Part shown: piece by piece, positions 1 to 64,000 of the stretch
How the letters are laid out: each line of letters begins with the position of its first letter
Position numbering within the stretch: position 1 is the first letter of the stretch
Source: Varunaivibrio sulfuroxidans
Lineage (GTDB): Bacteria; Pseudomonadota; Alphaproteobacteria; Rhodospirillales; Magnetovibrionaceae
NCBI RefSeq assembly: GCF_029318635.1
Contig: NZ_CP119676.1
Coordinates: 2,989,001 to 3,053,000, forward strand
Reading direction: 5' to 3'
DNA length: 64,000 nucleotides
The notes under the pieces: generated by a model
What the model saw: the letters and a program-made list of their open reading frames with translations, nothing else
Told to the model about the DNA's origin: nothing
Databases searched by the model: none
Made by a program: the position numbers and the translations under genes

Positions 1-171
1 GCGATCCAGCGCAGAGGCCGTATTTTGTTTCGCGTCTTGTTTTGCGTCGAAATTGACGGCCACACCCACGTTGAAAACTCCTGCCCTTTTGGATCGATTG
101 TCTATACTATCACCCGAGAAAGGCCATATAAGAACGCAGTTTGCAATCCGGTCAAGTTTTTACACGCGCAT

Positions 172-393
172 ATGATTGAATTAGTCCGCACCAACGACCC
201 CGTTTTTCTATCCTGGCTGAACGCCCATCTCGAAGGTCGGGGGGTGCGTTTTGTCGTGCTCGATCAACATGCCGCGTTGATGGACGGGTCGATCGGCGCG
301 GTGCCGCGCCGGGTGATGGTGGACGAAGACCAATTGCCCTTGGCGCGTCTAATCCTGGCCGAGGGCGAGGCGTTGGCTCGCGCCGAGGATTGA
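172..393 (+). CDS. DUF2007 domain protein
   Basis: Small 73-aa cytoplasmic protein of the DUF2007 (putative signal-transducing) family. Its beginning, with RTNDPV followed by a helix, a short strand and an IGAVPRRVMV-like segment, matches the usual alphaproteobacterial members. The reading frame is open further upstream, to a TTG near position 25, but those extra residues look unlike the family. The ATG at 172 gives the normal family length, so I chose it. It sits 29 bases before the tRNA methyltransferase gene in the same direction, a common neighbourhood in Rhodospirillales. No biochemical role is established for the family. The upstream 170 bases hold no other gene that I can support. Confidence 0.8.
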   Translation: MIELVRTNDPVFLSWLNAHLEGRGVRFVVLDQHAALMDGSIGAVPRRVMVDEDQLPLARLILAEGEALARAED

Positions 394-422
394 GCCATGG
401 CGCCGGGTGAGAGCAAAAGGTC

Positions 423-1238
423 ATGAATTCCCCCGGTGCGAACGATCCCGGCCTTGATTCCAGAGATTCCCCGGCATCCTGCGAGATTCCCGAGGAGGTA
501 AGCGACGACGCCTTGTTGGGTGGGCGCGTGCGCCTGCTTCAGCCTTTGGCGGGTTATCGCGCGGCGATCGATCCGGTATTGCTGGCGGCGGCGATCGCCC
601 CGAGGTCCCGGGCGCGGGTTCTCGACGCCGGGATGGGGGTCGGTGCGGCGGCGCTGTGTTTGGCGCGGCGGGTGGCGGATATCACGGTCACGGGGATCGA
701 ACTCCAAGAACCATTGGCGGCCCTCGCCCGGCGCAATATCGCCTTGAACGGCGTTCAGGGCAGGGTTGATGTCGTCCTTGGCGATATCGCCGCGCCGCCG
801 GACGCCATCGCACGGGGAGGCTTCGACCACGTCATGGTCAATCCACCTTATATGGAGCGTGGCCAGGGACACCCTCCGCCGGAAACCTCACGCGCCGCCG
901 CCCATGTCGAGGGGCGGTCGAGTCTGGACGATTGGGTCAAATTCGCCTTGGCGATGACCAAAACCAAAGGCGACGTCACGTTTGTTCATCGCGCCGACCG
1001 ACTGGACGACGTACTGGCCGCCCTTCACGGTCGCGCCGGAGCGATCACGGTGCTGCCCATTCGTTCTCGGAGCGGGCGGCAGGCCAAACGCGTGATCGTG
1101 CGGGCGCGCAAGGGCGTATCCGGTCCACTGCAATTGCTGAGCGCCTTGATCGTGCATGACGCGGGTGGGGGCTATACGTCGCGCGCTCAAGATATTCTGC
1201 AGGAGGCGCGCGCGCTAAATTTTAGAGACTTTTGTTGA
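423..1238 (+). CDS. tRNA1(Val) (adenine-37-N6)-methyltransferase-like protein
   Basis: SAM-dependent methyltransferase of 271 aa in the TrmN6/YfiC family, expected to methylate N6 of an adenosine in tRNA. The SAM-binding motif VLDAGMGVG is at about residues 66-74. The N6-amino methyltransferase signature NPPY is at 140-143. The N-terminal region LLGGRVRLLQP followed by GYR and DPVLLAAA is the normal TrmN6 opening. The ATG at 423 is the only sensible start and fits the family length. It probably shares a transcript with the upstream DUF2007 gene. The substrate is inferred from the family; an rRNA or protein substrate is less likely but not excluded. Confidence 0.82.
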   Translation: MNSPGANDPGLDSRDSPASCEIPEEVSDDALLGGRVRLLQPLAGYRAAIDPVLLAAAIAPRSRARVLDAGMGVGAAALCLARRVADITVTGIELQEPLAALARRNIALNGVQGRVDVVLGDIAAPPDAIARGGFDHVMVNPPYMERGQGHPPPETSRAAAHVEGRSSLDDWVKFALAMTKTKGDVTFVHRADRLDDVLAALHGRAGAITVLPIRSRSGRQAKRVIVRARKGVSGPLQLLSALIVHDAGGGYTSRAQDILQEARALNFRDFC

Positions 1239-1270
1239 CCAGCTACCCGAAGGGCCTCTAATAAGGGATC

Positions 1271-1549
1271 ATGTTTGGATTAAGTCTTTCGAAGTTTATT
1301 TTCACCGTCTTCATCGTTGGTGTCGTCTGGTACGGCTTTAAATGGCTGAACCGGGTCCAGAGCATTCGCGAGGAGGTGCGCCGCAACGGTCGCCCCGCCG
1401 CCCATCCCGCCGCCGGGCGTCGGGCGTCGGGCGCGCGCGCCGCGGACGAAAGCGTCGAAGATATGGTGAAGTGCCCGGTTTGCGAAAGCTATGTCGCCGC
1501 CAAGGGGACGACATCGTGCGGGCGCGACGGCTGCCCTTATGTCGGTTAA
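1271..1549 (+). CDS. Small membrane protein with C-terminal zinc ribbon
   Basis: A 92-aa protein with one N-terminal transmembrane helix (about residues 7-24), a basic and alanine-rich linker, and a C-terminal cysteine pattern CPVC...C...CP that should bind zinc. The arrangement resembles the PP0621-type small proteins of proteobacteria, but the match is from memory of the pattern only. The start follows AATAAGGGA a few bases upstream, a fair ribosome binding site. It lies between the tRNA methyltransferase and glyQ genes. Function unknown. The following 225 bases up to glyQ hold no other supportable gene. Confidence 0.7.
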   Translation: MFGLSLSKFIFTVFIVGVVWYGFKWLNRVQSIREEVRRNGRPAAHPAAGRRASGARAADESVEDMVKCPVCESYVAAKGTTSCGRDGCPYVG

Positions 1550-1774
1550 GGCCACACGCTTAAGCCCGCACGATTGAGGCGAGGTCGGAGGCCTTCGGGG
1601 ATTTTTGGGGATGCGCGCGAAGGCGCGTGAAGGGATAAAACGTGCCAGATCATTCGATGACACTCTTGCGCCTGTTCGGTTTCGAAAAGGCTGGGGGCGA
1701 GGGGAGCCTTGACCGTGGAAACACCCCCGGGCTATCTTTCGCTGCAGTGCAACATTTATCTCTCCGGTTCGCCC

Positions 1775-2674
1775 ATGCCCCCCGCGCCTAACCCTGAAAC
1801 GTGTTTTCAATCCCTGATTTTGAAGCTTCAGACTTTCTGGGCGCGCCAGGGCTGTGTGATTTTGCAGCCTCAGGACATGAGTGTCGGCGCGGGAACGTTT
1901 CATCCCGCCACCACGCTGCGCGCCTTGGGGGCCGAGCCTTGGCGGGCGGCTTACGTTCAGCCCTGCCGCCGCCCGACCGATGGGCGCTATGGCGAAAATC
2001 CCAATCGCCTGCAGCATTATTACCAGTTCCAGGCGATGCTCAAGCCGTCGCCGATCGACAGCCAGGCGCTGTATCTGGACAGTCTGCGCGCCCTGGGCGT
2101 TGATCCTTTGGCCCACGACATCCGTTTCGTCGAGGACGACTGGGAAAGCCCGACCCTGGGGGCCTGGGGCCTGGGTTGGGAGGTCTGGTGCGACGGCATG
2201 GAAGTCAGCCAGTTCACCTATTTTCAACAGGTCGGCGGCATCGAATGCGATCCGGTGGCGGTCGAACTGACCTACGGTCTGGAACGCTTGGCGATGTACA
2301 TTCAAGGGGTCGAAAATATCTACGATCTGGATTGGAACGGCCTTGCCGACGACGCCGGCGGGGTGCGTTATGGCGATGTTTTCCTGCGCAACGAGCGGGA
2401 GCAGTCGGCCTTTAACTTCGAGGTCGCCGATACCGAGATTTTGTTCCGCCACTTCGCCGACGCCGAACATCAATGCCAGGCCCTGCTCGGCCGCGCCGCG
2501 CCGCTGGCGCTGCCCGCCTACGAGCAATGCATCGCGGCGAGCCATGTCTTTAACCTGCTCGATGCGCGCGGGGTGATTTCGGTGACCGAGCGGGCGGCCT
2601 ACATCGGCCGCGTCCGCGCCTTGGCCAAGGGCTGTTGCGAGGCCTGGGTCGGCGCCGCCGGGAAGGGAGTCTGA
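1775..2674 (+). CDS. glyQ: Glycyl-tRNA synthetase alpha subunit
   Basis: Catalytic alpha subunit (299 aa) of the bacterial alpha2-beta2 glycyl-tRNA synthetase. The class II signatures [18 protein letters not shown] near the N-terminus, [14 protein letters not shown], and [17 protein letters not shown] followed by GLERLAMY are all present. I chose the ATG at 1775 because family members begin about ten residues before the FQ..I..L block. A TTG at 1709 lies in the same frame behind a better ribosome binding site (GGGGAG) and would add 22 residues, so the true start is uncertain. The gene ends three bases before glyS, and the two subunits are surely co-translated. Confidence 0.95.
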
Positions 2675-2677
2675 GCC

Positions 2678-4720
2678 ATGGCCGAGCTTCTTTTCGAATT
2701 GCTCAGCGAGGAAATTCCCGCGCGCATGCAGGCGCGCGCCGCCGCCGAGTTGAAGGCCCTGATCGAAGATGGCCTCAAGAGCGCCGAACTCGCGTTCTCG
2801 CGCGCCGAAGCCTTCGCCACCCCAAGAAGGATCACGGTGGTTATCGATGGCCTGCCGATTAAACAGCCGGACGTCAAAGAGGAACGCAAAGGTCCCCAAA
2901 CCGGCGCACCGCAGCGGGCGATCGACGGCTTCTTGAAATCGTTGGGCGGGTTGACGCTGGACGATTGCGAACAACGCGAAATCAAAGGCAAGACCTTTTA
3001 CGTCGCCGTTCTTGAGCGCCGCGGGAGGGCGACGGTGGATGTCCTGGGCGACATTCTTCTCGATGCCGTCACCGCCCTGACATGGCCGAAATCGATGCGT
3101 TGGGGGACCCAGGAAAAGCGTTGGGTGCGCCCCTTGCATGGCGTTTTAGCGCTGTTCGACGGCGCGGTCGTTCCGCTCGCTTATGGCGGCGTCGATTCCG
3201 GTCGCGAAACCGCGGGGCACCGTTTTCTCGCCCCGGATTCTTTTTCCGTTGACGGTTTTTCCGACTATGAGGCCAAGTTGACTGCGGCGAAGGTGATGTT
3301 ACGCCCCATGGAAAGACGGGCGTCAATTTTCGAGCAGGCGCAAAAACTGGCTTCCGAGGTCGGGCTTTCGTTGCGCGCTGACGACGCTTTATTGGACGAG
3401 GTGACGGGTCTGGTCGAATGGCCGGTCGTACTTATGGGAGACATCTCCCCCGAATACACGGCGCTGCCCGACGAGGTTCTCATCGGCTCCATGCGTGGCC
3501 ACCAAAAATATTTCTCCTTGCTTAACTCGGATGGCGCGTTGGCGGCGAAATTTATCGTCGTGGCGAACATGGAGACCCCGGATCGAGGGGCGGCGGTGAT
3601 TAAGGGTAACGAGCGGGTCCTGCGCGCTCGTTTGTCGGACGCCAAGTTCTTCTGGGATCAGGACCGCAAGACCTCGCTGGCGGCGCGGACCACTCATCTG
3701 GCGGACATCGTGTTCCATGCCAAACTGGGCAATATCGACGAAAAGGTCGATCGCGTTCAGGCCCTGGCCAGCGAATTGGCCGGGTTTATCGACGGCGCGG
3801 ACAAGGATCGTGTGCGCTCGGCGGCGCGCCTCAGCAAGGCCGATCTGGTGACCGGCATGGTCGGCGAATTTCCCGAACTTCAGGGCGTGATGGGGCGCTA
3901 TTATGCCCTGCACGACGGCGAGCACGCGGATGTCGCCGACGCCATCCGCGATCATTACGCCCCGCTGGGTCCCCATGACGCGTGCCCGCGCGCGCCGGTA
4001 TCGGTGGCCGTCGCCCTGGCCGACAAGATCGACACCCTGGTCGGGTTCTGGACGATCGACGAGAAGCCGACCGGATCGAAGGATCCTTACGCCCTGCGCC
4101 GCGCCGCCTTGGGGGTGATCCGCCTGATTGTGGAGAACGGCCTGCGCCTTCCCTTGCTGGCGGTGTTCGAGCGGGCCGACGGCAAGGATATCGCCTCCGA
4201 TCTACTGGCCTTTTTCATCGACCGCCTGAAGGTGCACATGAAAGGGCGCGCGGTGCGTCACGACATGATCGACGCCGTGCTCGCCCTGGGGGGTGAGGAC
4301 GATCTGGTGCGTCTGCTCGCCCGGGTCGATGCCCTGCAGGCGTTTATCGGGCGCGAGGATGGCGTCAATCTGCTGACCGCTTACCGCCGTGCGGCGAACA
4401 TTTTGAAGATCGAGGAAAAGAAAGACGGGCGGCGCTATGATGCGAATCCAGAACAGGCGTTGTTCACTCAGGACGAGGAACGCGCCCTGCTTCGGGCCCT
4501 GGCCGCCGTGCGCGCCGACAGCACGCCGGCGCTTCGCGCGGAACGGTTCGAGGACGCCATGAGCGCCTTGGCCGGACTGCGCGCGCCCGTCGATGCGTTT
4601 TTCGATAAGGTCACGGTCAACAGTGACGATGCGCCGGTGCGTGAAAACCGGCTTAAACTTCTCTCGCAAATACAATCGGCAATGGGAGAAATCGCGGATT
4701 TCTCCAAATTGGAAGGCTAA
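2678..4720 (+). CDS. glyS: Glycyl-tRNA synthetase beta subunit
   Basis: Beta subunit (680 aa, normal length about 690) that binds tRNA-Gly and completes the tetramer with GlyQ. The opening [17 protein letters not shown], the central MRGHQKYF, the KYE-like DAKFFWDQD segment and the HD-like [17 protein letters not shown] and [20 protein letters not shown] blocks are characteristic. The C-terminal part, with [19 protein letters not shown], is the anticodon-binding DALR region. The ATG at 2678 lies three bases after the glyQ stop and follows GGAAGGGAG. No frameshift or missing block is seen. Confidence 0.96.
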
Positions 4721-4725
4721 TAACG

Positions 4726-7416
4726 ATGACGAAATGGGTGTATCCTTTTGCCAAGGGCCAAGCGGACGGTCGTGCGGATATGAAAGAACTACTGGGCGGC
4801 AAGGGGGCCAATCTTGCCGAGATGTGCGCGCTGGGCCTGCCGGTGCCTCCGGGGTTTACCATCACGACCGAGGTCTGCACCTATTTTACCGAGCACGAGA
4901 AAACGTATCCCGCCGACCTGAAGGATCAGGTTAACGCCGCGCTGGCGCGTGTCGAAGAGGACATGTCGGCCTCGTTCGGGGGTAAGGGCGGCGATGGGTT
5001 GCTTCTGGTTTCGGTTCGTTCCGGGGCGCGGGCGTCGATGCCGGGTATGATGGATACCGTCCTTAACTTGGGTCTGAACGATGAAACCGTGGAAATTCTG
5101 GCGCGGGTTTCGGGTGACGCCCGTTTCGCCTATGACAGCTATCGCCGCTTTATCCAAATGTACGGCGACGTGGTCTTGGGGGTCGATCATCATCATTTCG
5201 AAGACCTGCTCGAAGACCACAAGGACGAACGCGACCTGACCTTGGACACCGATTTGACCGCCGACGATTGGAAGATCTTGGTCGAACGTTATAAGGAAAA
5301 GGTCGCAGACCAACTCGGCCAACCCTTCCCGCAGGATCCGCACGACCAGCTGTGGGGGGCGGTCGGCGCCGTTTTCGGCAGCTGGATGAACCAGCGTGCG
5401 ATCACCTATCGCCGGTTGCACCATATTCCCGCCGATTGGGGCACAGCGGTCAACGTCCAGGCCATGGTGTTCGGCAACATGGGGGATACGTCGGCGACCG
5501 GTGTGTGTTTCACGCGCAATCCCGCCACCGGCGAAAATCTGTTTTATGGTGAATATCTGATCAACGCCCAGGGCGAAGATGTGGTCGCGGGCATCCGCAC
5601 GCCGCAGCCCTTGACCATTTTGGAAAAGAAAACGGCGAACACCGAACTTCCCGCGATGGAAGAAACCATGCCCGAAACGTTCGCCGAACTGGATGGCGTG
5701 CGTCATCGCCTCGAACAGCATTATCACGACATGCAGGATATGGAGTTTACCGTTCAGGAAGGGCGTTTGTGGATGCTGCAAACCCGGACCGGCAAACGTA
5801 CGGTGAAGGCGGCTTTGAAAATCGCCGTGGACATGGTGGATGAAGGTCTAATCGATGAAAGCGAAGCGGTGCGTCGCCTCGACCCCGGTCAGATGGAACA
5901 GCTTCTGCATCCGATGTTGGACCCCAACGCCCCACGCACCCTTTTGGGGCAGGGGCTGCCGGCGTCGCCGGGGGCGGCGTCGGGGCGGGTGGTGTTTAAC
6001 GCCGAAGACGCCGAGGCCTGGTCCGATCGAGGTGAAAAGGTCATCTTGGTGCGCATCGAAACCAGCCCCGAGGACATCGGTGGGATGCATGTCGCTCAGG
6101 GTATTTTGACCACCCGAGGCGGGATGACGTCCCATGCCGCCGTGGTCGCCCGCGGCATGGGCAAACCGTGCGTGTCGGGCGCGGGGGGAATTACGGTCGA
6201 TTATGCCGCCAAGACCTTGAGCGCCTTGGGCGAGGTCGTCCGTGAGGGCGAGATTATTACCTTGGACGGCGCCACCGGCGAGATCATGGTCGGTCGGGTG
6301 CCGACCATCGAACCCGAATTGTCCGGTGATTTCTCGCGCCTGATGGATTGGGTCGATGCGATTAAGACCATGGGGGTGCGGGCCAACGCGGAAACCCCGC
6401 TCGATGCGCAGACGGCGCGCAATTTCGGCGCCGAAGGCATTGGCCTGTGCCGTACCGAGCACATGTTCTTCGACAAGGAGCGGATCATTCACATACGCGA
6501 GATGATCCTCGCGGCGAACGAGGCGGACCGCCGCGCCGCCTTGGCGAATTTGTTGCCCTACCAGCGTCGCGATTTTATCGAATTGTTTAAAATCATGGAT
6601 GGCCTGCCGGTGACGGTGCGTCTGCTGGATCCGCCGCTGCACGAATTTTTACCTCACGGCGCGAAGGATGTCGCCGACGTCGCCAAGGCGCTCGGCGTGT
6701 CCGACGAAGCTATTGAAGAGCGGGCGAAAAGCCTGCATGAAATTAATCCGATGCTGGGTCATCGCGGGTGCCGATTGGGGATCACCTATCCCGAGATCTA
6801 CGAAATGCAGGCCCAGGCGATTTTCGAGGCGTGCGCCGAAATTATCCAGGGCGGCGGCAAAGTGACCCCCGAGGTGATGATCCCGTTGATCGCCACGAAA
6901 AAAGAATTCTCCATTTTGAAGGCGGTGATCGACCATGCCGCCGCGCAGGTTCGCGCGGAAAAAGGCGTGGCGCTGGACTACATGGTCGGCACTATGATCG
7001 AACTTCCGCGCGCCGCCCTGCGCGCCGGGGAGATCGCCGCGGGAGACGATGGTGCGGAGTTTTTCAGTTTCGGAACGAACGACTTAACGCAGACCACCTT
7101 TGGCCTGTCGCGCGACGACGCCGGACGGTTCATCCAGATTTATCGGGAAAAGGCGGTCATCGAGAACGATCCCTTCGTCACCCTCGACCGCGAGGGGGTT
7201 GGCGAACTGGTCGGCATCGGCGTCGAACGCGGTCGGGCGGCGCGTCCGGGGATGAAAACCGGCATTTGTGGCGAACATGGCGGCGATCCGGCATCGGTCA
7301 TGTTTTGTCAAAGCGTCGGGTTGGATTACGTGTCGTGTTCGCCTTATCGCGTGCCCATCGCCCGCCTCGCCGCGGCCCAGGCGGCGTTGGCGCAGAGGGA
7401 CGCGAAAGAGGCCTGA
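4726..7416 (+). CDS. ppdK: Pyruvate, phosphate dikinase
   Basis: Interconverts pyruvate, ATP and phosphate with phosphoenolpyruvate, AMP and pyrophosphate, feeding gluconeogenesis or a pyrophosphate-based glycolysis. The 896-aa protein has the usual three parts. The N-terminal ATP-grasp nucleotide domain has ELLGGKGANLAEM at 21-33. The swivelling phosphohistidine domain has GGMTSHAAVVARG with the catalytic histidine at 470. The C-terminal PEP/pyruvate TIM barrel has GLCRTEHMFF at 573-582 and GTNDLTQTTFGLSRDD. It starts six bases after glyS stops, so it belongs to the same transcript. The glyQ-glyS-ppdK order is common in alphaproteobacteria. A strong hairpin follows the stop. Confidence 0.96.
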   Translation: MTKWVYPFAKGQADGRADMKELLGGKGANLAEMCALGLPVPPGFTITTEVCTYFTEHEKTYPADLKDQVNAALARVEEDMSASFGGKGGDGLLLVSVRSGARASMPGMMDTVLNLGLNDETVEILARVSGDARFAYDSYRRFIQMYGDVVLGVDHHHFEDLLEDHKDERDLTLDTDLTADDWKILVERYKEKVADQLGQPFPQDPHDQLWGAVGAVFGSWMNQRAITYRRLHHIPADWGTAVNVQAMVFGNMGDTSATGVCFTRNPATGENLFYGEYLINAQGEDVVAGIRTPQPLTILEKKTANTELPAMEETMPETFAELDGVRHRLEQHYHDMQDMEFTVQEGRLWMLQTRTGKRTVKAALKIAVDMVDEGLIDESEAVRRLDPGQMEQLLHPMLDPNAPRTLLGQGLPASPGAASGRVVFNAEDAEAWSDRGEKVILVRIETSPEDIGGMHVAQGILTTRGGMTSHAAVVARGMGKPCVSGAGGITVDYAAKTLSALGEVVREGEIITLDGATGEIMVGRVPTIEPELSGDFSRLMDWVDAIKTMGVRANAETPLDAQTARNFGAEGIGLCRTEHMFFDKERIIHIREMILAANEADRRAALANLLPYQRRDFIELFKIMDGLPVTVRLLDPPLHEFLPHGAKDVADVAKALGVSDEAIEERAKSLHEINPMLGHRGCRLGITYPEIYEMQAQAIFEACAEIIQGGGKVTPEVMIPLIATKKEFSILKAVIDHAAAQVRAEKGVALDYMVGTMIELPRAALRAGEIAAGDDGAEFFSFGTNDLTQTTFGLSRDDAGRFIQIYREKAVIENDPFVTLDREGVGELVGIGVERGRAARPGMKTGICGEHGGDPASVMFCQSVGLDYVSCSPYRVPIARLAAAQAALAQRDAKEA

Positions 7417-7437
7417 TCCATCGGGTTTGGCCGCGGT

Positions 7438-7479
7438 GAAAAAACCTTTTCGAACGTCGAAATTCGAAAAGGTTTTTTC
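7438..7479. terminator. Strong bidirectional hairpin terminator after ppdK
   Basis: A perfect 17-bp inverted repeat (7438-7454 and 7463-7479) with an 8-base loop. Each arm carries an A- or T-tract (GAAAAAACC / GGTTTTTTC), so it can work as an intrinsic terminator on both strands. It starts 21 bases after the ppdK stop and closes the glyQS-ppdK operon. It also protects that operon from transcription coming from the converging hydrolase gene. Confidence 0.85.
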
Positions 7480-7506
7480 GCAATCCATCGTTGTCGTATC
7501 TTCACG

Positions 7507-7532
7507 GACGCACGAGAGCAACCTCGTGCGTC
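7507..7532. terminator. Second hairpin, likely terminator
   Basis: A perfect 10-bp stem (7507-7516 and 7523-7532, GACGCACGAG / CTCGTGCGTC) with a 6-base loop, followed by TTTAAA. It lies between the converging ppdK and hydrolase genes. With the hairpin at 7438 it forms a double terminator. Confidence 0.55.
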
Positions 7533-7620
7533 TTTAAAGGTATATTTGTTTAGCCGGTTTTCACGCCGATTTTCCTCGGGTCGAGGTGCGAGAAAACCCG
7601 ACTTCTGAATATGGCGCCTT

Positions 7621-8529
7621 TTAGGGCATATTCCCCCTGGAGGCACGGTGAACGTTGCGGGCGATAGCATCGGCTACGGTCTCGTACAACGCTAGGGGCA
7701 GTTCGTGACCCATGCCCTCGATGATAAGCAGTTCAGCGCCGCGGATATTGGCCGCGGTGTCTTTTCCCCCGGATGGGGGGACCAGAGGATCATCAGACCC
7801 ATGTATCACCAGAGTCGGCGCGGTGATCGTCGCCAAAAGCGCGCGTAGGTCGCCGGTCGCGGCGATAGCGGCGATTTGCCGACCAAATCCGGCGGGGTTG
7901 TATCCTCGTTTGGCCTCGGCCAAGGCTTGGTCGCGTTGGGCGATTTCGTCGAACGGGTAGCCGGACCCGGCGATCAGCCGGGACAAGGCGATGTTGTGGG
8001 AGAGAAAACCCTCCTCGTCCTCAAGCGGGTGTGGTGCGCGCCGGAACAGCGCCGCCATCACTTCGGGCGCGGTCGGCGGTAATTCTCGATTTCCCGTGCT
8101 CGACATGATGGACGTCAGTGACAGAGTTCGTTTCGGGTGCTCACTGGCCATCAGTTGAGCGATCATTCCGCCCATCGATCTGCCGACCATGTGGGCGCGC
8201 GCGATCGCCAAGGAATCGAGAAGCCCCACCACGTCGGCGGCCATGTCGTGGAGTGTGTAAGGTGCGTGGGGACGTTCTCCGCGTGTGGCGGCCGCGGTCA
8301 GGGCGGCGAAATTGGGTGTCGGCGCGCCGTCGAAGTGGGTCGAAAGGCCGGCATCGCGATTGTCGAACCGGATCACGCGGCAACCTCGCGCCGCCAACAT
8401 GGTGCAGAACGGTGCGGTCCAGCGGATCATCGACATGCCCAAACCCGAGATCAGCACAATCGGTTCTCCGGCGCTCGCTCCGAAGCAGTCATATTCGATT
8501 TCGATCCCGTTTGTCTTGACTCTCGCCAT
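7621..8529 (-). CDS. Alpha/beta hydrolase
   Basis: Soluble 302-aa alpha/beta-fold hydrolase. The oxyanion-hole region is LISGLGMSMIRW at about 26-37. The nucleophile elbow GRSMGG has its serine at about 118. The acidic residue is probably within HGSDDPLVPP, and the catalytic histidine is in GMGHELP at about 275. The overall layout resembles haloalkane or hydroxy-acyl esterases of the DhaA/3-oxoadipate lactonase type, but the substrate cannot be read from sequence. The start at 8529 follows GGAGAA at good spacing. It is transcribed alone toward ppdK. Confidence 0.85.
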   Translation of the reverse strand: MARVKTNGIEIEYDCFGASAGEPIVLISGLGMSMIRWTAPFCTMLAARGCRVIRFDNRDAGLSTHFDGAPTPNFAALTAAATRGERPHAPYTLHDMAADVVGLLDSLAIARAHMVGRSMGGMIAQLMASEHPKRTLSLTSIMSSTGNRELPPTAPEVMAALFRRAPHPLEDEEGFLSHNIALSRLIAGSGYPFDEIAQRDQALAEAKRGYNPAGFGRQIAAIAATGDLRALLATITAPTLVIHGSDDPLVPPSGGKDTAANIRGAELLIIEGMGHELPLALYETVADAIARNVHRASRGNMP

Positions 8530-8922
8530 GGTGTGTTCTCCTTTTTCGTGTCGGGTCGATTGTGGAATTTCCACCGAGTTAAGGGTCTCGACTTTTCAAT
8601 ATTAGGGTCAGGACCTCTTCATCTGATGCGTCTGGTTTGTGCAAAATGTCACCGGCCTAGTGGATCGACTCCGACGTTTCGCTCCCGCGAACCATCGGGC
8701 CGACCACTATCTATCTTTTTGTTGCAGTTTGATTTCTTCACACATTTGTGTCCAATTGCATCGGACTCAAATGTTAAACTCAAACCACTAGGAGAAGACT
8801 TGCCGGAAGTGCCGTTCACTCTCAAAAGTCTTCGACGACGTTCCTGGGGCATTTTTCACAAATCCCTGCGGGACGGCATCGGGGATCGGCTCGTCGCGTC
8901 GGTTCGAGATGGAAGAGGCGTT
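8530..8922. other. Intergenic region without a supportable gene
   Basis: About 390 bases separate the hydrolase start from the end of the DUF2239 gene. Its AT content is higher than in the flanking genes. It contains the short inverted-repeat element described at 8656-8792. No open frame here has a convincing start or a recognisable product. Confidence 0.5.
8656..8792. mobile_element. Candidate MITE with imperfect terminal inverted repeats
   Basis: The segment begins with CCTAGTGG and ends with CCACTAGG, a perfect 8-bp inverted pair. The next 17 bases of each end, compared in the same orientation, agree at about half the positions, giving roughly 16 of 25 matches overall. If the element proper starts at GTGG, both ends are flanked by TA. 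That is what IS630/Tc1-mariner elements and their non-autonomous derivatives leave. It is 137 bp long with no coding capacity. The identification is an inference; no second copy is visible in the window. Confidence 0.35.
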
Positions 8923-9585
8923 TTAGGTGTCTTGCGTCGTCTTGACGGGAGGCCCATCGGTCGCCGCGCCAAATGCGAGCCCGGTTGCGTAGGTGCGTAC
9001 ATCCGTCGGCCAGCCCGCGACGTGTTGATCGAAGCGCGCCCGATCGCCTGAAAACAAGGCGCGCGTCGCCTCTTCGAAGCCGGGTAAGTCGCCGGCCATC
9101 GCCGACATGAAGCGATAGGCGCGTTCTTGCGCCGCGCGCATCTTTTGCGCGGCTCCCCCGGTTCGCTGCGCCTCGTTCACCAGTTTTCGGAGCGTCACGG
9201 ACGCGCCGCCCGGCTGCGCGGCCAACCAGGTCCATTGCTTCGGCAACAAGGTTACTTCGCGTCCAACAACGCCCAGCTTGGGACGTCCCCGTCCGCGAGA
9301 CTCACCCGATTTCTTCGAAGCCGTCGAAGAGGCGGCCCGTGGAGACGACGATGGATCGATATTTTTCGGCGATAATCGGGTCAGCCTCTCTACGATATCG
9401 GCCTTTGTTCCGCGCAGATCGAAATCGATGACGTGGCCCGTCGCATCGTCAAAGGTGAGTATGGGCGCCGCCGCGCCGCGTTCCGTTGCCGTCTTGACCG
9501 CCAGGGCGACTTCGATCAGTGGGCCACAGAGCAGCCGTCGGGTACCCTCGAAAGCCGTGCAGGGTTTGGAATGGTATTCAGACAT
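8923..9585 (-). CDS. DUF2239 family protein
   Basis: A 220-aa protein whose two halves match the DUF2239 family. The N-terminal part, with an AFEGTRRLLCGPL-like opening and FDDATGHVIDFDLRGT, is followed by a serine/alanine linker. The C-terminal part is the conserved RGRPKLGVVGREVTLLP block, then QWTWLAAQPGGASVTLRKLV and a helical YRFMSAMAGDLPGFEEATRALF segment. The basic RGRP stretch and RHH-like block suggest DNA binding, although no function is established. I chose the ATG at 9585 because upstream residues derive from the palindromic intergenic DNA. It is divergent from the GIY-YIG gene, and the two share a perfect inverted repeat. Confidence 0.82.
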   Translation of the reverse strand: MSEYHSKPCTAFEGTRRLLCGPLIEVALAVKTATERGAAAPILTFDDATGHVIDFDLRGTKADIVERLTRLSPKNIDPSSSPRAASSTASKKSGESRGRGRPKLGVVGREVTLLPKQWTWLAAQPGGASVTLRKLVNEAQRTGGAAQKMRAAQERAYRFMSAMAGDLPGFEEATRALFSGDRARFDQHVAGWPTDVRTYATGLAFGAATDGPPVKTTQDT

Positions 9586-9614
9586 GTCGGTGGGCCCGGA
9601 ATGATTGATGGTCC

Positions 9615-9667
9615 ATATTATTATACGGGTAAAATTTCTTGCGTCAATATTACCCGTATAATAATAT
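9615..9667. promoter_or_regulatory. Perfect 18-bp inverted repeat between divergent genes
   Basis: Positions 9615-9632 and 9650-9667 are exact reverse complements (core TACGGGTAA / TTACCCGTA) separated by 17 bases. The arms are AT-rich and contain TATTAT-like hexamers, so they could overlap the -10 regions of both divergent promoters. It lies 30 bases before the DUF2239 start and 55 before the GIY-YIG start. An operator bound by a dimer is the most likely meaning. It is not a terminator, because no gene ends here. Confidence 0.6.
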
Positions 9668-9721
9668 CTTGTTCCGTCGTGCGTCGGCACGGCTCAGAGT
9701 ATCTCCGAATGAGGTGGGCGA

Positions 9722-10057
9722 ATGCGTAGTGACGATAAAAAAACGGCGATTATGGCCTACAAAGAACGCAAGACCGTCGCCGGAATATACGCCGTTCGGT
9801 GTCGCGTTTCGGGTCGGGTATGGGTCGGGCAAAGTCCAAACCTAGATACCGTCCAGAATCGGATATGGTTCACGCTGCGTTTCGCCAGCAACCCCAATCG
9901 AGATATGCAGGCGGCTTGGCGCGATCACGGGGCCGAGAGCTTCACGTTTGAAATTGTCGAGCGGCTCGCGCAAGATATTTCGCCCCACGGCAGAAAATCG
10001 CATCTGAAGGCGCGTGTGGCTTATTGGCGTTTGGCGCTCGATGCCGCGATCGTCTGA
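9722..10057 (+). CDS. GIY-YIG nuclease family protein
   Basis: A 111-aa protein with a single GIY-YIG-like domain. The first signature appears as GIYAV at about residues 21-25 and the second as VWVGQS, where YIG is replaced by WVG. It is followed by a helix containing a conserved arginine (QNRIWFTLR) and FTFEIVERL. The shortened form is common in alphaproteobacteria next to DUF2239 genes. Start at 9722 follows GAGGTGGGC; a second ATG lies ten codons on. The altered YIG motif leaves nuclease activity uncertain. It is transcribed away from DUF2239 from a shared control region. The 200 bases after it hold no supportable gene. Confidence 0.8.
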   Translation: MRSDDKKTAIMAYKERKTVAGIYAVRCRVSGRVWVGQSPNLDTVQNRIWFTLRFASNPNRDMQAAWRDHGAESFTFEIVERLAQDISPHGRKSHLKARVAYWRLALDAAIV

Positions 10058-10257
10058 TCCCGTCGGAAGCCCGTCCGGGGGTCCGCGCGCCGCTTCAGGG
10101 TCCAAAATAAAACGAGTGCGCAATTTCAGGACGAAGATGATGCGTGTTTTGCCGCGAATTTCATCGAACGAAACCGTAGCGGCGTCCATCGGTCCGCCTC
10201 AGCCCCCCGTTTTGCGTCGGAGCTTGGAATGAGAATTGGCGGTGGTGTAAGACCGTA

Positions 10258-10941
10258 TCATTTCGGGGATCTGCGGATAAAGATCGTCCATTCGTCGAGG
10301 GGATAGTCATCGACGATGGTGACGTCGTCCGACAAGGTATGGGCGAAATCGAGGAAGTCGGCGCGGTCGGCGTAATACAGATCGTCGATGTGCACCCGGG
10401 TGCGGGCGTCCAGCATGTTAAAGGCGATCCCCCGCCGGCTTTTGTTCCACAGCATCGCCAGGCTTTCGAAGATATAATCGCTCCATGCGCCGCGTTCGGC
10501 CTCAATGCACATGTTATAGGTTCCCGAAACGAAGGAGTAATCGGCCTCGTGAGTGGGGGTTGCGGCGATCGAAAAGTGCGCTCGGGGGTCACGGTGGAGC
10601 TTGCGCGCCTCCTCGACCATGTCGGGGCAGATGTCGTAGCCGTAAAAGCGTCCCTCGCGCATGAACGGTTGGTCTTCGATCAGATCGAACAACACCCCGT
10701 AACCGCAGCCCAGATCGTTGATCGAGACGCCGTCTCGATGATCGCGTTCGTCGAGGATGCTCAGTAAGATATCGTAACGCAATATTTGCCCGTCGTCGTT
10801 TTTCCAGAAAACGCCACCGGCCGACGGTCCCCGTTCGCGAAGCCGGTAACTGTAGGCCCCCGCGATCACCAGCAGGTGATTGGCTATTTTCTCCAGGGAC
10901 GCTCCGGTACCCTTGCGACGTTTCGGGGGCGATGGAGGCAT
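10258..10941 (-). CDS. Class I SAM-dependent methyltransferase
   Basis: A 227-aa methyltransferase. The SAM motif INDLGCGYGVLFDLI is followed by an acidic second strand (YGYDICPDMVEEAR), and the terminal strand pattern DEWTIFIRR is typical of the fold. The N-terminal 60 residues are a helical cap. The substrate is unknown. The start at 10941 lies three bases downstream of the stop of the YgfZ-type gene (10945), so the two are probably one transcript. It is not one of the well-known ribosomal or quinone methyltransferases as far as I can tell. Confidence 0.75.
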   Translation of the reverse strand: MPPSPPKRRKGTGASLEKIANHLLVIAGAYSYRLRERGPSAGGVFWKNDDGQILRYDILLSILDERDHRDGVSINDLGCGYGVLFDLIEDQPFMREGRFYGYDICPDMVEEARKLHRDPRAHFSIAATPTHEADYSFVSGTYNMCIEAERGAWSDYIFESLAMLWNKSRRGIAFNMLDARTRVHIDDLYYADRADFLDFAHTLSDDVTIVDDYPLDEWTIFIRRSPK

Positions 10942-10944
10942 GCC

Positions 10945-11868
10945 CTAGAACTCGGCCCATTCCGGTTTTCTCGGGCTGAGGCGGGCGCTCCCCGCGATTA
11001 GAGGAACATCTTCGGCGACGAATTCCAGACGCAGTAGGGCGAGACCCATGTCGCCCGCGTGTGTACGCATTTCACCGGCCTCGCGATCTCCGGCCATGAT
11101 CGGGGTTCCCGGCGCGGGGGCGGGGCCGTCGATGGCCACCGGCATCAGCCGTTTACGCACCAAGCCGCGGTACTTCGTGCGCGCGGTCAATTCCTGCCCC
11201 ATGTAACACCCTTTGTCCCAGTCGATGCCATGCAATTCGTCGAAGCCGTTTTCCAGGAGGATGGATTTTTCCACGCGCAGATCGCGCGGTCCATCGGGGA
11301 TGCCGAGGGATATGCGCAAGGTTTCGTAGTCGTCGAATTTTCCAGAAGGAATGCCCGCATCGTTCAGGATATTCAGGTTCGTCTTGGGCGCGATGATGCG
11401 GCAGCCCAATTGGCGGTGGCGCGGATCGACAAAAGCAATTGCATCGTTCATCGCGATGGTCGCGCCGACGTCTTCGTTTAAATTTAAGATGGCGCTGGCC
11501 GCCGCGCCGATCCCCACGCCGACGGCGAACCGATCGCTCAGATCCGATAAGGTGACGTCGGCGCGCAGCTTGTACATGGAAAGCCGGCGCAACAGGTCGC
11601 CAAGGCGCCCGGCGTCGCAATCGATCAGTAGGCGCGCGTCGTTTTGGGCGATGAAAAAATCATGCAGGTATTTCCCCTGGGGTGTCAAAAAGGCCGCCCA
11701 GATAGCGTTCTGCGGGGAGACGTGGGAGACGTCGTTGGACACCAAGCCTTGAAGAAAATCGGCTGCGTCCGGCCCTTCGAGGCCGATTACGCCACGGTGT
11801 TCAAGCCAGACGTGCATGGGGGCCGGAGGTGCGGGCGGCGAGGGGGGTGCGGACGCGGGTGTTGTCAT
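10945..11868 (-). CDS. ygfZ: YgfZ/CAF17-type folate-binding iron-sulfur protein
   Basis: Folate-binding protein (307 aa) of the YgfZ/GcvT-like family, which helps assembly or repair of certain 4Fe-4S enzymes. The N-terminal GcvT-like fold has GPDAADFLQGLVSNDV, and the diagnostic motif KGCYMGQE lies around residues 218-225 and carries the functional cysteine. The N-terminal 18 residues are rich in proline and alanine and are probably disordered. ATG at 11868 is the natural start. It is the first gene of a two-gene unit with the methyltransferase downstream and is divergent from the glycosyltransferase operon. Confidence 0.88.
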   Translation of the reverse strand: MTTPASAPPSPPAPPAPMHVWLEHRGVIGLEGPDAADFLQGLVSNDVSHVSPQNAIWAAFLTPQGKYLHDFFIAQNDARLLIDCDAGRLGDLLRRLSMYKLRADVTLSDLSDRFAVGVGIGAAASAILNLNEDVGATIAMNDAIAFVDPRHRQLGCRIIAPKTNLNILNDAGIPSGKFDDYETLRISLGIPDGPRDLRVEKSILLENGFDELHGIDWDKGCYMGQELTARTKYRGLVRKRLMPVAIDGPAPAPGTPIMAGDREAGEMRTHAGDMGLALLRLEFVAEDVPLIAGSARLSPRKPEWAEF

Positions 11869-12069
11869 GGAATGTTATCCTTCGCTTTCGAGGCGTAAAT
11901 CCAGGCCGTAAGCCAGGCTATAAGGTGGTGCGGGAAATTGATTTTGGCAAGCCCGGGGGTAGAGGGAGTTGGGCCTAGGCAAGGGGTGACGCAGGCCGTA
12001 TAAAAGGCGCGACTTTAAGTTCGAGGCGCTTTTCGTTGATTGAGGGCGTCCCTTGGGAACCATAAACGC

Positions 12070-13032
12070 ATGCGTATTTTGTTCGTCACCTCGACCCGCA
12101 TTGGTGATGGTGTTTTGTCAACGGGGCTTCTCGATCATTTGATCGCGCGCCATCCCGGCGCGCGGGTCACGGTAGCTTGTGGACCGGCGTCGGCGCAATT
12201 GTTCGAGGCCGTGCCCGGTATCGAGGAAATTATCGTCCTTACCAAAAAGCCCTATTCACGCCATTGGATCGATCTGTGGAAACGCTGCGTCGGACGGTTT
12301 TGGGATATCGTCGTCGATTTGCGCAACGCGCCTCTGACTCTGGCGTTGTTCGCCAAGCGGCGCTGTCGTTTGGGGGCGCGGATGAAAAACAGCGATCGCC
12401 ATCGGGTTATCGACCTGGCCGCGGTGTTGGGGCTGGAGGACACCCCCCCCATGCCGCGGCTATGGACGTCGCCCGAGCACGAACGCGCCGCCCGGGACCT
12501 TGTGCCTGAGGGCGCACCGGTGCTGCTGCTCGCCCCCAGCGCCAATTGGCGAGGTAAGGTGTGGATGGCCGAACGCTTCGTTGCGACGGCCCTGCGCTTG
12601 ACGGCGGACGGCGACATCCTGCCTGGGGGGCGGATCGCCGTGCTGGGCCACGAAAGCGAGCGGGCGATGCTCGACCCGGTTTTGGACGCCTTGCCCGAAG
12701 AGCGCCGGATATCCCTAATTGGGGCGCATCATTTGTTGACCATCCATGCCTGTCTCCGCCGAGGGGGCCTGTTTATCGGCAACGATTCGGGGCTGATGCA
12801 CATGGCAGCGGCGGCGGGCGTGCCGACGGTTGGCTTGTTCGGCCCGTCGCGCCCTGAACACTACGCGCCGTGGGGGGCGAAGGGGGATTTCGTGCGGACC
12901 CGAATTCCTATCGAAGGGCTGTTCCCCGACGACTATAATCACCGCACGACGGAAAGTCTGATGGACTCGTTGTCGGTGGATGACGTTTGCGCGTGCGCGC
13001 GGCGGCTTTATCGAAGGGTCGCTAATGGGTGA
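12070..13032 (+). CDS. Glycosyltransferase family 9 (heptosyltransferase-like)
   Basis: A 320-aa GT9 enzyme, the family of ADP-heptose:LPS heptosyltransferases, acting on the cytoplasmic face of the inner membrane. The opening MRILFVTSTRIGDGVLSTGLL, the later LLLAPSANWRGKVW, and the C-terminal FIGNDSGLMHMAAAAGVPTVGLFGPS segment, which binds the nucleotide sugar, are classic. A TTG ten codons upstream is in frame, but the ATG at 12070 begins exactly at the family start. It heads an operon of four overlapping genes for surface glycan synthesis and overlaps the GT2 gene by 8 bases. Confidence 0.88.
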   Translation: MRILFVTSTRIGDGVLSTGLLDHLIARHPGARVTVACGPASAQLFEAVPGIEEIIVLTKKPYSRHWIDLWKRCVGRFWDIVVDLRNAPLTLALFAKRRCRLGARMKNSDRHRVIDLAAVLGLEDTPPMPRLWTSPEHERAARDLVPEGAPVLLLAPSANWRGKVWMAERFVATALRLTADGDILPGGRIAVLGHESERAMLDPVLDALPEERRISLIGAHHLLTIHACLRRGGLFIGNDSGLMHMAAAAGVPTVGLFGPSRPEHYAPWGAKGDFVRTRIPIEGLFPDDYNHRTTESLMDSLSVDDVCACARRLYRRVANG

Positions 13033-13822
13033 AAGCGGCCCCTATGGATGGACGAAAAAGATGAGCGAACGAAAAAAACGGTTGAGCGCGCTTGTCGTCG
13101 CCCATAACGAAGAAGCGCAGTTGGAAGATTGCTTGCACCGTCTCATGTTCGCCGACGAACTTGTCGTCGTGCTCGACAAATGCACCGATGGCTCGAAGGC
13201 GATCGCCGAACGCCACGGCGCAAAAATCATCGAGGGGTCGTGGGATATCGAAGGACCCCGGCGGATGGCCGGTATCGAGGCGTGCGGCGGCGACTGGATC
13301 CTTGAGGTCGATGCCGACGAGCGGGTCGGCGTCGCGTTGGCCGAAGAAATTCGCCGCACCATGGAGACCGCCCCGTTCGGCTATTTTCTGATTCCGTTCG
13401 ACAATTACGTCGGCGACCACTTGGTTCGCTATGGCTGGGGCGCGTCCTGGGGGGTTAGCGCCACCGCGCGCTTGTTCGCCAAGGGGGCCAAGCACTGGGG
13501 CGATCAACGCATCCACCCCGGCGTCACCCTCAAGGGGGAACGCGGCTGGTTGACGCAGCGCATGGTCCATTACGTGGATAAGAATATTTCCGATATGATC
13601 TTGCGCCTGGACCGTTATTCCAGCGCGCGGGCGCGCGATCTGCGGGCCTCGGGCAAGATCGGCACCCTGCCCGACAACATCCGGCGATTGTTCTCGCGCT
13701 TTTTCAAGTGCTATGTCGGACGCAAGGGCTATCGCGAGGGCGTCTACGGCTTCCTGATCGCCTTGATGGCGGGGCTGTTCCCCTTGTTGTCGCATATCAA
13801 AGCCCGCCTGGAGGACGACTGA
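13025..13822 (+). CDS. Glycosyltransferase family 2
   Basis: A 265-aa GT-A fold transferase. The core reads LSALVVAHNEEAQLEDCL, then ADELVVVLDKCTDGS, and the metal-binding acidic motif is in ILEVDADERV. This resembles the WaaE/KdtX type of LPS core beta-1,4-glucosyltransferases. The C-terminal half contains a hydrophobic helix (YGFLIALMAGLFPLL) that may touch the membrane. The ATG at 13025 overlaps the GT9 stop; a second ATG at 13061 is also possible. It overlaps the next gene by one base, implying coupled translation. Confidence 0.85.
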   Translation: MGESGPYGWTKKMSERKKRLSALVVAHNEEAQLEDCLHRLMFADELVVVLDKCTDGSKAIAERHGAKIIEGSWDIEGPRRMAGIEACGGDWILEVDADERVGVALAEEIRRTMETAPFGYFLIPFDNYVGDHLVRYGWGASWGVSATARLFAKGAKHWGDQRIHPGVTLKGERGWLTQRMVHYVDKNISDMILRLDRYSSARARDLRASGKIGTLPDNIRRLFSRFFKCYVGRKGYREGVYGFLIALMAGLFPLLSHIKARLEDD

Positions 13823-14880
13823 TGCGCCTGTTGCAAGCCATGGCGGGCGCGCACAGCGGCGGGGCCGAGGGCTTTTTCGAACGCCTCGTCATCGCCCTCA
13901 ACAAGCGCGGCGTGGCGCAAAGGGTGGTTATCCGTACCGACGATGCGCGCGCCGCCCGCTTGGCCGAGGGCGGGGTCTCGGCGCTTCAGTTGCCCTTTTC
14001 TGGGGTTTTCGATGGGACAACCCGGCGCGCCTTGAAGCGCGAAATCGCCGCCTTCCGCCCCGATGTGGTGATGACCTGGATGAACCGCGCCACCGCCAAG
14101 ATGCCCAGTTCGACAAAGGCGCACCCGTTCGTCTTCACGGCGCGCCTCGGGGGCTATTACGATTTGAAATATTACCGCCGCTGCGACCATCTGGTGGGCA
14201 ATACCCACGACTTGGTGGAGTATATGACCCGTTCGGGGTGGCCCGCCGGACGAGCGCACTATTTGCCTAATTTCGTCGCCGGCGACGGCGCGCCGCCGGT
14301 TTCGCACTCGGCGCTCGGCGTGCCTGCGGGGGCGCCGCTGGTGTTCGGCCTCGGACGGCTCCATGAGAACAAGGCGTTCGATGTGCTGATCCGCGCCGTG
14401 GCGCGGCTGGACGGCGTCCATCTGGTGATCGGCGGCGAAGGACCTTTGCGCGGCGAACTGGAAAAACTGGCGCGGGACCTGGGCGTCGCCGGTCGGGTTC
14501 ACATGCCGGGTTGGCGCGACGACGTTGCGGCCCTGTTGGCGGCGGCGGATGTTTTCGTCTGTTCGTCGCGCCACGAACCGCTGGGCAACGTGGTCATCGA
14601 AGGCTGGGCCCACCGCGCCCCCGTGGTGGCCGCCGCCAGCGCCGGCCCGGCGGCGCTGATCGAGGATGGCGAAAGCGGTCTTCTGGTGGCTATCGACGAC
14701 GACGATGCGATGGGGCGGGCGATCGCGCGGGTGATGACCGATGACGCCTTGCGGGCGAAGATGGTTGCGCGTGGCCACGACGCCTATCGGGAAAACTTTA
14801 CCGAAGAGGTCGTCGTTGCGCGCTACATGGATTTTTTCGAGACGCTCGCCGGAGGAAAAAACAGGCGGGAGGCGTTCTGA
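13822..14880 (+). CDS. Glycosyltransferase family 4
   Basis: A 352-aa GT-B fold transferase. The opening MRLLQAMAGAHSGGAEGFF is the acceptor-side glycine-rich loop. The C-terminal domain has VFGLGRLHENKAFDVLIRA followed by the nucleotide-sugar signature around EPLGNVVIEGWAHRAPVVA (E...E), typical of GT4. The start at 13822 shares its A with the TGA of the GT2 gene and follows GGAGGACGAC. It probably adds a sugar to the LPS core or a related glycan; the donor is unknown. The stop overlaps the asnB start by one base. Confidence 0.85.
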   Translation: MRLLQAMAGAHSGGAEGFFERLVIALNKRGVAQRVVIRTDDARAARLAEGGVSALQLPFSGVFDGTTRRALKREIAAFRPDVVMTWMNRATAKMPSSTKAHPFVFTARLGGYYDLKYYRRCDHLVGNTHDLVEYMTRSGWPAGRAHYLPNFVAGDGAPPVSHSALGVPAGAPLVFGLGRLHENKAFDVLIRAVARLDGVHLVIGGEGPLRGELEKLARDLGVAGRVHMPGWRDDVAALLAAADVFVCSSRHEPLGNVVIEGWAHRAPVVAAASAGPAALIEDGESGLLVAIDDDDAMGRAIARVMTDDALRAKMVARGHDAYRENFTEEVVVARYMDFFETLAGGKNRREAF

Positions 14881-16718
14881 TGTGCGGCATTGCCGGGGTG
14901 ATGACGAAGGCGGCGGCGATTCCGGGCGAGGCCCAACTCGACGCCTTGGGTCGGGCGCTCGCCCATCGGGGGCCGGACGGCGCGGGACGCTATCGCGGCG
15001 CGGGGGTCGCCTTGGTTCAGACCCGTCTGTCGATCATCGACATCGAGGGTGGCGATCAACCTTTGTACGCCGATCGAACCGGGGGAAGTCGAGGTGGCGC
15101 GGGTGGCGACGACGACGTGGTCTTGATCGCCAACGGCGAGATTTACAACTACATCGAATTGCGCGCGACCCTGGGTGAAGAGCGGTTTAAAACCCGTTCC
15201 GATTGCGAACCGCCGCTTTTGTTGTATTTGCGCGATGGTGTGGATTTCGCGCGCCATTTGCGCGGCATGTACGCGATCGCGATTTACGACCCGCGCGGCG
15301 GGAGCGCCGCCGGGGGGCGTCTCGTCCTCAGCCGCGATCCATTCGGCGTCAAGCCGCTGTACTATGTTGAAAACGAGGACGGTTTCGCCTTCGCCTCGGA
15401 ACCCCAGGCATTGCTCGCGGCGGGACTTTGTCCGCGTGCGGAAAACCCGCGGGCGCGCGATGAACTGCTCAACCTGCAATTCACCACCGGGATGCAAACC
15501 GCCTTCGCCGGTATCCGCCGCGTCGCCCCGGGCGAAACCCTGGTTGTCGAGGGCGGGCGGATCACGGTGCGCCACCGCATCGCCGCGCTGCCCGAAGGCG
15601 GCCCGCGCCGCACGGGCAAGGGCGCGGCGTTGCGCGACCTGGACGACGGCCTCAACGAGGCCGTCGCCGTCCATCAGCGCGCCGACGTGCCCTACGGCAT
15701 GTTTTTGTCCGGCGGCATCGATTCGTCGGTGTTGTTGGCGATGATGTCGCGGCTAAACGAACAACCCGTGACCGCCTTCACGGCGGGCTTTCGCGACGCC
15801 GAGGGGGCGGGGGTGCACGACGAACGCGACCACGCCCGGGCGCTGGCCAAAAGCATGCGCGCCCATCATGTCGAGGTCGAATTCGGCGCCGACGATTTCT
15901 GGACCCTGCTGCCCAGGATCGCCCGCGCGATGGATGATCCCGCCGCCGATTACGCCATTTTACCGACCTGGAAACTGGCTCAAACCGCGCGTGAAAACGG
16001 CATCAAGGTCGTCCTGTCGGGTGAGGGCGGCGACGAGACTTTCGCGGGTTACGGACGTTACCGTACCGCATGTCGTACTTGGCCCTTCGCCCGGGCGATG
16101 CGCAGGAAGGGAATTGTTCAGGAGTTGGGCATTTTGCGCCACGAGGATACGGCCCGAACCTGGCGCGCCGGCATGGCGCGGGCCGAGATGGAGGCGGCGC
16201 TAAAGGGACGCACCCGCCTTCAAATCGCTCAAGCGGTCGATTGCGCCGATTGGCTGCCGGGCGATCTTCTCACCAAGCTCGATCGCTGCTTGATGGCCCA
16301 TGGCATCGAAGGTCGGGTGCCGTTTCTCGACCCCAAGCTGGCGGCGTTCGCCTTCACCCTTCCCGATCATTTGAAAATGCACAAGGGACTGGGTAAATGG
16401 TTGCTGCGCCGCTGGTTGGAAACCGGTCTGCCCGGCGCGCGCCCGTTCGAACGCAAGCGCGGTTTTACCGTGCCGGTCGGCGCGTGGATCGCCCGGCGTG
16501 GCGACGAACTGGGCGATCTTGTCGCCCGCCAGGACGCGATCTTGGAAATTTTCCGCCCCGACGCGGTGCGCCGTCTGTTCGCCCACAGCGATCGTCAAAA
16601 ACTCGGCAAGGCGGCGTGGACGATCCTGTTCTACGCCTTGTGGCGCCGGGTCCATATCGAGGGGAAGAATGCGGATGGCGACGTTTTCGAGGTCCTGTCC
16701 GACGGTCTCGCCCCTTGA
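14880..16718 (+). CDS. asnB: Glutamine-hydrolysing asparagine synthase
   Basis: A 612-aa two-domain enzyme. The N-terminal nucleophile domain starts MCGIAGV with catalytic Cys2, followed by LAHRGPDGAG and NGEIYNY, and hydrolyses glutamine. The synthetase domain has the PP-loop FLSGGIDSSVLL at about 275-286 and the later VLSGEGGDETFAGY and GRVPFLD blocks. It makes asparagine from aspartate and ATP, or amidates a sugar or peptide when placed in a glycan cluster. The start shares one base with the GT4 stop, so it is the last gene of the four-gene surface operon. A glycan-amidating role is possible but not shown. Confidence 0.88.
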   Translation: MCGIAGVMTKAAAIPGEAQLDALGRALAHRGPDGAGRYRGAGVALVQTRLSIIDIEGGDQPLYADRTGGSRGGAGGDDDVVLIANGEIYNYIELRATLGEERFKTRSDCEPPLLLYLRDGVDFARHLRGMYAIAIYDPRGGSAAGGRLVLSRDPFGVKPLYYVENEDGFAFASEPQALLAAGLCPRAENPRARDELLNLQFTTGMQTAFAGIRRVAPGETLVVEGGRITVRHRIAALPEGGPRRTGKGAALRDLDDGLNEAVAVHQRADVPYGMFLSGGIDSSVLLAMMSRLNEQPVTAFTAGFRDAEGAGVHDERDHARALAKSMRAHHVEVEFGADDFWTLLPRIARAMDDPAADYAILPTWKLAQTARENGIKVVLSGEGGDETFAGYGRYRTACRTWPFARAMRRKGIVQELGILRHEDTARTWRAGMARAEMEAALKGRTRLQIAQAVDCADWLPGDLLTKLDRCLMAHGIEGRVPFLDPKLAAFAFTLPDHLKMHKGLGKWLLRRWLETGLPGARPFERKRGFTVPVGAWIARRGDELGDLVARQDAILEIFRPDAVRRLFAHSDRQKLGKAAWTILFYALWRRVHIEGKNADGDVFEVLSDGLAP

Positions 16719-16799
16719 CCGCCTCCGACGGGGGATTTACCAAGATGGGGTGACGACACAAGGGGCATGGTCGGGGTCGGCCGCGCCAATGGGGGATGC

Positions 16800-17852
16800 A
16801 TGATTGCCGAGACGATAACGATCGCCAAACCCGATGATTGGCACGTTCATTTGCGCGACGGGCCGGTTTTGCGCGCCGTCGCGCCCTATACCGCGCGCAG
16901 TTTCGCCCGCGCCATCATCATGCCCAACCTGCCCGACCCGGTGACCACGACCGCCCACGCGGTGGCGTATCGCGAGCGGATTTACGCCGCGGTGGCGGGG
17001 CACGGCGCGTTCACACCGCTAATGACCTGTTACCTGACGCCAAAGACCGATCCCGACGATCTGGCCCGAGGCTTCGATGAAAACATTTTCACCGCCGCCA
17101 AACTGTATCCCGCGGGGGCGACCACCCATTCGGCGCGCGGCGTGGCCGACCTGCGCGGCATCTATCCGGTGTTCGAACGGATGGAGGCGCTTGGTATGCC
17201 GCTTCTGGTGCACGGCGAAGTCACCGACCCCGAGGTCGATATCTTCGACCGTGAGGCGGTCTTCATCGACCGGGTGTTAAGCCCGTTGCTTCGCGACTTT
17301 CCGGCGCTGAAGGTCGTCCTCGAGCACATCACCACGGCCCAGGCGGTGGATTTCGTGCGCGCCCAAGGCCCCCGGGTTGGGGCGACGATCACGGTTCATC
17401 ACCTGATGATCAACCGCAACGCCCTGTTCAAGGGGGGCATACGCCCGCATTTGTATTGTCTGCCCATCGCCAAGCGCGAGCAGCATCGCCTCGCCCTCGT
17501 CGAGGCGGCGACGTCGGGGGACGCCTGCTTTTTCCTCGGCACCGACACCGCGCCCCATACGGTCAGCGCCAAGGAAGCGGCATGCGGCTGCGCCGGCATT
17601 TTCAGCGCCCCGGCGGCGATCGAATTATACGCCCAGGTTTTCGACGAACAAAACGCCCTCGATAAGTTCGAGGCCTTCGCCGCACTCAACGGCGCGCGCT
17701 TCTACGGCCTACCACTCAACGATGAAATCCTGACCCTGTCGCGTGAGCCATGGCCCATGGCGGAAAAAATAGACGTCGAAAGGGAGGGCGTGATCGCGCC
17801 GTTTTGCGCCGGAGAGACCATTTTGTGGCGTCAGCACGGCGACATGGGATAA
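16800..17852 (+). CDS. pyrC: Dihydroorotase
   Basis: Zinc amidohydrolase (350 aa, class II type) that cyclises carbamoyl-aspartate to dihydroorotate in pyrimidine synthesis. The metal ligands HVH are at residues 15 and 17. The carboxylated lysine lies in AAKLYPAGATTHS at about 101. Further histidines are in LVHGEV and LEHI, and the catalytic aspartate is in FLGTDTAPH. The ATG at 16800 gives the family start; a GTG 11 codons upstream is less likely. It is separated by 80 bases from asnB and converges on the ABC transporter genes. Confidence 0.94.
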   Translation: MIAETITIAKPDDWHVHLRDGPVLRAVAPYTARSFARAIIMPNLPDPVTTTAHAVAYRERIYAAVAGHGAFTPLMTCYLTPKTDPDDLARGFDENIFTAAKLYPAGATTHSARGVADLRGIYPVFERMEALGMPLLVHGEVTDPEVDIFDREAVFIDRVLSPLLRDFPALKVVLEHITTAQAVDFVRAQGPRVGATITVHHLMINRNALFKGGIRPHLYCLPIAKREQHRLALVEAATSGDACFFLGTDTAPHTVSAKEAACGCAGIFSAPAAIELYAQVFDEQNALDKFEAFAALNGARFYGLPLNDEILTLSREPWPMAEKIDVEREGVIAPFCAGETILWRQHGDMG

Positions 17853-17858
17853 CCTTTT

Positions 17859-18551
17859 TTAGGTGTTCGCCGTCGTCATATGGCGGTTGACGCGTCGTTC
17901 GACCCGTTTCAGGACCTGGGTCAAGATGGCGGTCAGGATAAAATAAATGACGCCGGCGGCGAAAAACAGCTCTACCGGCATGTAGGTGCGCGCGATGATG
18001 GTGCGCGCCATGCCGGTCAGATCGAGCAGGGTAATCGTGCTCGCCAGCGCCGATCCCTTGAGCATCAGAATAATTTCATTGCCATAGGCGGGCAGCCCGA
18101 TGCGAAAGGCCTGGGGCAGGATGATACGCCGGTACATCTTGGCGCGCGTCATGCCGATCGCGCGGGCGGCCTCGATCTGGCCGGCGGGGACGGCCTGAAT
18201 GGCGCCCCGTAGGATTTCCGCCGTATAGGCCCCGGTGTTCAGGGCGAAGGCGATGATCGCGCACCAGTACGCCTCGCGCAGGATCGGCCACAAAAAGCTG
18301 TCGCGTACGCTGGGAAACTGTGATGCGCCGTAGTAGATCAGGAAAATCTGCACCAAAAGTGGGGTGCCGCGGAAAAAGAAGATATAACCATAGGCGAAGG
18401 TCTTCAGGGCCGGGTTGCGGCTGACCCGCATCAAGGCCATGGGCAGGGCGATGCAGGCCCCGATCAGCAACGAGACGCCCACCAGCTCCAGGGTCACCCC
18501 CACGCCGTCCAACAGTTGGGGCAGATTTTCGAAAATAACGGAAAAATTCAT
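17859..18551 (-). CDS. Polar amino acid ABC transporter permease (HisM type)
   Basis: Inner-membrane permease of 230 aa with about five transmembrane segments. The EAA loop that contacts the ATPase is GQIEAARAIGMTRAKMYRRIILPQA around residues 120-145, and the HisMQ N-terminal segment is present. It forms a heterodimer with the permease encoded just upstream at 18580-19275, with 28 bases between them. It is the distal gene of the solute-binding protein, permease, permease set. Confidence 0.88.
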   Translation of the reverse strand: MNFSVIFENLPQLLDGVGVTLELVGVSLLIGACIALPMALMRVSRNPALKTFAYGYIFFFRGTPLLVQIFLIYYGASQFPSVRDSFLWPILREAYWCAIIAFALNTGAYTAEILRGAIQAVPAGQIEAARAIGMTRAKMYRRIILPQAFRIGLPAYGNEIILMLKGSALASTITLLDLTGMARTIIARTYMPVELFFAAGVIYFILTAILTQVLKRVERRVNRHMTTANT

Positions 18552-18579
18552 CGCTGTCCGATCATAATCCCGGGGGGCC

Positions 18580-19275
18580 TCAACCGCCGTCCCGGATAAA
18601 ACCCTTGTTGGCCGATTTTTCGGCGAAATAAAGCGCGGTCATCGACACCACGGTCATCAGCAGATAAAGCACCGAGGCGGCCAGATAAAAGGTGAAAGGT
18701 TCCTTGGTATAGCCCACCGCGATCGTCGTTTTACGCATCAGTTCCTCAAGCCCGATGACCGAGATCAGCGAGGTATCCTTGAGCAGGACGAGAAAAAGAT
18801 TGCCCAGCCCGGGCAGGGCGATGCGCCACAACTGAGGCAGGGTGATGCGCCTGAAAATGAGACTGTTGGACATGCCGATGGCGCGCGCCGCCTCGATCTG
18901 ACCGACCGGGATCGCCATGATCGCGCCGCGAAAAACCTCGCTGGCGTAGGCCCCAAAGGTCATACCCAGCGCGATGACCCCGGCGCCGTAGGGGCTGATC
19001 TCGACGAAACCGGTATGGCCGAAATCCTCGGCGAGGCGCGTCAGCAGCCCGGCGGAGCCGAAATAGATGATGAGGACGACCAGCAGTTCGGGAATGCCCC
19101 GGATGACGCCGGTGAACGTTCCCGCCATGGCGCGCGCCACGGTGGAGCGCGATAGCTTGGCGACGGCGGCGACAAGTCCGAGGCCGAGACCCAGCGCCAG
19201 GGCGCCGAAGGCGACCTTTAGGGTCATCAGCGCGCCGAGCAGAAGTTGGTCGAAAAATCCGTGAAAATCGATCAT
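18580..19275 (-). CDS. Polar amino acid ABC transporter permease (HisQ type)
   Basis: Inner-membrane permease, 231 aa, with a HisMQ-type N-terminus (LLLGALMTLKVAFGALALGLGLG) and the coupling loop GQIEAARAIGMSNSLIFRRITLPQL. It pairs with the HisM-like permease downstream. The substrate class, basic or polar amino acids such as His, Lys or Arg, is inferred from the whole operon. It follows the binding-protein gene, with a hairpin in the 70-base gap. Confidence 0.88.
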   Translation of the reverse strand: MIDFHGFFDQLLLGALMTLKVAFGALALGLGLGLVAAVAKLSRSTVARAMAGTFTGVIRGIPELLVVLIIYFGSAGLLTRLAEDFGHTGFVEISPYGAGVIALGMTFGAYASEVFRGAIMAIPVGQIEAARAIGMSNSLIFRRITLPQLWRIALPGLGNLFLVLLKDTSLISVIGLEELMRKTTIAVGYTKEPFTFYLAASVLYLLMTVVSMTALYFAEKSANKGFIRDGG

Positions 19276-19295
19276 GTCGCGGGCGGAAATGAAGG

Positions 19296-19324
19296 GGGGC
19301 CGCTTCGTGTCGGGAAGCGGCCCC
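19296..19324 (-). promoter_or_regulatory. Hairpin between binding-protein and permease genes
   Basis: A perfect 11-bp stem (19296-19306 and 19314-19324, GGGGCCGCTTC / GAAGCGGCCCC) with a 7-base loop. It sits just downstream of the binding-protein stop on the transcribed strand and is not followed by a clean T-tract. It probably stabilises the mRNA of the upstream gene or attenuates reading into the permeases. Such elements often keep the binding protein in excess in this transporter type. Confidence 0.55.
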
Positions 19325-19344
19325 GGTCTTCGTTTTTCCTATCC

Positions 19345-20085
19345 TCAGTAAATGCTGAAGGGGAAATATTTTTTGTTGATTTTCTGATAGGTTCCGTTGG
19401 CGAGGATGACCTTCAGGGCGGCGTTCAGGCGTTCGCGCAGGGGATCGCCCTTGCGCACCGCGATGCCGATCTTATCGTTGATGTCGACCGGCTTGCCAAC
19501 CTGGACAAAGCCCTTGCCGGCGTCGGAGCGCAGCCATTCGTAGTTCGCTGGATTGTCGGCGAGCACGGCGTCGGTGCGTCCGGTAGACAGATCGAGATAT
19601 GCGTTTTCCTGGGTGTCGTACAGTTTGACCTTGGCCCCCTTGACGTGATCGGCGAGATAGGTGGCGCTGATCGTCGCACGTTGGGCGCCGATGGTCTTGC
19701 CGTTCAGATCGTCGATGTTCAGCGTCGATCCCTTCTTGGCGACGTAGCCCAGGGTGTTGGAACAGTAGGGATCGGTGAAGTCAACGGCTTTTTTACGTTT
19801 GTCGGTGATCGACATGAAGGCGATGATGGCGTCGAATTTCTTGACCTTGAGGGCGGGGATGAGGCCGTCCCAGTCCTGGGTGACGAATTCGCATTTGACC
19901 TTCATCACATCGCAAAGCGCATTGGCGATGTCGATGTCGAAGCCGACGACCTTCCCGTTGGGATCGATTTGGTTGAACGGGGGGTACGCGCCCTCGGTCC
20001 CGATACGGATGGTCTCGCTTGCTTGGGCGGTTGCGCCGAAGGCCATGACGGCGACGGCCGCTAGGGCGATTTTCTTGAAAAACAT
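19345..20085 (-). CDS. Periplasmic amino-acid-binding protein
   Basis: Solute-binding protein of 246 aa (family 3, His/Lys/Arg/ornithine type). A signal peptide with a basic start, a hydrophobic core and the cleavage region ATAQASE spans about residues 1-23. The mature domain opens IRIGTEGAYPPFNQID and has GFDIDIANALC and GTYQKINKKYF at the end, typical of HisJ-like proteins. The ribosome binding site GGAGGAG is strong. The 240-base gap upstream is AT-rich, with a possible minus-strand TTGACA near 20171-20176, so this gene probably has its own promoter apart from the ATPase gene. Confidence 0.9.
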   Translation of the reverse strand: MFFKKIALAAVAVMAFGATAQASETIRIGTEGAYPPFNQIDPNGKVVGFDIDIANALCDVMKVKCEFVTQDWDGLIPALKVKKFDAIIAFMSITDKRKKAVDFTDPYCSNTLGYVAKKGSTLNIDDLNGKTIGAQRATISATYLADHVKGAKVKLYDTQENAYLDLSTGRTDAVLADNPANYEWLRSDAGKGFVQVGKPVDINDKIGIAVRKGDPLRERLNAALKVILANGTYQKINKKYFPFSIY

Positions 20086-20327
20086 GTAAAAGACTCCTCC
20101 TGTGGTGTTGACTTTCGGTCGTTCCCTGGACGTAAAAATGGGACGTTTCTTTGTATCGTTCTTAGCAGGGTGTCAAAAAACACACAACGGCGATAAAAAC
20201 GGCAGATCAAGGTGCGAAAAAATCGCGATTTTTAAACGATGCGTTCAACTCGTCGGTGATGAAATTTTTAAATTTTTATTTGTGTCGTGGATGCGTTCTC
20301 CCGCGCGCGGAGGCGATGGGCCGTATT

Positions 20328-21110
20328 TTACAAATGGCTGGCAAGAAATTGCCGACAGCGATCGGATGTCGGGTTTTGGAAGACTTGCGCCGGGGCGCCT
20401 TCCTCCTCGATCCGGCCCTGATGTAGAAACACGACCTTGGAGGAAACTTCCCGCGCGAATCCCATCTCGTGGGTAACGACCAACATGGTGGTGCCCTCGT
20501 CGGCGAGCTTGCGCATCACCGCCAGCACTTCGCTGACCAGTTCGGGGTCGAGCGCGGAGGTCGGCTCGTCGAATAAAAGCACCTTGGGGCGCATCGCCAG
20601 GGCGCGGGCGATGGCGGCGCGCTGTTTCTGTCCACCGGAGATCTGCGCCGGATAGACGTGACGGCGTTCACTGATGCCGACTTTTTCCAACAGGGCCTCG
20701 GCGCGTTCGACCGCTTCGGCGCGCGATAGCCCAAGGACGTGGATCGGCGCCTCGATGACGTTTTCCAAAATGGTCATGTGGGACCACAGATTGAAATTTT
20801 GGAAAACAAACCCGATTTCGGCGCGCAGACGGGTGATTTGCTTGGCGTCCGCCGCCTCTAACGCGCCGTCCTTGCCGGGTTTCAGCTTCATTTCCTCGCC
20901 GGCGACGCGGATCGAACCCCGATTGGGGTGTTCCAACAAATTGATGCAGCGCAGAAACGTACTTTTTCCCGACCCGCTGGAGCCGATGATCGAAATAACG
21001 TCGCCGTCGCGCGCCGTAAGCGAGACACCCTTAAGCACGTCGGTGCCGCCGAAATGTTTGTGAATGTCGGTGACTTCAAGGGCGGGTGTGCCGCTACTGA
21101 TCATATCCAT
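20328..21110 (-). CDS. Amino acid ABC transporter ATP-binding protein
   Basis: ATPase (260 aa) of the HisP/GlnQ type that energises the importer encoded by the three genes downstream. Visible motifs are Walker [10 protein letters not shown], the Q-loop FQNFNLW, signature [14 protein letters not shown], Walker [12 protein letters not shown] and the switch histidine in VVTHEMGF. The frame stays open upstream, but those residues are low complexity and unlike the family. The ATG at 21110 (or 21104) fits the normal start a few residues before [12 protein letters not shown]. It is separated from the binding-protein gene by 240 bases. Confidence 0.9.
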
Positions 21111-21362
21111 GCCCAAGGCTTCGTGTTCCACACCGACGTTACGCCAGATATAGCCTTCTCGGCGTCGCGGCGTCGGGGCGGAAACGTGGTGAATGTGTTT
21201 AATTTTACGCAAAGTCGAGATAGTCTCGATCTGTGTAACAAATGTGTCAAGTGTGCGCAAGCGGCGCGAGGCGATTGACGTCGCCGTGTCGGCGGCGGAC
21301 AATAGACGAATTTCCACGTCGATCAAATGAAAATGAAGATGTCAAAACGGAGTTTCCAGATC

Positions 21363-22367
21363 ATGACCCCACCTGATCAGTTCAAGGCTATCGTGCTGGA
21401 ACAAGCCGATGGCGGTGTCGCGGCGTCGATCCAAACCCTTGATGACGACGCCTTGCCCGATGGCGACGTGACCATAGGCGTCTCGCATTCGTCGTTGAAC
21501 TACAAGGACGGCATGGTGATGAACGGCTTGGGGCGGCTGGTGCGCGATTACCCGCACGTTCCCGGCGTCGATTTGGTGGGCGCTGTCGAGCACTCCGACA
21601 GCCCCGATTTCGCCCCCGGCGACGCCGTGATTCTGACCGGCTGGCGGGTCGGCGAAATTCACTGGGGCGGCTACGCCACCCGCGCCCGCGTCCGCTCCGA
21701 ATGGCTGGTCAAAAAGCCGGATGGGCTCAGCCCCGTACGCGCCATGGCGATCGGCACCGCGGGGGTGACGGCGATGATGGCGATCATGGCCCTGGAGGAA
21801 CACGGGCTGACGCCCGAGAGCGAGGGCGAGGTGTTGGTCACCGGGGCCGCGGGCGGGGTCGGCAGCGTCGCCGTCGCGGTGCTGGCGGCGCTCGGCTACA
21901 AGGTCGCGGCGGGAACGGGCCGGGCCTCCAGCCACGATTACCTGAAGGATTTGGGCGCGCATACCATCGTGTCGCGCGGGGAACTGGAAACCCCCGCCAA
22001 GGGACCGCTGGGATCGGAACGCTGGGCCGGGGCGATCGACAACGTCGGCGGCGTGATCCTTGGCAATCTTCTCGCCGGGTTGCGTTCGCGGGCCAGTTGC
22101 GCCGCCGTCGGTCTCGCCGCCAGCCCTAAGTTGGAAACCACGGTGCTGCCGTTTTTATTGCGCGGGATCAACCTGTTGGGGATCGATTCGGTGACCTGTC
22201 CGACACCTCGTCGGATTGAGGCGTGGCGACGTTTAACCGAGACCTTGCCGATGGACAAGCTGGATGAAATGACCACCGTCGTCGGCCTGGGACAGGTGAT
22301 CGAGTTGGGCAAGGCCATCCTCAAGGGGCAAGTCAAGGGACGTACCGTGGTCGATGTTAGGGCCTGA
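21363..22367 (+). CDS. acuI: Acrylyl-CoA reductase-type quinone oxidoreductase (AcuI/YhdH)
   Basis: NADPH-dependent medium-chain reductase of 334 aa, in the AcuI/YhdH branch that reduces acryloyl-CoA to propanoyl-CoA. It lacks zinc ligands, as this branch does. The segments SLNYKDGMVM, VPGVDLVG, GWRVGEIHWGGYA and the Rossmann loop VTGAAGGVGSVAVAVLAALG are diagnostic. I chose the ATG at 21363 behind CGGAG; two upstream ATGs (21327, 21333) only add unlike residues. It is divergent from the ABC ATPase gene. The following 150 bases contain a short tandem duplication (GTCGGGGAAGGAT twice) before the tRNA promoter. Confidence 0.87.
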   Translation: MTPPDQFKAIVLEQADGGVAASIQTLDDDALPDGDVTIGVSHSSLNYKDGMVMNGLGRLVRDYPHVPGVDLVGAVEHSDSPDFAPGDAVILTGWRVGEIHWGGYATRARVRSEWLVKKPDGLSPVRAMAIGTAGVTAMMAIMALEEHGLTPESEGEVLVTGAAGGVGSVAVAVLAALGYKVAAGTGRASSHDYLKDLGAHTIVSRGELETPAKGPLGSERWAGAIDNVGGVILGNLLAGLRSRASCAAVGLAASPKLETTVLPFLLRGINLLGIDSVTCPTPRRIEAWRRLTETLPMDKLDEMTTVVGLGQVIELGKAILKGQVKGRTVVDVRA

Positions 22368-22472
22368 ATTATCGCGGGGAAGCGCCGTCTTTTCGGCGGC
22401 GCGCCCATCGAAGGAACCGGAGGGGGCCGTGAAGGGTGTCGGGGAAGGATGTCGGGGAAGGATGATCGATGC

Positions 22473-22502
22473 TTGACAGCCCACCCCGCCGAGCGCTATA
22501 GG
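22473..22502 (+). promoter_or_regulatory. Promoter of tRNA-Met
   Basis: TTGACA at 22473-22478 and TATAGG at 22497-22502 with an 18-base spacer, followed by the tRNA 18 bases later. This is a near-consensus housekeeping sigma factor promoter with a GC-rich stretch after the -10, as expected for a stable-RNA gene. Confidence 0.8.
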
Positions 22503-22519
22503 GCTGCTTCCAATTCTGT

Positions 22520-22596
22520 GGCGGAGTAGCTCAGCTGGTTAGAGCAGCGGAATCATAATCCGCGTGTCGGGGGTTCGAGTCCCTCCTCCGCTACCA
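22520..22596 (+). tRNA. tRNA-Met (anticodon CAU, elongator)
   Basis: A 77-base cloverleaf with encoded CCA. The acceptor pairs GGCGGAG with CTCCGCT (first pair G-U). The D-arm has AGCTCAGCTGGTTAGAGC, the anticodon stem GCGGA/TCCGC frames the loop ATCATAA with CAU as anticodon, and the T-arm is GGGGGTTCGAGTCCC. The body matches the alphaproteobacterial elongator tRNA-Met rather than tRNA-Ile2 or the initiator. It lies just left of the prophage but is not used as its attachment site. Confidence 0.95.
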
Positions 22597-22600
22597 ATCA

Positions 22601-22635
22601 ATCCCCGGCGCCTTGCAAGGCGCCGGGGATTTTTG
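22601..22635 (+). terminator. Intrinsic terminator after tRNA-Met
   Basis: A perfect 12-bp stem (ATCCCCGGCGCC, 22601-22612, with its complement at 22619-22630), a 6-base loop and a following T-run. It ends the tRNA transcript ten bases before the prophage target duplication. Confidence 0.9.
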
Positions 22636-22644
22636 TCTTGGCGT

Positions 22645-22649
22645 ATCGC
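22645..22649. repeat. Target-site duplication, right-end copy
   Basis: The five bases ATCGC directly precede the TGT terminus of the prophage. The identical five bases directly follow its other terminus at 58718-58722. A 5-bp duplication is what Mu-type transposition produces. Confidence 0.85.
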
Positions 22650-22696
22650 TGTAGCGCGACTTTTGATTTTTGAGTTAGCGTCACTTGTTTTTTGAG
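22650..22696. repeat. Phage right-end transposase binding sites R1 and R2
   Basis: Two adjacent related repeats: R1 at 22650-22674 and R2 at about 22674-22696. Both end in a T-rich stretch followed by TTGAG and share a (G)CG-n-ACTT core. R1 agrees with the reverse complement of the terminal left-end repeat at 17 of 25 positions. This is the arrangement expected for MuA binding sites; binding itself is inferred. Confidence 0.7.
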
Positions 22697-22744
22697 CACA
22701 AAAATGGGGTCTCTAATCGACGTTGAGACCCCATTTTTGTGCTC
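22694..22744. terminator. Perfect 20-bp inverted repeat at the phage right end
   Basis: Arms 22694-22713 and 22725-22744 are exact complements with an 11-base loop; each contains AAAAA or TTTTT. The structure starts inside transposase site R2 and ends three bases before the stop of the last phage gene. It most likely terminates phage transcription toward the host tRNA and host transcription into the phage. Confidence 0.8.
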
Positions 22745-22746
22745 TG

Positions 22747-23019
22747 TTAGAGGGTTCTTTTTGTCAATACCGCCCGCATCCTGCTCACAGCGCGATTGAG
22801 GCCACGTGACCGTTCATCGGCGATGTCCATCAGGTCACCGATAACGTTAGGTCTTGGGATCTCGTCACCCTTAGCCCACCGTCGTATCGTCCTGTCAGAA
22901 ACGTCTAAAGCTCTGCTCATCTCCGTTTGCCAGTTACCCCCCCAAAGCAGTCGGCCGAACTCCCCCAAAATTTCGCTCCACTCCCCGTCCAGCGCCGGAC
23001 GGATCGAACCCGCCTCCAA
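22747..23019 (-). CDS. Small helix-turn-helix protein at phage right end
   Basis: About 90 aa, with a clear helix-turn-helix at roughly residues 30-60: a helix in NWQTEMSRAL, then VSDRTIRRWAKGDEIPRPNVIGDLMDIA. This is like the DNA-binding part of small phage regulators. The best start is a TTG at 23019, just after the stop of the upstream gene (23033), in a GGGGG-rich context; no ATG is available. It is the last gene before the right end and is probably translated with the two genes upstream of it. Target unknown. Confidence 0.55.
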   Translation of the reverse strand: MEAGSIRPALDGEWSEILGEFGRLLWGGNWQTEMSRALDVSDRTIRRWAKGDEIPRPNVIGDLMDIADERSRGLNRAVSRMRAVLTKRTL

Positions 23020-23032
23020 TAACGCCGACCCC

Positions 23033-23584
23033 CTAGACGTCTCCGAGAGTATATTGCCGATTGGCTTCGGCGGCGAGTAGGTCTACGGCCTGCTCGTAAA
23101 ATTTTGCGTACCACTCTGATTTTGGTAAAAGATCGATCTGCAAACACCAGACCGACATCTGATCGAGGTCGATTTCGTCCGATCGGATCATTCCAATCTG
23201 CTCAAAATTAAGCTCGGCCAGGCACGCCTCGGCCTGGACTGTGGCGACAAAAATCATGCGCGGCCACCACAGCCGTTCGATCATCAAGGTCGATCCGTCG
23301 TCATCGTCTTCGTTGGTCGAGATCACAAACGACCATTCGGGGATAATGATCAAGGGGTAGGCGGCGTAGCTCGCGGCTTGCACCATGTCGCGCAGGCGAA
23401 CGGCGGCGGGACCGGACAGGCCACGATCGCCCGTTTCAATTCGCTTGATTGTTTGAAAAACATTTTTGCCGTCGTAGCCGATGATGTGCCCAAAGTCGGT
23501 TAGACCGAGATCGACGCCGAGAATCTTGCCAAACATGGCGCGCGCGGTGCGCACCATGGTTGGAACACCATTGTCCTTAATCAT
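23033..23584 (-). CDS. Phage right-end protein with N-terminal HTH-like region
   Basis: A 183-aa protein I do not recognise. Residues about 14-60 (TARAMFGKILGVDLGLTDFGHIIGYDGKNVFQTIKRIETG) look like a Cro/XRE-type helix-turn-helix variant. The rest is a mixed region rich in tryptophan, aspartate and hydrophobics, with an acidic NEDDDDGS loop. ATG at 23584 overlaps the stop of the upstream gene (23577), so the two are coupled. The frame is open further upstream, but there it is only the antisense-like shadow of the 162-aa gene. It is part of a three-gene accessory unit. Confidence 0.6.
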   Translation of the reverse strand: MIKDNGVPTMVRTARAMFGKILGVDLGLTDFGHIIGYDGKNVFQTIKRIETGDRGLSGPAAVRLRDMVQAASYAAYPLIIIPEWSFVISTNEDDDDGSTLMIERLWWPRMIFVATVQAEACLAELNFEQIGMIRSDEIDLDQMSVWCLQIDLLPKSEWYAKFYEQAVDLLAAEANRQYTLGDV

Positions 23585-24065
23585 CCGCGTAGCTCCAAAT
23601 AATGTTGTTTCCGGCGGCTTTTTTCCGTCCGCCGCCATCGATTTCAATCCAGTCGCCGACGAGGGTGCCGGTAAAATCGACGTGGCCCAAAAACCTTGGG
23701 CGCCGCCGCGATCCGCCGAACGTTGCATATTGGCCGGTGACGCGGCGGCCTTCCGGCTGCGCAGGTTTTTTTTCGACCATCGCCTTTTTCTCGGTGCGCT
23801 CGGCGGCGTCCAACTCGGACCACGCATCAACCAGGAGCGCGGGGTCGTAAAAATCAACACGATTGTACCAAGTGCCGCCCGAGTGGTGCCACTCGGAGGA
23901 GGGCCAAAAACCATCTTTCGCCAGCGCGACGGCGAGCTTTTTCGTGCCCGCCCAGCCGGCTGCACGTAGATCGGTTATGGTGATTTTTGAGAGGGGCTTG
24001 ACGCCTGCGTTGTAAGCGTCAACGGCATTGTTGCTCATGCCGTCGATAAAACTATAACCAGCCAT
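23577..24065 (-). CDS. Phage right-end hypothetical protein
   Basis: A 162-aa protein of unknown function, first gene of the accessory unit. It opens MAGYSFIDGMSNNAVDAY, contains a WHHSGGTWYNRVDFYDP block at about residues 59-75 and a lysine-rich linker, and ends in a small beta-rich domain with GRRKKA. ATG at 24065 follows a GGAG-containing leader. A promoter with an operator-like palindrome lies about 50 bases upstream. The histidine/asparagine/aspartate block could be catalytic, but I recognise no family. Confidence 0.6.
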   Translation of the reverse strand: MAGYSFIDGMSNNAVDAYNAGVKPLSKITITDLRAAGWAGTKKLAVALAKDGFWPSSEWHHSGGTWYNRVDFYDPALLVDAWSELDAAERTEKKAMVEKKPAQPEGRRVTGQYATFGGSRRRPRFLGHVDFTGTLVGDWIEIDGGGRKKAAGNNIIWSYADD

Positions 24066-24113
24066 GATAATCTCCTTTGCTTAAGGTGAGCCGCGCTGGC
24101 TCCTGATAACTAC

Positions 24114-24142
24114 ACATTAGCCTTAGGCTAGGTGTTTGTCAA
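24114..24142 (-). promoter_or_regulatory. Promoter with palindrome in its spacer
   Basis: On the minus strand, TTGACA (24142-24137) and TAATGT (24119-24114) are separated by 17 bases, a good housekeeping promoter for the gene starting at 24065. The interrupted palindrome TAGCCTTAGGCTA (24118-24130) lies between the two hexamers, where a bound protein would control the promoter. It separates the three right-end genes from the late operon. Confidence 0.5.
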
Positions 24143-24150
24143 CGGGTTTT

Positions 24151-24948
24151 TCAGTCTTTTTTGGTCGTAATAATCACCTCGCCCGCTTTTTTTGTCTTGT
24201 TGCCGCCGCCGACGCTGTAGGTCGTTTCCACGGCCTTAATGGTGGCCCAGGAAAACAGCTCGCGGACCTCCGGGACGTCGTTTAGGGATAAAATGAAGCG
24301 GCCTTTAAGGCCCCTTAAAATAGCCGCCAGATCGGTGAAATCTTCGCGCTTGAACAGCGCCTTGCCGTAGTCGCCCTCGCAGTCCCAGTACGGCGGGTCG
24401 AGGTAGAACAGCGTCGTTTTGCGGTCGTAACGCGGGATAAACTCCCGAAAATCAAGACACTCAATCACCGTGCCCGCGAGACGTTCGTGCAGATCCGCGA
24501 GCATGGGTTCCAGCTTGGACAGGTTGAACCGCGCCGGGCCGTTGACCTGCACGCCGAACACCCGACCGGTGACCTTGCCGCCGAAGCCGGTGCGCTGCAG
24601 GTAGAGAAACCTGGCGGCGCGCTCCAGATCGGTCAGGGTGTCGGGGTTGGCCGCCATCAGGCGCTGGAAGTCGGCCCGCGACGTGACCTGGAACTGCAGG
24701 GTCTGGATGAACTGGGGGTAATGGCGCTGCAGCACGCGGAACAGGTTGGCCACGTCCTTCGACGCGTCGTTGATGACCTCTGCCTTGGGCTGGATCTCAC
24801 GCCTGAGGAAGATGCCCAGCATACCGCCGAACACCTCGGCGTAAGTTGCGTGGGCCATGGCGTCGATCATCGGCACGATAGTCTTGGCCAGGTTGCGCTT
24901 GCCCCCGATGTAAGGGGCGATGGGAAGAATGGGTTTTATAGACTCCAT
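24151..24948 (-). CDS. D12-class (Dam-type) N6-adenine DNA methylase
   Basis: A 265-aa DNA adenine methyltransferase. The SAM-binding opening is PYIGGKRNLAKTI (12-24), the FxGG-like segment is AEVFGGMLG, and the catalytic motif DPPY is at 184-187. It probably modifies phage DNA to resist restriction. It occupies the right-end position where phage Mu carries com-mom. The upstream 150 bases contain GC-rich hairpins that could limit its expression, and no clear ribosome binding site precedes the ATG at 24948. Confidence 0.88.
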   Translation of the reverse strand: MESIKPILPIAPYIGGKRNLAKTIVPMIDAMAHATYAEVFGGMLGIFLRREIQPKAEVINDASKDVANLFRVLQRHYPQFIQTLQFQVTSRADFQRLMAANPDTLTDLERAARFLYLQRTGFGGKVTGRVFGVQVNGPARFNLSKLEPMLADLHERLAGTVIECLDFREFIPRYDRKTTLFYLDPPYWDCEGDYGKALFKREDFTDLAAILRGLKGRFILSLNDVPEVRELFSWATIKAVETTYSVGGGNKTKKAGEVIITTKKD

Positions 24949-25100
24949 GGATAATATCTTTACAATCTCCCCGCCGGTGCGCCGGTGGCGGGGTGGCCAA
25001 GATTTCGGCCGGTCTTGGTCGTGGGCGTGTCCGCGCCCGGTTCGGGGTGTTGAAGCACCCCGGCCCCCGCCCGGCCGGTAAAGGCCGCGCGGGAGGATTA

Positions 25101-25229
25101 TTACCCCAGCATAATCGGCGCCGATTTATGACCGGTCACGCCGGGGTCGATTTGGATGCGGTTGCCCGCCTTATGGCCCGCCACGCGCGCCCCGTCGAAG
25201 CGCCGGTCGGGAAGCCGAAGCCGGGTCAC
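25101..25229 (-). CDS. Possible 42-aa phage peptide
   Basis: A short frame starting at GTG 25229, which overlaps the TGA of the upstream DUF2786 gene in a GTGA arrangement, and ending at 25101. The basic peptide contains RRFDGARVAGHKAG and ends GHKSAPIMLG. The overlap suggests coupled translation, but the length gives little statistical support. Between it and the methylase start (24949-25100) I see only GC-rich inverted repeats. Confidence 0.35.
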   Translation of the reverse strand: MTRLRLPDRRFDGARVAGHKAGNRIQIDPGVTGHKSAPIMLG

Positions 25230-25381
25230 CTTTTTGAATCGCACGCGCCGAATCCGTGTTTACCCATGAGTTTCATGGCGATGTCGGCGGCTTGCGCCGC
25301 TTCCGCTTCGGTGCAGCCGTTTGCCGTCGTCATCTTGCGAAGGCGCCGGATACGCGCACGGATTTTGTCGAGATCGCCCAT
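25226..25381 (-). CDS. Small DUF2786-like phage protein
   Basis: A 51-aa protein, essentially only the DUF2786 motif: a basic helix KIRARIRRLRKM, then NGCTEAEAAQAADIAMKLMGKHGF. The ATG at 25381 overlaps the stop of the upstream fibre-assembly gene. DUF2786 is found in phage and host proteins linked to nucleic acid processing, but its function is not known. The small size suggests a regulator or adaptor at the end of the late operon. Confidence 0.65.
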   Translation of the reverse strand: MGDLDKIRARIRRLRKMTTANGCTEAEAAQAADIAMKLMGKHGFGACDSKR

Positions 25382-25965
25382 CACGGCCACACGACGGCGG
25401 CGAGGATGGCGTCGATGGCGGCGACGGTGGCGGCGGCCTTGACGTCGGCCTTGGCCTGGGCGCGCACCTTGTTGATGGCGGCCTCGGCCGTCACCCAGGC
25501 CCGGCGCGCGGCATCGACGATGACGGCGATCTGGTAGGCGTCGGTCGTCGCCGTGCCGTCGGCGTTGGGCGTGATGCCGACCTCGCTGTCGAGCAGGGGG
25601 TATGCGCCGATCGGCGGCGGCGCGGCGGCGGTGTAAGTGGTCAGGCAATTAGTGGCCTCGGCGGCTTTTCCGCGGTAACTCATCGCCTGTCCCGCGCCCG
25701 GCGTGATGTGTTTTCGCCGGGCCGTTTCGGCGGCGACGTCGATGGCCGCGAGCGACGTTGTACGGACGTCCGCCAGCGCCGGGGGGGGCGGCGGCGTGGC
25801 CACCGGATGACCCGCGGCGTCGGCCGCGATGATCTGCCCGGCCGATTGCGCCGTCAGCAAGGCGGACCAGTCGGCGTCGCTTACTGCGACGGCGTCGGGC
25901 GGAAGGAGTCCGGCGACGGAGTCGTCATAAAAAGCCGTCGCCGCCGCGCTGAAATATTTCGTCAT
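25381..25965 (-). CDS. Tail fibre assembly or fibre-associated protein
   Basis: A 194-aa protein. The N-terminal TKYFSAAATAFYDD segment followed by VSDADWSALLTAQSAGQ is typical of phage tail fibre assembly chaperones (Mu gpU-like, also DUF4376-type). The C-terminal part is alanine-rich and helical (RAWVTAEAAINKVRAQAKAD). It starts at 25965 behind GGAGA and directly follows the short fibre gene, the usual place for such a chaperone. Confidence 0.7.
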   Translation of the reverse strand: MTKYFSAAATAFYDDSVAGLLPPDAVAVSDADWSALLTAQSAGQIIAADAAGHPVATPPPPPALADVRTTSLAAIDVAAETARRKHITPGAGQAMSYRGKAAEATNCLTTYTAAAPPPIGAYPLLDSEVGITPNADGTATTDAYQIAVIVDAARRAWVTAEAAINKVRAQAKADVKAAATVAAIDAILAAVVWP

Positions 25966-25985
25966 AATCGTCTCCTTTTTAATTT

Positions 25986-26498
25986 TTAGTGCCCGATCAC
26001 GAGCCACCGCACCCCCGCCGTGGCGGTGTTGCAATAGGTTGTTATTTGCGTCGTCGTCGGCGCGCCGCCGACAAATTGCGTCGGCGCGGCGATGGCGTGA
26101 AGGGTTACGAAATGGGCGAGGACGACCGTTGGAAAGGCGATCGGAAATAGCGATACGACCCCCACCGTGTCCGCGGTGGCCTCGCCCCACTGCAAAATTA
26201 ATCCCCCCGGCAGGGTGACGTAACCCGGCGCGGCGATGGACATCGCCAAATCATCGCCGCGCGCAACAAGCGCCTTGACGGCTTGGTAGACTTGGCCGTT
26301 GTTGGCCTTGTCCCGCGCCAGACCCGCGCCGGTGACAAGATTGTCGCCCTCGGCCTGAATCATATTGAGGAACCAAGCCTCGACGATGGTCGCCGGGGTT
26401 CCGGTGGCGGGGTCGCCGCCGGTAAAGTACCCTTCGACGCCGGCGGCGGGGACGGCGGGCGCGGCGGCGGCGGCGGTGGTGTTGTCGATCTTAAACAT
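25986..26498 (-). CDS. Short tail fibre protein
   Basis: A 170-aa protein. The N-terminal half resembles the baseplate-attached region found in phage fibres. The C-terminal part, GYVTLPGGLILQWG followed by FPIAFPTVV and a final VRWLVIGH, is the gp53-like fibre tip domain. It is much shorter than Mu gpS, and no invertible second fibre or Gin invertase is present, so host range seems fixed. It follows the gp48-like gene by only two bases. Confidence 0.75.
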   Translation of the reverse strand: MFKIDNTTAAAAAPAVPAAGVEGYFTGGDPATGTPATIVEAWFLNMIQAEGDNLVTGAGLARDKANNGQVYQAVKALVARGDDLAMSIAAPGYVTLPGGLILQWGEATADTVGVVSLFPIAFPTVVLAHFVTLHAIAAPTQFVGGAPTTTQITTYCNTATAGVRWLVIGH

Positions 26499-26500
26499 GG

Positions 26501-27091
26501 TTATCCTCCGTAGGTAAAAATGACGTAGGCGTGGGCCGGTTTATCGGCGGTAATGGCGCATTCCATCGGCTTGTTGCCCCAGGTGCGCAGCGGTTCGTCC
26601 GCCGCCGAGAGGCCGGCCCGAAAATCGCGCACAGTGGCGGCGGGGGCGGCGACGGTGAAGACGAAGCGCCATTGTTCGGCGCTCACGGGCGCGCCCGCCG
26701 CCGACAATCCCGCCTGAAATGGGCCGTGCTCGACGATCGTCACCGCGTAGCCCAGCGTGGCGGCGAGGTCGATGAAGTATTGCCGAGATTGTCCGCCCCG
26801 CGCGGTCAGGGCGGCGGTTAGCGCGGCGCGGCGCTGCTGGATGGTGACCGCCGCCCCGGCGGCGCATTTGTCCGGCAGGCCGGCGACCCGCTCCCAGTCG
26901 GCGAGCATCTCCAACGTCGTGCGCGGGTCGTCCTCGTCGATCAGGTCGCCCGCGCGGCCATCGGCGTCGGCCAGGCCGTCGGCCATGGCGGCGAGCAACC
27001 GGGTCAGAGTCGCCGCGGGCTCGCGCGGCCAGGCCGCGCCGGGCGGCAGCAGCTGTTGCAGTTGGTCGAGGTAGGCGGATTTATCCATCAT
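26501..27091 (-). CDS. Mu gp48-like baseplate protein (DUF2313/YmfQ)
   Basis: A 196-aa baseplate component. The opening YLDQLQQLLPPGAAWPRE, the central RTTLEMLADWERVAGLP and the end WGNKPMECAITADKPAHAYVIF are characteristic of the YmfQ/DUF2313 family, which links the baseplate wedge to the fibres. It starts three bases after the gp47-like gene ends. The start ATG is doubled (27091 or 27088). Confidence 0.85.
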   Translation of the reverse strand: MMDKSAYLDQLQQLLPPGAAWPREPAATLTRLLAAMADGLADADGRAGDLIDEDDPRTTLEMLADWERVAGLPDKCAAGAAVTIQQRRAALTAALTARGGQSRQYFIDLAATLGYAVTIVEHGPFQAGLSAAGAPVSAEQWRFVFTVAAPAATVRDFRAGLSAADEPLRTWGNKPMECAITADKPAHAYVIFTYGG

Positions 27092-27094
27092 GCG

Positions 27095-28153
27095 TCACAC
27101 CCATGTTATGGCTCCCATCACCGCGATCTCGCCGGTCGCGTGGGCGACGTCGGCGATCGGCGCGGTCAGGGCGTGATCAACCTCGCCGGCGGCGATGGAG
27201 ATCGCCTCCCTGATATGGCTGATCAGGATCGCGCCGCCCGGCGCCGCCTCGCGCCCGATCAGGTCGGTCAGCTCCGCCGTGACGGCGTCCTTGACCGCCT
27301 GGGTCGCGGGGTTGAGTCCGGCGATGGTGAGGTCGAGCGGGACGGCGATCGGGGCGACCACGGTGACGGCGGCGGTCACCGGCCGCACGGCGTCGAGGGC
27401 GGCCTGCACGGCGGCGACGTCCGCCGCCAAGGGGATGCCGTCCGCATACGCGCCGTCCATCATAAAACGCACCGTCACCGTGCCCAGACCCAGTTCCAGC
27501 GGCCAGACCCAGGCGCGGGTGACCCCCACGACGCCGAGCGCCCAGGCGACATAATCGAAATCGGCCCCGCCGTGGGGCGGCTCCTGGATGCGGTCCAGAA
27601 CGCGCGCCAGCAGGGCGGCGTCGCCCTCCTCGTCCGCGGCCCCGCCGAGGCCGCCCGCCGCGACCGTGGCGACCCCGGCGACGCCCGCGATCGGGGTGAT
27701 CAAGGACAAAGGCGATCCGGCGGCGGCGGCCCCCGCCGCGCCCGGGACCTCGGCGACGACGGCGGCGGTGGCGACCCCGGCGGCGATGGCGACCTCGGCG
27801 ACGGTGGCGTAACGCACGCCGTCGGCGCGGGTTAAAACCGTGGCGGCGGGGATCGCCCGGCCGTCGGTCCCGGTAAAATCGACTTGGCCGGCGGCGAAGG
27901 CGGCGACCTTACGCTGAATGCCCCAGATGTCGGCATGCCGGTCGAGATATTCGGCGGCGGCGGTATCCGGCAGCACCTGATCGGCGATAAAGTCGAGATA
28001 TCCGTACAGGCCGTGCAGCCCACCCGCCAGGGTGCGCGCGAGAACGCCCAAGGCGGTGCGGCGCAGGGCGGCGTCGGCCCCCGGCAAGTTGGCCGCGATC
28101 TCCGCCTCGGCGGTGGCGATCAGCTCGCTTAATGTCGGGCGTTGAAAGGCCAT
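27095..28153 (-). CDS. Baseplate J/gp47 family protein
   Basis: A 352-aa wedge protein of the contractile tail baseplate, equivalent to Mu gp47 and P2 gpJ. It opens with the RPTLSELIATAEAEIAANL helix and contains AAAEYLDRHADIWGIQRK and PPHGGADFDYVAWAL, a family hallmark. Low-complexity alanine/valine stretches in the middle reflect the GC-rich genome. It abuts the gp46-like gene (28154) without a gap. Confidence 0.88.
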   Translation of the reverse strand: MAFQRPTLSELIATAEAEIAANLPGADAALRRTALGVLARTLAGGLHGLYGYLDFIADQVLPDTAAAEYLDRHADIWGIQRKVAAFAAGQVDFTGTDGRAIPAATVLTRADGVRYATVAEVAIAAGVATAAVVAEVPGAAGAAAAGSPLSLITPIAGVAGVATVAAGGLGGAADEEGDAALLARVLDRIQEPPHGGADFDYVAWALGVVGVTRAWVWPLELGLGTVTVRFMMDGAYADGIPLAADVAAVQAALDAVRPVTAAVTVVAPIAVPLDLTIAGLNPATQAVKDAVTAELTDLIGREAAPGGAILISHIREAISIAAGEVDHALTAPIADVAHATGEIAVMGAITWV

Positions 28154-28672
28154 TTAACCGTTCCCCCCCTTCGCGGTTTGGTCCGCCCGTGCGCGCCAAA
28201 CGTAATCGAAGCGCCCGTTCGCGCCGGTCGGGCGGCGGACCGTGATCGCGATCGCCAGCACGCCGCCGGGCGCGGCCTCGACCGCGACATCGACGCGCGC
28301 CGCGACGCCGTCGTCGATTAGCCATTGCAGCGCCTCGCGCACGTAGGTACGGGCGCGGGCGATGGTTTCGGGGACGATCTTTTCGCGGCCGAGCAGCCAC
28401 AATCGCGATCCGATGCGATCGCCCTCGGCGGGTGCGCCGTCCACCACGGGCGGCGCGCCGTCGCCCCACCAGCCGCGGCGGTCGCCGCCGCCCCGGCCCC
28501 CCGATCTTGGCGCGCCGTCGCCGGGCAGGATGTCGTCCGGGTGCGCGCGCCGATCGGTAAACAGCGATATGGCGATCGCGGTGCCGAGCCCACCATCGAC
28601 CGCGAGGCCCGCGCCGTCCATCGACAGATCGCCGGTTAAGGTTTTTTCGTCAAGGTAAATCACTGCGTCCAT
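28154..28672 (-). CDS. Mu gp46-like baseplate protein
   Basis: A 172-aa member of the GP46 family, the gpW/gp25-like wedge component. RRGWWGD, GSRLWLLGREKIVPETIARARTYVREALQWLIDDG and the final strand region are characteristic. I chose the ATG at 28672, which overlaps the stop of the gp45-like gene. It is coupled to both neighbours. Confidence 0.85.
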   Translation of the reverse strand: MDAVIYLDEKTLTGDLSMDGAGLAVDGGLGTAIAISLFTDRRAHPDDILPGDGAPRSGGRGGGDRRGWWGDGAPPVVDGAPAEGDRIGSRLWLLGREKIVPETIARARTYVREALQWLIDDGVAARVDVAVEAAPGGVLAIAITVRRPTGANGRFDYVWRARADQTAKGGNG

Positions 28673-29232
28673 TAAGCGCTCCTCACGTTGGCCGAGCCGG
28701 TGACGATCGGCCACCTTCCGGCGGACGATCCCGACGCCACGTCAACCAGGTCGCCGACGCGGGCGATTTGCGCGCCGCCCGCGCCCGCCAATTGGATATC
28801 CGTGGAATTGATTGTGACGGCGGGCGCGGTGACGGTGACGCCGCCGGGCCGGGTGGTGGCGACCTCGATCCCGGCGCGGGCCAGCTTGATGATCTGACCC
28901 TGATCGTCGTGCAGCGCCACCTCGCCCGGCGCAAGGCCGGTCAAGCGGTAACGCCGATCGCCGACGCAGATCGCCACGCCCGCGTCGCGGTTGCCGCCGA
29001 CGGCGAGCAAGATCGCCTCCGCCCCAGGGTGGGGATGGGCGGTAAAGCCGTAGTCGGTGATGCGCTCGACGCCGTCCAGCACCTCGCCCGCAAGGGCGGT
29101 GATTTGCACCGTCTGGCACCTGTCGCCGTCGGCGACGGCGGCGATCACGGCGCGGCCGATCATCAACCGCACCCGGCGTTGGAGCGGCCGGGTCATCTTG
29201 GCGATGGCGTTGATCACGGATTCGGTCACCAT
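28672..29232 (-). CDS. Baseplate assembly protein V, spike (Mu gp45-like)
   Basis: A 186-aa central spike protein that pierces the outer membrane. An N-terminal helix is followed by an OB-fold region (ERITDYGFTAHPHPGAEAILLAVGGNRD) and a repetitive beta-helical C-terminus (VTVTAPAVTINSTDIQLAG). The end GDLVDVASGSSAGRWPIVTGS is typical of Mu-type spikes. The ATG at 29232 overlaps the stop of the gpP-like gene by seven bases. A long frame on the same stretch in another phase is only a shadow. Confidence 0.85.
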   Translation of the reverse strand: MVTESVINAIAKMTRPLQRRVRLMIGRAVIAAVADGDRCQTVQITALAGEVLDGVERITDYGFTAHPHPGAEAILLAVGGNRDAGVAICVGDRRYRLTGLAPGEVALHDDQGQIIKLARAGIEVATTRPGGVTVTAPAVTINSTDIQLAGAGGAQIARVGDLVDVASGSSAGRWPIVTGSANVRSA

Positions 29233-30302
29233 CCCGCACCCCCCGCGCCCGCGCCCCCCGCGTTTGTCGTGTCGGTGGGCTTGGGCAACACGTCGAACGC
29301 GCCGGGCAGGACGAGATCGATGTCGCTCAACGTGCCGCCCGCGCCCAACGTGTGGGTGATTTGGGCGATCAGCATCTCGCCCTTTAGCCGGGGGAAGTCC
29401 ACGCCGACCCGGTCCCCCGGTCGCCACGGCGCGCCCGCCGCATCGCGCCAGCCCTGAACGGTAACGGTGATGCGCTTGGCCCGCGCGGCGCGCACGCGGG
29501 ACTCCCACGCCGCGCGCTCGGCGAAGGTGGGGCCGTTTCCAGGCTCCTCGGCGATGACGATCAGCGGGCGATAGCGGGTGACGGCGCCGTCCGCGGCGGT
29601 AGCCGACGCGCCCGCGATATCGGTGGCGTCCTTCCAGCCGCCGCCCGTGTCCTGGCCCTTGACGGTGTAGGTCGAAAACCGTTCGGTAAGCGACGCCGTG
29701 GCGCGCAGCTTGAGGACGTTGCCGCCCGCGCCCAGTTTCAGCGCCCCGTTCGGGTTGGCCGCGCCCGCCACGGCGGCGATGACGATGCCGCCGACGCCGT
29801 CCGAACGAACCAGGCGGGCGCGCTGTCGGCAGGCGCGCTCGATGGCCTCGAACGCGGTCTCGCCCTCTTGAATCCGAAAGGTCTCGAACCGCGCGCCGGT
29901 CCCCGCCGGCGCGGTGACTTTGATTTTGAACGGCGCGCAAATGTCGGCGGCGATGTCCTCCAGCCGGGCGTTTTTCCAGCCGCCCGATTTGTGCACGGCG
30001 GAACAATCGACCAGGTCGCCCGCCCGGTCGCGCCCGCGCACCGTAAAGGTGCGCGACGTCTCCTCGATCGCCTCCTCGACGTCGTCGATATGTCCGGTGA
30101 TCACCGGGCGGCCGTAAAGCTCGACCCGGCAGGGCGCGCCGGGGGCAAGCGGCCGCCGGGTGGTCTGCCCCGGCCAACGATCGGTCAAGGTCAGTTGGAA
30201 CGTCCCCGCGATCCGTTCGATCCCACGGGTGATCGAGATATCTTCCCAGCCCCGCCAAGCGGCGGCGTCGATGATCAGGCTGGCGCGGGCGGCGTTAGGC
30301 AT
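29226..30302 (-). CDS. Mu gpP-like baseplate hub protein
   Basis: A 358-aa protein with the gpD/gp27-like hub fold. WEDISITRGIERIAGTFQLTLTDRWPG at the N-terminus, the RVELYGRPVITGHIDDVE strand, a middle FETFRIQEGETAFEAIERACRQ segment and late VQGWRDAAGAPWRPGDRVGV are family hallmarks. I chose the ATG at 30302, overlapping the end of the gpN-like gene. The glycine/alanine tail is probably flexible. It forms the hub on which the gp45 spike sits. Confidence 0.87.
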   Translation of the reverse strand: MPNAARASLIIDAAAWRGWEDISITRGIERIAGTFQLTLTDRWPGQTTRRPLAPGAPCRVELYGRPVITGHIDDVEEAIEETSRTFTVRGRDRAGDLVDCSAVHKSGGWKNARLEDIAADICAPFKIKVTAPAGTGARFETFRIQEGETAFEAIERACRQRARLVRSDGVGGIVIAAVAGAANPNGALKLGAGGNVLKLRATASLTERFSTYTVKGQDTGGGWKDATDIAGASATAADGAVTRYRPLIVIAEEPGNGPTFAERAAWESRVRAARAKRITVTVQGWRDAAGAPWRPGDRVGVDFPRLKGEMLIAQITHTLGAGGTLSDIDLVLPGAFDVLPKPTDTTNAGGAGAGGAGW

Positions 30303-31506
30303 CGACCGTGACCTCCAACGTATCGCCGCCGGGCACGAAGCCCGGGTGACGCACCCGGTTGCGCCGGACCAATGCATCGGCCATCCCCACCGCCGCCGCC
30401 GGGGTGTCGCCGTAAATATCGTGCGCCAGGGCCAGCGCCGGGCGCGTGGCGATCGGCGTGACGGCGCGCAAGCGCGGCAACCCCGCGGCGCGCGCGTCCA
30501 GGCCTTGGACGACTTCGGCGCGCAGCGCCGTCAAGGCGCGATAGGTGGGATCGGGGGCGGTCAGGCTCTCGCCCTCCAACGCCTGGGCCAGGGTGTCGCG
30601 GCGCGTCAGCGCGGCGGCGCGGTTGGCGAAGGTCTCGCGCGCGGCGGCGCGTGCGCCGTGGATCACGGCGGTGCGCCGGATCAGGGCGCTCAGCGCGTCG
30701 GCGTTGCCTTGCTGGGCGCGGCGGGTCGCGGTCGGCGGGGCGGCGGCGGTCGGGGCGGATGCGGGGCCGGCGTAATCGTAAAGCCGGCCCAGCGCCCCCG
30801 CCAGACGCCCGCCCGGCAGGTCCAGCGGCAGGGCGATCAGGCCGCCCAGTTTTTGCGCCAGGCCCGCCGGATCGCGCACCAGGCTCGCCGCCTGATCGCG
30901 GGCCGCCCCGGCGCCCGAGGCGAAGGCGGCGGCGTCCGCCCCGCCCAGGCGCACCCCCGAAAACGCCCGCGTCAGCGCATCGATCCCGGCGCGCACCTTA
31001 TCCGCGCCGTCGGCGGCGACGAACTGAGGCAATCCGCCGACGTTAAAGGTGTTTTTAAAGTCGCTTTGCGCGGCGCCCATCGCGCCCCCCGCCGCATGGT
31101 CGATGCGCGCCCCCGTCGCCGCCCGGGCGCGCGGCCGGGGGACGTCTCCGGTCTCCTCGAAGGTCAATGAAAAGGCGACATAACCGCCGTCGCGGGTGGT
31201 GTGGCGCTCGCGGGCCTCGGTGCACGCCACCGTCAGCTCGCCCAAAACCGGATGGACCAGCGCGCCCGATCCCGGCGCGGCGATCGCGGCGCGCAGGCGG
31301 GCCGCCCGGTCCAGGGCGCCGGCGCCCCAAACATACGCCTCGATCCGATGGCGCGGCGTCTTCGCGCCCAAGTCCTCGTGATAGGCGCGGTCCTGCCCGG
31401 GATACTCGTGAACCTGAAACCGCCGCCCCAACTCGCCGTCGGCCGACGAATAGAAAAACGACGCGCCCCGAAACGATGCTTTGCGAAGGTTGTCTCTCCA
31501 GCTCAT
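30295..31506 (-). CDS. Mu gpN-like tail/DNA circularisation protein
   Basis: A 403-aa protein with the DNA_circ_N domain at the N-terminus (WRDNLRKASFRGASFFYSS, then RFQVHEYPGQDRAYHEDLG and RIEAYVWG). The C-terminal two thirds are helical and alanine/arginine rich. In Mu this protein belongs to the baseplate and tail-fibre assembly. Its start at 31506 is only 41 bases from the start of the oppositely oriented lipoprotein gene, so that gene's promoter must overlap this coding start. Confidence 0.85.
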   Translation of the reverse strand: MSWRDNLRKASFRGASFFYSSADGELGRRFQVHEYPGQDRAYHEDLGAKTPRHRIEAYVWGAGALDRAARLRAAIAAPGSGALVHPVLGELTVACTEARERHTTRDGGYVAFSLTFEETGDVPRPRARAATGARIDHAAGGAMGAAQSDFKNTFNVGGLPQFVAADGADKVRAGIDALTRAFSGVRLGGADAAAFASGAGAARDQAASLVRDPAGLAQKLGGLIALPLDLPGGRLAGALGRLYDYAGPASAPTAAAPPTATRRAQQGNADALSALIRRTAVIHGARAAARETFANRAAALTRRDTLAQALEGESLTAPDPTYRALTALRAEVVQGLDARAAGLPRLRAVTPIATRPALALAHDIYGDTPAAAVGMADALVRRNRVRHPGFVPGGDTLEVTVDA

Positions 31507-31547
31507 CGTGCTACTCTCCTTTTTGTCGATTGGATGGGAGAGTGGGG

Positions 31548-32015
31548 ATGAAAAACCTGATTGCGACGATCTTCTGCTTGCTGGCCCTTACGGCGTGTGG
31601 AGATGGGGCGGCAAAGGACGTCACCTTTACCGTCACCGGCGTGCATAAAAAAGGGGACGTCGATATTGTCGCCAATGCCCTTGGTACGTTTCGCAAAAGC
31701 TGCGGGCCGCTGTTCAAAAGTTGGGGTGACGTCACCGGCGCGCGGGCGACCCTGCGTGAGTCCGCTAAGGGGAGCGTTCCAAATAAATTTGGCTGGAAAA
31801 AGTATCTCACCGTCGAAATTGACGTGACCGACGATCCGAAAACGATGATCAGAAGCGCGGCGTACCAGACACTTTTTTACTTTCTGGGCAGCGGCGTGGA
31901 CACGGGGATCCAAGCGACGAAAAAGCCCGCTCGAATTTTGTGCAACATCAATGAGACAGGCTTTCGGCGCGTTCCCGCACTGAGACCAATGCGCACCTTG
32001 TCGGCTTATAATTGA
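31548..32015 (+). CDS. Lipoprotein moron inside the tail operon
   Basis: A 155-aa predicted lipoprotein on the strand opposite to the phage late genes. It has a basic start, a hydrophobic stretch and a lipobox LTAC with lipidated Cys17, followed by GDGA. The mature part (about 135 aa) is mixed alpha/beta with a second cysteine near 52 and a third near 132. It resembles no family that I know. The ATG at 31548 follows GGGAGAGTGGGG. It lies between the tape measure and gpN genes, where Mu has nothing. That placement is typical of prophage-expressed morons such as superinfection-exclusion lipoproteins, but the role is inference. Confidence 0.7.
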   Translation: MKNLIATIFCLLALTACGDGAAKDVTFTVTGVHKKGDVDIVANALGTFRKSCGPLFKSWGDVTGARATLRESAKGSVPNKFGWKKYLTVEIDVTDDPKTMIRSAAYQTLFYFLGSGVDTGIQATKKPARILCNINETGFRRVPALRPMRTLSAYN

Positions 32016-32026
32016 GACGCAGTTTT

Positions 32027-33925
32027 TCACCCCGCTCCCCCCATCACCAGCCCGGCATCGACATTGATTCCAAAATTAGGATTATCGCTTTTGAGCGCCT
32101 TGACATGCGGGCGGCCATCGCTGTCGATCTTGATGTGCAGCTCACCGCCAACGGTGGCGTGTGCAGCGCTGTGCCGGCCCCTATAAGCACTCGTGAAACT
32201 AGGTGTCGTATCCGATTTATTAACATTGGTCGTCGTCACGGCGGCGGAAATCCCCAACCGTTTTTTGACCCAATCGGGTATCATCCGGGTCAACCCGGCT
32301 ATTGCATTGGACAACCATGTCGTCAACGCGCGCCATTTGGCGACGACGCCATCGACGAATCCGCCAATCCACTTTACCCCGACGGAAACCATGTTAGTGC
32401 CAAGGAGATATTTAACCAGCGACATCATGCCGCTGTAAAAAACAGCCTCGATCTCGGCCCCTATTTTTTTGACGAATGCCGTCACGGCGCCCCATTTTCG
32501 CCACAGCAGAACCAGGGCCGCGATCACGGCCAGGATGCCAATGACGACCCATGATATTGGGTTGGCCAACAGCGCTGCCGTCCAGGCCCATGTGGCCGTC
32601 ACGGCGCCCCAGATCGATCCGGCAAGGGATGCGATGACGGGGATTCCGATTGACAGGCCATAAAACCCCATTCCCAACTGCCCGATAACCATCAGGAGAG
32701 GTCCGACGACAGCGAGGATCAATGCGAGGACGGAAACGAATCTGAACATCATCGGGGACGATTTCGAGAGGGCGCTTATCCACCTCGTGAGTCCCTTGAC
32801 CATGTCTGTGAACCATCGAAGTAAACCGGCGTCAGCGAGTGTTAATTGCAACCCTTCGAACGCCGATGTAAGGCGGCGCAATTCACCTGTCGCGCCTTTC
32901 ATTTGCGCTTCGGATACCTTTTTGGCAATGCCGCCTGACGTCTCCAAGGATTTAGTGAGGTTATCCAGCGCCGGCGCGCCTTCCTTCGCCAGCGCCTGGA
33001 ATGCGGGACCGGCGCGATCCCCAAAAATCGTCATCATTTCAGCGATGCCCGCGCCATGACTGTTGAGCTCTTGAATCACTTTCGAGAGCGAGACAATGCC
33101 GCCTTCCGAGGTTTTGATATCGCTTTTTTTGATGCCGAGGCGACTTAAAACCTTTTGCGCCTCCCGCGACGGGTTGAGTAATCTCGACAGCGCCCCGCGC
33201 AGCGCCGTTCCGGCCATTGATCCTTGATATCCGGCGCTACCCATTAACCCCAATGCAGCGGCGGCTTCTTCGAATTTAATTCCCGCTCCCTTGGCGACCG
33301 AACCGGAATATTTTAACGCCACTCCCAGCTGCTGTAGGTCGGTGTTTGACGATGTGAAGGTCTTCACCAAGACGTCGTTAATTCGCCCGATACTTTCCGC
33401 CTTAAAACCATACCCCGACATAATGTTGGTGACGGTATCGGCGGCCTGGCCCAGGTCCATTTGCGCCGATGCGGCCAATTGCAAGGTCCCTGGCAGAGCC
33501 GCAATAATCTTTTCCGTCTTAAACCCGGCCATGGCGAGAAATCCCATGCCCTCGGCGGCTTGGGTCGCCGAGTATTGGGTGGTTTTCCCAAGGTTGCGCG
33601 CTTGCGCACGCAGGCGGTTGAAGTCCCCTCCCGTGGCATTGGTGAGCACCCCGACGCGGTTCATCGATTGTTCGAATTGCGCCGCCGAACGGATCGTCAG
33701 CGCGCCCAACCCGACGATCGGCGCGGTCATTTTCAGCGACATGGATTTTCCCACATCGCCGATTTTACGCGATGCGTTGCGCACATGTTCGAGCCGCCGC
33801 GCCGTCGCTTCCGCCGCCTGCCCGGCCTGTCGCATACTCGCCTGAATTTGACGCGTTGCGCGCCGAAGTGTAGACGACATTCTGTCTACGGCCTCAAACC
33901 GAAAGCGTGCTGTCATGTCGCTCAT
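32027..33925 (-). CDS. Phage tail tape measure protein
   Basis: A 632-aa tape measure, which sets tail length and passes through the tail tube. It has a coiled-coil start (RMSSTLRRATRQIQASM), the TP901-type core (YSATQAAEGMGFLAMAGF, then DVLVKTFTSSNTDLQQLG and GTALRGALSRLLNPS), and a hydrophobic central region of several helices near residues 395-480. The C-terminus is a small beta region. The start at 33925 overlaps the frameshifted tail of the tail chaperone by 32 bases. Confidence 0.92.
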   Translation of the reverse strand: MSDMTARFRFEAVDRMSSTLRRATRQIQASMRQAGQAAEATARRLEHVRNASRKIGDVGKSMSLKMTAPIVGLGALTIRSAAQFEQSMNRVGVLTNATGGDFNRLRAQARNLGKTTQYSATQAAEGMGFLAMAGFKTEKIIAALPGTLQLAASAQMDLGQAADTVTNIMSGYGFKAESIGRINDVLVKTFTSSNTDLQQLGVALKYSGSVAKGAGIKFEEAAAALGLMGSAGYQGSMAGTALRGALSRLLNPSREAQKVLSRLGIKKSDIKTSEGGIVSLSKVIQELNSHGAGIAEMMTIFGDRAGPAFQALAKEGAPALDNLTKSLETSGGIAKKVSEAQMKGATGELRRLTSAFEGLQLTLADAGLLRWFTDMVKGLTRWISALSKSSPMMFRFVSVLALILAVVGPLLMVIGQLGMGFYGLSIGIPVIASLAGSIWGAVTATWAWTAALLANPISWVVIGILAVIAALVLLWRKWGAVTAFVKKIGAEIEAVFYSGMMSLVKYLLGTNMVSVGVKWIGGFVDGVVAKWRALTTWLSNAIAGLTRMIPDWVKKRLGISAAVTTTNVNKSDTTPSFTSAYRGRHSAAHATVGGELHIKIDSDGRPHVKALKSDNPNFGINVDAGLVMGGAG

Positions 33926-34345
33926 TGATTGTCCTCAGTTCGCGATGCCAACGCACCGCGTCGATCAGATCGAGATTCCAAATGTCATCGGGCGCGAAGT
34001 GGTACCCGAACGCCAATTCCCCCGCCAGCGCCCACGGGTCGGCGGGGACCCCGCCTAACTTTTGGGTTTCGGAAAAAAACCCTCGATCACCAAACTCAGT
34101 CCTTCCAGATCGGCTAGATCAAGTTCTCCGACCTCGACCTTACTTAAACCCGAGAGGCGTTGGATCAACGTTTCCAGCGTATCGCCTTCAAGCGTTTCCA
34201 ACGCCTTCAGGTTGAGGCCGCGAAGATCCTTGAGCTTGGCGCGGCGCAGGGTGACGGTTTCGATGTTTTCCTCGCGCACGCCGCCACTCCCGGTCAGGGT
34301 GCGCACAATCGGGTACTGAAGCCGGACGGTATTATCGTTAAGCAA
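33894..34345 (-). CDS. Tail assembly chaperone, -1 frameshift product (Mu gp41/41')
   Basis: Reading 34345 down to 34073, then shifting back one base within the T7 run and continuing to 33894, gives about 150 aa. The first 91 residues are the gp41-like protein. The remaining 59 (SETQKLGGVPADPWALAGE and then FAPDDIWNLDLIDAVRWHR) match the expected second domain of this chaperone class. Long-tailed phages conserve a programmed frameshift exactly here, before the tape measure gene. The slip site is visible; the shift itself is inferred. Confidence 0.75.
34055..34345 (-). CDS. Tail assembly chaperone, zero-frame product (Mu gp41-like)
   Basis: A 96-aa protein of the Mu gp41 tail assembly family. 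VRLQYPIV at the start, VTLRRAKLKDLRGL, and a leucine-rich acidic C-terminus ending FFPKPKS are seen. It starts with TTG at 34345, overlapping the end of the tail tube gene and preceded by GGAGGAG. This is the abundant form; a minority of ribosomes should shift into the longer product. It helps the tube polymerise around the tape measure. Confidence 0.82.
   Translation of the reverse strand: MLNDNTVRLQYPIVRTLTGSGGVREENIETVTLRRAKLKDLRGLNLKALETLEGDTLETLIQRLSGLSKVEVGELDLADLEGLSLVIEGFFPKPKS
34070..34082 (-). promoter_or_regulatory. -1 ribosomal frameshift site in tail chaperone gene
   Basis: On the minus strand the zero-frame codons GGT TTT TTT CCG contain the perfect slippery heptamer T TTT TTT (A-run at 34073-34079 on the plus strand). 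It is four codons before the zero-frame end KPKS, and the -1 frame stays open for 59 codons with a sensible protein. Confidence 0.7.
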
Positions 34346-34703
34346 CTTTCATCTCCTCCATCACCGGGCCGAAAAACTCCAGTTCGACTTTGTCGTTTTT
34401 GATGTGTGGTACGGCTTTGAGGACGTAGTGGTTTCCGACATAGGTCTGGCCGGTGTCGAGCTCGCAGGTTAGGGTGACGTCGGTCCAGGCGGCCATTTTC
34501 GCCGTGCTGTCGCCCGCGCCCCAGTCGATATTGCACTTGACCTCGCCCGCCTTGAGTTGTTCGGACCAGTGGCCGGGGTGATTGCCGTTTTCCTTGTCGG
34601 TGCGTTCCGGGCCGCCGACGTAAATTTCGGCGTCGGGGTGGCTTTCGATGACGTCGCCATCGACCTTGATCGTGACCCTGCCGACTTTTTTGTTGGGATT
34701 CAT
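34338..34703 (-). CDS. Phage tail tube protein (Mu gpM-like)
   Basis: A 121-aa tube protomer. GRVTIKVDGDVIESHPDAEIYVGG at the N-terminus, the KAGEVKCNIDW strand, and VTLTCELDTGQTYVGNHYVL followed by KVELEFFGP match the Mu M family. It lies right after the sheath gene, as in every contractile-tail phage of this type. The stop overlaps the TTG start of the chaperone gene. Confidence 0.88.
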   Translation of the reverse strand: MNPNKKVGRVTIKVDGDVIESHPDAEIYVGGPERTDKENGNHPGHWSEQLKAGEVKCNIDWGAGDSTAKMAAWTDVTLTCELDTGQTYVGNHYVLKAVPHIKNDKVELEFFGPVMEEMKVA

Positions 34704-34716
34704 GTCTCAGCCCTCC

Positions 34717-36189
34717 TTACAGGCGAAATTGAACTTTGCCCGCGAAGACGCGGAACTGGTTGACGACGTCGGGCGGGATCAGGGCGTTGACGCGGTTGAC
34801 GTCGCCGGCGTCGCGCTCGACGACCAGGTCCGCCTTGAACTGCGCCATGCCTTCGGCCAGCCCCGCGTTTTCCCAGTCCTTGAACAGGGCGATCAGCTCG
34901 GCGCGGATCACGGACGGGGTGACGATCGCCTGGCCGGCGCCATATTCCGTGCCGTCCGACGCCAGTTTGTGGCGGGGGAACTTGGAGACGATGCGCGCGC
35001 GCACCGAGTAACGCAGATAGGCCAGCGTCTTGATCGTGGTCAAGTCGAGGTACGACGGGTCGGCGATGCCCGCCGCGTTGGTTTCGTACGTCGTGATCGC
35101 CCGTTCGATCAACACCCGCCCGCCGTCATCGACGCGGAAAGTGGAGACGCCGTCGAACAGCAGCAAATTGCGTTCCTCCAGCGTGAAACGCTGGCCGGCG
35201 TCGGGGGCCATGACGCCGGCCAGCGCCAGGGTTTGCAGCGGGCGCGCCGGGTCGATCCGGATGTGGAAAGCGGCGACGGCGCAAAGCGCGGCGGACCACG
35301 CCCACGGCGCGGACGGGCTGCCCGTCGCCGCGATGATGGTTAGGTGTTCGGAATTTCGCGCATTGCCCAAGGTGGTCAGCGCGGCGTGGGTTCCGGTGGC
35401 GGCGGCGTAAGCGTGGCCGTCCATCATCACCAGGGGACCGGCGCGGCGGGCGAGCTCGCTTTCCAACGCCGTCAGGTTGGCGGCGTCGGTGTAGGGCATG
35501 GCGATGTCGGTGTACCAGGCGTCGCCGAAGGCGGCGATCGCGCCTGCGATATCGGGGTTGGTCGCCCCGCCCGCCATCGCCGTGATGACGGCGGTCAGCC
35601 CGGTGGGCAGCGCCTCGCCGAAATTATAATTAACGCGCAGGTCGATGTCGTTGCCCGCAGCGCCCGCGCCCCGCGCGGTGATGTCCACCTGCGCCAATGT
35701 GACGGCGTTGACGGCGGCGGTGACCGGCAGATCGGTCGCGGCGTTGATGGCGGCGGCGGTGGCGGTGGCGACCGCGGCCGGGGTGTCGGCGGCCCCGACG
35801 CCGATGCGCACGCGCTGGCCCGCGATGTATAAATTGATCGTTCCCGCAGCGCCGAGGGCGCCGCCGAACAGGATTGATCCGGCGGCGGGCGCGGCGGCGA
35901 CGTCGTCATCCAGCGCGATCGCCCAACTTTCCGTCCAGGTGTTGGCGGCTTTGAGGGCGCGGAACTGGAGGTGCGCCATCGAGCCGCGCCCGAAGGCGGC
36001 CTCGGCGGCGGCCTCGTCCAGGATTTGCACCGGGGTCAACGCGGGCTGGGTTCCGGCGGCCAATTTTTGACCGATGACCAAAATCCGCGACGGCATCCCG
36101 GGCAGGCCGCGCACGGCGGCGCTGTTGTCGAATTCCAGATATGCGCCGGGCGTGCGCAGATCGATGGGGATTTGGTTGAAGGAAATCAT
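34717..36189 (-). CDS. Contractile tail sheath protein (Mu gpL-like)
   Basis: A 490-aa sheath protein. The opening ISFNQIPIDLRTPGAYLEFDNSAAVRGL, the insertion domain rich in alanine, and the C-terminal blocks RFTLEERNLLLFDGVSTFRVDDGG and LRYSVRARIVSKFPRHKL are family hallmarks. It follows the gp38-like gene with an overlap of four bases (ATGA). Its presence makes this a myovirus-type Mu relative rather than a siphovirus such as D3112 or B3. Confidence 0.93.
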   Translation of the reverse strand: MISFNQIPIDLRTPGAYLEFDNSAAVRGLPGMPSRILVIGQKLAAGTQPALTPVQILDEAAAEAAFGRGSMAHLQFRALKAANTWTESWAIALDDDVAAAPAAGSILFGGALGAAGTINLYIAGQRVRIGVGAADTPAAVATATAAAINAATDLPVTAAVNAVTLAQVDITARGAGAAGNDIDLRVNYNFGEALPTGLTAVITAMAGGATNPDIAGAIAAFGDAWYTDIAMPYTDAANLTALESELARRAGPLVMMDGHAYAAATGTHAALTTLGNARNSEHLTIIAATGSPSAPWAWSAALCAVAAFHIRIDPARPLQTLALAGVMAPDAGQRFTLEERNLLLFDGVSTFRVDDGGRVLIERAITTYETNAAGIADPSYLDLTTIKTLAYLRYSVRARIVSKFPRHKLASDGTEYGAGQAIVTPSVIRAELIALFKDWENAGLAEGMAQFKADLVVERDAGDVNRVNALIPPDVVNQFRVFAGKVQFRL

Positions 36190-36452
36190 TTGCCGGACTC
36201 CTTAGCTTTGGCAGGGGCTTTGGTGGGGGCCTTTGTGGGGGCCGGGGCGGGCTTGGCGGCGTCGCCGTCGGCGATTTCGAAGGGTTTTTCGATCGCGGCG
36301 GATTTCGCCACGTCGCCGGCGCGAAGACGGCGCCGCCAGTACGGATCGGCGGCGTCAACGTCCGCGCCGGTGGGCGGAAGATGGCCGCCCTTGGGATCGC
36401 GGACCTTGAGCCCGGCGGTGGGAATAATGTGGACGGTTTTGGCGGGGGGCAT
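36186..36452 (-). CDS. DUF2635 (Mu gp38-like) protein
   Basis: An 88-aa protein. The N-terminal AKTVHIIPTAGLKVRDPKGGHLPPTG and PYWRRRLRAGDV are the DUF2635 signature. The C-terminus is a proline/alanine/lysine-rich tail (APTKAPTKAPAKAK) that is likely disordered. It sits between the gp37-like protein and the sheath, as in Mu. Its role in tail assembly is unknown. Confidence 0.82.
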   Translation of the reverse strand: MPPAKTVHIIPTAGLKVRDPKGGHLPPTGADVDAADPYWRRRLRAGDVAKSAAIEKPFEIADGDAAKPAPAPTKAPTKAPAKAKESGK

Positions 36453-36454
36453 CG

Positions 36455-37051
36455 TTAGATCTCCAAATTGGTCAGGGTGTCGGCGGCGTCCGGGGTCGCG
36501 GCGGGCAGCGGCGGGGCGACGTTGCCGTGGGGCGGGATGTCCCAATCGGCGTGGAAGGTGGAAAATGCGCCCAGCGCACCGGCATCGACGGCGCGCGGGT
36601 TTTCGTCGTAGGACGTGTGCAGTTCCAGGGCGTAGATGCTGGCGTCCTTGTTTTGCAGGATTGAGCGCACCGCGCCCGGGCGGATGGGATCGATGGCGAG
36701 GCCAAGGTCCCGGCCGTCCAACAAGGCGCGAATATCCTCAAGCATTTGGTAGGTGCCGACCTTGCCGCCCGCGCCGCGCCTCTGGGCCGCTTCGTTGCGG
36801 CGGTTTTTTTGGCAGAGGAAGACGGTGAACGCCGGTCGGTGGCGGGTCTTGCCGCCGGGGCCGTCCTCGGGCCGGGGCTCGCCGCCGTACATGACGAAGA
36901 CGGCGGGGAACGATTGGGTGGCCTGGCGCAGGTTCGCGCCGCCCAGTTGATCGCCGTAGCTTTCCACCGCGCGCGGGGTCCACCCCAACGCGCCGGCGGC
37001 AACCGCGGCGGCGACGCGGTCGATGATCGCCTGTTCGATGGCCCCGATCAT
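36455..37051 (-). CDS. DUF1834 (Mu gp37-like) tail completion protein
   Basis: A 198-aa protein. Its opening IGAIEQAIIDRVAAAVAAG, then the ATQSFPAVFVMYGGEPRPE strand and TYQMLEDIRALLDGRDLGL, match the DUF1834 family. It is probably a tail terminator or completion factor at the head-tail joint. It starts four bases inside the end of the gpG-like gene, a tight coupling. Confidence 0.82.
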   Translation of the reverse strand: MIGAIEQAIIDRVAAAVAAGALGWTPRAVESYGDQLGGANLRQATQSFPAVFVMYGGEPRPEDGPGGKTRHRPAFTVFLCQKNRRNEAAQRRGAGGKVGTYQMLEDIRALLDGRDLGLAIDPIRPGAVRSILQNKDASIYALELHTSYDENPRAVDAGALGAFSTFHADWDIPPHGNVAPPLPAATPDAADTLTNLEI

Positions 37052-37494
37052 TGGATCGCCTCCGCCAGATAGTCATCGACGATATGGCCGATCTCGCGTT
37101 CGTCACCGGCCGACAGGCCCAGGTACGGTCGCGCCGGGATGGTCGCGGCGTGGCCCCGCCCGGCCCGCCCGCCGGCCTGCTGGATCGCGGCATAGATCAC
37201 GTTGGTGCCGACCTCGACCGCGTCACGACCGGGGTCGTGGGTGACCGACGTCATCAAGCGTCCGCTATTGATTAGGGTCTTGCCGCCTTCGCTGAGGGCG
37301 CGGATCGACGGCGTCCAGGGCGCGCCGGTGGGATCGACGCCGTTTTCGAATCGATCGATGGTGGAGGCGACCAGCATCGATCCGATCTCGTCCATCAACG
37401 GCGTCATGTCGGCCACGCGGGCGGCGAGGCGTTTAAAACGCGCGTCGATGGCGGTGAGATCGCGGGTGTCGATATGGATGGCGACGCCGGTCAT
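37048..37494 (-). CDS. Phage virion morphogenesis protein (Mu gpG-like)
   Basis: A 148-aa protein of the virion morphogenesis family (PF05069-type). IHIDTRDLTAIDARFKRL, the TIDRFENGVDPTGAPWTPS core and LINSGRLMTSVTH are diagnostic, followed by a VIYAAIQQAGG motif. I chose the ATG at 37494, which overlaps the TGA of the DUF1320 gene; a TTG one codon upstream is also possible. It is needed for head-tail joining. Confidence 0.85.
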   Translation of the reverse strand: MTGVAIHIDTRDLTAIDARFKRLAARVADMTPLMDEIGSMLVASTIDRFENGVDPTGAPWTPSIRALSEGGKTLINSGRLMTSVTHDPGRDAVEVGTNVIYAAIQQAGGRAGRGHAATIPARPYLGLSAGDEREIGHIVDDYLAEAIQ

Positions 37495-37919
37495 CAAAAG
37501 CCCCCCATGCTGTCTTTGTTAAAGACCGCCGCCGGGCCGGCGATGGCGGGCGCGCCGGTGGTGTCGGCGGCGGGCTCCGCCCCTGCGATATCCAATTCGG
37601 CGACGCCGCGCGAGATATCGCGCAGCAGGGCGATGGCGTCCTTATAAGCAGCGGTGACCTCGTCCAGCGGCGCGTCCTTGTATAAATGTTTGCGCGCGAT
37701 ATCGCAGGCGACCTTGACCAACAGGGCGGGCGTGGCGATCAGCGGCAGGTCGTAGCGCACCGCGATGTAGCCGTCGATGGCGGCGTCGGCGTCGGCCAGC
37801 GCGCCGGCGAGCACTTGGGCGTCGATCGCGCCCAGCGGCGGGTCGGCGCGATCGGTCAGCTCGATCAGCTCCTGCGCACCAAAACGGTCGATCATGTCTT
37901 GCGCGGTTGCGTAGGTCAC
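37494..37919 (-). CDS. DUF1320 (Mu gp36-like) head completion protein
   Basis: A 141-aa head-tail connector. TYATAQDMIDRFGAQELIELTDR and then ADADAAIDGYIAVRYDLPL are the typical DUF1320 start, with DIARKHLYKDAP after it. It begins with GTG at 37919 after AAGGAACC, a good ribosome binding site. It is preceded by a GC-rich hairpin that follows the capsid genes. Confidence 0.85.
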   Translation of the reverse strand: MTYATAQDMIDRFGAQELIELTDRADPPLGAIDAQVLAGALADADAAIDGYIAVRYDLPLIATPALLVKVACDIARKHLYKDAPLDEVTAAYKDAIALLRDISRGVAELDIAGAEPAADTTGAPAIAGPAAVFNKDSMGGF

Positions 37920-37946
37920 ACGGATGGTTCCTTATATATAAGAGAG

Positions 37947-37980
37947 TCCTCGGGCGGGCGGGGCGGCGTCCGCCCGAGGA
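37947..37980 (-). terminator. Intra-operon hairpin after capsid genes
   Basis: A perfect 11-bp stem (37947-37957 and 37970-37980, TCCTCGGGCGG / CCGCCCGAGGA) with a 12-base loop. On the minus strand it follows the capsid gene and the 71-aa gene, and precedes the head completion genes. It lacks a strong T-tract, so a partial terminator or an mRNA-stabilising end for the abundant capsid message is likely. Confidence 0.5.
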
Positions 37981-38033
37981 AGTTTTAGGCTTTTGCGAAA
38001 CGATCCACCGCCCGGACCGTTTCGGCCTCTGGG

Positions 38034-38249
38034 TTATTCCTTCGGCGGTTTGCCCGCTTTTGCGCCCGGCGCCTTTCCGTCCGGCGAGGGCGTGTTCGGG
38101 GTCGGGGTCGTGACGGGCTCCAGGCGTCCGGCGGCGACGTGGGCCGCGGCGGCGGCCTCGTCGATATCGACGGTGTCGCCGTCGGCGTACAATTTGCCGT
38201 CCATCAGCAGGGGCATGTCGCCCTTTAAAAGGTATTTTTTCGTGGTCAT
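38034..38249 (-). CDS. Small phage head-region protein
   Basis: A 71-aa protein starting at ATG 38249. The first 45 residues (KKYLLKGDMPLLMDGKLYADGDTVDIDEAAAAAHVAAGRLEPV) form a small beta domain like the short proteins found next to the capsid gene in many tailed phages. The C-terminal 25 residues are proline/lysine-rich and disordered. The function is not known; a decoration or joining role fits the location. Confidence 0.7.
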   Translation of the reverse strand: MTTKKYLLKGDMPLLMDGKLYADGDTVDIDEAAAAAHVAAGRLEPVTTPTPNTPSPDGKAPGAKAGKPPKE

Positions 38250-38262
38250 GATCCGGTCTCCC

Positions 38263-39201
38263 TTACACCACTGCATCCTGGATGAAGCACCCGGCGCGGT
38301 TGGCGATGGCCAGCTCCTTGACCGTCTCGCCGGCGCGCACCGAGACCCCGCCGCGCAGGCCGATGTCGAGGTCCTTGGTCCCCGCGACGCGATCGCCGTA
38401 CTGGGCGGTAAAACCGAAAGTGACGCCGCCGCCGGTGTTGACCGTCCGGTCGATAAAGACGCCCGCGATATGGTTGCCCCAGACGCGGGCGATCCCCGCG
38501 GGCTGGCCGGGCTTGGCGAGGTTGACGCGCGAGGCCCCGACCAAAATTTGATCGACCTCGAACAGGTCGGCCATGGCCTGGCGCGACGCCATACCCTTGT
38601 CGCCGCCGTTGTGGTTGATCGCCTTGAGGATATCGGGGTGCCGGCGGGTGACCGACCAGGAGCGTTGACCGAAGACCAGTTTGTTCGGCCGCATGAAGCA
38701 AGCGTCGAGCATGTCGGTAATCTGCCCGATCGGATCGGAATTGACGAAGTCGGAAAACTGGCTGGTTCCGGCCAGTTGGATTTTATTGGCGGCGTTGTAA
38801 CTCGCCGCGTTGAAGACGATGTCGCGGGCGCGCAGCTCACGGTCGAGGACGACGATGTTGGTCGCCCGTTCGGCGGCCTGCTTGCGGGGGTCGAAGCCCT
38901 TTCGGTCGGCCTCGGCGATGGTGTCGTTGTCGAGCGGCACGGCGATGCCGAAATCGGTGCACTCGGCGGTGGCATCCTGGCCGTCGATCTCGACCATGTT
39001 CGGGCTGGACCGCCGCCCGATGCGCGTGTCGGGCACGGCGAAGGCGTCCGCCTCGTTATAGATCTGGTAGCCGAATTTCAGCCCGCCGACCTTGACGCGG
39101 GGCAACACGTCGTCGGCGATCAGGCTGGCGTCGGGGTTGTGGTAGGCGACGGCGATCGCCGTCAGGACGGGGTCTTCGGTGTATTGGGTGTACGTGGGCA
39201 T
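38263..39201 (-). CDS. Major capsid protein
   Basis: A 312-aa protein expected to have the HK97 fold. The segments YHNPDASLIADDVLPRVKVGGL, DTRIGRRSSPNMVEIDG, LDNDTIAEADRKGFDP and ANKLVFG-like PNKLVFGQRSW agree with the capsid proteins of non-Mu-type transposable phages rather than with Mu gpT. It lies directly after the protease/scaffold and decoration genes, the standard order. The closing GETVKELAIANRAGCFIQDAV is the usual C-terminal strand. Confidence 0.83.
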   Translation of the reverse strand: MPTYTQYTEDPVLTAIAVAYHNPDASLIADDVLPRVKVGGLKFGYQIYNEADAFAVPDTRIGRRSSPNMVEIDGQDATAECTDFGIAVPLDNDTIAEADRKGFDPRKQAAERATNIVVLDRELRARDIVFNAASYNAANKIQLAGTSQFSDFVNSDPIGQITDMLDACFMRPNKLVFGQRSWSVTRRHPDILKAINHNGGDKGMASRQAMADLFEVDQILVGASRVNLAKPGQPAGIARVWGNHIAGVFIDRTVNTGGGVTFGFTAQYGDRVAGTKDLDIGLRGGVSVRAGETVKELAIANRAGCFIQDAVV

Positions 39202-39221
39202 GGATTTTTCCTTTTGCTGGG

Positions 39222-39641
39222 TCAGGCGACGCCGGGGGCGATCAAAATGCCGCCGATGTCGCCGGCGACGCCGCCGACCATGGCGATGCCGATGATGCGC
39301 TCGCCGGTGGCCGCCGACGTGGTGGCGTTCTGGGTGTAGGCGGCGGCGGTGTTTTCCGTGTGGGTGTGGCGCGCGGCGGCGACGGCGGCCCCGGTGGCGT
39401 CGGTCGTCACCAGGTCGCCCTGGGCGATCGCGCCGCCGAAATCGACATCGACGACGCCGCTAAAAATCACGTCGATGCGATCGCCGGGCAGCGCCGCGCC
39501 GCGCGCGCCGGTGACGCCGATGAGCGTATCCGTGGCGGCGGCGGCCTGTTCGACCGCGCCCGCGGCGGCGGCGAACTTGACGATGCGCCGGGGCAAAATG
39601 GCCGCGGCGGCGGTGTAATTTTTGATCAATCCCAAGTCCAT
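39222..39641 (-). CDS. Head decoration protein (DUF2190-like)
   Basis: A 139-aa protein between protease and capsid genes. It is a glycine/alanine-rich beta protein (RIVKFAAAAGAVEQAAAATDTLIGVTG, then DVIFSGVVDVDFGGAIAQGDLVTTD), much like the DUF2190 capsid cement proteins. The ATG at 39641 shares its A with the protease TGA. It should bind the outside of the mature capsid; the assignment is by pattern and position. Confidence 0.72.
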   Translation of the reverse strand: MDLGLIKNYTAAAAILPRRIVKFAAAAGAVEQAAAATDTLIGVTGARGAALPGDRIDVIFSGVVDVDFGGAIAQGDLVTTDATGAAVAAARHTHTENTAAAYTQNATTSAATGERIIGIAMVGGVAGDIGGILIAPGVA

Positions 39642-40276
39642 CACTTGGCTCCTTTCATAACGTGATCGACGGCGTCCGAAGTGCTGACGGTGACGCCCTT
39701 GCCCGCCATCTCGATCTGATAGGCGCGCGCGGCGATGGCGATTTCGCCCGTCTTCACGCCGCGCGGGGCGTCGCCCGTGGCGGCGCCGGGGGCGACGATG
39801 ACCGGGGCCTTGCCCGCGAATTCCTTGAAGCTGGCCAAGTCCTTTTTGGCCAACGCCAACGCCCAGTCCTTGTTGGCGGGCGTGATCTTGCCCGCCGCCA
39901 TCGCTTTTTGAACGGCGCCGGCGGCGTCTTTTTCCGCCAGGTCGTCTTGCAACGCCTTCAAGGCGGCGCTTTGTTCGCGAAAGGCCGCCACCGAGACGAA
40001 TTGGCTCGGGTCGGGCCGCGCGGTGGCGGTGGCGACGTTACCGTCCTTTAGGGCGGCCACGGCGGCGGCGATGTCTTCGGGCCGGGCGTCGCCCTCCAAT
40101 TCCAGTGCGGCGGCGGTCGCGGCGATGACGCCGACGTTTTGGGCGTTGGCGGCGGCCAGCGCCGTGGCGGCGGCGATGATGGCGGGGCCGTCGGCGTCGG
40201 CGCTGGCCGCATGGGGCAGGCCGAGCGCCGCGGCGAGCGCCTTGAGGTGTTCTTCGTCCATAACTTGGGGAGGCAT
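39641..40276 (-). CDS. Predicted internal-start scaffold (Mu Z-like)
   Basis: An in-frame ATG at 40276 inside the protease gene is preceded by AAAGGACC at normal spacing. It would give a 211-aa product containing only the helical scaffold region and the C-terminus. In Mu the scaffold Z is made exactly this way from inside gene I. A second ATG five codons further (40261) is also possible. Translation from here is inference. Confidence 0.5.
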   Translation of the reverse strand: MPPQVMDEEHLKALAAALGLPHAASADADGPAIIAAATALAAANAQNVGVIAATAAALELEGDARPEDIAAAVAALKDGNVATATARPDPSQFVSVAAFREQSAALKALQDDLAEKDAAGAVQKAMAAGKITPANKDWALALAKKDLASFKEFAGKAPVIVAPGAATGDAPRGVKTGEIAIAARAYQIEMAGKGVTVSTSDAVDHVMKGAK

Positions 40277-40732
40277 AACTTGGGGTCCTTTCGTTTGGGC
40301 GCCCGCGAGGGCGGGCAGGTCGTGGATGGCGGGATTGTTGGTCAGGGCGGCGCGGATGATCCGCCGAACGTCGCCTTTTTTGTCGATCTCGAACGTCGGG
40401 CTCAGGTAGCGGTATTCTTTGGCCGCGAGGTGGGCGCGGGCGCGGTCGGTCCATTCGACCCGCGCCCAGACGCCGTCGGGCCGCCCCTCGATCCGTTTGA
40501 TCCAACCGGCGGCCGGCGCGGGCTGGCCGTTTTTGGGGGAAAAATCCGTTTGATGCTCGTAGTCGATGACCAGGTCGATCGCCGCGTCGCTGGCGGCGGC
40601 GACGGCGGCGGGATCGGCCACGCGCCATTTACGCCCATCGGCGGCGTCGATCGCGCCGGCGGGCATCAATTTAATCCAGTCCGGCGCGCCGTCCGGGATC
40701 CGGCTGGCGCAGGTGGCGTAAATGGCGGACAT
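39641..40732 (-). CDS. Mu gpI-like head maturation protease
   Basis: A 363-aa protease-scaffold protein of the Mu I family. N-terminal serine protease part: PDWIKLMPAG, IDLVIDYEHQTDFSP and YRYLSPTFEID at about residues 107-117. C-terminal part: scaffold-like, long, helical and alanine-rich. An in-frame ATG at residue 153 with its own ribosome binding site can give a separate scaffold. The gene starts at 40732 after a 470-base gap that probably carries a late promoter. Confidence 0.85.
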   Translation of the reverse strand: MSAIYATCASRIPDGAPDWIKLMPAGAIDAADGRKWRVADPAAVAAASDAAIDLVIDYEHQTDFSPKNGQPAPAAGWIKRIEGRPDGVWARVEWTDRARAHLAAKEYRYLSPTFEIDKKGDVRRIIRAALTNNPAIHDLPALAGAQTKGPQVMPPQVMDEEHLKALAAALGLPHAASADADGPAIIAAATALAAANAQNVGVIAATAAALELEGDARPEDIAAAVAALKDGNVATATARPDPSQFVSVAAFREQSAALKALQDDLAEKDAAGAVQKAMAAGKITPANKDWALALAKKDLASFKEFAGKAPVIVAPGAATGDAPRGVKTGEIAIAARAYQIEMAGKGVTVSTSDAVDHVMKGAK

Positions 40733-41202
40733 ATTCTCGCGTCCTCGTGGCTGGTTGATAAAGGGTTGCCTCGCTTGGCTGTTGGTGGCAGCTTATGGGG
40801 ATGCGGCGCGGCCGTCCCCCCGGACAATTGTCAGGGGGGGCCGAAGCCCGGGTGTCAGGGGACCGACCCGCAAAACCGATCCCACCCCCGCCATAGAAAA
40901 GCCCACCATAAACATCCCACCCGCCACGAACGGCGCACCGCTTGCGGGCGTATGTGCCCGATTGCCGGGCCATTTAAGGGGGCATTTAATGGGTCATGGG
41001 GTGGCGCGGCGGGGTTGGTCGCTCAAACCCCCGTAAAGGGCCTGACGGGGCGAATTTTCGTGGAAGTGGATTTTGGGGGGGATTGGGGCTATAATCTGAG
41101 AACGCGCGGGCGACGCGGTGAACCTCCCAGCCGTAACACGGTCACAGCATCGCCTGGAACCGGAGTGCTATGTGAGGGACTTGGGAGTCCTCACCCCGCG
41201 CG
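40733..41202. other. Late-gene control region between gpF and protease genes
   Basis: The longest gap in the phage late region (470 bases). No frame on either strand has a plausible protein. Near 40815-40861 it holds a set of TGTCA/TGACA repeats that recurs in front of the lysozyme gene. That suggests a promoter for the head genes. The rest is GC-rich with a few short inverted repeats. Confidence 0.5.
40815..40861 (-). promoter_or_regulatory. Candidate activator site before protease gene
   Basis: Contains the palindrome GACAATTGTC flanked by C- and G-runs. A second TGTCAGGGG lies 24 bases further (TGTCA at 40829-40833 and 40853-40857). The same elements stand before the lysozyme gene (47871-47908). 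It lies 83 or more bases upstream of the protease start. A binding site for the Mor-family activator is the most likely meaning. Confidence 0.45.
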
Positions 41203-42393
41203 TCACTTCCCCTTAAAATCCTCGGGCCAATCCCTGATGACCTCGCCCCTTGTGGTGACGCGCTTGACGTCATCCATATTCGCGCGGCGGAAGCTGAGCA
41301 GGAACATGGCCTTCCCGGTTTGAGTCGTCTTCATCGCGGCGTAGTACAACTGGCCTGCCTGGTGATGGAGCGCCAAGGTGCGCTTTCCGTCCTGCACCAC
41401 GCGCCCGAGCGCCATGATGTTGGGGAGTACGCGATACTCATCGACCGTGAGCTCCGGGTGGCTGTCCAGCTGCTTGAGCATTGTGTCCCGGCTCAAGTCC
41501 ACCCGGCGCACGGTCGCGCCGATCGCGTTGGCCAGAGTGTCGTCGACATAGCCCACCGGGAATGTCCCGTCCGTCCGGCCCTTCAGGAAATTTTCGAAGT
41601 CCGGCTGCTGCACGGCCAAGCGTGCGGACTCGTGGCCGATGGCGGGCATTCGGTATTTCGCCGGGTCGATAGGCGTGCGCTGAGCGGCCTTGCCGACATT
41701 GTAATCGAATCCGGGGTCGATGCCGACGGGAACATGGGAGGTTTCGCCGGTGCGCGAATTGGTCCAGGGACGGGTCTGTGTTTTGGGCGGTGGGGAAACC
41801 CGGTGGCCAAAGCGTTTCAGATCGCGTTCGGACAGCTGCTGAACGGTGCATCGACAACGCCAGCCGTTGGGCGGGTAGTGGGTGGACCAAAACGGATCGT
41901 CCACCGGCCGCACGGTGCCGTTCCACGCCTTGTGCCGGGGCCGTGTGCGCCCGTCCATCACGGCGACGTAGCGCAAATACGGTCGCCGCGCCTTGACCCG
42001 TTCGATCCGTTGCCAATGACCGGCGGCGTAAGCCGTTCGCATGTTCATGTCGAAAATGATCTTGAGGCGGCGGTCGGAGCCCAACTGCGCCATTTTGACT
42101 TTCCCGGTCTTGGGGTCGGTCATCATTTTTTGACCCCACCATCCCTTGGCTTGCAGGATGGGGCGGATGTTTTTTTTAAAATCGTTCAGCGTGACGCCCT
42201 TGGCGATGGCGGCGTCTACCGCGCCGCGGATGTCCTCTAGGACGTCCAGGCGCACGACCTTGGCGACGGTCCAGGCGACGGCGTGTTCTTCTTTCAAGAC
42301 ATCCTGCCAAGCGAAGCCGACGGCATAGCCCTTGCGCTTAAAATAGGCGACCGCCTCCTTCGGGGGCAGGTCTTTGAATTTAATTTCCGCCAT
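41203..42393 (-). CDS. Mu gpF-like head morphogenesis protein with C-terminal nuclease-like domain
   Basis: A 396-aa minor head protein. The Mu F core runs from about 1-215: PPKEAVAYFKRKGY, MNMRTAYAAGHWQRIERVKARRPYLRYVAVMDGRTRPRHKAWNG and NGWRCRCTV. The extra C-terminal part (about 290-396) has LTVDEYRVLPNIMALGRVVQDGKRTLALHHQAGQLYYAAMKTTQTGKAMFLLSF. It resembles the PBECR (phage barnase/EndoU/colicin/RelE-like) nuclease domains seen fused to head proteins. The start overlaps the corrected end of the portal gene by 14 bases. Confidence 0.82.
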   Translation of the reverse strand: MAEIKFKDLPPKEAVAYFKRKGYAVGFAWQDVLKEEHAVAWTVAKVVRLDVLEDIRGAVDAAIAKGVTLNDFKKNIRPILQAKGWWGQKMMTDPKTGKVKMAQLGSDRRLKIIFDMNMRTAYAAGHWQRIERVKARRPYLRYVAVMDGRTRPRHKAWNGTVRPVDDPFWSTHYPPNGWRCRCTVQQLSERDLKRFGHRVSPPPKTQTRPWTNSRTGETSHVPVGIDPGFDYNVGKAAQRTPIDPAKYRMPAIGHESARLAVQQPDFENFLKGRTDGTFPVGYVDDTLANAIGATVRRVDLSRDTMLKQLDSHPELTVDEYRVLPNIMALGRVVQDGKRTLALHHQAGQLYYAAMKTTQTGKAMFLLSFRRANMDDVKRVTTRGEVIRDWPEDFKGK

Positions 42394-43982
42394 TTTTGGC
42401 CTTTAGGTCGGCGGCCTCGCCGCCCGCGAGGCGGGCCTGGAAGGTGGCGCGGGCCAGCTTTTCGGCGAGTGCGCCGGCGTCCATGCCGTCCAGCGCCCGG
42501 GCCAGGGTGGCGATCAGGTCGTCGTAACTTTTCGCGTTTTCGACGCGATCGATCAGCGGGCCGGTGATATCGTCGATCGCCGCCGCCCAATCGTCGCCGG
42601 CGGCCAGCTCGGCGATGAAGGTTTCGATGGCGTCGGGGGCGGCGGGGGCGGCGGGGCAATGTGGACGTCGCCGGCGGTTTCGCCCACGGCGACGGCCCTC
42701 GCCCAGGCGGACACGGACGGCCCGGGCGGCGCGGCGGATGGCGGGGCGGCGGCGGGCGCGGTGAGCACGTCGTCGGCGCCGTCGGGGCCGACAGGCCCAG
42801 TTTATCGCGGACTTGTTTGGCCGACACTTTGAGGCCGACCGGCACCAGCTTGGCGAGGCTGTCGGTCATCTGCGCAAGGTCGGTCTCGTCGGCGCGGCCG
42901 ATCCTGATTTTGGGATAACGTTTTTGCGGTCCCTTGTTGAGATCGATCATCGGCCGGACGAGATCCCGGTTGAGCGTCGCGCTCAGCTCCTTGGCGTCGG
43001 CCCGTTCGATGTCGTCTTTAACCCCGCCGTGGACGCGGGCGGCGGCCAGCGATCCGCCCTTGACCTCCGTGGTCAGGGTCTGGCCCAGCACCGCCTTGGA
43101 TATTTGCCGGTCGATCCAGTCGGCGAACTTTTCGAACATATCGACGTTGCCGGTGATTTTGGCCTCGATAAATTCCAGCTCCATCCCCTGGGGGATGATG
43201 CAGGCGGCGTCCGACGCGATGTTGGCCACCGCGCTTAGCAAAACCTCTTTTTCCTCTTTCGTCGCGTGCGCGCCATAGCGCCCGACGCGCAAGGGATGGC
43301 CGAAGCGTTCGGCGAAAATCACCCAATCGCGCACGTCGAAATTTTTAAACAGATATCCCCACGCGGCGGCGCGGGCCAGGCCGCCCCGGATCGGCAAGCC
43401 GGATTTGGCCTTGGTCCGGTGGCGGATGAATTTATAGGCCGCGAGCGGTTCAAGCGCGCCGCCCGCGCCGATCAGGCGCAGCGTCACCCCGTCCATGGGG
43501 TCGAAGCGGAACCACCTGGGGTCGCGCCAGATCAGGCGGGTGGGCGTCCACTGCCCGCCGCTGGTGTCCCACATGATCTCGGCAACGGAATAACCCTTGC
43601 CGACACTGTCCAAAATATCAAACAGCTCATCCTCCAACTCCTCGCGATCGAGCCAGCCGCGGATTAGATCGGCGTTGTCGAGATCGTCCTGGGTGTCGCC
43701 GCCGGGGATCACGGTTAACTCCAGCTGCGCGACCTGGCGCTTGCGGGTACCCAGCACGCCCAGGTAGTGCAGGTCCTTTTCTTCAATCTCCTCCGCCATC
43801 TCCAGGTAGCGCGTGGCGTCGCCCGTCTCGGCCTCGCGCAGGATCGCCGCCAGGCGGCCCGGCGTCAGGCCCTGGGCCGGGTGGCCGCCCTGGAGCCCAC
43901 GCACCCCTTTGAGGGTCGGGGCGGACAACTCGCGGGCGAGGTCGCTTTTTTTCATCGGCCGGCCCCATTGATCGGTAAGCAT
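42380..43982 (-). pseudogene. Portal protein (DUF935, Mu gp29-like), interrupted by two frameshifts
   Basis: Residues from 43982 down to about 42784 are a good DUF935 portal (DLHYLGVLGTRKRQVAQLEL, SVAEIMWDTSGGQW, RFGHPLRVGRYG, QISKAVLGQTLTTE). At LGLSAPT, near 42778-42783, the frame needs one extra base to continue as GADDVLTAPAAAPP in another phase. Near 42635-42639, in a G5 run, one more base is needed to read DAIETFIAELAAGDDWAAAIDD and on to the stop at 42380. The third segment is the usual C-terminus of the family. Either two real single-base losses or two homopolymer errors explain this. ATG 43982 overlaps the terminase stop. Confidence 0.8.
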
Positions 43983-45493
43983 CACCAAGCTCCTTTTGCG
44001 TTAAATCGCGCCCGCCCGACCAGACCGTCCGCCGCCCCGTCGCGCCCGGGCGGCGGCGCGGCGGTGTAGTCGTACTCCATGGCGTCCTGGCGGCTGGCGA
44101 AGTGCGCGAGCGCGCCCGCGATGGCGCTGTCGCCGTGGCGCCGGCCGCCTTGTTTGTCCTTGGTGCGGGCGTTCTCGGGGATACGGGCGACGCCCCGGTC
44201 CATGACGATGGCGCGGTGGTCGGCGAGGATGTCGGCGTCTTTTGGCAACGCGATCGCCCCGTCCTCGAACGCGGCCTTGTAGGGCGGCATGTTTTCCCGG
44301 TACCACTCGGCGGAAAGCATGACCTGATAGATGCGCCCCGCGCCGTAGCGCTGCATGGCGCGTTCCGCCAGATACTGGCCGTTGCCGCGCGCGTCGAACG
44401 CGCCCGCCCCGAAGCGCGGCAGCCGGTCGCAGATGTAATACAAAATCTGTTCTTGCTGCTTAAACGGAATGTTGCGCAATTCGACAACGAACGGCGTGCG
44501 CCGGATCAGCGATTGATCGACGGCCAGCGGCCACAACACGGTCAAGTCGCCGGACCGGCCGAAATCCTCGCCGATCACATGGCGCAGCGCCGGGTCCAGG
44601 TTTTCCAAAATCGGCGACAGTTCGCGCGCGCAAAAATCGCGGCACTCGGCCTCGCGCAGGTGGTCGGCAAGCTCGGCGAAGCCGGCGGGTTGTGCCCAAC
44701 GCACCACCGGGGCGGCGGCGTCCATGCGCGCCTCGATCAGGGCGGCGGAAATAAATGTGCCCGACCCCTGGGCCGGGATGCAAAACAGTTCCTCGTCCGC
44801 GCCGTCGCCGTAAAAATTGATAATCTCGCCGCGCCACGCAGCCTCGGCTTCGGCCGACCAGGCCTTGCCCTGGGTCTCGCAGATGCGCTTGTAAAGACCG
44901 TCGGCCAGGGCGGCGTCGAAATCGGTACGGATCAGGCGGTAGTTTTTGCGCCCGGCGCGCACGTCGCCGACCAGGACGTTGAAGGCGCCCGCGTCGCCGT
45001 TGTGGGTCGAGCACACAACCACCTTGCCGCCCCAGATCAGCAGCGCGAAGGCGGCCTTAAGGACCTCGTCTAAATTGTCGTGGAACGCAGCCTCGTCCAA
45101 AATAACCAGGCCCTGCATGCCGCGCAGGGAGCGCGGGTTGGACGGTAGGGCGACGACCTCGAAACCGCTGGCGAATTTAATCCGAAAGGCGAGGACGTCC
45201 TTGCCTTCGTCCTTTATGACAATCTCCTCGACGGCGCGCGCGGCCTGGTCGAACAGCCCGGCCCACCAAGCGCAGGTGTCGATAAACTCCCGCGCCATCT
45301 CCAGGTTGTAGCCCATGTAAAAAACGTTCATGCCGCCCGCCGTCTTCGCGGCGGCGGCGTGCAGAACGGCGACGGCGGCCAGCGCCCAGGTCATGCCGAT
45401 GCGCCGCGACTTTTCGATGACGACGACGGCCGACGCGAAAATGGCCGCCAGCGCCCGCTGCTGATAGGCCAAAAATCCCTTGACGGCGTCCAT
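43982..45493 (-). CDS. Terminase large subunit (Mu gp28-like)
   Basis: A 503-aa packaging motor. The ATPase part has an adenine/Walker A-like EKSRRIGMTWA, Walker B LVILDEAAF and coupling motif STHNGDAGAF. The nuclease part has acidic residues in IGEDFGRSGDLTVLWP and FDARGNGQYLAE, and a final GDSAIAGALAH. I chose the ATG at 45493, which overlaps the TGA of the gp27-like gene; a GTG one codon earlier is possible. Confidence 0.9.
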   Translation of the reverse strand: MDAVKGFLAYQQRALAAIFASAVVVIEKSRRIGMTWALAAVAVLHAAAAKTAGGMNVFYMGYNLEMAREFIDTCAWWAGLFDQAARAVEEIVIKDEGKDVLAFRIKFASGFEVVALPSNPRSLRGMQGLVILDEAAFHDNLDEVLKAAFALLIWGGKVVVCSTHNGDAGAFNVLVGDVRAGRKNYRLIRTDFDAALADGLYKRICETQGKAWSAEAEAAWRGEIINFYGDGADEELFCIPAQGSGTFISAALIEARMDAAAPVVRWAQPAGFAELADHLREAECRDFCARELSPILENLDPALRHVIGEDFGRSGDLTVLWPLAVDQSLIRRTPFVVELRNIPFKQQEQILYYICDRLPRFGAGAFDARGNGQYLAERAMQRYGAGRIYQVMLSAEWYRENMPPYKAAFEDGAIALPKDADILADHRAIVMDRGVARIPENARTKDKQGGRRHGDSAIAGALAHFASRQDAMEYDYTAAPPPGRDGAADGLVGRARFNAKGAW

Positions 45494-46059
45494 CACGCCG
45501 CCCCCAGGATGCCGTCGATGATAGCGGCCCTGGTTTCCTTGGTGATGCCTTGTTTTGTGGTCTCCTTGAGCACCGCCTTGACCCGCGCGGCGGCGTCCGC
45601 CTTGGCTTTTTTCTCGGCGTCCTCGCGGATTTTCATCTCGCGGTCGAGGTCGATTTTGTTGGCCCCCGCCAAGTCTTTCAGGGCTTTGGACAAGAAGGAC
45701 AGGTCTTTTGTATCCAAACCGCCGTCATCGTCCATGCTCTCCATGCTCGCGGACAGGTGGTCGAAGACCAATGAGCGCAGGACCTCGACCAGCAAACGGC
45801 CCTGCTTTCCTTCGGTGATGTCGGGACCCAGGTCCTTGACCAGCGCCTCGGTCATGGCGCGGCTTTGGCGCAGCTTCGCGCCCATTTTTTCGACCTTCTT
45901 GACATGGCGGTGCAGCGCCGAGCGGGAGATGTCGTAGCCCCGCTCGCCCAGCCATTCCAAGAGGCCCATCAGGGTCATTTTTCCCGAGACGATCAGGCCG
46001 TCCAACGCCTTGCGGTCATCGTCTTCAAGGCCGGTCTGAATGGTGCTTTTTTGGCCCAT
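45493..46059 (-). CDS. DUF3486 (Mu gp27-like) small terminase-type protein
   Basis: A 188-aa protein matching DUF3486. It has a helix-turn-helix start (LDGLIVSGKMTLMGLLEWLGERGYDISRSALHRHVKKVE), a central helix with SLVFDHLSASMESM, and a lysine-rich coiled-coil C-terminus. It probably recognises the packaging site and acts as small terminase. Start ATG at 46059. It lies directly before the large subunit, as in Mu. Confidence 0.85.
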   Translation of the reverse strand: MGQKSTIQTGLEDDDRKALDGLIVSGKMTLMGLLEWLGERGYDISRSALHRHVKKVEKMGAKLRQSRAMTEALVKDLGPDITEGKQGRLLVEVLRSLVFDHLSASMESMDDDGGLDTKDLSFLSKALKDLAGANKIDLDREMKIREDAEKKAKADAAARVKAVLKETTKQGITKETRAAIIDGILGAA

Positions 46060-46070
46060 TAAAGCCCCCT

Positions 46071-46373
46071 TTAACGGCGGGACGGGCGGGCGACGCCGGC
46101 GATGACGTCTTGGCGCGTCAGGTGCAGTTCGCCGCGCCGCGCCAGGTGCGCGACCCATAGGGCGCCGTCCGCGATTTGCTCGATATCGATCGCCAGCTCG
46201 TTTTGCAAAAATTGCAATTCGCCGCGCAATTCGGCGTCGTTAAGATTATGGCCGTAGGCGGCGAGCGCCTTTTGCACGACCCGCTCGTTGAGCGATCCGG
46301 CGCGGTCCTCGCCCAGCAGGCGTAGGATGACCAGACGGCGGTCCTGCCGGAAAACGTCCTTGACTACGCTCAT
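46071..46373 (-). CDS. Mu gp26-like winged-helix phage protein
   Basis: A 100-aa protein with an ArsR-like or winged-helix layout: FRQDRRLVILRLLGEDRAGSLNERVVQKALAAYGHNLNDAELRGELQFLQ and then WVAHLARRGELHLT. This is a common small protein in the Mu gp25-gp27 segment. ATG at 46373 overlaps the stop of the DUF2730 gene. Function unknown. Confidence 0.78.
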   Translation of the reverse strand: MSVVKDVFRQDRRLVILRLLGEDRAGSLNERVVQKALAAYGHNLNDAELRGELQFLQNELAIDIEQIADGALWVAHLARRGELHLTRQDVIAGVARPSRR

Positions 46374-46732
46374 ATCTTCGCCCCTTTCATCTGCGCCTCG
46401 ACCAATAAATTGAGCGGGCGTTCGACCCGTTCTAGGGATTCCTTGAACCCCGCCAGCCGCTCGTTGAGGATGCCGATTTCGCCGTCCATCTTGGTCATCT
46501 GTTGCAGTGCGCCGTGAAAATCGCGCGCGCCGGGCAGCGCGTCGATCCGCGCCTCCATCACCAGCGCGCGCTGGGTAAGGTCCTGGATCAGGGCGAGGTG
46601 GTCGTTTTTGACCGCCTCGATCTCCGAGCGGTTGGCGCGGTGGCGGCTCATCGCCCAAGTGTAGAGGGCGTTGACCACCATCCCCGCCAACACCAGGGTG
46701 TCGAGCCAAAACTTGGCGGCGACGAAATCCAT
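46370..46732 (-). CDS. DUF2730 (Mu gp25-like) membrane protein
   Basis: A 120-aa protein with one N-terminal transmembrane helix (about residues 8-27, FWLDTLVLAGMVVNALYTWAM) and a long coiled-coil C-terminus (ILNERLAGFKESLERVERPLNLL). This is the DUF2730 layout. Its place among the lysis genes suggests a spanin- or antiholin-like role, but that is not shown. The start shares a base with the holin stop. Confidence 0.8.
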   Translation of the reverse strand: MDFVAAKFWLDTLVLAGMVVNALYTWAMSRHRANRSEIEAVKNDHLALIQDLTQRALVMEARIDALPGARDFHGALQQMTKMDGEIGILNERLAGFKESLERVERPLNLLVEAQMKGAKI

Positions 46733-47280
46733 CAGGCGCCCCCCTTGCTGCCCGCCATCAGGCGTTCGATCATGGCGTTTTTGCGCGAGCTGCCGGACGA
46801 GGAGCCGAAGTAGTACGCGCCTATCTGCGTCACCAACGTGCCCAGCGCCCCCAGCATGATGGCCAGCGGCTGCATGGCGTCAGATGGTATGGGGACGAAG
46901 ATCATCGCGCCCAGGATTCCAAAAAAACCCGCCAGCGCGGCGAGCGCGATCAGGGCGGGCATTTTGTCCTTGGTTTCGACCTGGCGCTGTCGCGCGCTGT
47001 CGCGGTCGCGCGCGGCGAGGGATTCCATTTCGATGTCCAATTCGCGCATGTGCGCGGCGAAATCGGACTCGGCTTTTTTAAGCGCCACAAGCTGCTGCGG
47101 CGTGGCCCCGGCGATGGCGGCGGCGGCGGCCTTGGGGTCGTCCGACGGCGCGCCCAAAATGGCGCCGGTAATGGTGCGCGCGGCGATCCCGCCGAAGGGG
47201 CCGCCGATGGCGGCTCCCAGGGCGGGGGCGACGGTCGCCAATATGCCCTTCGCGGCGTCCCAAATATCGGGTCCACTCAT
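46732..47280 (-). CDS. Holin of the GTA 3TM type
   Basis: A 182-aa protein. The N-terminal region GILATVAPALGAAIGGPFGGIAARTI is hydrophobic. The middle reads ATPQQLVALKKAESDFAAHMRELDIE and then DRDSARQRQVETKDKMPALIALAALAGFFGILGAMI, with a second membrane helix and a third near LAIMLGALGTLVTQIGAYYF. This is the gene-transfer-agent holin family pattern. The start overlaps the lysozyme stop. It should let the lysozyme reach the cell wall. Confidence 0.8.
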   Translation of the reverse strand: MSGPDIWDAAKGILATVAPALGAAIGGPFGGIAARTITGAILGAPSDDPKAAAAAIAGATPQQLVALKKAESDFAAHMRELDIEMESLAARDRDSARQRQVETKDKMPALIALAALAGFFGILGAMIFVPIPSDAMQPLAIMLGALGTLVTQIGAYYFGSSSGSSRKNAMIERLMAGSKGGA

Positions 47281-47837
47281 GCGTAGGCCCTCCTGAGCCA
47301 ACCGGTGCGGTAGATTTCCAGCTTGGGCTTTTCCGCGATCAGGGTGCGGTAAAAGCCCGCCGCCTCCGATCGCGTCGCGGCCACCACCTGCATCGGCGGC
47401 AGGCCGGCGATGGCGGCGCGGGTCTTGGGTCCGAGGACGCCGTCGTCGGTCAGGTTCGCCTCGCAAGCGCGCGCGGCGCGCTGCAACAATTTGTGCGCCT
47501 GGCGCGGCCCCATGTTGACGGCCAAGTCGAACACCTTCGGCCCGACGAAAGGCGGCAGGTCGCCGTACCCGTTCGGCGTCCAAAAATGGTCGCGATAGAT
47601 TTCGATCGCGGCGCCGCGCGTCATGGCGCGGATGTCGTGGGCGTCGATATCGCCGTCACGGTCAAAGTCAAAGTCGGAAAATCCGTCGCCGTCGGTATCG
47701 ACCGCGTGGATCGAGAGCAGATACCTCAGCGAGATTCCGTAATGGGTCGCCCCGCCCGGATCGTTGGGGTCGGCGGAAAATCCGCCCTCGTGTTTAAGGA
47801 CGGTTTCGACGGCGGCGGTGAAGGCTTTGTCTTCCAT
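47277..47837 (-). CDS. Endolysin, glycosyl hydrolase 108 family, with Ca-binding-like insert
   Basis: A 186-aa N-acetylmuramidase. The catalytic glutamate is in KHEGGFS (Glu17), followed by DPGGATHYGIS. The C-terminal peptidoglycan-binding part has FDLAVNMGPRQAHKLLQRA and DDGVLGPKTRAAI. Residues about 47-69 are an aspartate/glycine-rich insert (DTDGDGFSDF, then DRDGDIDAHD) like two EF-hand or dockerin loops. I chose the ATG at 47837. It is the first late gene, after a gap with candidate activator sites. Confidence 0.85.
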   Translation of the reverse strand: MEDKAFTAAVETVLKHEGGFSADPNDPGGATHYGISLRYLLSIHAVDTDGDGFSDFDFDRDGDIDAHDIRAMTRGAAIEIYRDHFWTPNGYGDLPPFVGPKVFDLAVNMGPRQAHKLLQRAARACEANLTDDGVLGPKTRAAIAGLPPMQVVAATRSEAAGFYRTLIAEKPKLEIYRTGWLRRAYA

Positions 47838-47870
47838 GCCGCGAGGATATGGCGGCGGGCGCAACAAAGC

Positions 47871-47908
47871 CCCCGTGACAAATGTCAGGGGGGCGGGGTG
47901 TCAGGGGG
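47871..47908 (-). promoter_or_regulatory. Candidate activator site before lysis genes
   Basis: Contains TGACAAATGTCA flanked by CCCC and GGGGGG, then a second GGTGTCAGGGGG. The TGTCA copies lie at 47883-47887 and 47899-47903. The pattern matches the region before the protease gene (40815-40861). It sits 34 bases upstream of the lysozyme start and directly downstream of the Mor-type activator gene. Confidence 0.45.
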
Positions 47909-47936
47909 CGCCCGCCGTCCGGCGATTGTGCGCCGA

Positions 47937-48308
47937 TTAGCCGCCCGCGTCAAACAGCGGCAACGGGCGGCGCAACCGGCGGCGGATACGGCGCACCGTG
48001 CGCGTGGACATATCGCACGACAGCGCCACCGTCACCGCCGACGCGCCCTTATCGGACATCGCGGCGGCGGCCGCGCGGCGCGCCGCGGGGCCGCGCAGGG
48101 CGGCCATCGGTATCGCCAGGCGGCCATGGCCGATTTCCCGCGCGATGGCGCGCGCGGCGTCGAGGCCGACGATCCGCGCCAACTGGCAATCGGGATGCGG
48201 GTTTTTGGGAACCTCGATCTCGGTCCCGCCGCGCGCCCGGGCCAGCGCCAGCGCCGCGCCGTCGCCGGCGACGGCGGCGATCTCAGCCAGGATGCCGGGG
48301 AGGTTCAT
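47937..48308 (-). CDS. Mor/C-family transcription activator
   Basis: A 123-aa protein in the Mor family that activates middle or late genes in Mu-like phages. The dimerisation part is LPGILAEIAAVAGDGAALALARARGGTEIEVPK, followed by IAREIGHGRLAIPMA. A C-terminal helix-turn-helix reads VTVALSCDMSTRTVRRIRRRL. I chose the ATG at 48308, just after the stop of the upstream gene. It is the last early gene, and only one such activator is present, so it may control both lysis and head genes. Confidence 0.8.
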   Translation of the reverse strand: MNLPGILAEIAAVAGDGAALALARARGGTEIEVPKNPHPDCQLARIVGLDAARAIAREIGHGRLAIPMAALRGPAARRAAAAAMSDKGASAVTVALSCDMSTRTVRRIRRRLRRPLPLFDAGG

Positions 48309-48309
48309 A

Positions 48310-48576
48310 TTAAAGACCCCCATTGCGCAGACGCCAAACGGTGACCAGGCAGTGCAGGCGGGTGTCGTACAGCACCCGCATGCGCCGGCCGGGGCGTTTG
48401 ACGGTGAGCCAAAAGCGGTGCCTGTCCGGCGTTTCGAACGCCGGGCGCAGGCGCTCGATCGCGGCTTCCAGGCGCACGATCCCGTCGCCGCGAATGACGA
48501 CGCCCCGCTGGCGGGCGCGGCGGCGGACATGCCGCGCGCAAGCGGCGCGGTGATGCGCGGGGTCGGAGGCGGTCAT
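48310..48576 (-). CDS. Early phage protein, 88 aa
   Basis: A small basic protein of unknown function. It has an arginine-rich start (HRAACARHVRRRARQRG) and a beta-strand C-terminal half (HRFWLTVKRPGRRMRVLYDTRLHCLVTVWRL). ATG at 48576 overlaps the stop of the gemA gene by four bases, and its stop touches the mor start. It sits where Mu has gp17. Nucleic acid binding is plausible from charge only. Confidence 0.65.
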   Translation of the reverse strand: MTASDPAHHRAACARHVRRRARQRGVVIRGDGIVRLEAAIERLRPAFETPDRHRFWLTVKRPGRRMRVLYDTRLHCLVTVWRLRNGGL

Positions 48577-49277
48577 GGCTTACCCCCCTTCGCGGCGCGG
48601 ATTTTTTTGCCTAAAATCTCGATGACGCGGTCGGCGGCGCGGACGGTGAGATTGATCAAGGGTATCGGCGGGCATTCGCCGAGGATTTTCGCGGCGTAAA
48701 ACGGCAGTGCGTCGCTGCCGTCCGCGACCGCGCCCCGCGCGGAAAGGATGCGCCACTGCGCCTCGATCACGCGCGCGCGGGGGTTGTTAAGCGGTGTGGG
48801 GATCGCCGCGATCGGCGACCAATCGACGCCGCCCTGGCGGGTCGCCATCGCCTTCAGCGCCTCGATCACCTTGACCGTTTCGCACGGGTCCATCCATTGG
48901 AGGGCCTCCTTGCCGGTCAGGCGGCGGGCGAAGTGCGCCAGGGCGCGTTCGGCCGGGTCGCGCACGACGCCGAGGTGATAGAGCGATAGCCACAAGGCGC
49001 GCATTTTCGCCGCCTCCTCGCCGCCCGCCAGCGGGCGGACGCCCGCCCGTTTGGGGGCGGCCTTTTTGGGGCGGAAGCCGGCGTCTTTCATGTGGGCGAT
49101 TAGGTTTTCCAACTCGCCGATGTTGAGTTGCGTCGCCGATCGCCGCCCGGAAAAACGCAGCGCCAAGACGTCGCGATACGCGTCGTCGGACCAGCCCAGT
49201 TGCTTTTGCGCGATCTTGATCTTGGCGATCATCCCCCGGCGCACCGGGGTGGTTTTGTATTTGCGATGGGCCGTCAT
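48573..49277 (-). CDS. gemA: GemA (Mu gp16-like, DUF1018) regulator
   Basis: A 234-aa protein of the GemA/Mu gp16 family. MIAKIKIAQKQLGWSDDAYRDVLALRFSGRRSATQLNIGELENLIAHMKDAGF is the family signature. The C-terminus has WRILSARGAV and the ending RAADRVIEILGKKIRA. In Mu this protein affects host gene expression and supercoiling, but its mechanism is unclear. It overlaps the methyltransferase gene by four bases. Confidence 0.85.
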   Translation of the reverse strand: MTAHRKYKTTPVRRGMIAKIKIAQKQLGWSDDAYRDVLALRFSGRRSATQLNIGELENLIAHMKDAGFRPKKAAPKRAGVRPLAGGEEAAKMRALWLSLYHLGVVRDPAERALAHFARRLTGKEALQWMDPCETVKVIEALKAMATRQGGVDWSPIAAIPTPLNNPRARVIEAQWRILSARGAVADGSDALPFYAAKILGECPPIPLINLTVRAADRVIEILGKKIRAAKGGKP

Positions 49278-49900
49278 GATTTATTCCTCCAAATCGTGCC
49301 GCCGATTTCGGCGCCTTTATGCCCACGCTCCCAAACAAACCAAGCCGTGGGCATGAAGCGCCCGCCCTTGCGGTCTTGGGGCGGGATGGTGAACAGCCAG
49401 GTGTGGGCGCGATCGCCGCACAGCCAGACGCGCGCGGGCGGCCGGGCGTCCCACCAGGCGCGGCGACGCCCGCTTTCGCGCCAGGCGAGACGCTGGAAGC
49501 AGACGATCTTTCGTGCGCCCAGGGCGTGCGCCCGATCGACGAATTCGCACGCCCGGCTGAACGGCGGGTTCATCAGGACGGTGAAGTCGCCGCCTTGAAA
49601 TCGTTCGGGAAGATCGGCGGTCTTGAGGGTTAAAAAATCGACGCCGGTGCGGGCGGAAAAGCCCCAATCGTAGAGGTCCATGGCGAGAACCTCATAGCCG
49701 TAGTCCTCAGCCGCCACGGTCAACGCGCCGGCGCCGCAGCACGGGTCGAGGATGGCGGCGGTCATGATTTCGACGTCGAGAATAGCCGCGATGGCCCAGC
49801 GCGGCGTCTCCCATGCCTCGGCCGCCGCGGCCTGATCGGCGAGGGTGGCGAAACCCGGCGCGGGCGCGGCGCAAAGGTGGGGGAAAAGTGTCTCGTCCAT
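49274..49900 (-). CDS. Phage DNA methyltransferase, N6-adenine type
   Basis: A 208-aa methyltransferase. SAM motif ILDPCCGAGAL is at 50-60 and the catalytic NPPF at 111-114. The middle has VLAMDLYDWGF and the end includes WLFTIPPQDRKGGRFMPTAWFVW. The order of motifs fits a small gamma-type N6-adenine methylase without a separate recognition domain. It lies in the early operon, so it may modify DNA during replication, apart from the Dam-type enzyme at the right end. Confidence 0.8.
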   Translation of the reverse strand: MDETLFPHLCAAPAPGFATLADQAAAAEAWETPRWAIAAILDVEIMTAAILDPCCGAGALTVAAEDYGYEVLAMDLYDWGFSARTGVDFLTLKTADLPERFQGGDFTVLMNPPFSRACEFVDRAHALGARKIVCFQRLAWRESGRRRAWWDARPPARVWLCGDRAHTWLFTIPPQDRKGGRFMPTAWFVWERGHKGAEIGGTIWRNKS

Positions 49901-49902
49901 GG

Positions 49903-50160
49903 CTATCCCTCCAGATCGGCGCGGTAGCCGGGGCGGTTTTGGGCTTCGGCGTCGGCCTCGGCCGCCAGGCGTTTAAGGCCGTTCCAGTCGGCGGCGACGC
50001 CGTCCAGCGCGGCGGCGTCCAGCGCGCGCCGGGCGCGGGCGATGGCGCAACCGAGCCGCGTGCGGGGAACCGATAGCCCGCGCCCGGAGCGAAACGGCGC
50101 GGCGGCGATCAGAAGATCGATCAGGGCGGCCTGCATCAGTTCGGGCGATCGGGCGGTCAT
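49903..50160 (-). CDS. Early phage protein, 85 aa
   Basis: A helical, arginine- and alanine-rich protein (SPELMQAALIDLLIAAAPFRSG, then GCAIARARRALDAAALDG). It starts at 50160 behind AGGAGA and ends two bases before the methyltransferase start. I recognise no family. Location between gam and the methylase suggests a small accessory factor of early growth. Confidence 0.65.
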   Translation of the reverse strand: MTARSPELMQAALIDLLIAAAPFRSGRGLSVPRTRLGCAIARARRALDAAALDGVAADWNGLKRLAAEADAEAQNRPGYRADLEG

Positions 50161-50184
50161 CGGGGATCTCCTGTCCGGGGAATG

Positions 50185-50712
50185 TCAGATGATTTCTTCC
50201 AGCTTGGTTTCGTCCGGCTTGATGACAAAGTCCTCGCCGCCCGAGGCGATTTTGACGCCCTCGACGGCGGCGGCGACGATGGGGTCGGCGCGCATGGCGT
50301 CTTTGTCAACTTCGCGCTTGGTGCGGATAAACCGGGTCAGTCCGAGGTCGGTCAGCCGGTCGATCACGGCGACCACGCCGCGCACGGTGACCTTGGGCGG
50401 ACGGGTGCGCCAGGACACCTCGCCGGCCAAAAAGCGCGCGGTCTTGACCTTGCCGCCACCGGTCAGTCCGTCGCGGTTGGCGGCGCACCAGGTGCGCACG
50501 CCCTGGGCGAGGGTTTCAAGATCGGCGGCGGCCAGCGCCAGCGGGGCCTCGTAGCCCGCCTTGACGGTGGCGATCTCGCCGTCCATCGCGTTTTTCAGGC
50601 CGTCCTGCACGCGTTGCAGATCGCCGATTTTGCGGATCGCGGCGTTGACGTCGGCCTCGTTTTGCGGGACGGGCGCCGTGGCGGCTTGTTTGATGCGGGC
50701 TGTTTTCGCCAT
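50185..50712 (-). CDS. gam: Host-nuclease inhibitor Gam (Mu Gam-like)
   Basis: A 175-aa protein of the Mu Gam family, which binds DNA ends like Ku and blocks host exonucleases. The coiled-coil start (DVNAAIRKIGDLQRVQDGLKNAMDGEIATVKAGYE), the ETLAQGVRTWCAANRDGLT core, and KTARFLAGEVSWRTRPPKV followed by FIRTKREVDKDAM are diagnostic. It starts at 50712 behind AGGAGC. It protects linear phage DNA on infection. Confidence 0.9.
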   Translation of the reverse strand: MAKTARIKQAATAPVPQNEADVNAAIRKIGDLQRVQDGLKNAMDGEIATVKAGYEAPLALAAADLETLAQGVRTWCAANRDGLTGGGKVKTARFLAGEVSWRTRPPKVTVRGVVAVIDRLTDLGLTRFIRTKREVDKDAMRADPIVAAAVEGVKIASGGEDFVIKPDETKLEEII

Positions 50713-50849
50713 GGTTCGGGCTCCTTGTCAAAACGGTCTTTTAAGGGGGTCGATAAGGACCCGTATAAGGGCCATTATCGGGACCGCGATCAGGCCCAAA
50801 ACGGGGCGGATGAAGCGGTTTTTGAGGCGCGCGCGGGCGCGGCGGCGGA

Positions 50850-51374
50850 TCATAAATATAGCCCCCCAAGCGAGCCCGATGCGTTCGCGTTGACACGCGC
50901 GCAGGGGGGGCAGATGCGGTTAAACGGACCGTCGGCGGCGAACGCCTTGCGGCACTTAAGACATGTGCGCAGGGTTTCCGGCGCGCCGTCCATGGCGTCG
51001 TCGTCGGTGGGGGCGACTTCTTCGGGCGGGCGGGCGAAGGCGGCGAAACGACGGGCGCGGGCGATCGCAGCGCGGGTGAAATCGGTCAGTTTTCGTATCT
51101 GCGCCGTAGTGTCCGCCTCGCGCCGCATCTCCGCGATGCACTGGTTCGTCCTGTAGACTGTCGCCGCCGAGCAGCCGAAGGCCGCGGCGACCAAGGCGGC
51201 CTGAAGGCCGATCACGCGACAGGCCAGGTGGATGGCGACCCAGCGCGCGCGGACGGCTTGACGACCGCCCCATTTAGCGTCCAGCGCGCGATCGTGAACG
51301 CAAAATTCGCGGGCGACCGCGCGCTTGATCGTGGGCAGGGTCGCCAGGGCGACGCGGGTCTCCAGGGCGTTCAT
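50850..51374 (-). CDS. Early phage protein with DnaA-like HTH and zinc-finger motif
   Basis: A 174-aa protein. Residues about 40-85 (RARWVAIHLACRVIGLQAALVAAAFGCSAATVYRTNQCIAEMR) have the pattern of the DnaA C-terminal DNA-binding helix-turn-helix. The C-terminus carries CLKCRKAF followed by ICPPC, a likely zinc ribbon. It is part of the early operon. A role in replication or regulation is inferred from the fold only; no DnaA ATPase part is present. ATG 51374 overlaps the previous stop. Confidence 0.65.
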   Translation of the reverse strand: MNALETRVALATLPTIKRAVAREFCVHDRALDAKWGGRQAVRARWVAIHLACRVIGLQAALVAAAFGCSAATVYRTNQCIAEMRREADTTAQIRKLTDFTRAAIARARRFAAFARPPEEVAPTDDDAMDGAPETLRTCLKCRKAFAADGPFNRICPPCARVNANASGSLGGLYL

Positions 51375-51646
51375 CACGCCGCCCCTTTCGGATCGGGATC
51401 GCCATCGACGCCGGCGGGGGCTTTAAGGCCCTGCGTCCGCGCCCCCGCGGCGCCGTCGCGCCGGGCGCGCGCGGCGGCGAAATCGACCACCCGGTGGGCG
51501 GTGCTGGACTCCAGCGCGCGGGCCTGATCGGCGAAGGACTTGACCGTTTCGACGATCGCCAAAATTCCCACGCCGGAAATTTCTATCCCCGTGTCGGAAT
51601 ACTTGCCGAGACTGTCGGCGAAATTTTTAAGGTCGATGCTAAGCAT
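51374..51646 (-). CDS. Early phage protein, 90 aa
   Basis: A small protein of unknown function. The N-terminal half is helical and conserved-looking (LSIDLKNFADSLGKYSDTGIEISGVGILAIVETVKSFADQA). The C-terminal half is basic and disordered. It starts at 51646 behind GGAGG and overlaps both neighbours by a few bases, so it is translated within the early operon. Confidence 0.65.
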   Translation of the reverse strand: MLSIDLKNFADSLGKYSDTGIEISGVGILAIVETVKSFADQARALESSTAHRVVDFAAARARRDGAAGARTQGLKAPAGVDGDPDPKGAA

Positions 51647-52040
51647 TTTTCCCTCCATGCCTGGAATGGACGCAGCCGCCGCGACACGCGCGGTAGAGGC
51701 GGATGCGCCGGTTGCTGGTGGTGGTCAGTTTCATACGTTGGTTTTTGATGCACAGGTTCTTGGCGATCTCGCCGTCCACCGGACAAGCGACGGTGACGGC
51801 CATTAGTGCGCCGCGCACCGCGTCTTCAACACACGCGAGGTCGCCGCGATAATTGTTGCCCAGCACGGCGCAAACGACCGCCGCGCCCTTGTAGCCAATC
51901 TTCGGCCCGGTTTTCCCCTGGCTGGTGGCGTCGCATTCATCGGCCAGCGCCAGCACCCAGTCGGGCAAAGGGTCGCCCCAAGAGGCGCGGGCCTTTTCGA
52001 CGTTGCTGCGGGTGTCGCGGGTGTTCCCGGTGCGGCTCAT
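51639..52040 (-). CDS. Early phage protein with basic C-terminus
   Basis: A 133-aa protein often seen in Mu-like phages of alphaproteobacteria. It opens with WGDPLPDWVLALADECDATSQG, continues IGYKGAAVVCAVLGNNYRGDLACVEDAVRGALM, and ends with CPVDGEI...CIKNQR and YRACRGGCVHSRHGG. The final cysteines and histidine could bind zinc. Function unknown. It is coupled by overlap to the genes on both sides. Confidence 0.72.
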   Translation of the reverse strand: MSRTGNTRDTRSNVEKARASWGDPLPDWVLALADECDATSQGKTGPKIGYKGAAVVCAVLGNNYRGDLACVEDAVRGALMAVTVACPVDGEIAKNLCIKNQRMKLTTTSNRRIRLYRACRGGCVHSRHGGKNA

Positions 52041-52666
52041 CGCGCGCCGCCTTCGCGGTTTTTCGCCGCGATGATGATTTTTTGAGGCGCGCCGGTGGCG
52101 GGGTCGATCACGTTAAAATCGACAACTGCGCGGTGCTTGTGACTGTAGAGCGGGGCCATCGGGCCGGTGTTCATGCCCGGCAAAAGGACGTATACCTTAA
52201 ATCCGTTGGATGTCGGCGCGGTGCCCGGGCGGCGGTTTTTCAGCGGGCGGACATAACCCGCCTGGGCGAGCGTCCAAAGGTAGCGCTGCGCCGATGCGCG
52301 CGGGTCCTTCAGGGTGCGATCGTCGATCAGTTGCATCAGATCGTCCAGCGTCGCCTTGCCCCGGGCGCGCAGCGCCTTCCACACCTTGGCGTTCAGGGTT
52401 TTTTTGCCGCCACGTTTTTGCCCCGTCAACGGACCGTTGGGGCCGGACGTCACGCGCTTGCCGGCGGCGCGGGCCTCGAGCCCGTTTTCGGTCAGCTGAT
52501 AGCAGCCCGTTTGCAGGCGCTGCGCGAAGCCTTGGATGCGCAATTTGTCCATCGCATACACCACCTTTCGGTTGGGCTGCGCCAGGGCGGCGGCCATCTC
52601 GGCGATGGTCACCGGCGCGCCCGGCGGCGGCATCCGTTCGAAAAGCTGATTGGTGAGGCTGGCCAT
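52037..52666 (-). CDS. Early phage protein with winged-helix repeats
   Basis: A 209-aa protein. Two winged-helix-like units can be seen: about 1-60 (TIAEMAAALAQPNRKVVYAMDKLRIQGFAQ) and about 85-140 (KVWKALRARGKATLDDLMQLIDD, then AQRYLWTLAQAGYVRPLKNRR). The C-terminal 50 residues are a beta-rich tail. ATG 52666 follows the MuB stop at once. It may regulate early transcription, but no family is named. Confidence 0.68.
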   Translation of the reverse strand: MASLTNQLFERMPPPGAPVTIAEMAAALAQPNRKVVYAMDKLRIQGFAQRLQTGCYQLTENGLEARAAGKRVTSGPNGPLTGQKRGGKKTLNAKVWKALRARGKATLDDLMQLIDDRTLKDPRASAQRYLWTLAQAGYVRPLKNRRPGTAPTSNGFKVYVLLPGMNTGPMAPLYSHKHRAVVDFNVIDPATGAPQKIIIAAKNREGGAR

Positions 52667-52667
52667 G

Positions 52668-53402
52668 TCACGCCACCCGCTTGATCTTGCCGGGACGTTG
52701 GAACCCGCGCACCAGATCGACGCCATCGACGTCATCTGAGGTCACCAGATCTAGACGTTTGCGCTTGGCGATGCGTTCAATATTTGCCACCGCGTTGACG
52801 ATCTCGCGGATATAGCCGTCCGATTGTGTATGCGTCTTTTCGACGATGCTATCATCGACCCGAACCTCGCAAAGTTCGTCAAAGCACAGCCGCACGTCAT
52901 CGAACGTGCACTGAAAAAATGACGCATGCGCACCGACCCGGGTGCGAAAGTGCTGCTTTTTCTTCAATTCACCCCAAACAAACTCACGACCGACGAAAAC
53001 GACCGGGATTTCGACCAGATCGGAAAGGTCGCGGACGGTTTCGAGCACCTTGATGTTTTTCAGGCCCGCCTCGACCTCATCGACAACGATTGGCCGCGGG
53101 TCTTTGGCCAACACTCCGGCGGCCTGATTGTAGAGATTTTCGCAACTATGCGCCGGGGCTTGCTCGCCCAGCTCCTTGACCAGGTCAGTCAGCATCCAGT
53201 GCGGCGTGCAGGCCGCTTTCAGGCGGATGAAAATTGCGTCTTGTTGCATCGACCACCATTCTGCGGTGCGGCTTTTGCCCAGGCCGGCGTTGCCTTCCAG
53301 GAGTAGGATCGACGCTTCGGGCGCGCCGCGCTCGTTGAGCTCCGACAACCCCAAGAGGAATCGTTTTACATTTGACGTGTGAACAAATTTATTCCTGTGC
53401 AT
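52668..53402 (-). CDS. DNA transposition protein B (MuB-like ATPase)
   Basis: A 244-aa AAA-type ATPase that delivers target DNA to the transposase. Walker A GNAGLGKS is at 37-44, Walker B-like PIVVDEVEAGL follows, and FVGREFVWG is near the sensor region. It is shorter than Mu B (312 aa) and lacks its N-terminal helix-turn-helix, as in B3/BcepMu-type phages. It lies 35 bases after the transposase gene. It probably also gives target immunity. Confidence 0.85.
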   Translation of the reverse strand: MHRNKFVHTSNVKRFLLGLSELNERGAPEASILLLEGNAGLGKSRTAEWWSMQQDAIFIRLKAACTPHWMLTDLVKELGEQAPAHSCENLYNQAAGVLAKDPRPIVVDEVEAGLKNIKVLETVRDLSDLVEIPVVFVGREFVWGELKKKQHFRTRVGAHASFFQCTFDDVRLCFDELCEVRVDDSIVEKTHTQSDGYIREIVNAVANIERIAKRKRLDLVTSDDVDGVDLVRGFQRPGKIKRVA

Positions 53403-53437
53403 GTCCCATCCTTTTGACGACCAAAGCCGTTGCGCGC

Positions 53438-55579
53438 TCAGGCGTGGCGGCTTTTTTCTTGGGCTTCAGCGCCCATCAACAGGCGGAACGACGGGTTGTT
53501 CATCAGTTCTCCAACCCGGGCGCGATCCGCCTCATCCGCAAGTTCTGGGTTATCCAAAACCCAGTGCGCGTAATCCTCGTCGGTTTTGAAATCGGGCCGC
53601 TGTCCTGGCGATACCGGAAGGGCGACGATTTCGGCGCCGGGCGCGTCCTCGCCGTTCATTTCGGCGATGATGCGGGCGGCTTCGGCTTCCTCATCAGGGC
53701 TTAACGTGACGGGTTCCGGTCCGTTTGGGCGCTTCATCAAGGGCTCGTAACCGGGCTGGGCGGCCATGCGCACGACCTTACTTTCCAGCGGAGGTAGGTT
53801 TTCGGGCGTCGGCAGCCCGGCGGCGATCTCCCGGCCCGTCAGCTTGACGTGCTGGTCAAGCAGGACCTTGGTGTTTTTGATAAAGGCGCGACGGGTGCGA
53901 CCGTGATCACGGGCGGCGGCGGCATCGTTGAATCCGGTATCTTCGATCACGTCGGCGAAACCCAAATACGACCCGTCAAGCCGATAGACGTGTAGACCGT
54001 CGTGCAGATTGTCGGGGTCGAAACGCACCACCAGTTTTTGACCCCGGTGACCGTGCAGAAAGTCGCCCCAATAGCGGTTGCCCATCAAGGTCAGTCCGCC
54101 GTCGCGCCGGGCGGCGGTGATCCCCTCGGCGGCCAAAAGCCACAGGCGTTTTTGTTCCTCGGTCGCTTTTTTAATCGGCGCGGTGACGTACGACGGCGCG
54201 AACGTTTGCACGAAAGACCGCCCGTTGCAGACGGTGGCGCGACGCCCGGTGCGGGTGTTGTGCTCGTCGATCCCTTCGGCGACGACGCGCACGAAATCAT
54301 CGATCGGGATCGCCTTCGACCCATAATTTTCCGGCTTATTTAGCGGCGTGTTGCCGGTCCAAGCACCGGCGAAGGCGGGATGTTTGGCGATATCGTTGCA
54401 AAAGTCCCGAAACGCCCGTTCGATGGGTTTCGATTGGCCGGAATAGGGGTTCGTCCAATGGACCTCGACCCCCAACTGGGTGAGGATGCCGACCGGCTCC
54501 TCGTCTTTGACTTTAAATCGATACCTGTTCGGGATTCCGCCAGTCAGCCACTTCGCGGCGAAACCGCGCCCATTGTCCAAATAAATGTGTCCGGGGATTC
54601 CGTAAACCTCGACCACGTCGCCGATCGCCAGGCGCACGGATTCGCGGTTTTCCGATTTATCGATGCGCCAGCCCAAAAACATGCCGGAATAAAGGTCTTG
54701 GATGGCCACCATCATCGGGCGCATGGGCTTGTCTTCGTCTGGCCATTTGACCCACACGTCCCATTTATGTCCGTCGGCGTTGACCGCTTCGAGCGCGTGG
54801 AAAACGGACCGGTCGCGCTGCTGCGCGGGGTACATCGCCTTCAGCGTATCGACGCCGCGGCGGGCGAGGATTTTGACCGGCGCGGCGATCTCGCGCTCCA
54901 TCCGGCGCTCCAACGCCCGCGACGATGGCACGGCCCAACCGTGAGCGGCGGCGGCACTTTTAAGGCGGCGATAACAGCTCTCAAAGGTCGGGCGCTCGGC
55001 GCGCAGGTAATCGGACTTGACCATTTCCCACGCCGCCTCATCGCACGCGGCGGTTTTCGTCCGCCCGGTGTGGCGCGGGGCCAGGGCGGGCAGCCAGTCG
55101 GCGCGCGCCACGCCCGCGATCAAGCCGAACCAATTATATATCGTCGCCGGCGTCACCCCGTGGCGCTTGCCCACCGTGACGACCGCCAGGTTCTTGGTCA
55201 GTCCGCCACGATAAAGCCCATTGACCTCCTCGATAATCGCCAGTCGCGCGATCGTTTTTTCCTTTCGGGCATCGGGAAGGCTTTCGTAAAACGCCCACGC
55301 GGCGGCGGTGGACGTCTCGTCCCGCGCGGCCGATTTTTTCGCCTTTTCCGGGGCCAGATCAATCATGATCTTGGCCTGCGCAGCGGCGGGCAAAAGGGTG
55401 TAATGATATTCAACGCCACCGCCCCGCCCGGCGCGCTTGCGGGCCAGCGCCCCGCCCGCCATGTTTTTACGATCGCCCCAGGCCTCGCGTTGGGCAAGGC
55501 TTTGCACGCCACGATCTGTCGCGGGCAATCCGGGCAGCGCGCGGGCGGCGAGATCGGCGGCGGTGAACCATTCTTTCAT
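53438..55579 (-). CDS. Mu-type transposase A
   Basis: A 713-aa DDE recombinase. N-terminal Mu-type DNA-binding domain: WFTAADLAARALPGLPATDRGVQSLAQREAW. Catalytic residues: D269 in NADGHKWD, D335 in YLDNGRGF and E387 in KPIERAF. A beta-barrel part follows (LVVRFDPDNLHDGLHVYRLDG), and a C-terminal region interacts with the B protein. It cuts and joins the phage ends found at 22650 and 58717. Its start overlaps the upstream gene by four bases. Confidence 0.95.
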   Translation of the reverse strand: MKEWFTAADLAARALPGLPATDRGVQSLAQREAWGDRKNMAGGALARKRAGRGGGVEYHYTLLPAAAQAKIMIDLAPEKAKKSAARDETSTAAAWAFYESLPDARKEKTIARLAIIEEVNGLYRGGLTKNLAVVTVGKRHGVTPATIYNWFGLIAGVARADWLPALAPRHTGRTKTAACDEAAWEMVKSDYLRAERPTFESCYRRLKSAAAAHGWAVPSSRALERRMEREIAAPVKILARRGVDTLKAMYPAQQRDRSVFHALEAVNADGHKWDVWVKWPDEDKPMRPMMVAIQDLYSGMFLGWRIDKSENRESVRLAIGDVVEVYGIPGHIYLDNGRGFAAKWLTGGIPNRYRFKVKDEEPVGILTQLGVEVHWTNPYSGQSKPIERAFRDFCNDIAKHPAFAGAWTGNTPLNKPENYGSKAIPIDDFVRVVAEGIDEHNTRTGRRATVCNGRSFVQTFAPSYVTAPIKKATEEQKRLWLLAAEGITAARRDGGLTLMGNRYWGDFLHGHRGQKLVVRFDPDNLHDGLHVYRLDGSYLGFADVIEDTGFNDAAAARDHGRTRRAFIKNTKVLLDQHVKLTGREIAAGLPTPENLPPLESKVVRMAAQPGYEPLMKRPNGPEPVTLSPDEEAEAARIIAEMNGEDAPGAEIVALPVSPGQRPDFKTDEDYAHWVLDNPELADEADRARVGELMNNPSFRLLMGAEAQEKSRHA

Positions 55580-56034
55580 CGCTTGACCCCCCGCCGCGCC
55601 GATCGGCGCGCGTATTCGAATGCTTTATCGATGTCTTCCTTGCGGTCCGCGAGTTGGCCGACCTCGACCCACGGCAAATATTTGTCGTCCACAACGCTGT
55701 GGGCAAACAATTCCGCGCCCATTTGCAACAACCGCACGTCGCCGGTGACGTGGACCATCGCCAGTAGACGCAAAAACGGGATGGTATGATCTTCGCGCGC
55801 CTCGCTGGCATAAGCGTCAAGCATGGCCTTGCTGACGTCCTCGCCCAGCCAGTCGCTCATGGCGGCGGCGATGTCGGCGCGGGGGATGTCGGAGCCTTTC
55901 AGGGTCTCGGCCACCGCGCGAGCGATGCGCGAGCGCAATGTCGCGGTGCGGACCCTCGCATCGTCGAACCGCTCAATCAAAGTCGGCGGTTCCCAACTCA
56001 AAAGGTCCAGGGTCAGGCCGTCGCGCCGGGTCAT
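55576..56034 (-). CDS. Early phage protein upstream of transposase
   Basis: A 152-aa helical protein (LRSRIARAVAETLKGSDIPRADIAAAMSDWLGEDVSKAMLDAYASEAREDHTIPFLRLLAMVHVTGD). This class is common between the ParB-like and A genes of Mu-like phages. The central part resembles a helix-turn-helix. It overlaps both neighbours (ATGA junctions). Function unknown. Confidence 0.72.
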   Translation of the reverse strand: MTRRDGLTLDLLSWEPPTLIERFDDARVRTATLRSRIARAVAETLKGSDIPRADIAAAMSDWLGEDVSKAMLDAYASEAREDHTIPFLRLLAMVHVTGDVRLLQMGAELFAHSVVDDKYLPWVEVGQLADRKEDIDKAFEYARRSARRGVKR

Positions 56035-56858
56035 TTCACCCCCTTGGTGCAGTCTGCGGAGAGACTGCCTTCATCGATCAGATGCTCAACGAACAGCCGG
56101 CGCGCCTTGGCGTCGGCCCGGGACCATGTTTCTTTCAGTTTGTTGAGGGCTTTTTCAGACGGGTCGCCGGCGGCGGCGCGATCGACGTGGCCATCGATGA
56201 TCTTGACCGCCTGGGCGACGGTTCTCGCCGCGCCTTCCGGGGCGGTCAGGCGTTGGGCGACCGCGTCTTGTTTTTCGAAGGGAAGCCGCGATAGAGCGTA
56301 AAGTTCTTTTTGGTTGTCCTCGAAATCGGACCCTCGCAACGCGGCGGCGGCGGCGGCCGTCAAGTGTTCGCCGATGGACGCTTCACGCTGGATGGTCCGG
56401 CCGGCGCGCTCCGAACGTGTGGCGACCTCTGCGTACCAATCGTTCAAGTTGCCAACAGTGGCATCTTGCTCATTTGTGCGGTCTCCGCCGTGGCGGGCGT
56501 GAGGGTTTTCTACCTGATAAAGGCGCTTCAGTTCGGCCAAAAACTGTGCGCGCTCCAACTTGCTTAAGTCGTTTCGCGTAATGTTTTCCAAAATCTCATG
56601 ACGGCGCAACGCCGCGGCGGGGCCGACAATGACAACGGCTGCAATCTCCGTTAATCCAGCGGACTTGCACGCTTCCAATCGGTGCGCGCCGGCGACCAGG
56701 CGATATTTATTTCCGCCACTTTGCGCCGCGACCTCAATCGGTTGGCGTAAGCCGCGCTGGGCGATGTCCTCGGCCAGCCCCTTGACGGCGCTCAGTGTGA
56801 CCGGCCGTAGACGGTTTTTAACCTCGATGCTGTCGATGTCGATCATTTTAATGAGCAT
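56031..56858 (-). CDS. ParB N-terminal domain protein
   Basis: A 275-aa protein. The ParB/Srx-like fold is at about 8-95: IDSIEVKNRLRPV, GLAEDIAQRGLRQPIEV, YRLVAGAHRLEACKSAG and HEILENITRNDLSKLERAQFLAELKRLYQ. The nucleotide-binding GxxRxxA-type motif appears as GAHRLEA. The rest is helical with a helix-turn-helix region. I chose the ATG at 56858 behind GAGGA. A role in early gene control or partition-like DNA clamping is possible. It runs opposite to the plus-strand gene at 56984. Confidence 0.82.
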   Translation of the reverse strand: MLIKMIDIDSIEVKNRLRPVTLSAVKGLAEDIAQRGLRQPIEVAAQSGGNKYRLVAGAHRLEACKSAGLTEIAAVVIVGPAAALRRHEILENITRNDLSKLERAQFLAELKRLYQVENPHARHGGDRTNEQDATVGNLNDWYAEVATRSERAGRTIQREASIGEHLTAAAAAALRGSDFEDNQKELYALSRLPFEKQDAVAQRLTAPEGAARTVAQAVKIIDGHVDRAAAGDPSEKALNKLKETWSRADAKARRLFVEHLIDEGSLSADCTKGVK

Positions 56859-56983
56859 TCTGAGTTTCCTCAAAAAGATGGGCGCCGCCAGCATATCGGC
56901 AAGGAAGCACATGCGTGACGGACGGCGCCCCGTCTCCTATGCTCGGGGAAACTGCTAACAAACCGGAAGAACAGGAGGCAAAA

Positions 56984-57250
56984 ATGAATCCAGCTGGCTT
57001 TGATGCCCTCGGCGTGGTCGAGACCGCATTGCGAGAGATCGTGGTGACGCTGGAGGCCAAAGGTCTCCTCACCCGCGAGGACGTTGCAAAGGCTTTATTG
57101 CGCACTGAGGTCATCGCAGACCTCCAGGACGAAGACGGGCCGCCAACCCGCGTAACATATGCCGAACGCGACGACTGGCTTCAGCGCGGCCAAAATGGGC
57201 CTGACCCATGGGACCAGGAGCGGCGGACCGAGACTGACATACTTGGTTGA
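56984..57250 (+). CDS. Plus-strand orphan gene in early region
   Basis: An 88-aa acidic protein on the strand opposite to the early operon, between ner and the ParB-like gene. It opens MNPAGFDALGVVETALREIVVTLEAKGLLTREDVAKALLRTEVIADL, a helical layout, and ends in a charged tail (WDQERRTETDILG). The ribosome binding site ACAGGAGG is the best in the prophage. A TATGCT about 45 bases upstream may be a -10. Its third-position GC is lower than its neighbours, suggesting separate acquisition. No family recognised. Confidence 0.55.
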   Translation: MNPAGFDALGVVETALREIVVTLEAKGLLTREDVAKALLRTEVIADLQDEDGPPTRVTYAERDDWLQRGQNGPDPWDQERRTETDILG

Positions 57251-57318
57251 AATATTCCCGGCGCGCCCGGGCATGGGCCTTGGCGGCATCGCGGTCAGAA
57301 AAGGGGGTATTCATCATG

Positions 57319-57621
57319 TCAGGCGGCCTCCGATTTTTTTACATGTGCGCGGCGCATGGTCCTGTTATTCTTCCTCAACCAGGTGGAAGGACGGACAGGC
57401 CTGCCGCTGGAGACGTAATAGCGCGACGGCCAGATGTCTTGCGGCGCGGCGCCGAGGACTTCGGCGATGGCCGATTGCAGACGGGCGTTGGGAACACGCT
57501 TGATCTTGGCGATTGCGGCCGTGCTAACGCCGTGGCGGAGGGCGACTTCGGACAAGCTAATGCCCTTTTTGCCAAGGGCCGCTTTTACGTCCCACCAGTG
57601 CGTGTCTTTTTGTTTGGCCAT
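57319..57621 (-). CDS. ner: Ner-like negative regulator
   Basis: A 100-aa protein of the Ner/Nlp family that turns down early transcription and repressor synthesis in Mu. WWDVKAALGKKGISLSEVALRHGVSTAAIAKIK is the helix-turn-helix, followed by ARLQSAIAEVLGAAPQDIWPSRY, the family signature. The C-terminus is longer than in Mu and basic. It is the first early gene, starting 65 bases from the likely early promoter. Confidence 0.85.
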   Translation of the reverse strand: MAKQKDTHWWDVKAALGKKGISLSEVALRHGVSTAAIAKIKRVPNARLQSAIAEVLGAAPQDIWPSRYYVSSGRPVRPSTWLRKNNRTMRRAHVKKSEAA

Positions 57622-57787
57622 TGGGTGCCCATAGATGCGGCGGGAGCCGCTTTTTTAAAGGTCTAGTTGGTCAATATGTGGACCAAGTTTAGCCATATTC
57701 AGTGTTTTGTAAAGCCGTTATCGGTTTTTCGGTGTTTAAAAAATGATGTATACGGCTTTTTTTGTAAATTATTCGGTGTTTTTAAAT
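57622..57787. promoter_or_regulatory. Repressor/ner switch region with operator repeats
   Basis: Three direct copies of TTCRGTGTTT followed by A-rich DNA start at 57698, 57728 and 57772. An inverted pair TTGGTC/GACCAA frames 57668-57687. On the minus strand TTTACA (57713-57708), a 16-base spacer and TAAACT (57691-57686) form a likely early promoter. On the plus strand TGATGTATACG near 57745-57754 looks like an extended -10 for the repressor. Binding by repressor and Ner is inferred. Confidence 0.55.
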
Positions 57788-58214
57788 GGTTAGCCAAACT
57801 CCGCAACAGAAAAATAACTCCAGAGAAGATTTCGGAGTTTCAGACTTAAAGTCCGAAATCGCGGAGCGAATCCGTTCTGTAATTCGAGATTCTGGGGGAA
57901 ATGCCGTCGTTGCTGAAAAAAGCGGTGTTCCATTGCGTACGGTTGGAAACTACACAACGGCAACAACTGAGCCCAAAATCGTCAGCCTCTCAAAGATCGC
58001 TCAGACATGCGGGGTGTCCCTCGACTGGATTGCGACAGGTCAAGGACCGAAGAACGTAACGGAGCCGACGGACATATTGGATGCTGATGTTCTTGAGGTG
58101 AGCTATAAAATTGCCGAGGAAATGTTTGGGAATCAGGGATTTACGCCTGAATACAAGGCAAAAATATTAATGATAATTTATGAAAAGGGCTTGGAGGAAA
58201 AGAAGAAGTGCTGA
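57786..58214 (+). CDS. Phage repressor (c-like), helix-turn-helix
   Basis: A 142-aa DNA-binding protein, the only clear regulator transcribed opposite to the early operon. The helix-turn-helix spans about 25-75: EIAERIRSVIRDSGGNAVVAEKSGVPLRTVGNY and then ISLSKIAQTCGVSLDWIATGQG, a phrase typical of cI-like repressors. It lacks the C-terminal protease-like domain of SOS-cleaved repressors. The ATG at 57786 has no clear ribosome binding site. It should keep the prophage silent. Confidence 0.8.
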   Translation: MVSQTPQQKNNSREDFGVSDLKSEIAERIRSVIRDSGGNAVVAEKSGVPLRTVGNYTTATTEPKIVSLSKIAQTCGVSLDWIATGQGPKNVTEPTDILDADVLEVSYKIAEEMFGNQGFTPEYKAKILMIIYEKGLEEKKKC

Positions 58215-58241
58215 TACCATCAACCATTATAGGTAGCTGAT

Positions 58242-58544
58242 ATGAGTGGGGTGGTTATGGAGTTTGAGGATAGGCTGAGAAGAGTTGTTAACCACGCGTG
58301 TGGCCACAATGATAACTTAAAAGGCAAAAGCCTTTTTGAAAATAGCGACGAGCACCTTGCTAAGGGCCGATCATATAAAGTAACCGTTTACGTCCCGGTA
58401 ACTGTAACTATATATAATATATACAAAAAAATGAGTTGCGAGGCCATACATGGCGTCAGTAGTGGCCAATCCGCCCATGACGAACCAGCGCATGTCGCTC
58501 GCCGACGCGCCCTCCTCGCCAGCCTGCCACCTTACAAGTACTAA
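58242..58544 (+). CDS. Possible left-end gene downstream of repressor
   Basis: A 100-aa open frame in the repressor direction, starting at 58242 after AGGTAGCTGAT, with an alternative ATG at 58257. The first 75 residues (EFEDRLRRVVNHACGHNDNLKGKS, then KVTVYVPVTVTIYNIYKK) look protein-like and share the AT-richness of the repressor. The tail is less convincing and stops at the first left-end transposase site. No family recognised. Confidence 0.4.
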   Translation: MSGVVMEFEDRLRRVVNHACGHNDNLKGKSLFENSDEHLAKGRSYKVTVYVPVTVTIYNIYKKMSCEAIHGVSSGQSAHDEPAHVARRRALLASLPPYKY

Positions 58545-58717
58545 CTCTAAAACGAAGTGTCGAAAAACCCTTTTTTGGGCCGCACTCTAAAAACAAAACG
58601 CCCGGCGAAATTTTCTTCGCTTGACGCCTGAAACCGACGGTTCACAAGGGCCATCCCACAATTTCCCCCTATTTCCCTCTATTTCCCGCCTACTCCAATA
58701 ACAAGTGTCCCCTCACA
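58545..58717. repeat. Phage left-end transposase binding sites L1-L3
   Basis: Three related repeats: L1 58693-58717 (terminal), L2 from about 58585 and L3 from about 58545. They share CTC-n-AA(A/T)AAC(A)AAGTG-like cores, in inverse orientation to R1/R2. Between L2 and L1 lie three 10-bp tandem repeats of ATTTCCC-n-C-n (58661-58690). The spacing, one terminal site plus two internal ones, mirrors the Mu left end. Confidence 0.6.
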
Positions 58718-58722
58718 ATCGC
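58718..58722. repeat. Target-site duplication, left-end copy
   Basis: ATCGC directly follows the ACA terminus of the prophage and is identical to 22645-22649. Removing the prophage and one copy rejoins the intergenic DNA after the tRNA terminator to the region before the redoxin stop. Confidence 0.85.
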
Positions 58723-58729
58723 CGTGGCG

Positions 58730-59593
58730 TCACCTCGCGCCTTCGGCGGCGATATGGCGGATCATGCCTTCATATTGTTCCCATTCCTTGCCCGGCCCAT
58801 CCAAGCGGAAAACCACCAAGCCGTTGGCGTCGAGGACGTAGGTGGTCGGGTAAACGCCGGCCAAGCGGCGGTCGTTGAGCACGGTGCCGTCGGCCAGGGT
58901 GAAGGTGTCGTTTCCGCGCCCTTTTTGCCCCGAGTCGTAAAGGGGCATGGTGAAGCCGCGCCTTTGCGCCCAACGCCGAGATTTGGCGATGGGCTCGTGC
59001 CCTTGAACCAGGACGAAGGCGGCGCTGTCGTCTTTCGTCAACGCATTGTAAAATTTTTGCAGGTCTGGGAATTCCACCTGGCAGGGCGGGCACCAACTGC
59101 CCCAGAAATGGACCACCACGGGTTTGCCGCGCAGGGCCGAAAGTGCGACCTTGCGACCATCCGGCGCCTTTAAGGCGAGATCGGGAAAGCGCTGGCCGCG
59201 TCCCGTTCCCATTGGCGCCTCGGTGGCGGCAGCGGCGCTCATATGCAGATCCCAAGACGCCGACCATGCCGCCGCGTCGAACACCACCTGGTCGTTGACG
59301 CTATAGAGTTGGCAAGGCTGTTCGGTGTGCGCGCGGCAGGCGTCGAGGGCCTGAATTTCGGCTTGTTCCTGCAAGTCGGCGCCGGAAACCCAGGCCCAGG
59401 CGCCGCCGGGCGCGATGGCGAAGGCGCGGTTCGCGGGCGCAGCGGAATAGGCCCGATAGCCGTCTCGGGCGGCTTGGTCGAAGTGGGTTAACACGGCCCC
59501 CTTGTCGAGACTGGCGCCCTGGGCGGAGGCGGTGAGGGCGCACCATGGCGCCGCTAAGAACAAAATAGCGAATCGCGATATTTTTTCAATCAT
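58730..59593 (-). CDS. TlpA-like thiol-disulfide oxidoreductase with DUF4189-like domain
   Basis: A 287-aa exported protein. A signal peptide occupies about residues 1-25. The N-terminal domain (RAFAIAPGGAWAWVSGADLQEQAEIQALDACRAH, cysteines near 86 and 94) is DUF4189-like. The C-terminal thioredoxin fold has VVVHFWGSWCPPCQVEFPDL with the active cysteines at 168 and 171 and a late cis-proline in YPTTYVLD. It should act in the periplasm, perhaps on cytochrome c or sulfur proteins. Start 59593 follows GGGAGA. It is divergent from the DUF302-octaheme operon. Confidence 0.83.
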   Translation of the reverse strand: MIEKISRFAILFLAAPWCALTASAQGASLDKGAVLTHFDQAARDGYRAYSAAPANRAFAIAPGGAWAWVSGADLQEQAEIQALDACRAHTEQPCQLYSVNDQVVFDAAAWSASWDLHMSAAAATEAPMGTGRGQRFPDLALKAPDGRKVALSALRGKPVVVHFWGSWCPPCQVEFPDLQKFYNALTKDDSAAFVLVQGHEPIAKSRRWAQRRGFTMPLYDSGQKGRGNDTFTLADGTVLNDRRLAGVYPTTYVLDANGLVVFRLDGPGKEWEQYEGMIRHIAAEGAR

Positions 59594-59709
59594 TGCAGCG
59601 TCTCCCACAGCGCCCGGAGGGTTCGAAAAGAGAGTTTAAAAGATATGCTCCAGCATTCGGATTCTACTAATTTTTTGTGGAAATTATCTTTTGATAAATT
59701 AATGAAATC

Positions 59710-59731
59710 AATGAATTAGCTTGCATTCATT
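59710..59731. promoter_or_regulatory. Inverted repeat in divergent promoter region
   Basis: AATGAAT (59710-59716) and ATTCATT (59725-59731) are exact complements with 8 bases between them, inside a very AT-rich stretch. This resembles operators of ArsR-type regulators, some of which sense sulfur compounds. It lies about 70 bases before the DUF302 start and 115 from the redoxin start, where it could control both. No regulator gene is in view. Confidence 0.4.
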
Positions 59732-59801
59732 AGGCGTTACTTATATTATCTCACTCTAATATATAGGGATCAAGCCTATCCTAGTGAAGAGGAGCATCGC
59801 C

Positions 59802-60350
59802 ATGCTGAAGATCCTCTCAAGCTTTCTCGCCGGGATCGCGTTCGTTGCGATCTTGGCGTGGCAATTCGCGGGCCAGTTGATGATACAGGCGTATCCAAGC
59901 CCCTATGGCGTGGAAGAAACCGCGGCCCGAATTCAACACAACATCAAAGAGGCGGGATGGTCCCTTTCGGGGCTGCGTAGTCCGTCGAACACCATCCGCC
60001 ATCTGGGCGCCACCGTGCCCAACGTTCTTCTGGTGGAAGCCTGCAATCCCGATTACTCAAAGCCTCTGCTCAAGAATGACGGCACGCGCATTCTCTCGAT
60101 TTTGATGCCGTGCACGATCACCGTCTACGAAGGCGGTGACGGCAAAACCTACATCGGCCTTTTGAATTCCGGTCTGATGGGCAAATTGTTCGGACCTCTG
60201 GTTTCCGAGGTCATGGGCAAGGTCGCCGCCGACCAGCAAAAATTCATTACCTTCGATCCGAGCAAGCCCGCTCCGGCGCTTATTCGCAAGAGCCCCGGTG
60301 GAAGCGGCGGATCCGGTCAGGGCGGCATCAAGGATTTGGGGGGCTGCTGA
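59802..60350 (+). CDS. DUF302 protein with N-terminal anchor
   Basis: A 182-aa protein. A hydrophobic N-terminal helix (about 4-25) anchors it or serves as signal. The DUF302 domain follows: ETAARIQHNIKEAGWSLSGLR and VPNVLLVEACNPDYSKPLLKNDGTRILSILMPCTITVYEGGDGKTYIG. The tail is rich in glycine and serine and ends GGC. ATG 59802 follows GAGGAG. DUF302 proteins are frequent near sulfur-oxidation genes, but their role is not established. It leads the operon with the octaheme cytochrome, 59 bases upstream. Confidence 0.8.
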   Translation: MLKILSSFLAGIAFVAILAWQFAGQLMIQAYPSPYGVEETAARIQHNIKEAGWSLSGLRSPSNTIRHLGATVPNVLLVEACNPDYSKPLLKNDGTRILSILMPCTITVYEGGDGKTYIGLLNSGLMGKLFGPLVSEVMGKVAADQQKFITFDPSKPAPALIRKSPGGSGGSGQGGIKDLGGC

Positions 60351-60409
60351 TCGCAGCCGCTCGACCTTTTGCGCGCCAGGGTCTTCCAGGGAAAACGTAG
60401 GGGATTAAA

Positions 60410-62092
60410 ATGATCAAGGTATTCAAAATAGCCCAAGGGCTATGGGCAGGAGTTCCTAAGGTCGTCTTGAGCGGAATTCTTGTTCTCACGGGCGCGGTGG
60501 CCCTCTCGGCGGTGACGCCGTGCGAGGTGGCGCGGGCGTCGGACGACGCGGCGGCGCAATCAACGACGATGGCGAAGATCAAAGCCATATCGTCCACCGC
60601 CGATCACAGCAAGTTCGAGGAACTCAAAGGTCCCTTCGCCACCGGACCGGACGTCACCAAGGCGTGCCTGAAGTGCCATACCGAGGCCGCCAAACAGGTC
60701 CACAAGACCAAGCACTGGAATTGGGACGTGGTCAACGAACGCTCCGGCCAGCGCCTGGGCAAGAAGAACATCATTAACAATTTCTGCGGTTCCGTGGTGT
60801 CGAACGAGCCGCGCTGCACCAGTTGCCACATCGGTTATGGCTGGAAGGACGGCAAGTTCGACTTCGCCAAGCAGGAAAACGTAGACTGCCTGGTGTGTCA
60901 CGACGGCACATCGAAATATCGTAAATTCCCCGCCGGGGCGGGGCATCCGGCCTACACGCCCAGTGAATGGCCGGCCAAGAGCGGACGCTTCATCCAGCCG
61001 CTCAATCTCGCCGACATCGCGCAACACGTCGGCCCCACCAGCCGGCGCAGTTGCGGTATGTGCCACTTCCTGGGCGGCGGCGGAAACGCCGTCAAACACG
61101 GCGATCTGGACGTCTCGCTGATTAATCCCGGGCGCTACCTGGATGTCCATATGAGCCCGCAGAAATTGAATTTCACCTGCTCGAAATGTCATGGCGGGGA
61201 AAAACACTTGGTGCAGGGTAGCCGCTATACCGCCAACGCCAAGGATATGTCCGGCATCGACGTTCCCGGGCGAACCGACGGCAGCCGGGCGACCTGCGAA
61301 TCGTGCCATGGCGCGAGGCCCCATCCGGCCACGGCCAATCCGAAACTGAACGACCATACCGATCGTGTCGCCTGTCAGACTTGTCATATTCCGGAATTCG
61401 CCCGCGGCGGATATCCCACCAAGATGTGGTGGGACTGGTCAACCGCCGGAAAATTGACCCCCGACGGCAAGCCCTTGGTAATCAAAAACGCCAAAGGTGA
61501 GGTTATCTACAACGGTATGAAGGGGGATTTCGCTTGGGGCGCCAATGTGGTCCCGGAATACCGCTGGTTCGACGGCAACGTCAAGTTCACCCTGTTCGGC
61601 GACAAGGTCACCGGCGACGAGGTCGTTCCGATCAATAAATACGGCGGCAGCGCCAATGACCCCAATTCACGCATCTGGCCGTTTAAGGTGATGCGTGGCA
61701 AGCAGGCCTATGACAAGGGTCTGCAAACGCTGGCGGTGGTGCACACCTTTGGCGCCGACGACAGCGCCTATTGGACCAACTTCAATTGGGACAAGGCGTT
61801 GACGGCGGGCATGGAGGCCGTGGGCGCCACCTATAGCGGAAAAATGGGGTTCGTGAGGACCGAAATGTCCTGGCCGATCACGCATATGGTCGCGCCCAAG
61901 GAGGATGCGCTGGCGTGCGAATCCTGCCACAGCCTGAACAGCCGGCTGAAAGACGTCCCGGGCCTTTATATCCCCGGTCGCGACCGCTTCGGACTTTTGG
62001 ACACCATCGCCTGGACGATCGCCGGTCTGACCCTGCTGGGCGTGCTCGGCCATGGGGCTCTGCGTTACTGGATGCATCGGAAGGAGGGCTAA
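60410..62092 (+). CDS. Octaheme cytochrome c, tetrathionate reductase family, membrane-anchored
   Basis: A 560-aa protein with a signal peptide (about 1-43), eight CxxCH heme sites at 86, 136, 160, 215, 257, 296, 322 and 503, and a C-terminal transmembrane helix near 530-548. This is the layout of the octaheme tetrathionate reductase (OTR) family, which also reduces nitrite and hydroxylamine in vitro. GYGWKD right after heme 2 may hold the lysine ligand (Lys146) of the active heme. Electrons should come from the cytochrome b encoded three bases downstream. Oxidative direction cannot be excluded. Confidence 0.88.
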   Translation: MIKVFKIAQGLWAGVPKVVLSGILVLTGAVALSAVTPCEVARASDDAAAQSTTMAKIKAISSTADHSKFEELKGPFATGPDVTKACLKCHTEAAKQVHKTKHWNWDVVNERSGQRLGKKNIINNFCGSVVSNEPRCTSCHIGYGWKDGKFDFAKQENVDCLVCHDGTSKYRKFPAGAGHPAYTPSEWPAKSGRFIQPLNLADIAQHVGPTSRRSCGMCHFLGGGGNAVKHGDLDVSLINPGRYLDVHMSPQKLNFTCSKCHGGEKHLVQGSRYTANAKDMSGIDVPGRTDGSRATCESCHGARPHPATANPKLNDHTDRVACQTCHIPEFARGGYPTKMWWDWSTAGKLTPDGKPLVIKNAKGEVIYNGMKGDFAWGANVVPEYRWFDGNVKFTLFGDKVTGDEVVPINKYGGSANDPNSRIWPFKVMRGKQAYDKGLQTLAVVHTFGADDSAYWTNFNWDKALTAGMEAVGATYSGKMGFVRTEMSWPITHMVAPKEDALACESCHSLNSRLKDVPGLYIPGRDRFGLLDTIAWTIAGLTLLGVLGHGALRYWMHRKEG

Positions 62093-62095
62093 GTC

Positions 62096-62743
62096 ATGCA
62101 ACGGATCTATATCTTCAAACGGTTCGAACGCTTTTGGCACTGGTCGCAGGCCCTTCTCATCGTCACCATGGGGGTGACGGGGTTTGAAATCCACGGCACG
62201 TACCATTGGCTCGGCTACGAGACGGCGCAAAGCACGCATACCACGGCGGCGTGGTTCCTGATCGGGTTGTGGGTGTTCGCCATTTTCTGGCACTTCACGA
62301 CCGGCGAATGGAAACAGTACATTCCGACCACGGAAAATCTGCTGGCGATGATGCGCTACTACGTGACCGGCATCTTCACCCACGCCCCTCATCCCTTCCG
62401 TCAGACCCAATTGACCAAGCATAACCCGTTGCAGCGCTTGGCTTACCTGTTCGTCAAGTTGCTGATCAATCCTCTGATCTGGATCAGTGGATTGCTTTAT
62501 CTGTATTACCCGCAGTGGGAGGCGCTGGGCTTGGGGTGGCTGCATTTGGGCGATGTCGCCATGGTTCACCTATTCGCCGCCTTCCTGATGGTGATCTTCT
62601 TCATCGTGCACATTTACTTCGCGACGACGGGGCATACTGCGACATCCCATATCAAGGCGATGATCACCGGATACGAGGAGGTCGATGACGGCGACCGCGA
62701 AGAAGACGCCAAGGGCGCACCCTCTCGCGAGCCGTCGGTTTAA
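62096..62743 (+). CDS. Diheme cytochrome b (b561/formate dehydrogenase gamma type)
   Basis: A 215-aa inner-membrane protein with four transmembrane helices and heme-ligating histidines in the right places: RFWHWSQ at about 13-18, STHTTAAWF at about 46-52, IFWHFTTGEW near 65, and MVHLFAAF plus FFIVHIYF in the last helix. It passes electrons between the quinone pool and the octaheme cytochrome. It starts three bases after that gene. The acidic C-terminal tail lies in the cytoplasm. Confidence 0.88.
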   Translation: MQRIYIFKRFERFWHWSQALLIVTMGVTGFEIHGTYHWLGYETAQSTHTTAAWFLIGLWVFAIFWHFTTGEWKQYIPTTENLLAMMRYYVTGIFTHAPHPFRQTQLTKHNPLQRLAYLFVKLLINPLIWISGLLYLYYPQWEALGLGWLHLGDVAMVHLFAAFLMVIFFIVHIYFATTGHTATSHIKAMITGYEEVDDGDREEDAKGAPSREPSV

Positions 62744-63053
62744 GGGGGCTGAAAACCATCGTGGACTAAGGGGGGAAGAGCACAAGGACGCCGGAGAGGC
62801 GGCGCGAATAATCGGTCTTTCGGGTGTGTTTCCTGGTTGCTCTTAAAATACGGGGCGTTTCAAGGCGGTAAAATGCGTTGGAGCGTCCCGTGTTTGCGTT
62901 CCGAGGTCGCTTTATCGTTATGGTGGAGAGAGTTCTAGAAAACGAACCCCGACTCGTTTATATGTATTTTCTCTAATGTATAAAGCGCCACGCCGACCGG
63001 CGGTCGGATAAGGGAGCGTAGATTGAGAATAAGGGCAAGGGAGATAAAGACAA
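62744..63053. other. Intergenic region between cytochrome b and DsrC-like genes
   Basis: About 310 bases with no supportable gene. An imperfect GC-rich inverted repeat near 62855-62892 may end the cytochrome operon. A TATAAA at 62979-62984 could be the -10 of a promoter for the DsrC-like gene, whose start follows AAGGGAGA. Confidence 0.45.
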
Positions 63054-63383
63054 ATGAGTTATGCAAACTTGGAACAAAGTGAAAATGGGTATCTGCTCGA
63101 TACATCCGATTGGAGCGAGGATATCGCCGGAGAAATCGCAGCGGTCGAAGACTTGGCGCCATTGAACGCGCGGCAGTGGGACGTCATCAATTTTTTGCGC
63201 GACGAATATTTTTCCAATAACCAGCATCAACCCAATGAACGGGCCATGGTCAAGGCGATGTCGGAAAAATGGGGGGAGAAATTTTCCACCAAGGGACTGT
63301 ACGAGCTGTTTCCGATGCAGCCGTCCAAGCAGGCGGCCAAAATCGCCGGACTCCCCGAAACCAAACGCAAGGGCGGGTATTGA
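63054..63383 (+). CDS. DsrC/TusE-family protein lacking redox cysteines
   Basis: A 109-aa protein clearly of the DsrC/TusE family: NGYLLDTSDWSEDIAGEIAAVE, LNARQWDVINFLRDEYF and GLYELFPMQPSKQAAKIAGLP. Canonical members have a cysteine where Ala95 stands and a penultimate cysteine where Gly108 stands; this protein has no cysteine at all. It therefore cannot carry persulfide and fits the cysteine-less, presumably regulatory, branch (RspA type). The start at 63054 follows AAGGGAGATAAAGACAA. Confidence 0.85.
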   Translation: MSYANLEQSENGYLLDTSDWSEDIAGEIAAVEDLAPLNARQWDVINFLRDEYFSNNQHQPNERAMVKAMSEKWGEKFSTKGLYELFPMQPSKQAAKIAGLPETKRKGGY

Positions 63384-63411
63384 TCGGGAAACCGTCGCGG
63401 GGGCAGGGGGG

Positions 63412-64000
63412 TCAATCCAAGGCGCCCTGAGCCTGCACGGAACGGATAAAGTCGCGGTAGATATCATCATCGATGGTGGCGTCCTCCCCCAGGAGCTTGA
63501 TTTCCCGTAGGAACGCGGTGGGAACCATGAAGCCCTTGGCGATCATTTCCTCCCCGTGGCGTTGCTCGACGAGTATGACCGTGAACGGGTGTTCCCGGGC
63601 CGTTGGTTGGCCGCCGTCGGTCGCGTTCAGCGCACACTTTTTATGCGTGCTTACGTATTGAAAGAGGCGCGCATCATAGGAGTTGCAGGCGTTAATCTCT
63701 TCGGTGAACGCGCTTGCGTCGATGCCATATTCGGCGGGTGTTTTGTTTATGTGCGGCGCAATGACGTTGGGCAAGGCGCATGCCTGCAAAACGGTTTCAC
63801 AAAGCGCCGGGATATCTTTTGTCGTGGCGAACAGAGCGAAGTTCTGCGTGAGGTTTTCTCGCGCTTGTTCGTGCGCCGCCGGATCGACCTCTTCGCCGGC
63901 GTCAAGGCCGGACAGCAACCGGGTCATTGTGTTCCGGTTTTCTTTCCGGCGCGCGAATTTCTCCAATCCGATCGGATCGACCGTTTCGCCGTGGTGCATG
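63412..64000 (-). CDS. Sulfotransferase-like protein, cut by window edge
   Basis: At least 195 aa, with the start beyond the window or at ATG 63999. NRNTMTRLLSGL, FALFATTKDIPALCETVL and ACNSYDARLFQYVS recall the C-terminal half of family 2 sulfotransferases, which modify sugars or lipids with PAPS as donor. The PAPS loop would lie upstream and is not visible. The final 70 residues are not recognised. The link to the sulfur genes next to it may be coincidental. Confidence 0.5.
   Translation of the reverse strand, partial: MHHGETVDPIGLEKFARRKENRNTMTRLLSGLDAGEEVDPAAHEQARENLTQNFALFATTKDIPALCETVLQACALPNVIAPHINKTPAEYGIDASAFTEEINACNSYDARLFQYVSTHKKCALNATDGGQPTAREHPFTVILVEQRHGEEMIAKGFMVPTAFLREIKLLGEDATIDDDIYRDFIRSVQAQGALD

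Follow-up and report, generated by a model that had tools for sequence, protein, structure and literature searches.

It is common to regard octaheme cytochrome genes of the OTR family as encoding tetrathionate or nitrite reductases, and we know of no function assigned to DUF302 proteins. Shewanella OTR is described in one passage of PMC4484225 as interacting with the periplasmic small tetraheme cytochrome. In the gene island of lucinid symbionts outlined in a section of PMC11237559, otr adjoins soxY-S3 and soxZ; the legend of Fig. 4 of that paper names a rhodanese as well, with the island unspecified. The arm cysteine of SoxY holds reaction intermediates, as stated in an excerpt of PMC5336275. 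In Acidithiobacillia and Thiohalorhabdus, according to sections of PMC5037610 and PMC5248467, DUF302 genes lie between soxA and soxB; the same sections speculate on an action on trithionate.

The locus compared here with these systems lies in a window of 64,000 nucleotides, the whole stretch of Varunaivibrio sulfuroxidans DNA that was analysed. It comprises the following features:

58730..59608, minus strand: RED, a TlpA/ResA-like thiol-disulfide oxidoreductase (redoxin) with WCPPC and an extra N-terminal domain (Pfam AhpC-TSA/Redoxin)
59594..59801, no strand: AT-rich spacer (GC 0.38) separating the divergent genes for redoxin and DUF302
59784..60350, plus strand: DUF302 protein, an N-terminal hydrophobic helix followed by a DUF302 domain with Cys87 and Cys110 (PF03625, 44.5 bits, cut-off 23)
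60291..60347, plus strand: Gly-rich C-terminal arm of the DUF302 protein, residues 170-188, predicted disordered (pLDDT about 30 in the AF2 model)
60410..62092, plus strand: OTR-family octaheme cytochrome c with a C-terminal hydrophobic stretch (TIGR04315, 639.4 bits against a cut-off of 375)
62096..62743, plus strand: b561-type cytochrome b, probably diheme (PF01292, 70.9 bits)
63054..63383, plus strand: DsrC-like protein, ending KRKGGY (PF04358, 102.9 bits against 24.9)

A sequence-only reading had grouped these five genes into one module, and all five were recovered at the coordinates listed. DUF302, OTR and cytochrome b form a tight operon with spacings of 59 and 3 bp; the redoxin gene, however, is on the opposite strand and divergent from DUF302, and therefore does not belong to the operon. 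The DsrC-like gene, which starts 310 bp beyond cytochrome b, also dropped out. Its product lacks both C-terminal cysteines, ending in KQAAKIAGLPETKRKGGY, and 3 of the 79 OTR places examined, including that of the window, have a DsrC-family gene within 6 kb; the protein is thus probably outside the module. The same genome has four DsrC-family genes, of which the canonical one is beside dsr genes, and in genome G001 the most similar DsrC-like protein, with the same KIAGLPETKRKGGY end, is on a different contig from both OTRs. The gene order itself proved to be conserved when other genomes were surveyed, as the same reading had suggested doing: redoxin-DUF302-OTR was identified in eight other genomes of one clade and in the distant L081, where the redoxin has moved behind cytochrome b. 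This linkage exceeds chance. Among loci with a named source, those closest to this one are from Rhodospirillaceae and other alphaproteobacterial MAGs.

The DUF302 protein likely starts at the ATG at 59802, and its N-terminal helix would serve as a membrane anchor. Pfam found DUF302 alone, with no SoxY domain (PF13501), and the AF2 model matches 1q9u (TMt 0.80). The tail ends LGGC-stop, with the codon of the terminal Cys188 at 60345-60347. A GGC-stop tail is present in all ten OTR-linked DUF302 proteins (window included) and in one unlinked relative, L074 (11/11 family members); among these tails the stop codon takes three forms and the Gly codons vary. As nine of the ten OTR-linked proteins are closely related and make up a single group, of which eight are placed in the OTR tree, the 10/10 count amounts to about two independent cases. 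No cysteine occurs in the last three residues of any of 59 background DUF302 proteins, hand-picked across families from the top-scoring among the matches listed. The ends of L322 and L323, which have stops in the read frame, were left out. The second DUF302 protein of the same genome has no tail, and two tail-less relatives (L082, L083) end directly after the domain. L074 bears the tail with no adjoining OTR, a partial OTR match being found elsewhere in its genome, and no tail-bearing DUF302 was found in genomes G105, G109 and G113, although OTR is present. The protein resembles SoxY in its C-terminal Gly-Gly-Cys arm and, presumably, in its periplasmic location; in contrast to SoxYZ, it shows no SoxY sequence match, has no SoxZ at the locus, and carries a longer Gly tail and an N-terminal hydrophobic helix.

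Among the 79 OTR places, DUF302 was found at 10 (a share inflated by L067, L069, L070, L071 and L073, which came from a DUF302-seeded search), SoxY-SoxZ at 10, and both at none. Without this seeding, DUF302 was beside OTR at 4 of 33 matches and, in another search, at 2 of 42 (the same genome and G316). The table covers 33/33 OTR matches of the one search and 42 of the 54 over the cut-off in the other, and leaves out L066, L068 and L072, which share contigs with L040, L041 and L039. The SoxY proteins beside OTR end GGC(G), and G001 has one DUF302-type and one SoxYZ-type OTR at separate loci. In the OTR tree, from which L069 and L284 were left out as too short, the DUF302 label falls at two places kept apart by supported branches, and the SoxYZ label likewise. 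The end motif G[GA]C[GA]0-2, defined once the tails of DUF302 and SoxY were known, was carried by 21 of the 1484 ORFs lying up to 4.5 kb from OTR on its strand, namely 10 DUF302, 10 SoxY and one YeeE-rhodanese (sulfur transporter-rhodanese) fusion. It was carried by none of the 1523 opposite-strand ORFs near OTR, and by 2 of 2819 ORFs at background DUF302 loci. The idea that DUF302 could be a new component of such a system is thus well supported by its conserved adjacency, its group-limited GGC tail and the finding that SoxYZ replaces it at other loci. The SoxYZ-type loci identified in this survey look like the lucinid island, as far as the section of PMC11237559 outlines it, and OTR lies beside a Cys-arm carrier there and beside a putative one in the window; the candidate carrier of the window differs in its DUF302 fold, membrane helix, single subunit and neighbouring redoxin gene.

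We propose, with a probability of roughly 55%, that the DUF302 protein acts as a sulfur carrier with a swinging arm and serves OTR in place of SoxYZ. It would be anchored in the membrane on the periplasmic side, with the tail cysteine holding a sulfur species (sulfane, thiosulfonate or sulfonate). The flexible Gly-rich arm would swing this sulfur into the heme-2 site of OTR, as SoxY does for the Sox enzymes, and OTR would oxidise or reduce the carrier-bound sulfur. The OTR hemes would exchange electrons with the diheme cytochrome b and, through it, with the quinone pool, and the TlpA-like redoxin would restore the thiol of an arm cysteine that has become oxidised or blocked. At the related loci, OTR and cytochrome b are accompanied by SoxYZ and mostly a rhodanese instead of DUF302.

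A quinone-linked OTR branch had been suggested before and is plausible given the adjoining cytochrome b, but it is not special to the window: 67 of the 79 OTR places have a cytochrome b gene no more than 6 kb away, which makes this the usual arrangement, and at L040, L061 and L069 the absence of cytochrome b from the table is due to contig ends. The suggested diheme character is likewise plausible, with His15, 48, 158 and 172 conserved in 50-51 of 51 aligned sequences (51 of 67, the longer reading frames being left out). As His99 is conserved as well (50/51), these four are the presumed heme ligands. The protein matches the b561 family with four conserved His and scores 103 bits against the NCBIfam PhsC equivalog cut-off of 204.

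OTR has eight CXXCH motifs and aligns with Shewanella OTR (1sp3) over residues 70-513 (E 5e-118). Its proposed C-terminal anchor corresponds to the hydrophobic stretch DTIAWTIAGLTLLGVLGHGALRYWM, read by eye. Cys126, Asn226 and Lys229 are at the places of Shewanella Cys64, Asp150 and Lys153, which we take to have their roles at the heme-2 site. The protein is thus of the same family and keeps the Cys64 and Lys153 equivalents, but differs in the hydrophobic anchor, in having its own cytochrome b and a carrier-like partner, and in the Asn at the Asp150 place. This place is occupied by 8 Asn and 1 Asp in the DUF302-linked OTRs, by 6 Lys, 2 Ala and 2 Asp in the SoxYZ-linked, by 4 Asn and 2 Asp in the rhodanese-linked, and by 47 Asp, 4 Asn and 1 Ile in those linked to neither (n=52). 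The change from Asp to Asn was considered as a mark of carrier use; as it follows clades, and L081 keeps Asp, we retain it as a hint at most. By a crude pattern, Cys is at the Cys64 place in 10/10 DUF302-linked, 10/10 SoxYZ-linked, 4/6 rhodanese-linked and 41/53 OTRs linked to neither. Literature searches on the OTR heme-2 residues and, separately, on RspA found nothing relevant.

The kept equivalents of Cys64 and Lys153 would also suit an ordinary respiratory reductase, in which OTR and cytochrome b reduce free tetrathionate, nitrite or hydroxylamine from quinol, with DUF302 and redoxin accessory or incidental. A passage of PMC4484225 reports that Shewanella OTR reduces nitrite, hydroxylamine and tetrathionate. 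Moreover, OTR and cytochrome b with no recognised carrier are the commonest arrangement: at 53 of the 79 places our own profiles detected neither DUF302 nor SoxY nor rhodanese up to 6 kb from OTR, and therefore OTR needs no such partner in general. This explanation survives best among the alternatives, yet we consider it unlikely, as it leaves unexplained both the invariant GGC tail, absent from other DUF302 proteins, and the SoxYZ occupying the neighbourhood in related loci.

The redoxin likely starts at the ATG at 59593 and is presumably exported, judging from a signal read by eye. Its predicted structure is a ResA fold (1st9, TMt 0.84), the fold matches including ResA, TlpA and CcmG. WC[PA]PC is kept in 10/10 aligned redoxins, window included; the protein matches the thioredoxin fold with WCxPC and scores 54 bits against the NCBIfam ResA cut-off of 170. 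TlpA/ResA/CcmG-like proteins serve the maturation of cytochrome c and metal centres. Redoxin is near OTR in 10/79 places, exactly the 10 with DUF302, and this pairing, together with the fold matches, would fit a thiol relay in which the DUF302 terminal Cys and the redoxin mature OTR, through CXXCH heme attachment or Cys126 protection, with no substrate carriage. We regard such an assembly role as doubtful and less probable than the reductase, since eight CXXCH motifs are present in 10/10 SoxYZ-linked and 46/53 unlinked OTRs, which have no DUF302 and redoxin genes, and since SoxY and the YeeE-rhodanese fusion, proteins of two further kinds, bear similar tails near OTR.

The spacer contains AATGAAT-N8-ATTCATT at 59710-59731 and is a probable two-way promoter region; a promoter scan of it gave promoter-like sites no better than those of shuffles. 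The membrane anchor, the terminal Cys and this AT-rich spacer of divergent genes adjoining DUF302 would also fit a sensor of thiol-reactive sulfur species in a locus that detoxifies sulfite, polythionate or nitrite with no energy conservation, but the conserved unit has no signalling domain or regulator and cytochrome b suggests respiration, and this is the least probable of the explanations.

For the swinging-arm carrier, the searches for sulfur genes (dsrA, soxC and sox) favoured a link with sulfur, and the hosts look like sulfur oxidisers. dsrA was above the cut-off in seven, and soxC in none, of the eight DUF302-GGC genomes tested (of 11 known), and the genome of the window has soxX, soxY (GGCGG model), soxA and soxB. 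Given that dsr genes are present in the tested hosts and that SoxC does not reach the cut-off there, we lean slightly towards oxidation of carrier-bound sulfane sulfur as the direction. The DUF302 proteins of Acidithiobacillia and Thiohalorhabdus are likewise linked to periplasmic sulfur oxidation in the sections of PMC5037610 and PMC5248467 concerned. Sox-linked DUF302 was rejected as the same arm protein for two cases, L192 and L211: these two among 30 SoxB loci with 1.5 kb flanks, DUF302-like by our own iterated profile alone, adjoin soxB without the Cys tail.

More tentatively, and with somewhat less than even odds, DUF302-GGC proteins may constitute a second, unrelated family of swinging-arm carriers that replaces SoxYZ in two parts of the OTR tree. 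One OTR branch would then be a carrier-dependent, quinone-linked sulfane dehydrogenase/reductase in sulfur oxidisers of the dsr type that lack SoxCD, and YeeE-rhodanese fusions may be a third partner bearing such an arm. Sulfur carriage by the arm would give OTR and DUF302 alike a testable role. Periplasmic protein-bound sulfur chemistry would, if this is true, not be restricted to SoxYZ, and some of the annotated 'tetrathionate reductases' of sulfur oxidisers would act on carrier-bound sulfur.

The gene order around the octaheme cytochrome was first considered in the window. The redoxin, on the minus strand, is divergent from a plus-strand run of DUF302, octaheme cytochrome and cytochrome b, which are spaced by 59 and 3 bp, and the DsrC-family gene begins 310 bp after the cytochrome b. 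Pfam assigns all five genes, and NCBIfam gave no match to the window DUF302 protein. The octaheme protein scored 639 bits against the OTR model (cut-off 375), and its residues 70-513 align with the Shewanella OTR 1sp3. A Mu-like prophage (approximate span 53438-58544) was observed next to the redoxin gene, which ends at 58730. The additional features are as follows.

53438-55579, minus strand: Mu transposase (DDE_2), in the Mu-like prophage
57786-58214, plus strand: repressor-like HTH gene, in the Mu-like prophage, beside the redoxin
59710-59731: AATGAAT-N8-ATTCATT, an inverted repeat between the redoxin and DUF302 genes that may be a site for a regulator

OTR genes above the cut-off were identified in 26 of 100 related genomes (33 matches) and in 45 of 396 genomes of the phylum (54 matches). 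Neighbours within 6 kb were tabulated for 79 OTR places: a cytochrome b occurred at 67, DUF302 at 10, SoxY with SoxZ at 10 others and a rhodanese without SoxY at six; 53 places had none of DUF302, SoxY or rhodanese, and DUF302 and SoxY were found together at none of the 79. The redoxin was present at exactly the ten DUF302 places and divergent from DUF302 in nine; at L081, a locus from another family of the phylum, it is inverted and lies behind the cytochrome b. The gene-order survey proposed by the sequence-only reading revealed a redoxin-DUF302-OTR linkage that is kept. That reading had also placed all of the genes together; redoxin, DUF302 and OTR do recur together, the redoxin is divergent, and the DsrC-like gene stands apart. 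The latter was left out of the module, in which it had been included, because its protein has no C-terminal Cys and its counterpart in genome G001 lies elsewhere than OTR. In two other loci, L250 and L284, a DsrC-like gene is near OTR and a DUF302-GGC gene is elsewhere in the genome; of the two C-terminal Cys, the L250 protein retains one (QGC) and lacks the last, and the L284 protein has neither.

The OTR-cytochrome b level is real, conserved and mostly ordinary; the novelty sits in the DUF302 arm. Close to this pair, CydD/CydC-like thiol exporter genes were seen at L033 (CydD above the NCBIfam cut-off) and L036 (assigned by similarity only), and at L063 (9750-12311) the pair is followed by an ArrA-like molybdopterin reductase (1113 bits, below the cut-off of 1600).

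The window DUF302 protein consists of a hydrophobic helix near the N-terminus (residues 2-33), a predicted DUF302 fold matching 1q9u (TMt 0.80) and a tail, residues 170-188, modelled with a pLDDT of about 30; its C-terminus is GGSGGSGQGGIKDLGGC. All ten OTR-linked DUF302 proteins, the window included, end in GGC-stop, as does the unlinked L074. Across these 11 proteins the stop codons (TGA, TAG, TAA) and the Gly codons vary and GGC is invariant, which suggests, from codon usage, that selection maintains the terminal Cys. No Cys was present in the last three residues of any of 59 background DUF302 proteins or of the other DUF302 protein that the own genome encodes. L082 and L083, relatives with 41-42% identity that lack the tail, end where the domain does. 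The DUF302 search of named genomes gave nine loci; among 398 genomes of the phylum six matched at 1e-6, the strong ones being the own genome, G316, G109 and G105. Full-length matches (E below 1e-90) were found in four of 268 genomes of the order, own included, all at OTR; the next five (E 1e-20 to 1e-23) covered the domain alone, and the tail is absent from each of the three with readable ends.

At the SoxY-SoxZ places, nine of which also carry a rhodanese-family gene, assignment rested on Pfam for L047 and L048 (SoxY, SoxZ, triple rhodanese) and the SoxY of L255, and on our own profiles for the rest. Nine of these SoxY proteins have GGCG at the C-terminus and the tenth has GGC. ORFs of at least 60 aa lying up to 4.5 kb from the 79 OTR genes were scanned for G[GA]C[GA]0-2 ends, a motif picked after the DUF302 and SoxY tails were seen, and these occurred in 21 of 1484 ORFs on the OTR strand vs 0 of 1523 on the opposite strand, spurious frames in the lists acting as background. 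The 21 comprise the ten DUF302, the ten SoxY and one sulfur transporter (PF04143, YeeE)-rhodanese fusion at L260 ending SGGCA. The whole ORF set held 27 of 5278, adding the DUF302 of L074, the canonical SoxY of the own genome, the L058 and L276 proteins and two short, probably spurious frames; the ORFs of the 59 background DUF302 loci held 2 of 2819. The L058 and L276 proteins, which lie in OTR loci, are like-sized to the fusion (~435 aa), end in SGGGCG and were identified by the rhodanese profile only. Together with the fusion they may represent a third kind of OTR partner that bears an arm.

A quick maximum-likelihood tree was built from 77 OTRs. Its sequences linked to DUF302 or SoxYZ share one group of 29 (SH-aLRT 89, not strong), which also takes in seven unlinked and three rhodanese-linked OTRs. 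The DUF302-linked OTRs occupy two places separated by supported branches, a clade of eight and L081 alone; the SoxYZ-linked OTRs likewise fall in two, a clade of nine and L255.

Earlier papers describe otr adjoining soxY-S3 and soxZ in lucinid symbionts (PMC11237559) and DUF302 between soxA and soxB, with trithionate oxidation guessed (PMC5037610, PMC5248467). No open-licence paper was found with both 'DUF302' and 'octaheme', and none of the matches listed in wider searches of that literature held a DUF302-OTR link. Judged from sequence, the DUF302 protein may be a carrier that offers bound sulfur to OTR; the arm, its co-occurrence with OTR, its replacement by SoxYZ at other places and the thioredoxin-like redoxin would all fit this role. 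The SoxY arm Cys is described as holding intermediates (PMC5336275), and TsdA as acting via a Cys-thiosulfonate (PMC4423706). That sulfur is carried on Cys188 of DUF302 is an inference, as is any direction of electron flow; the quinone link of OTR would likely run through the cytochrome b.

The own genome encodes soxX, soxY (GGCGG model), soxA and soxB above cut-offs and a TsuA/YeeE-like gene below. Its dsr region contains DsrH/TusB and DsrC above cut-off, dsrA, and DsrM- and DsrK-like genes below cut-offs, the DsrK frame being cut by the locus end. DsrH adjoining DsrC is a mark of the oxidative type. Eight of the 11 known DUF302-GGC genomes, several of them incomplete MAGs, were tested: dsrA was above cut-off in seven, the eighth giving a weak partial match, and soxC in none, with weak matches in three. 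By gene content, these DUF302-GGC hosts appear to oxidise sulfur and to have no recognised sulfane dehydrogenase SoxCD.
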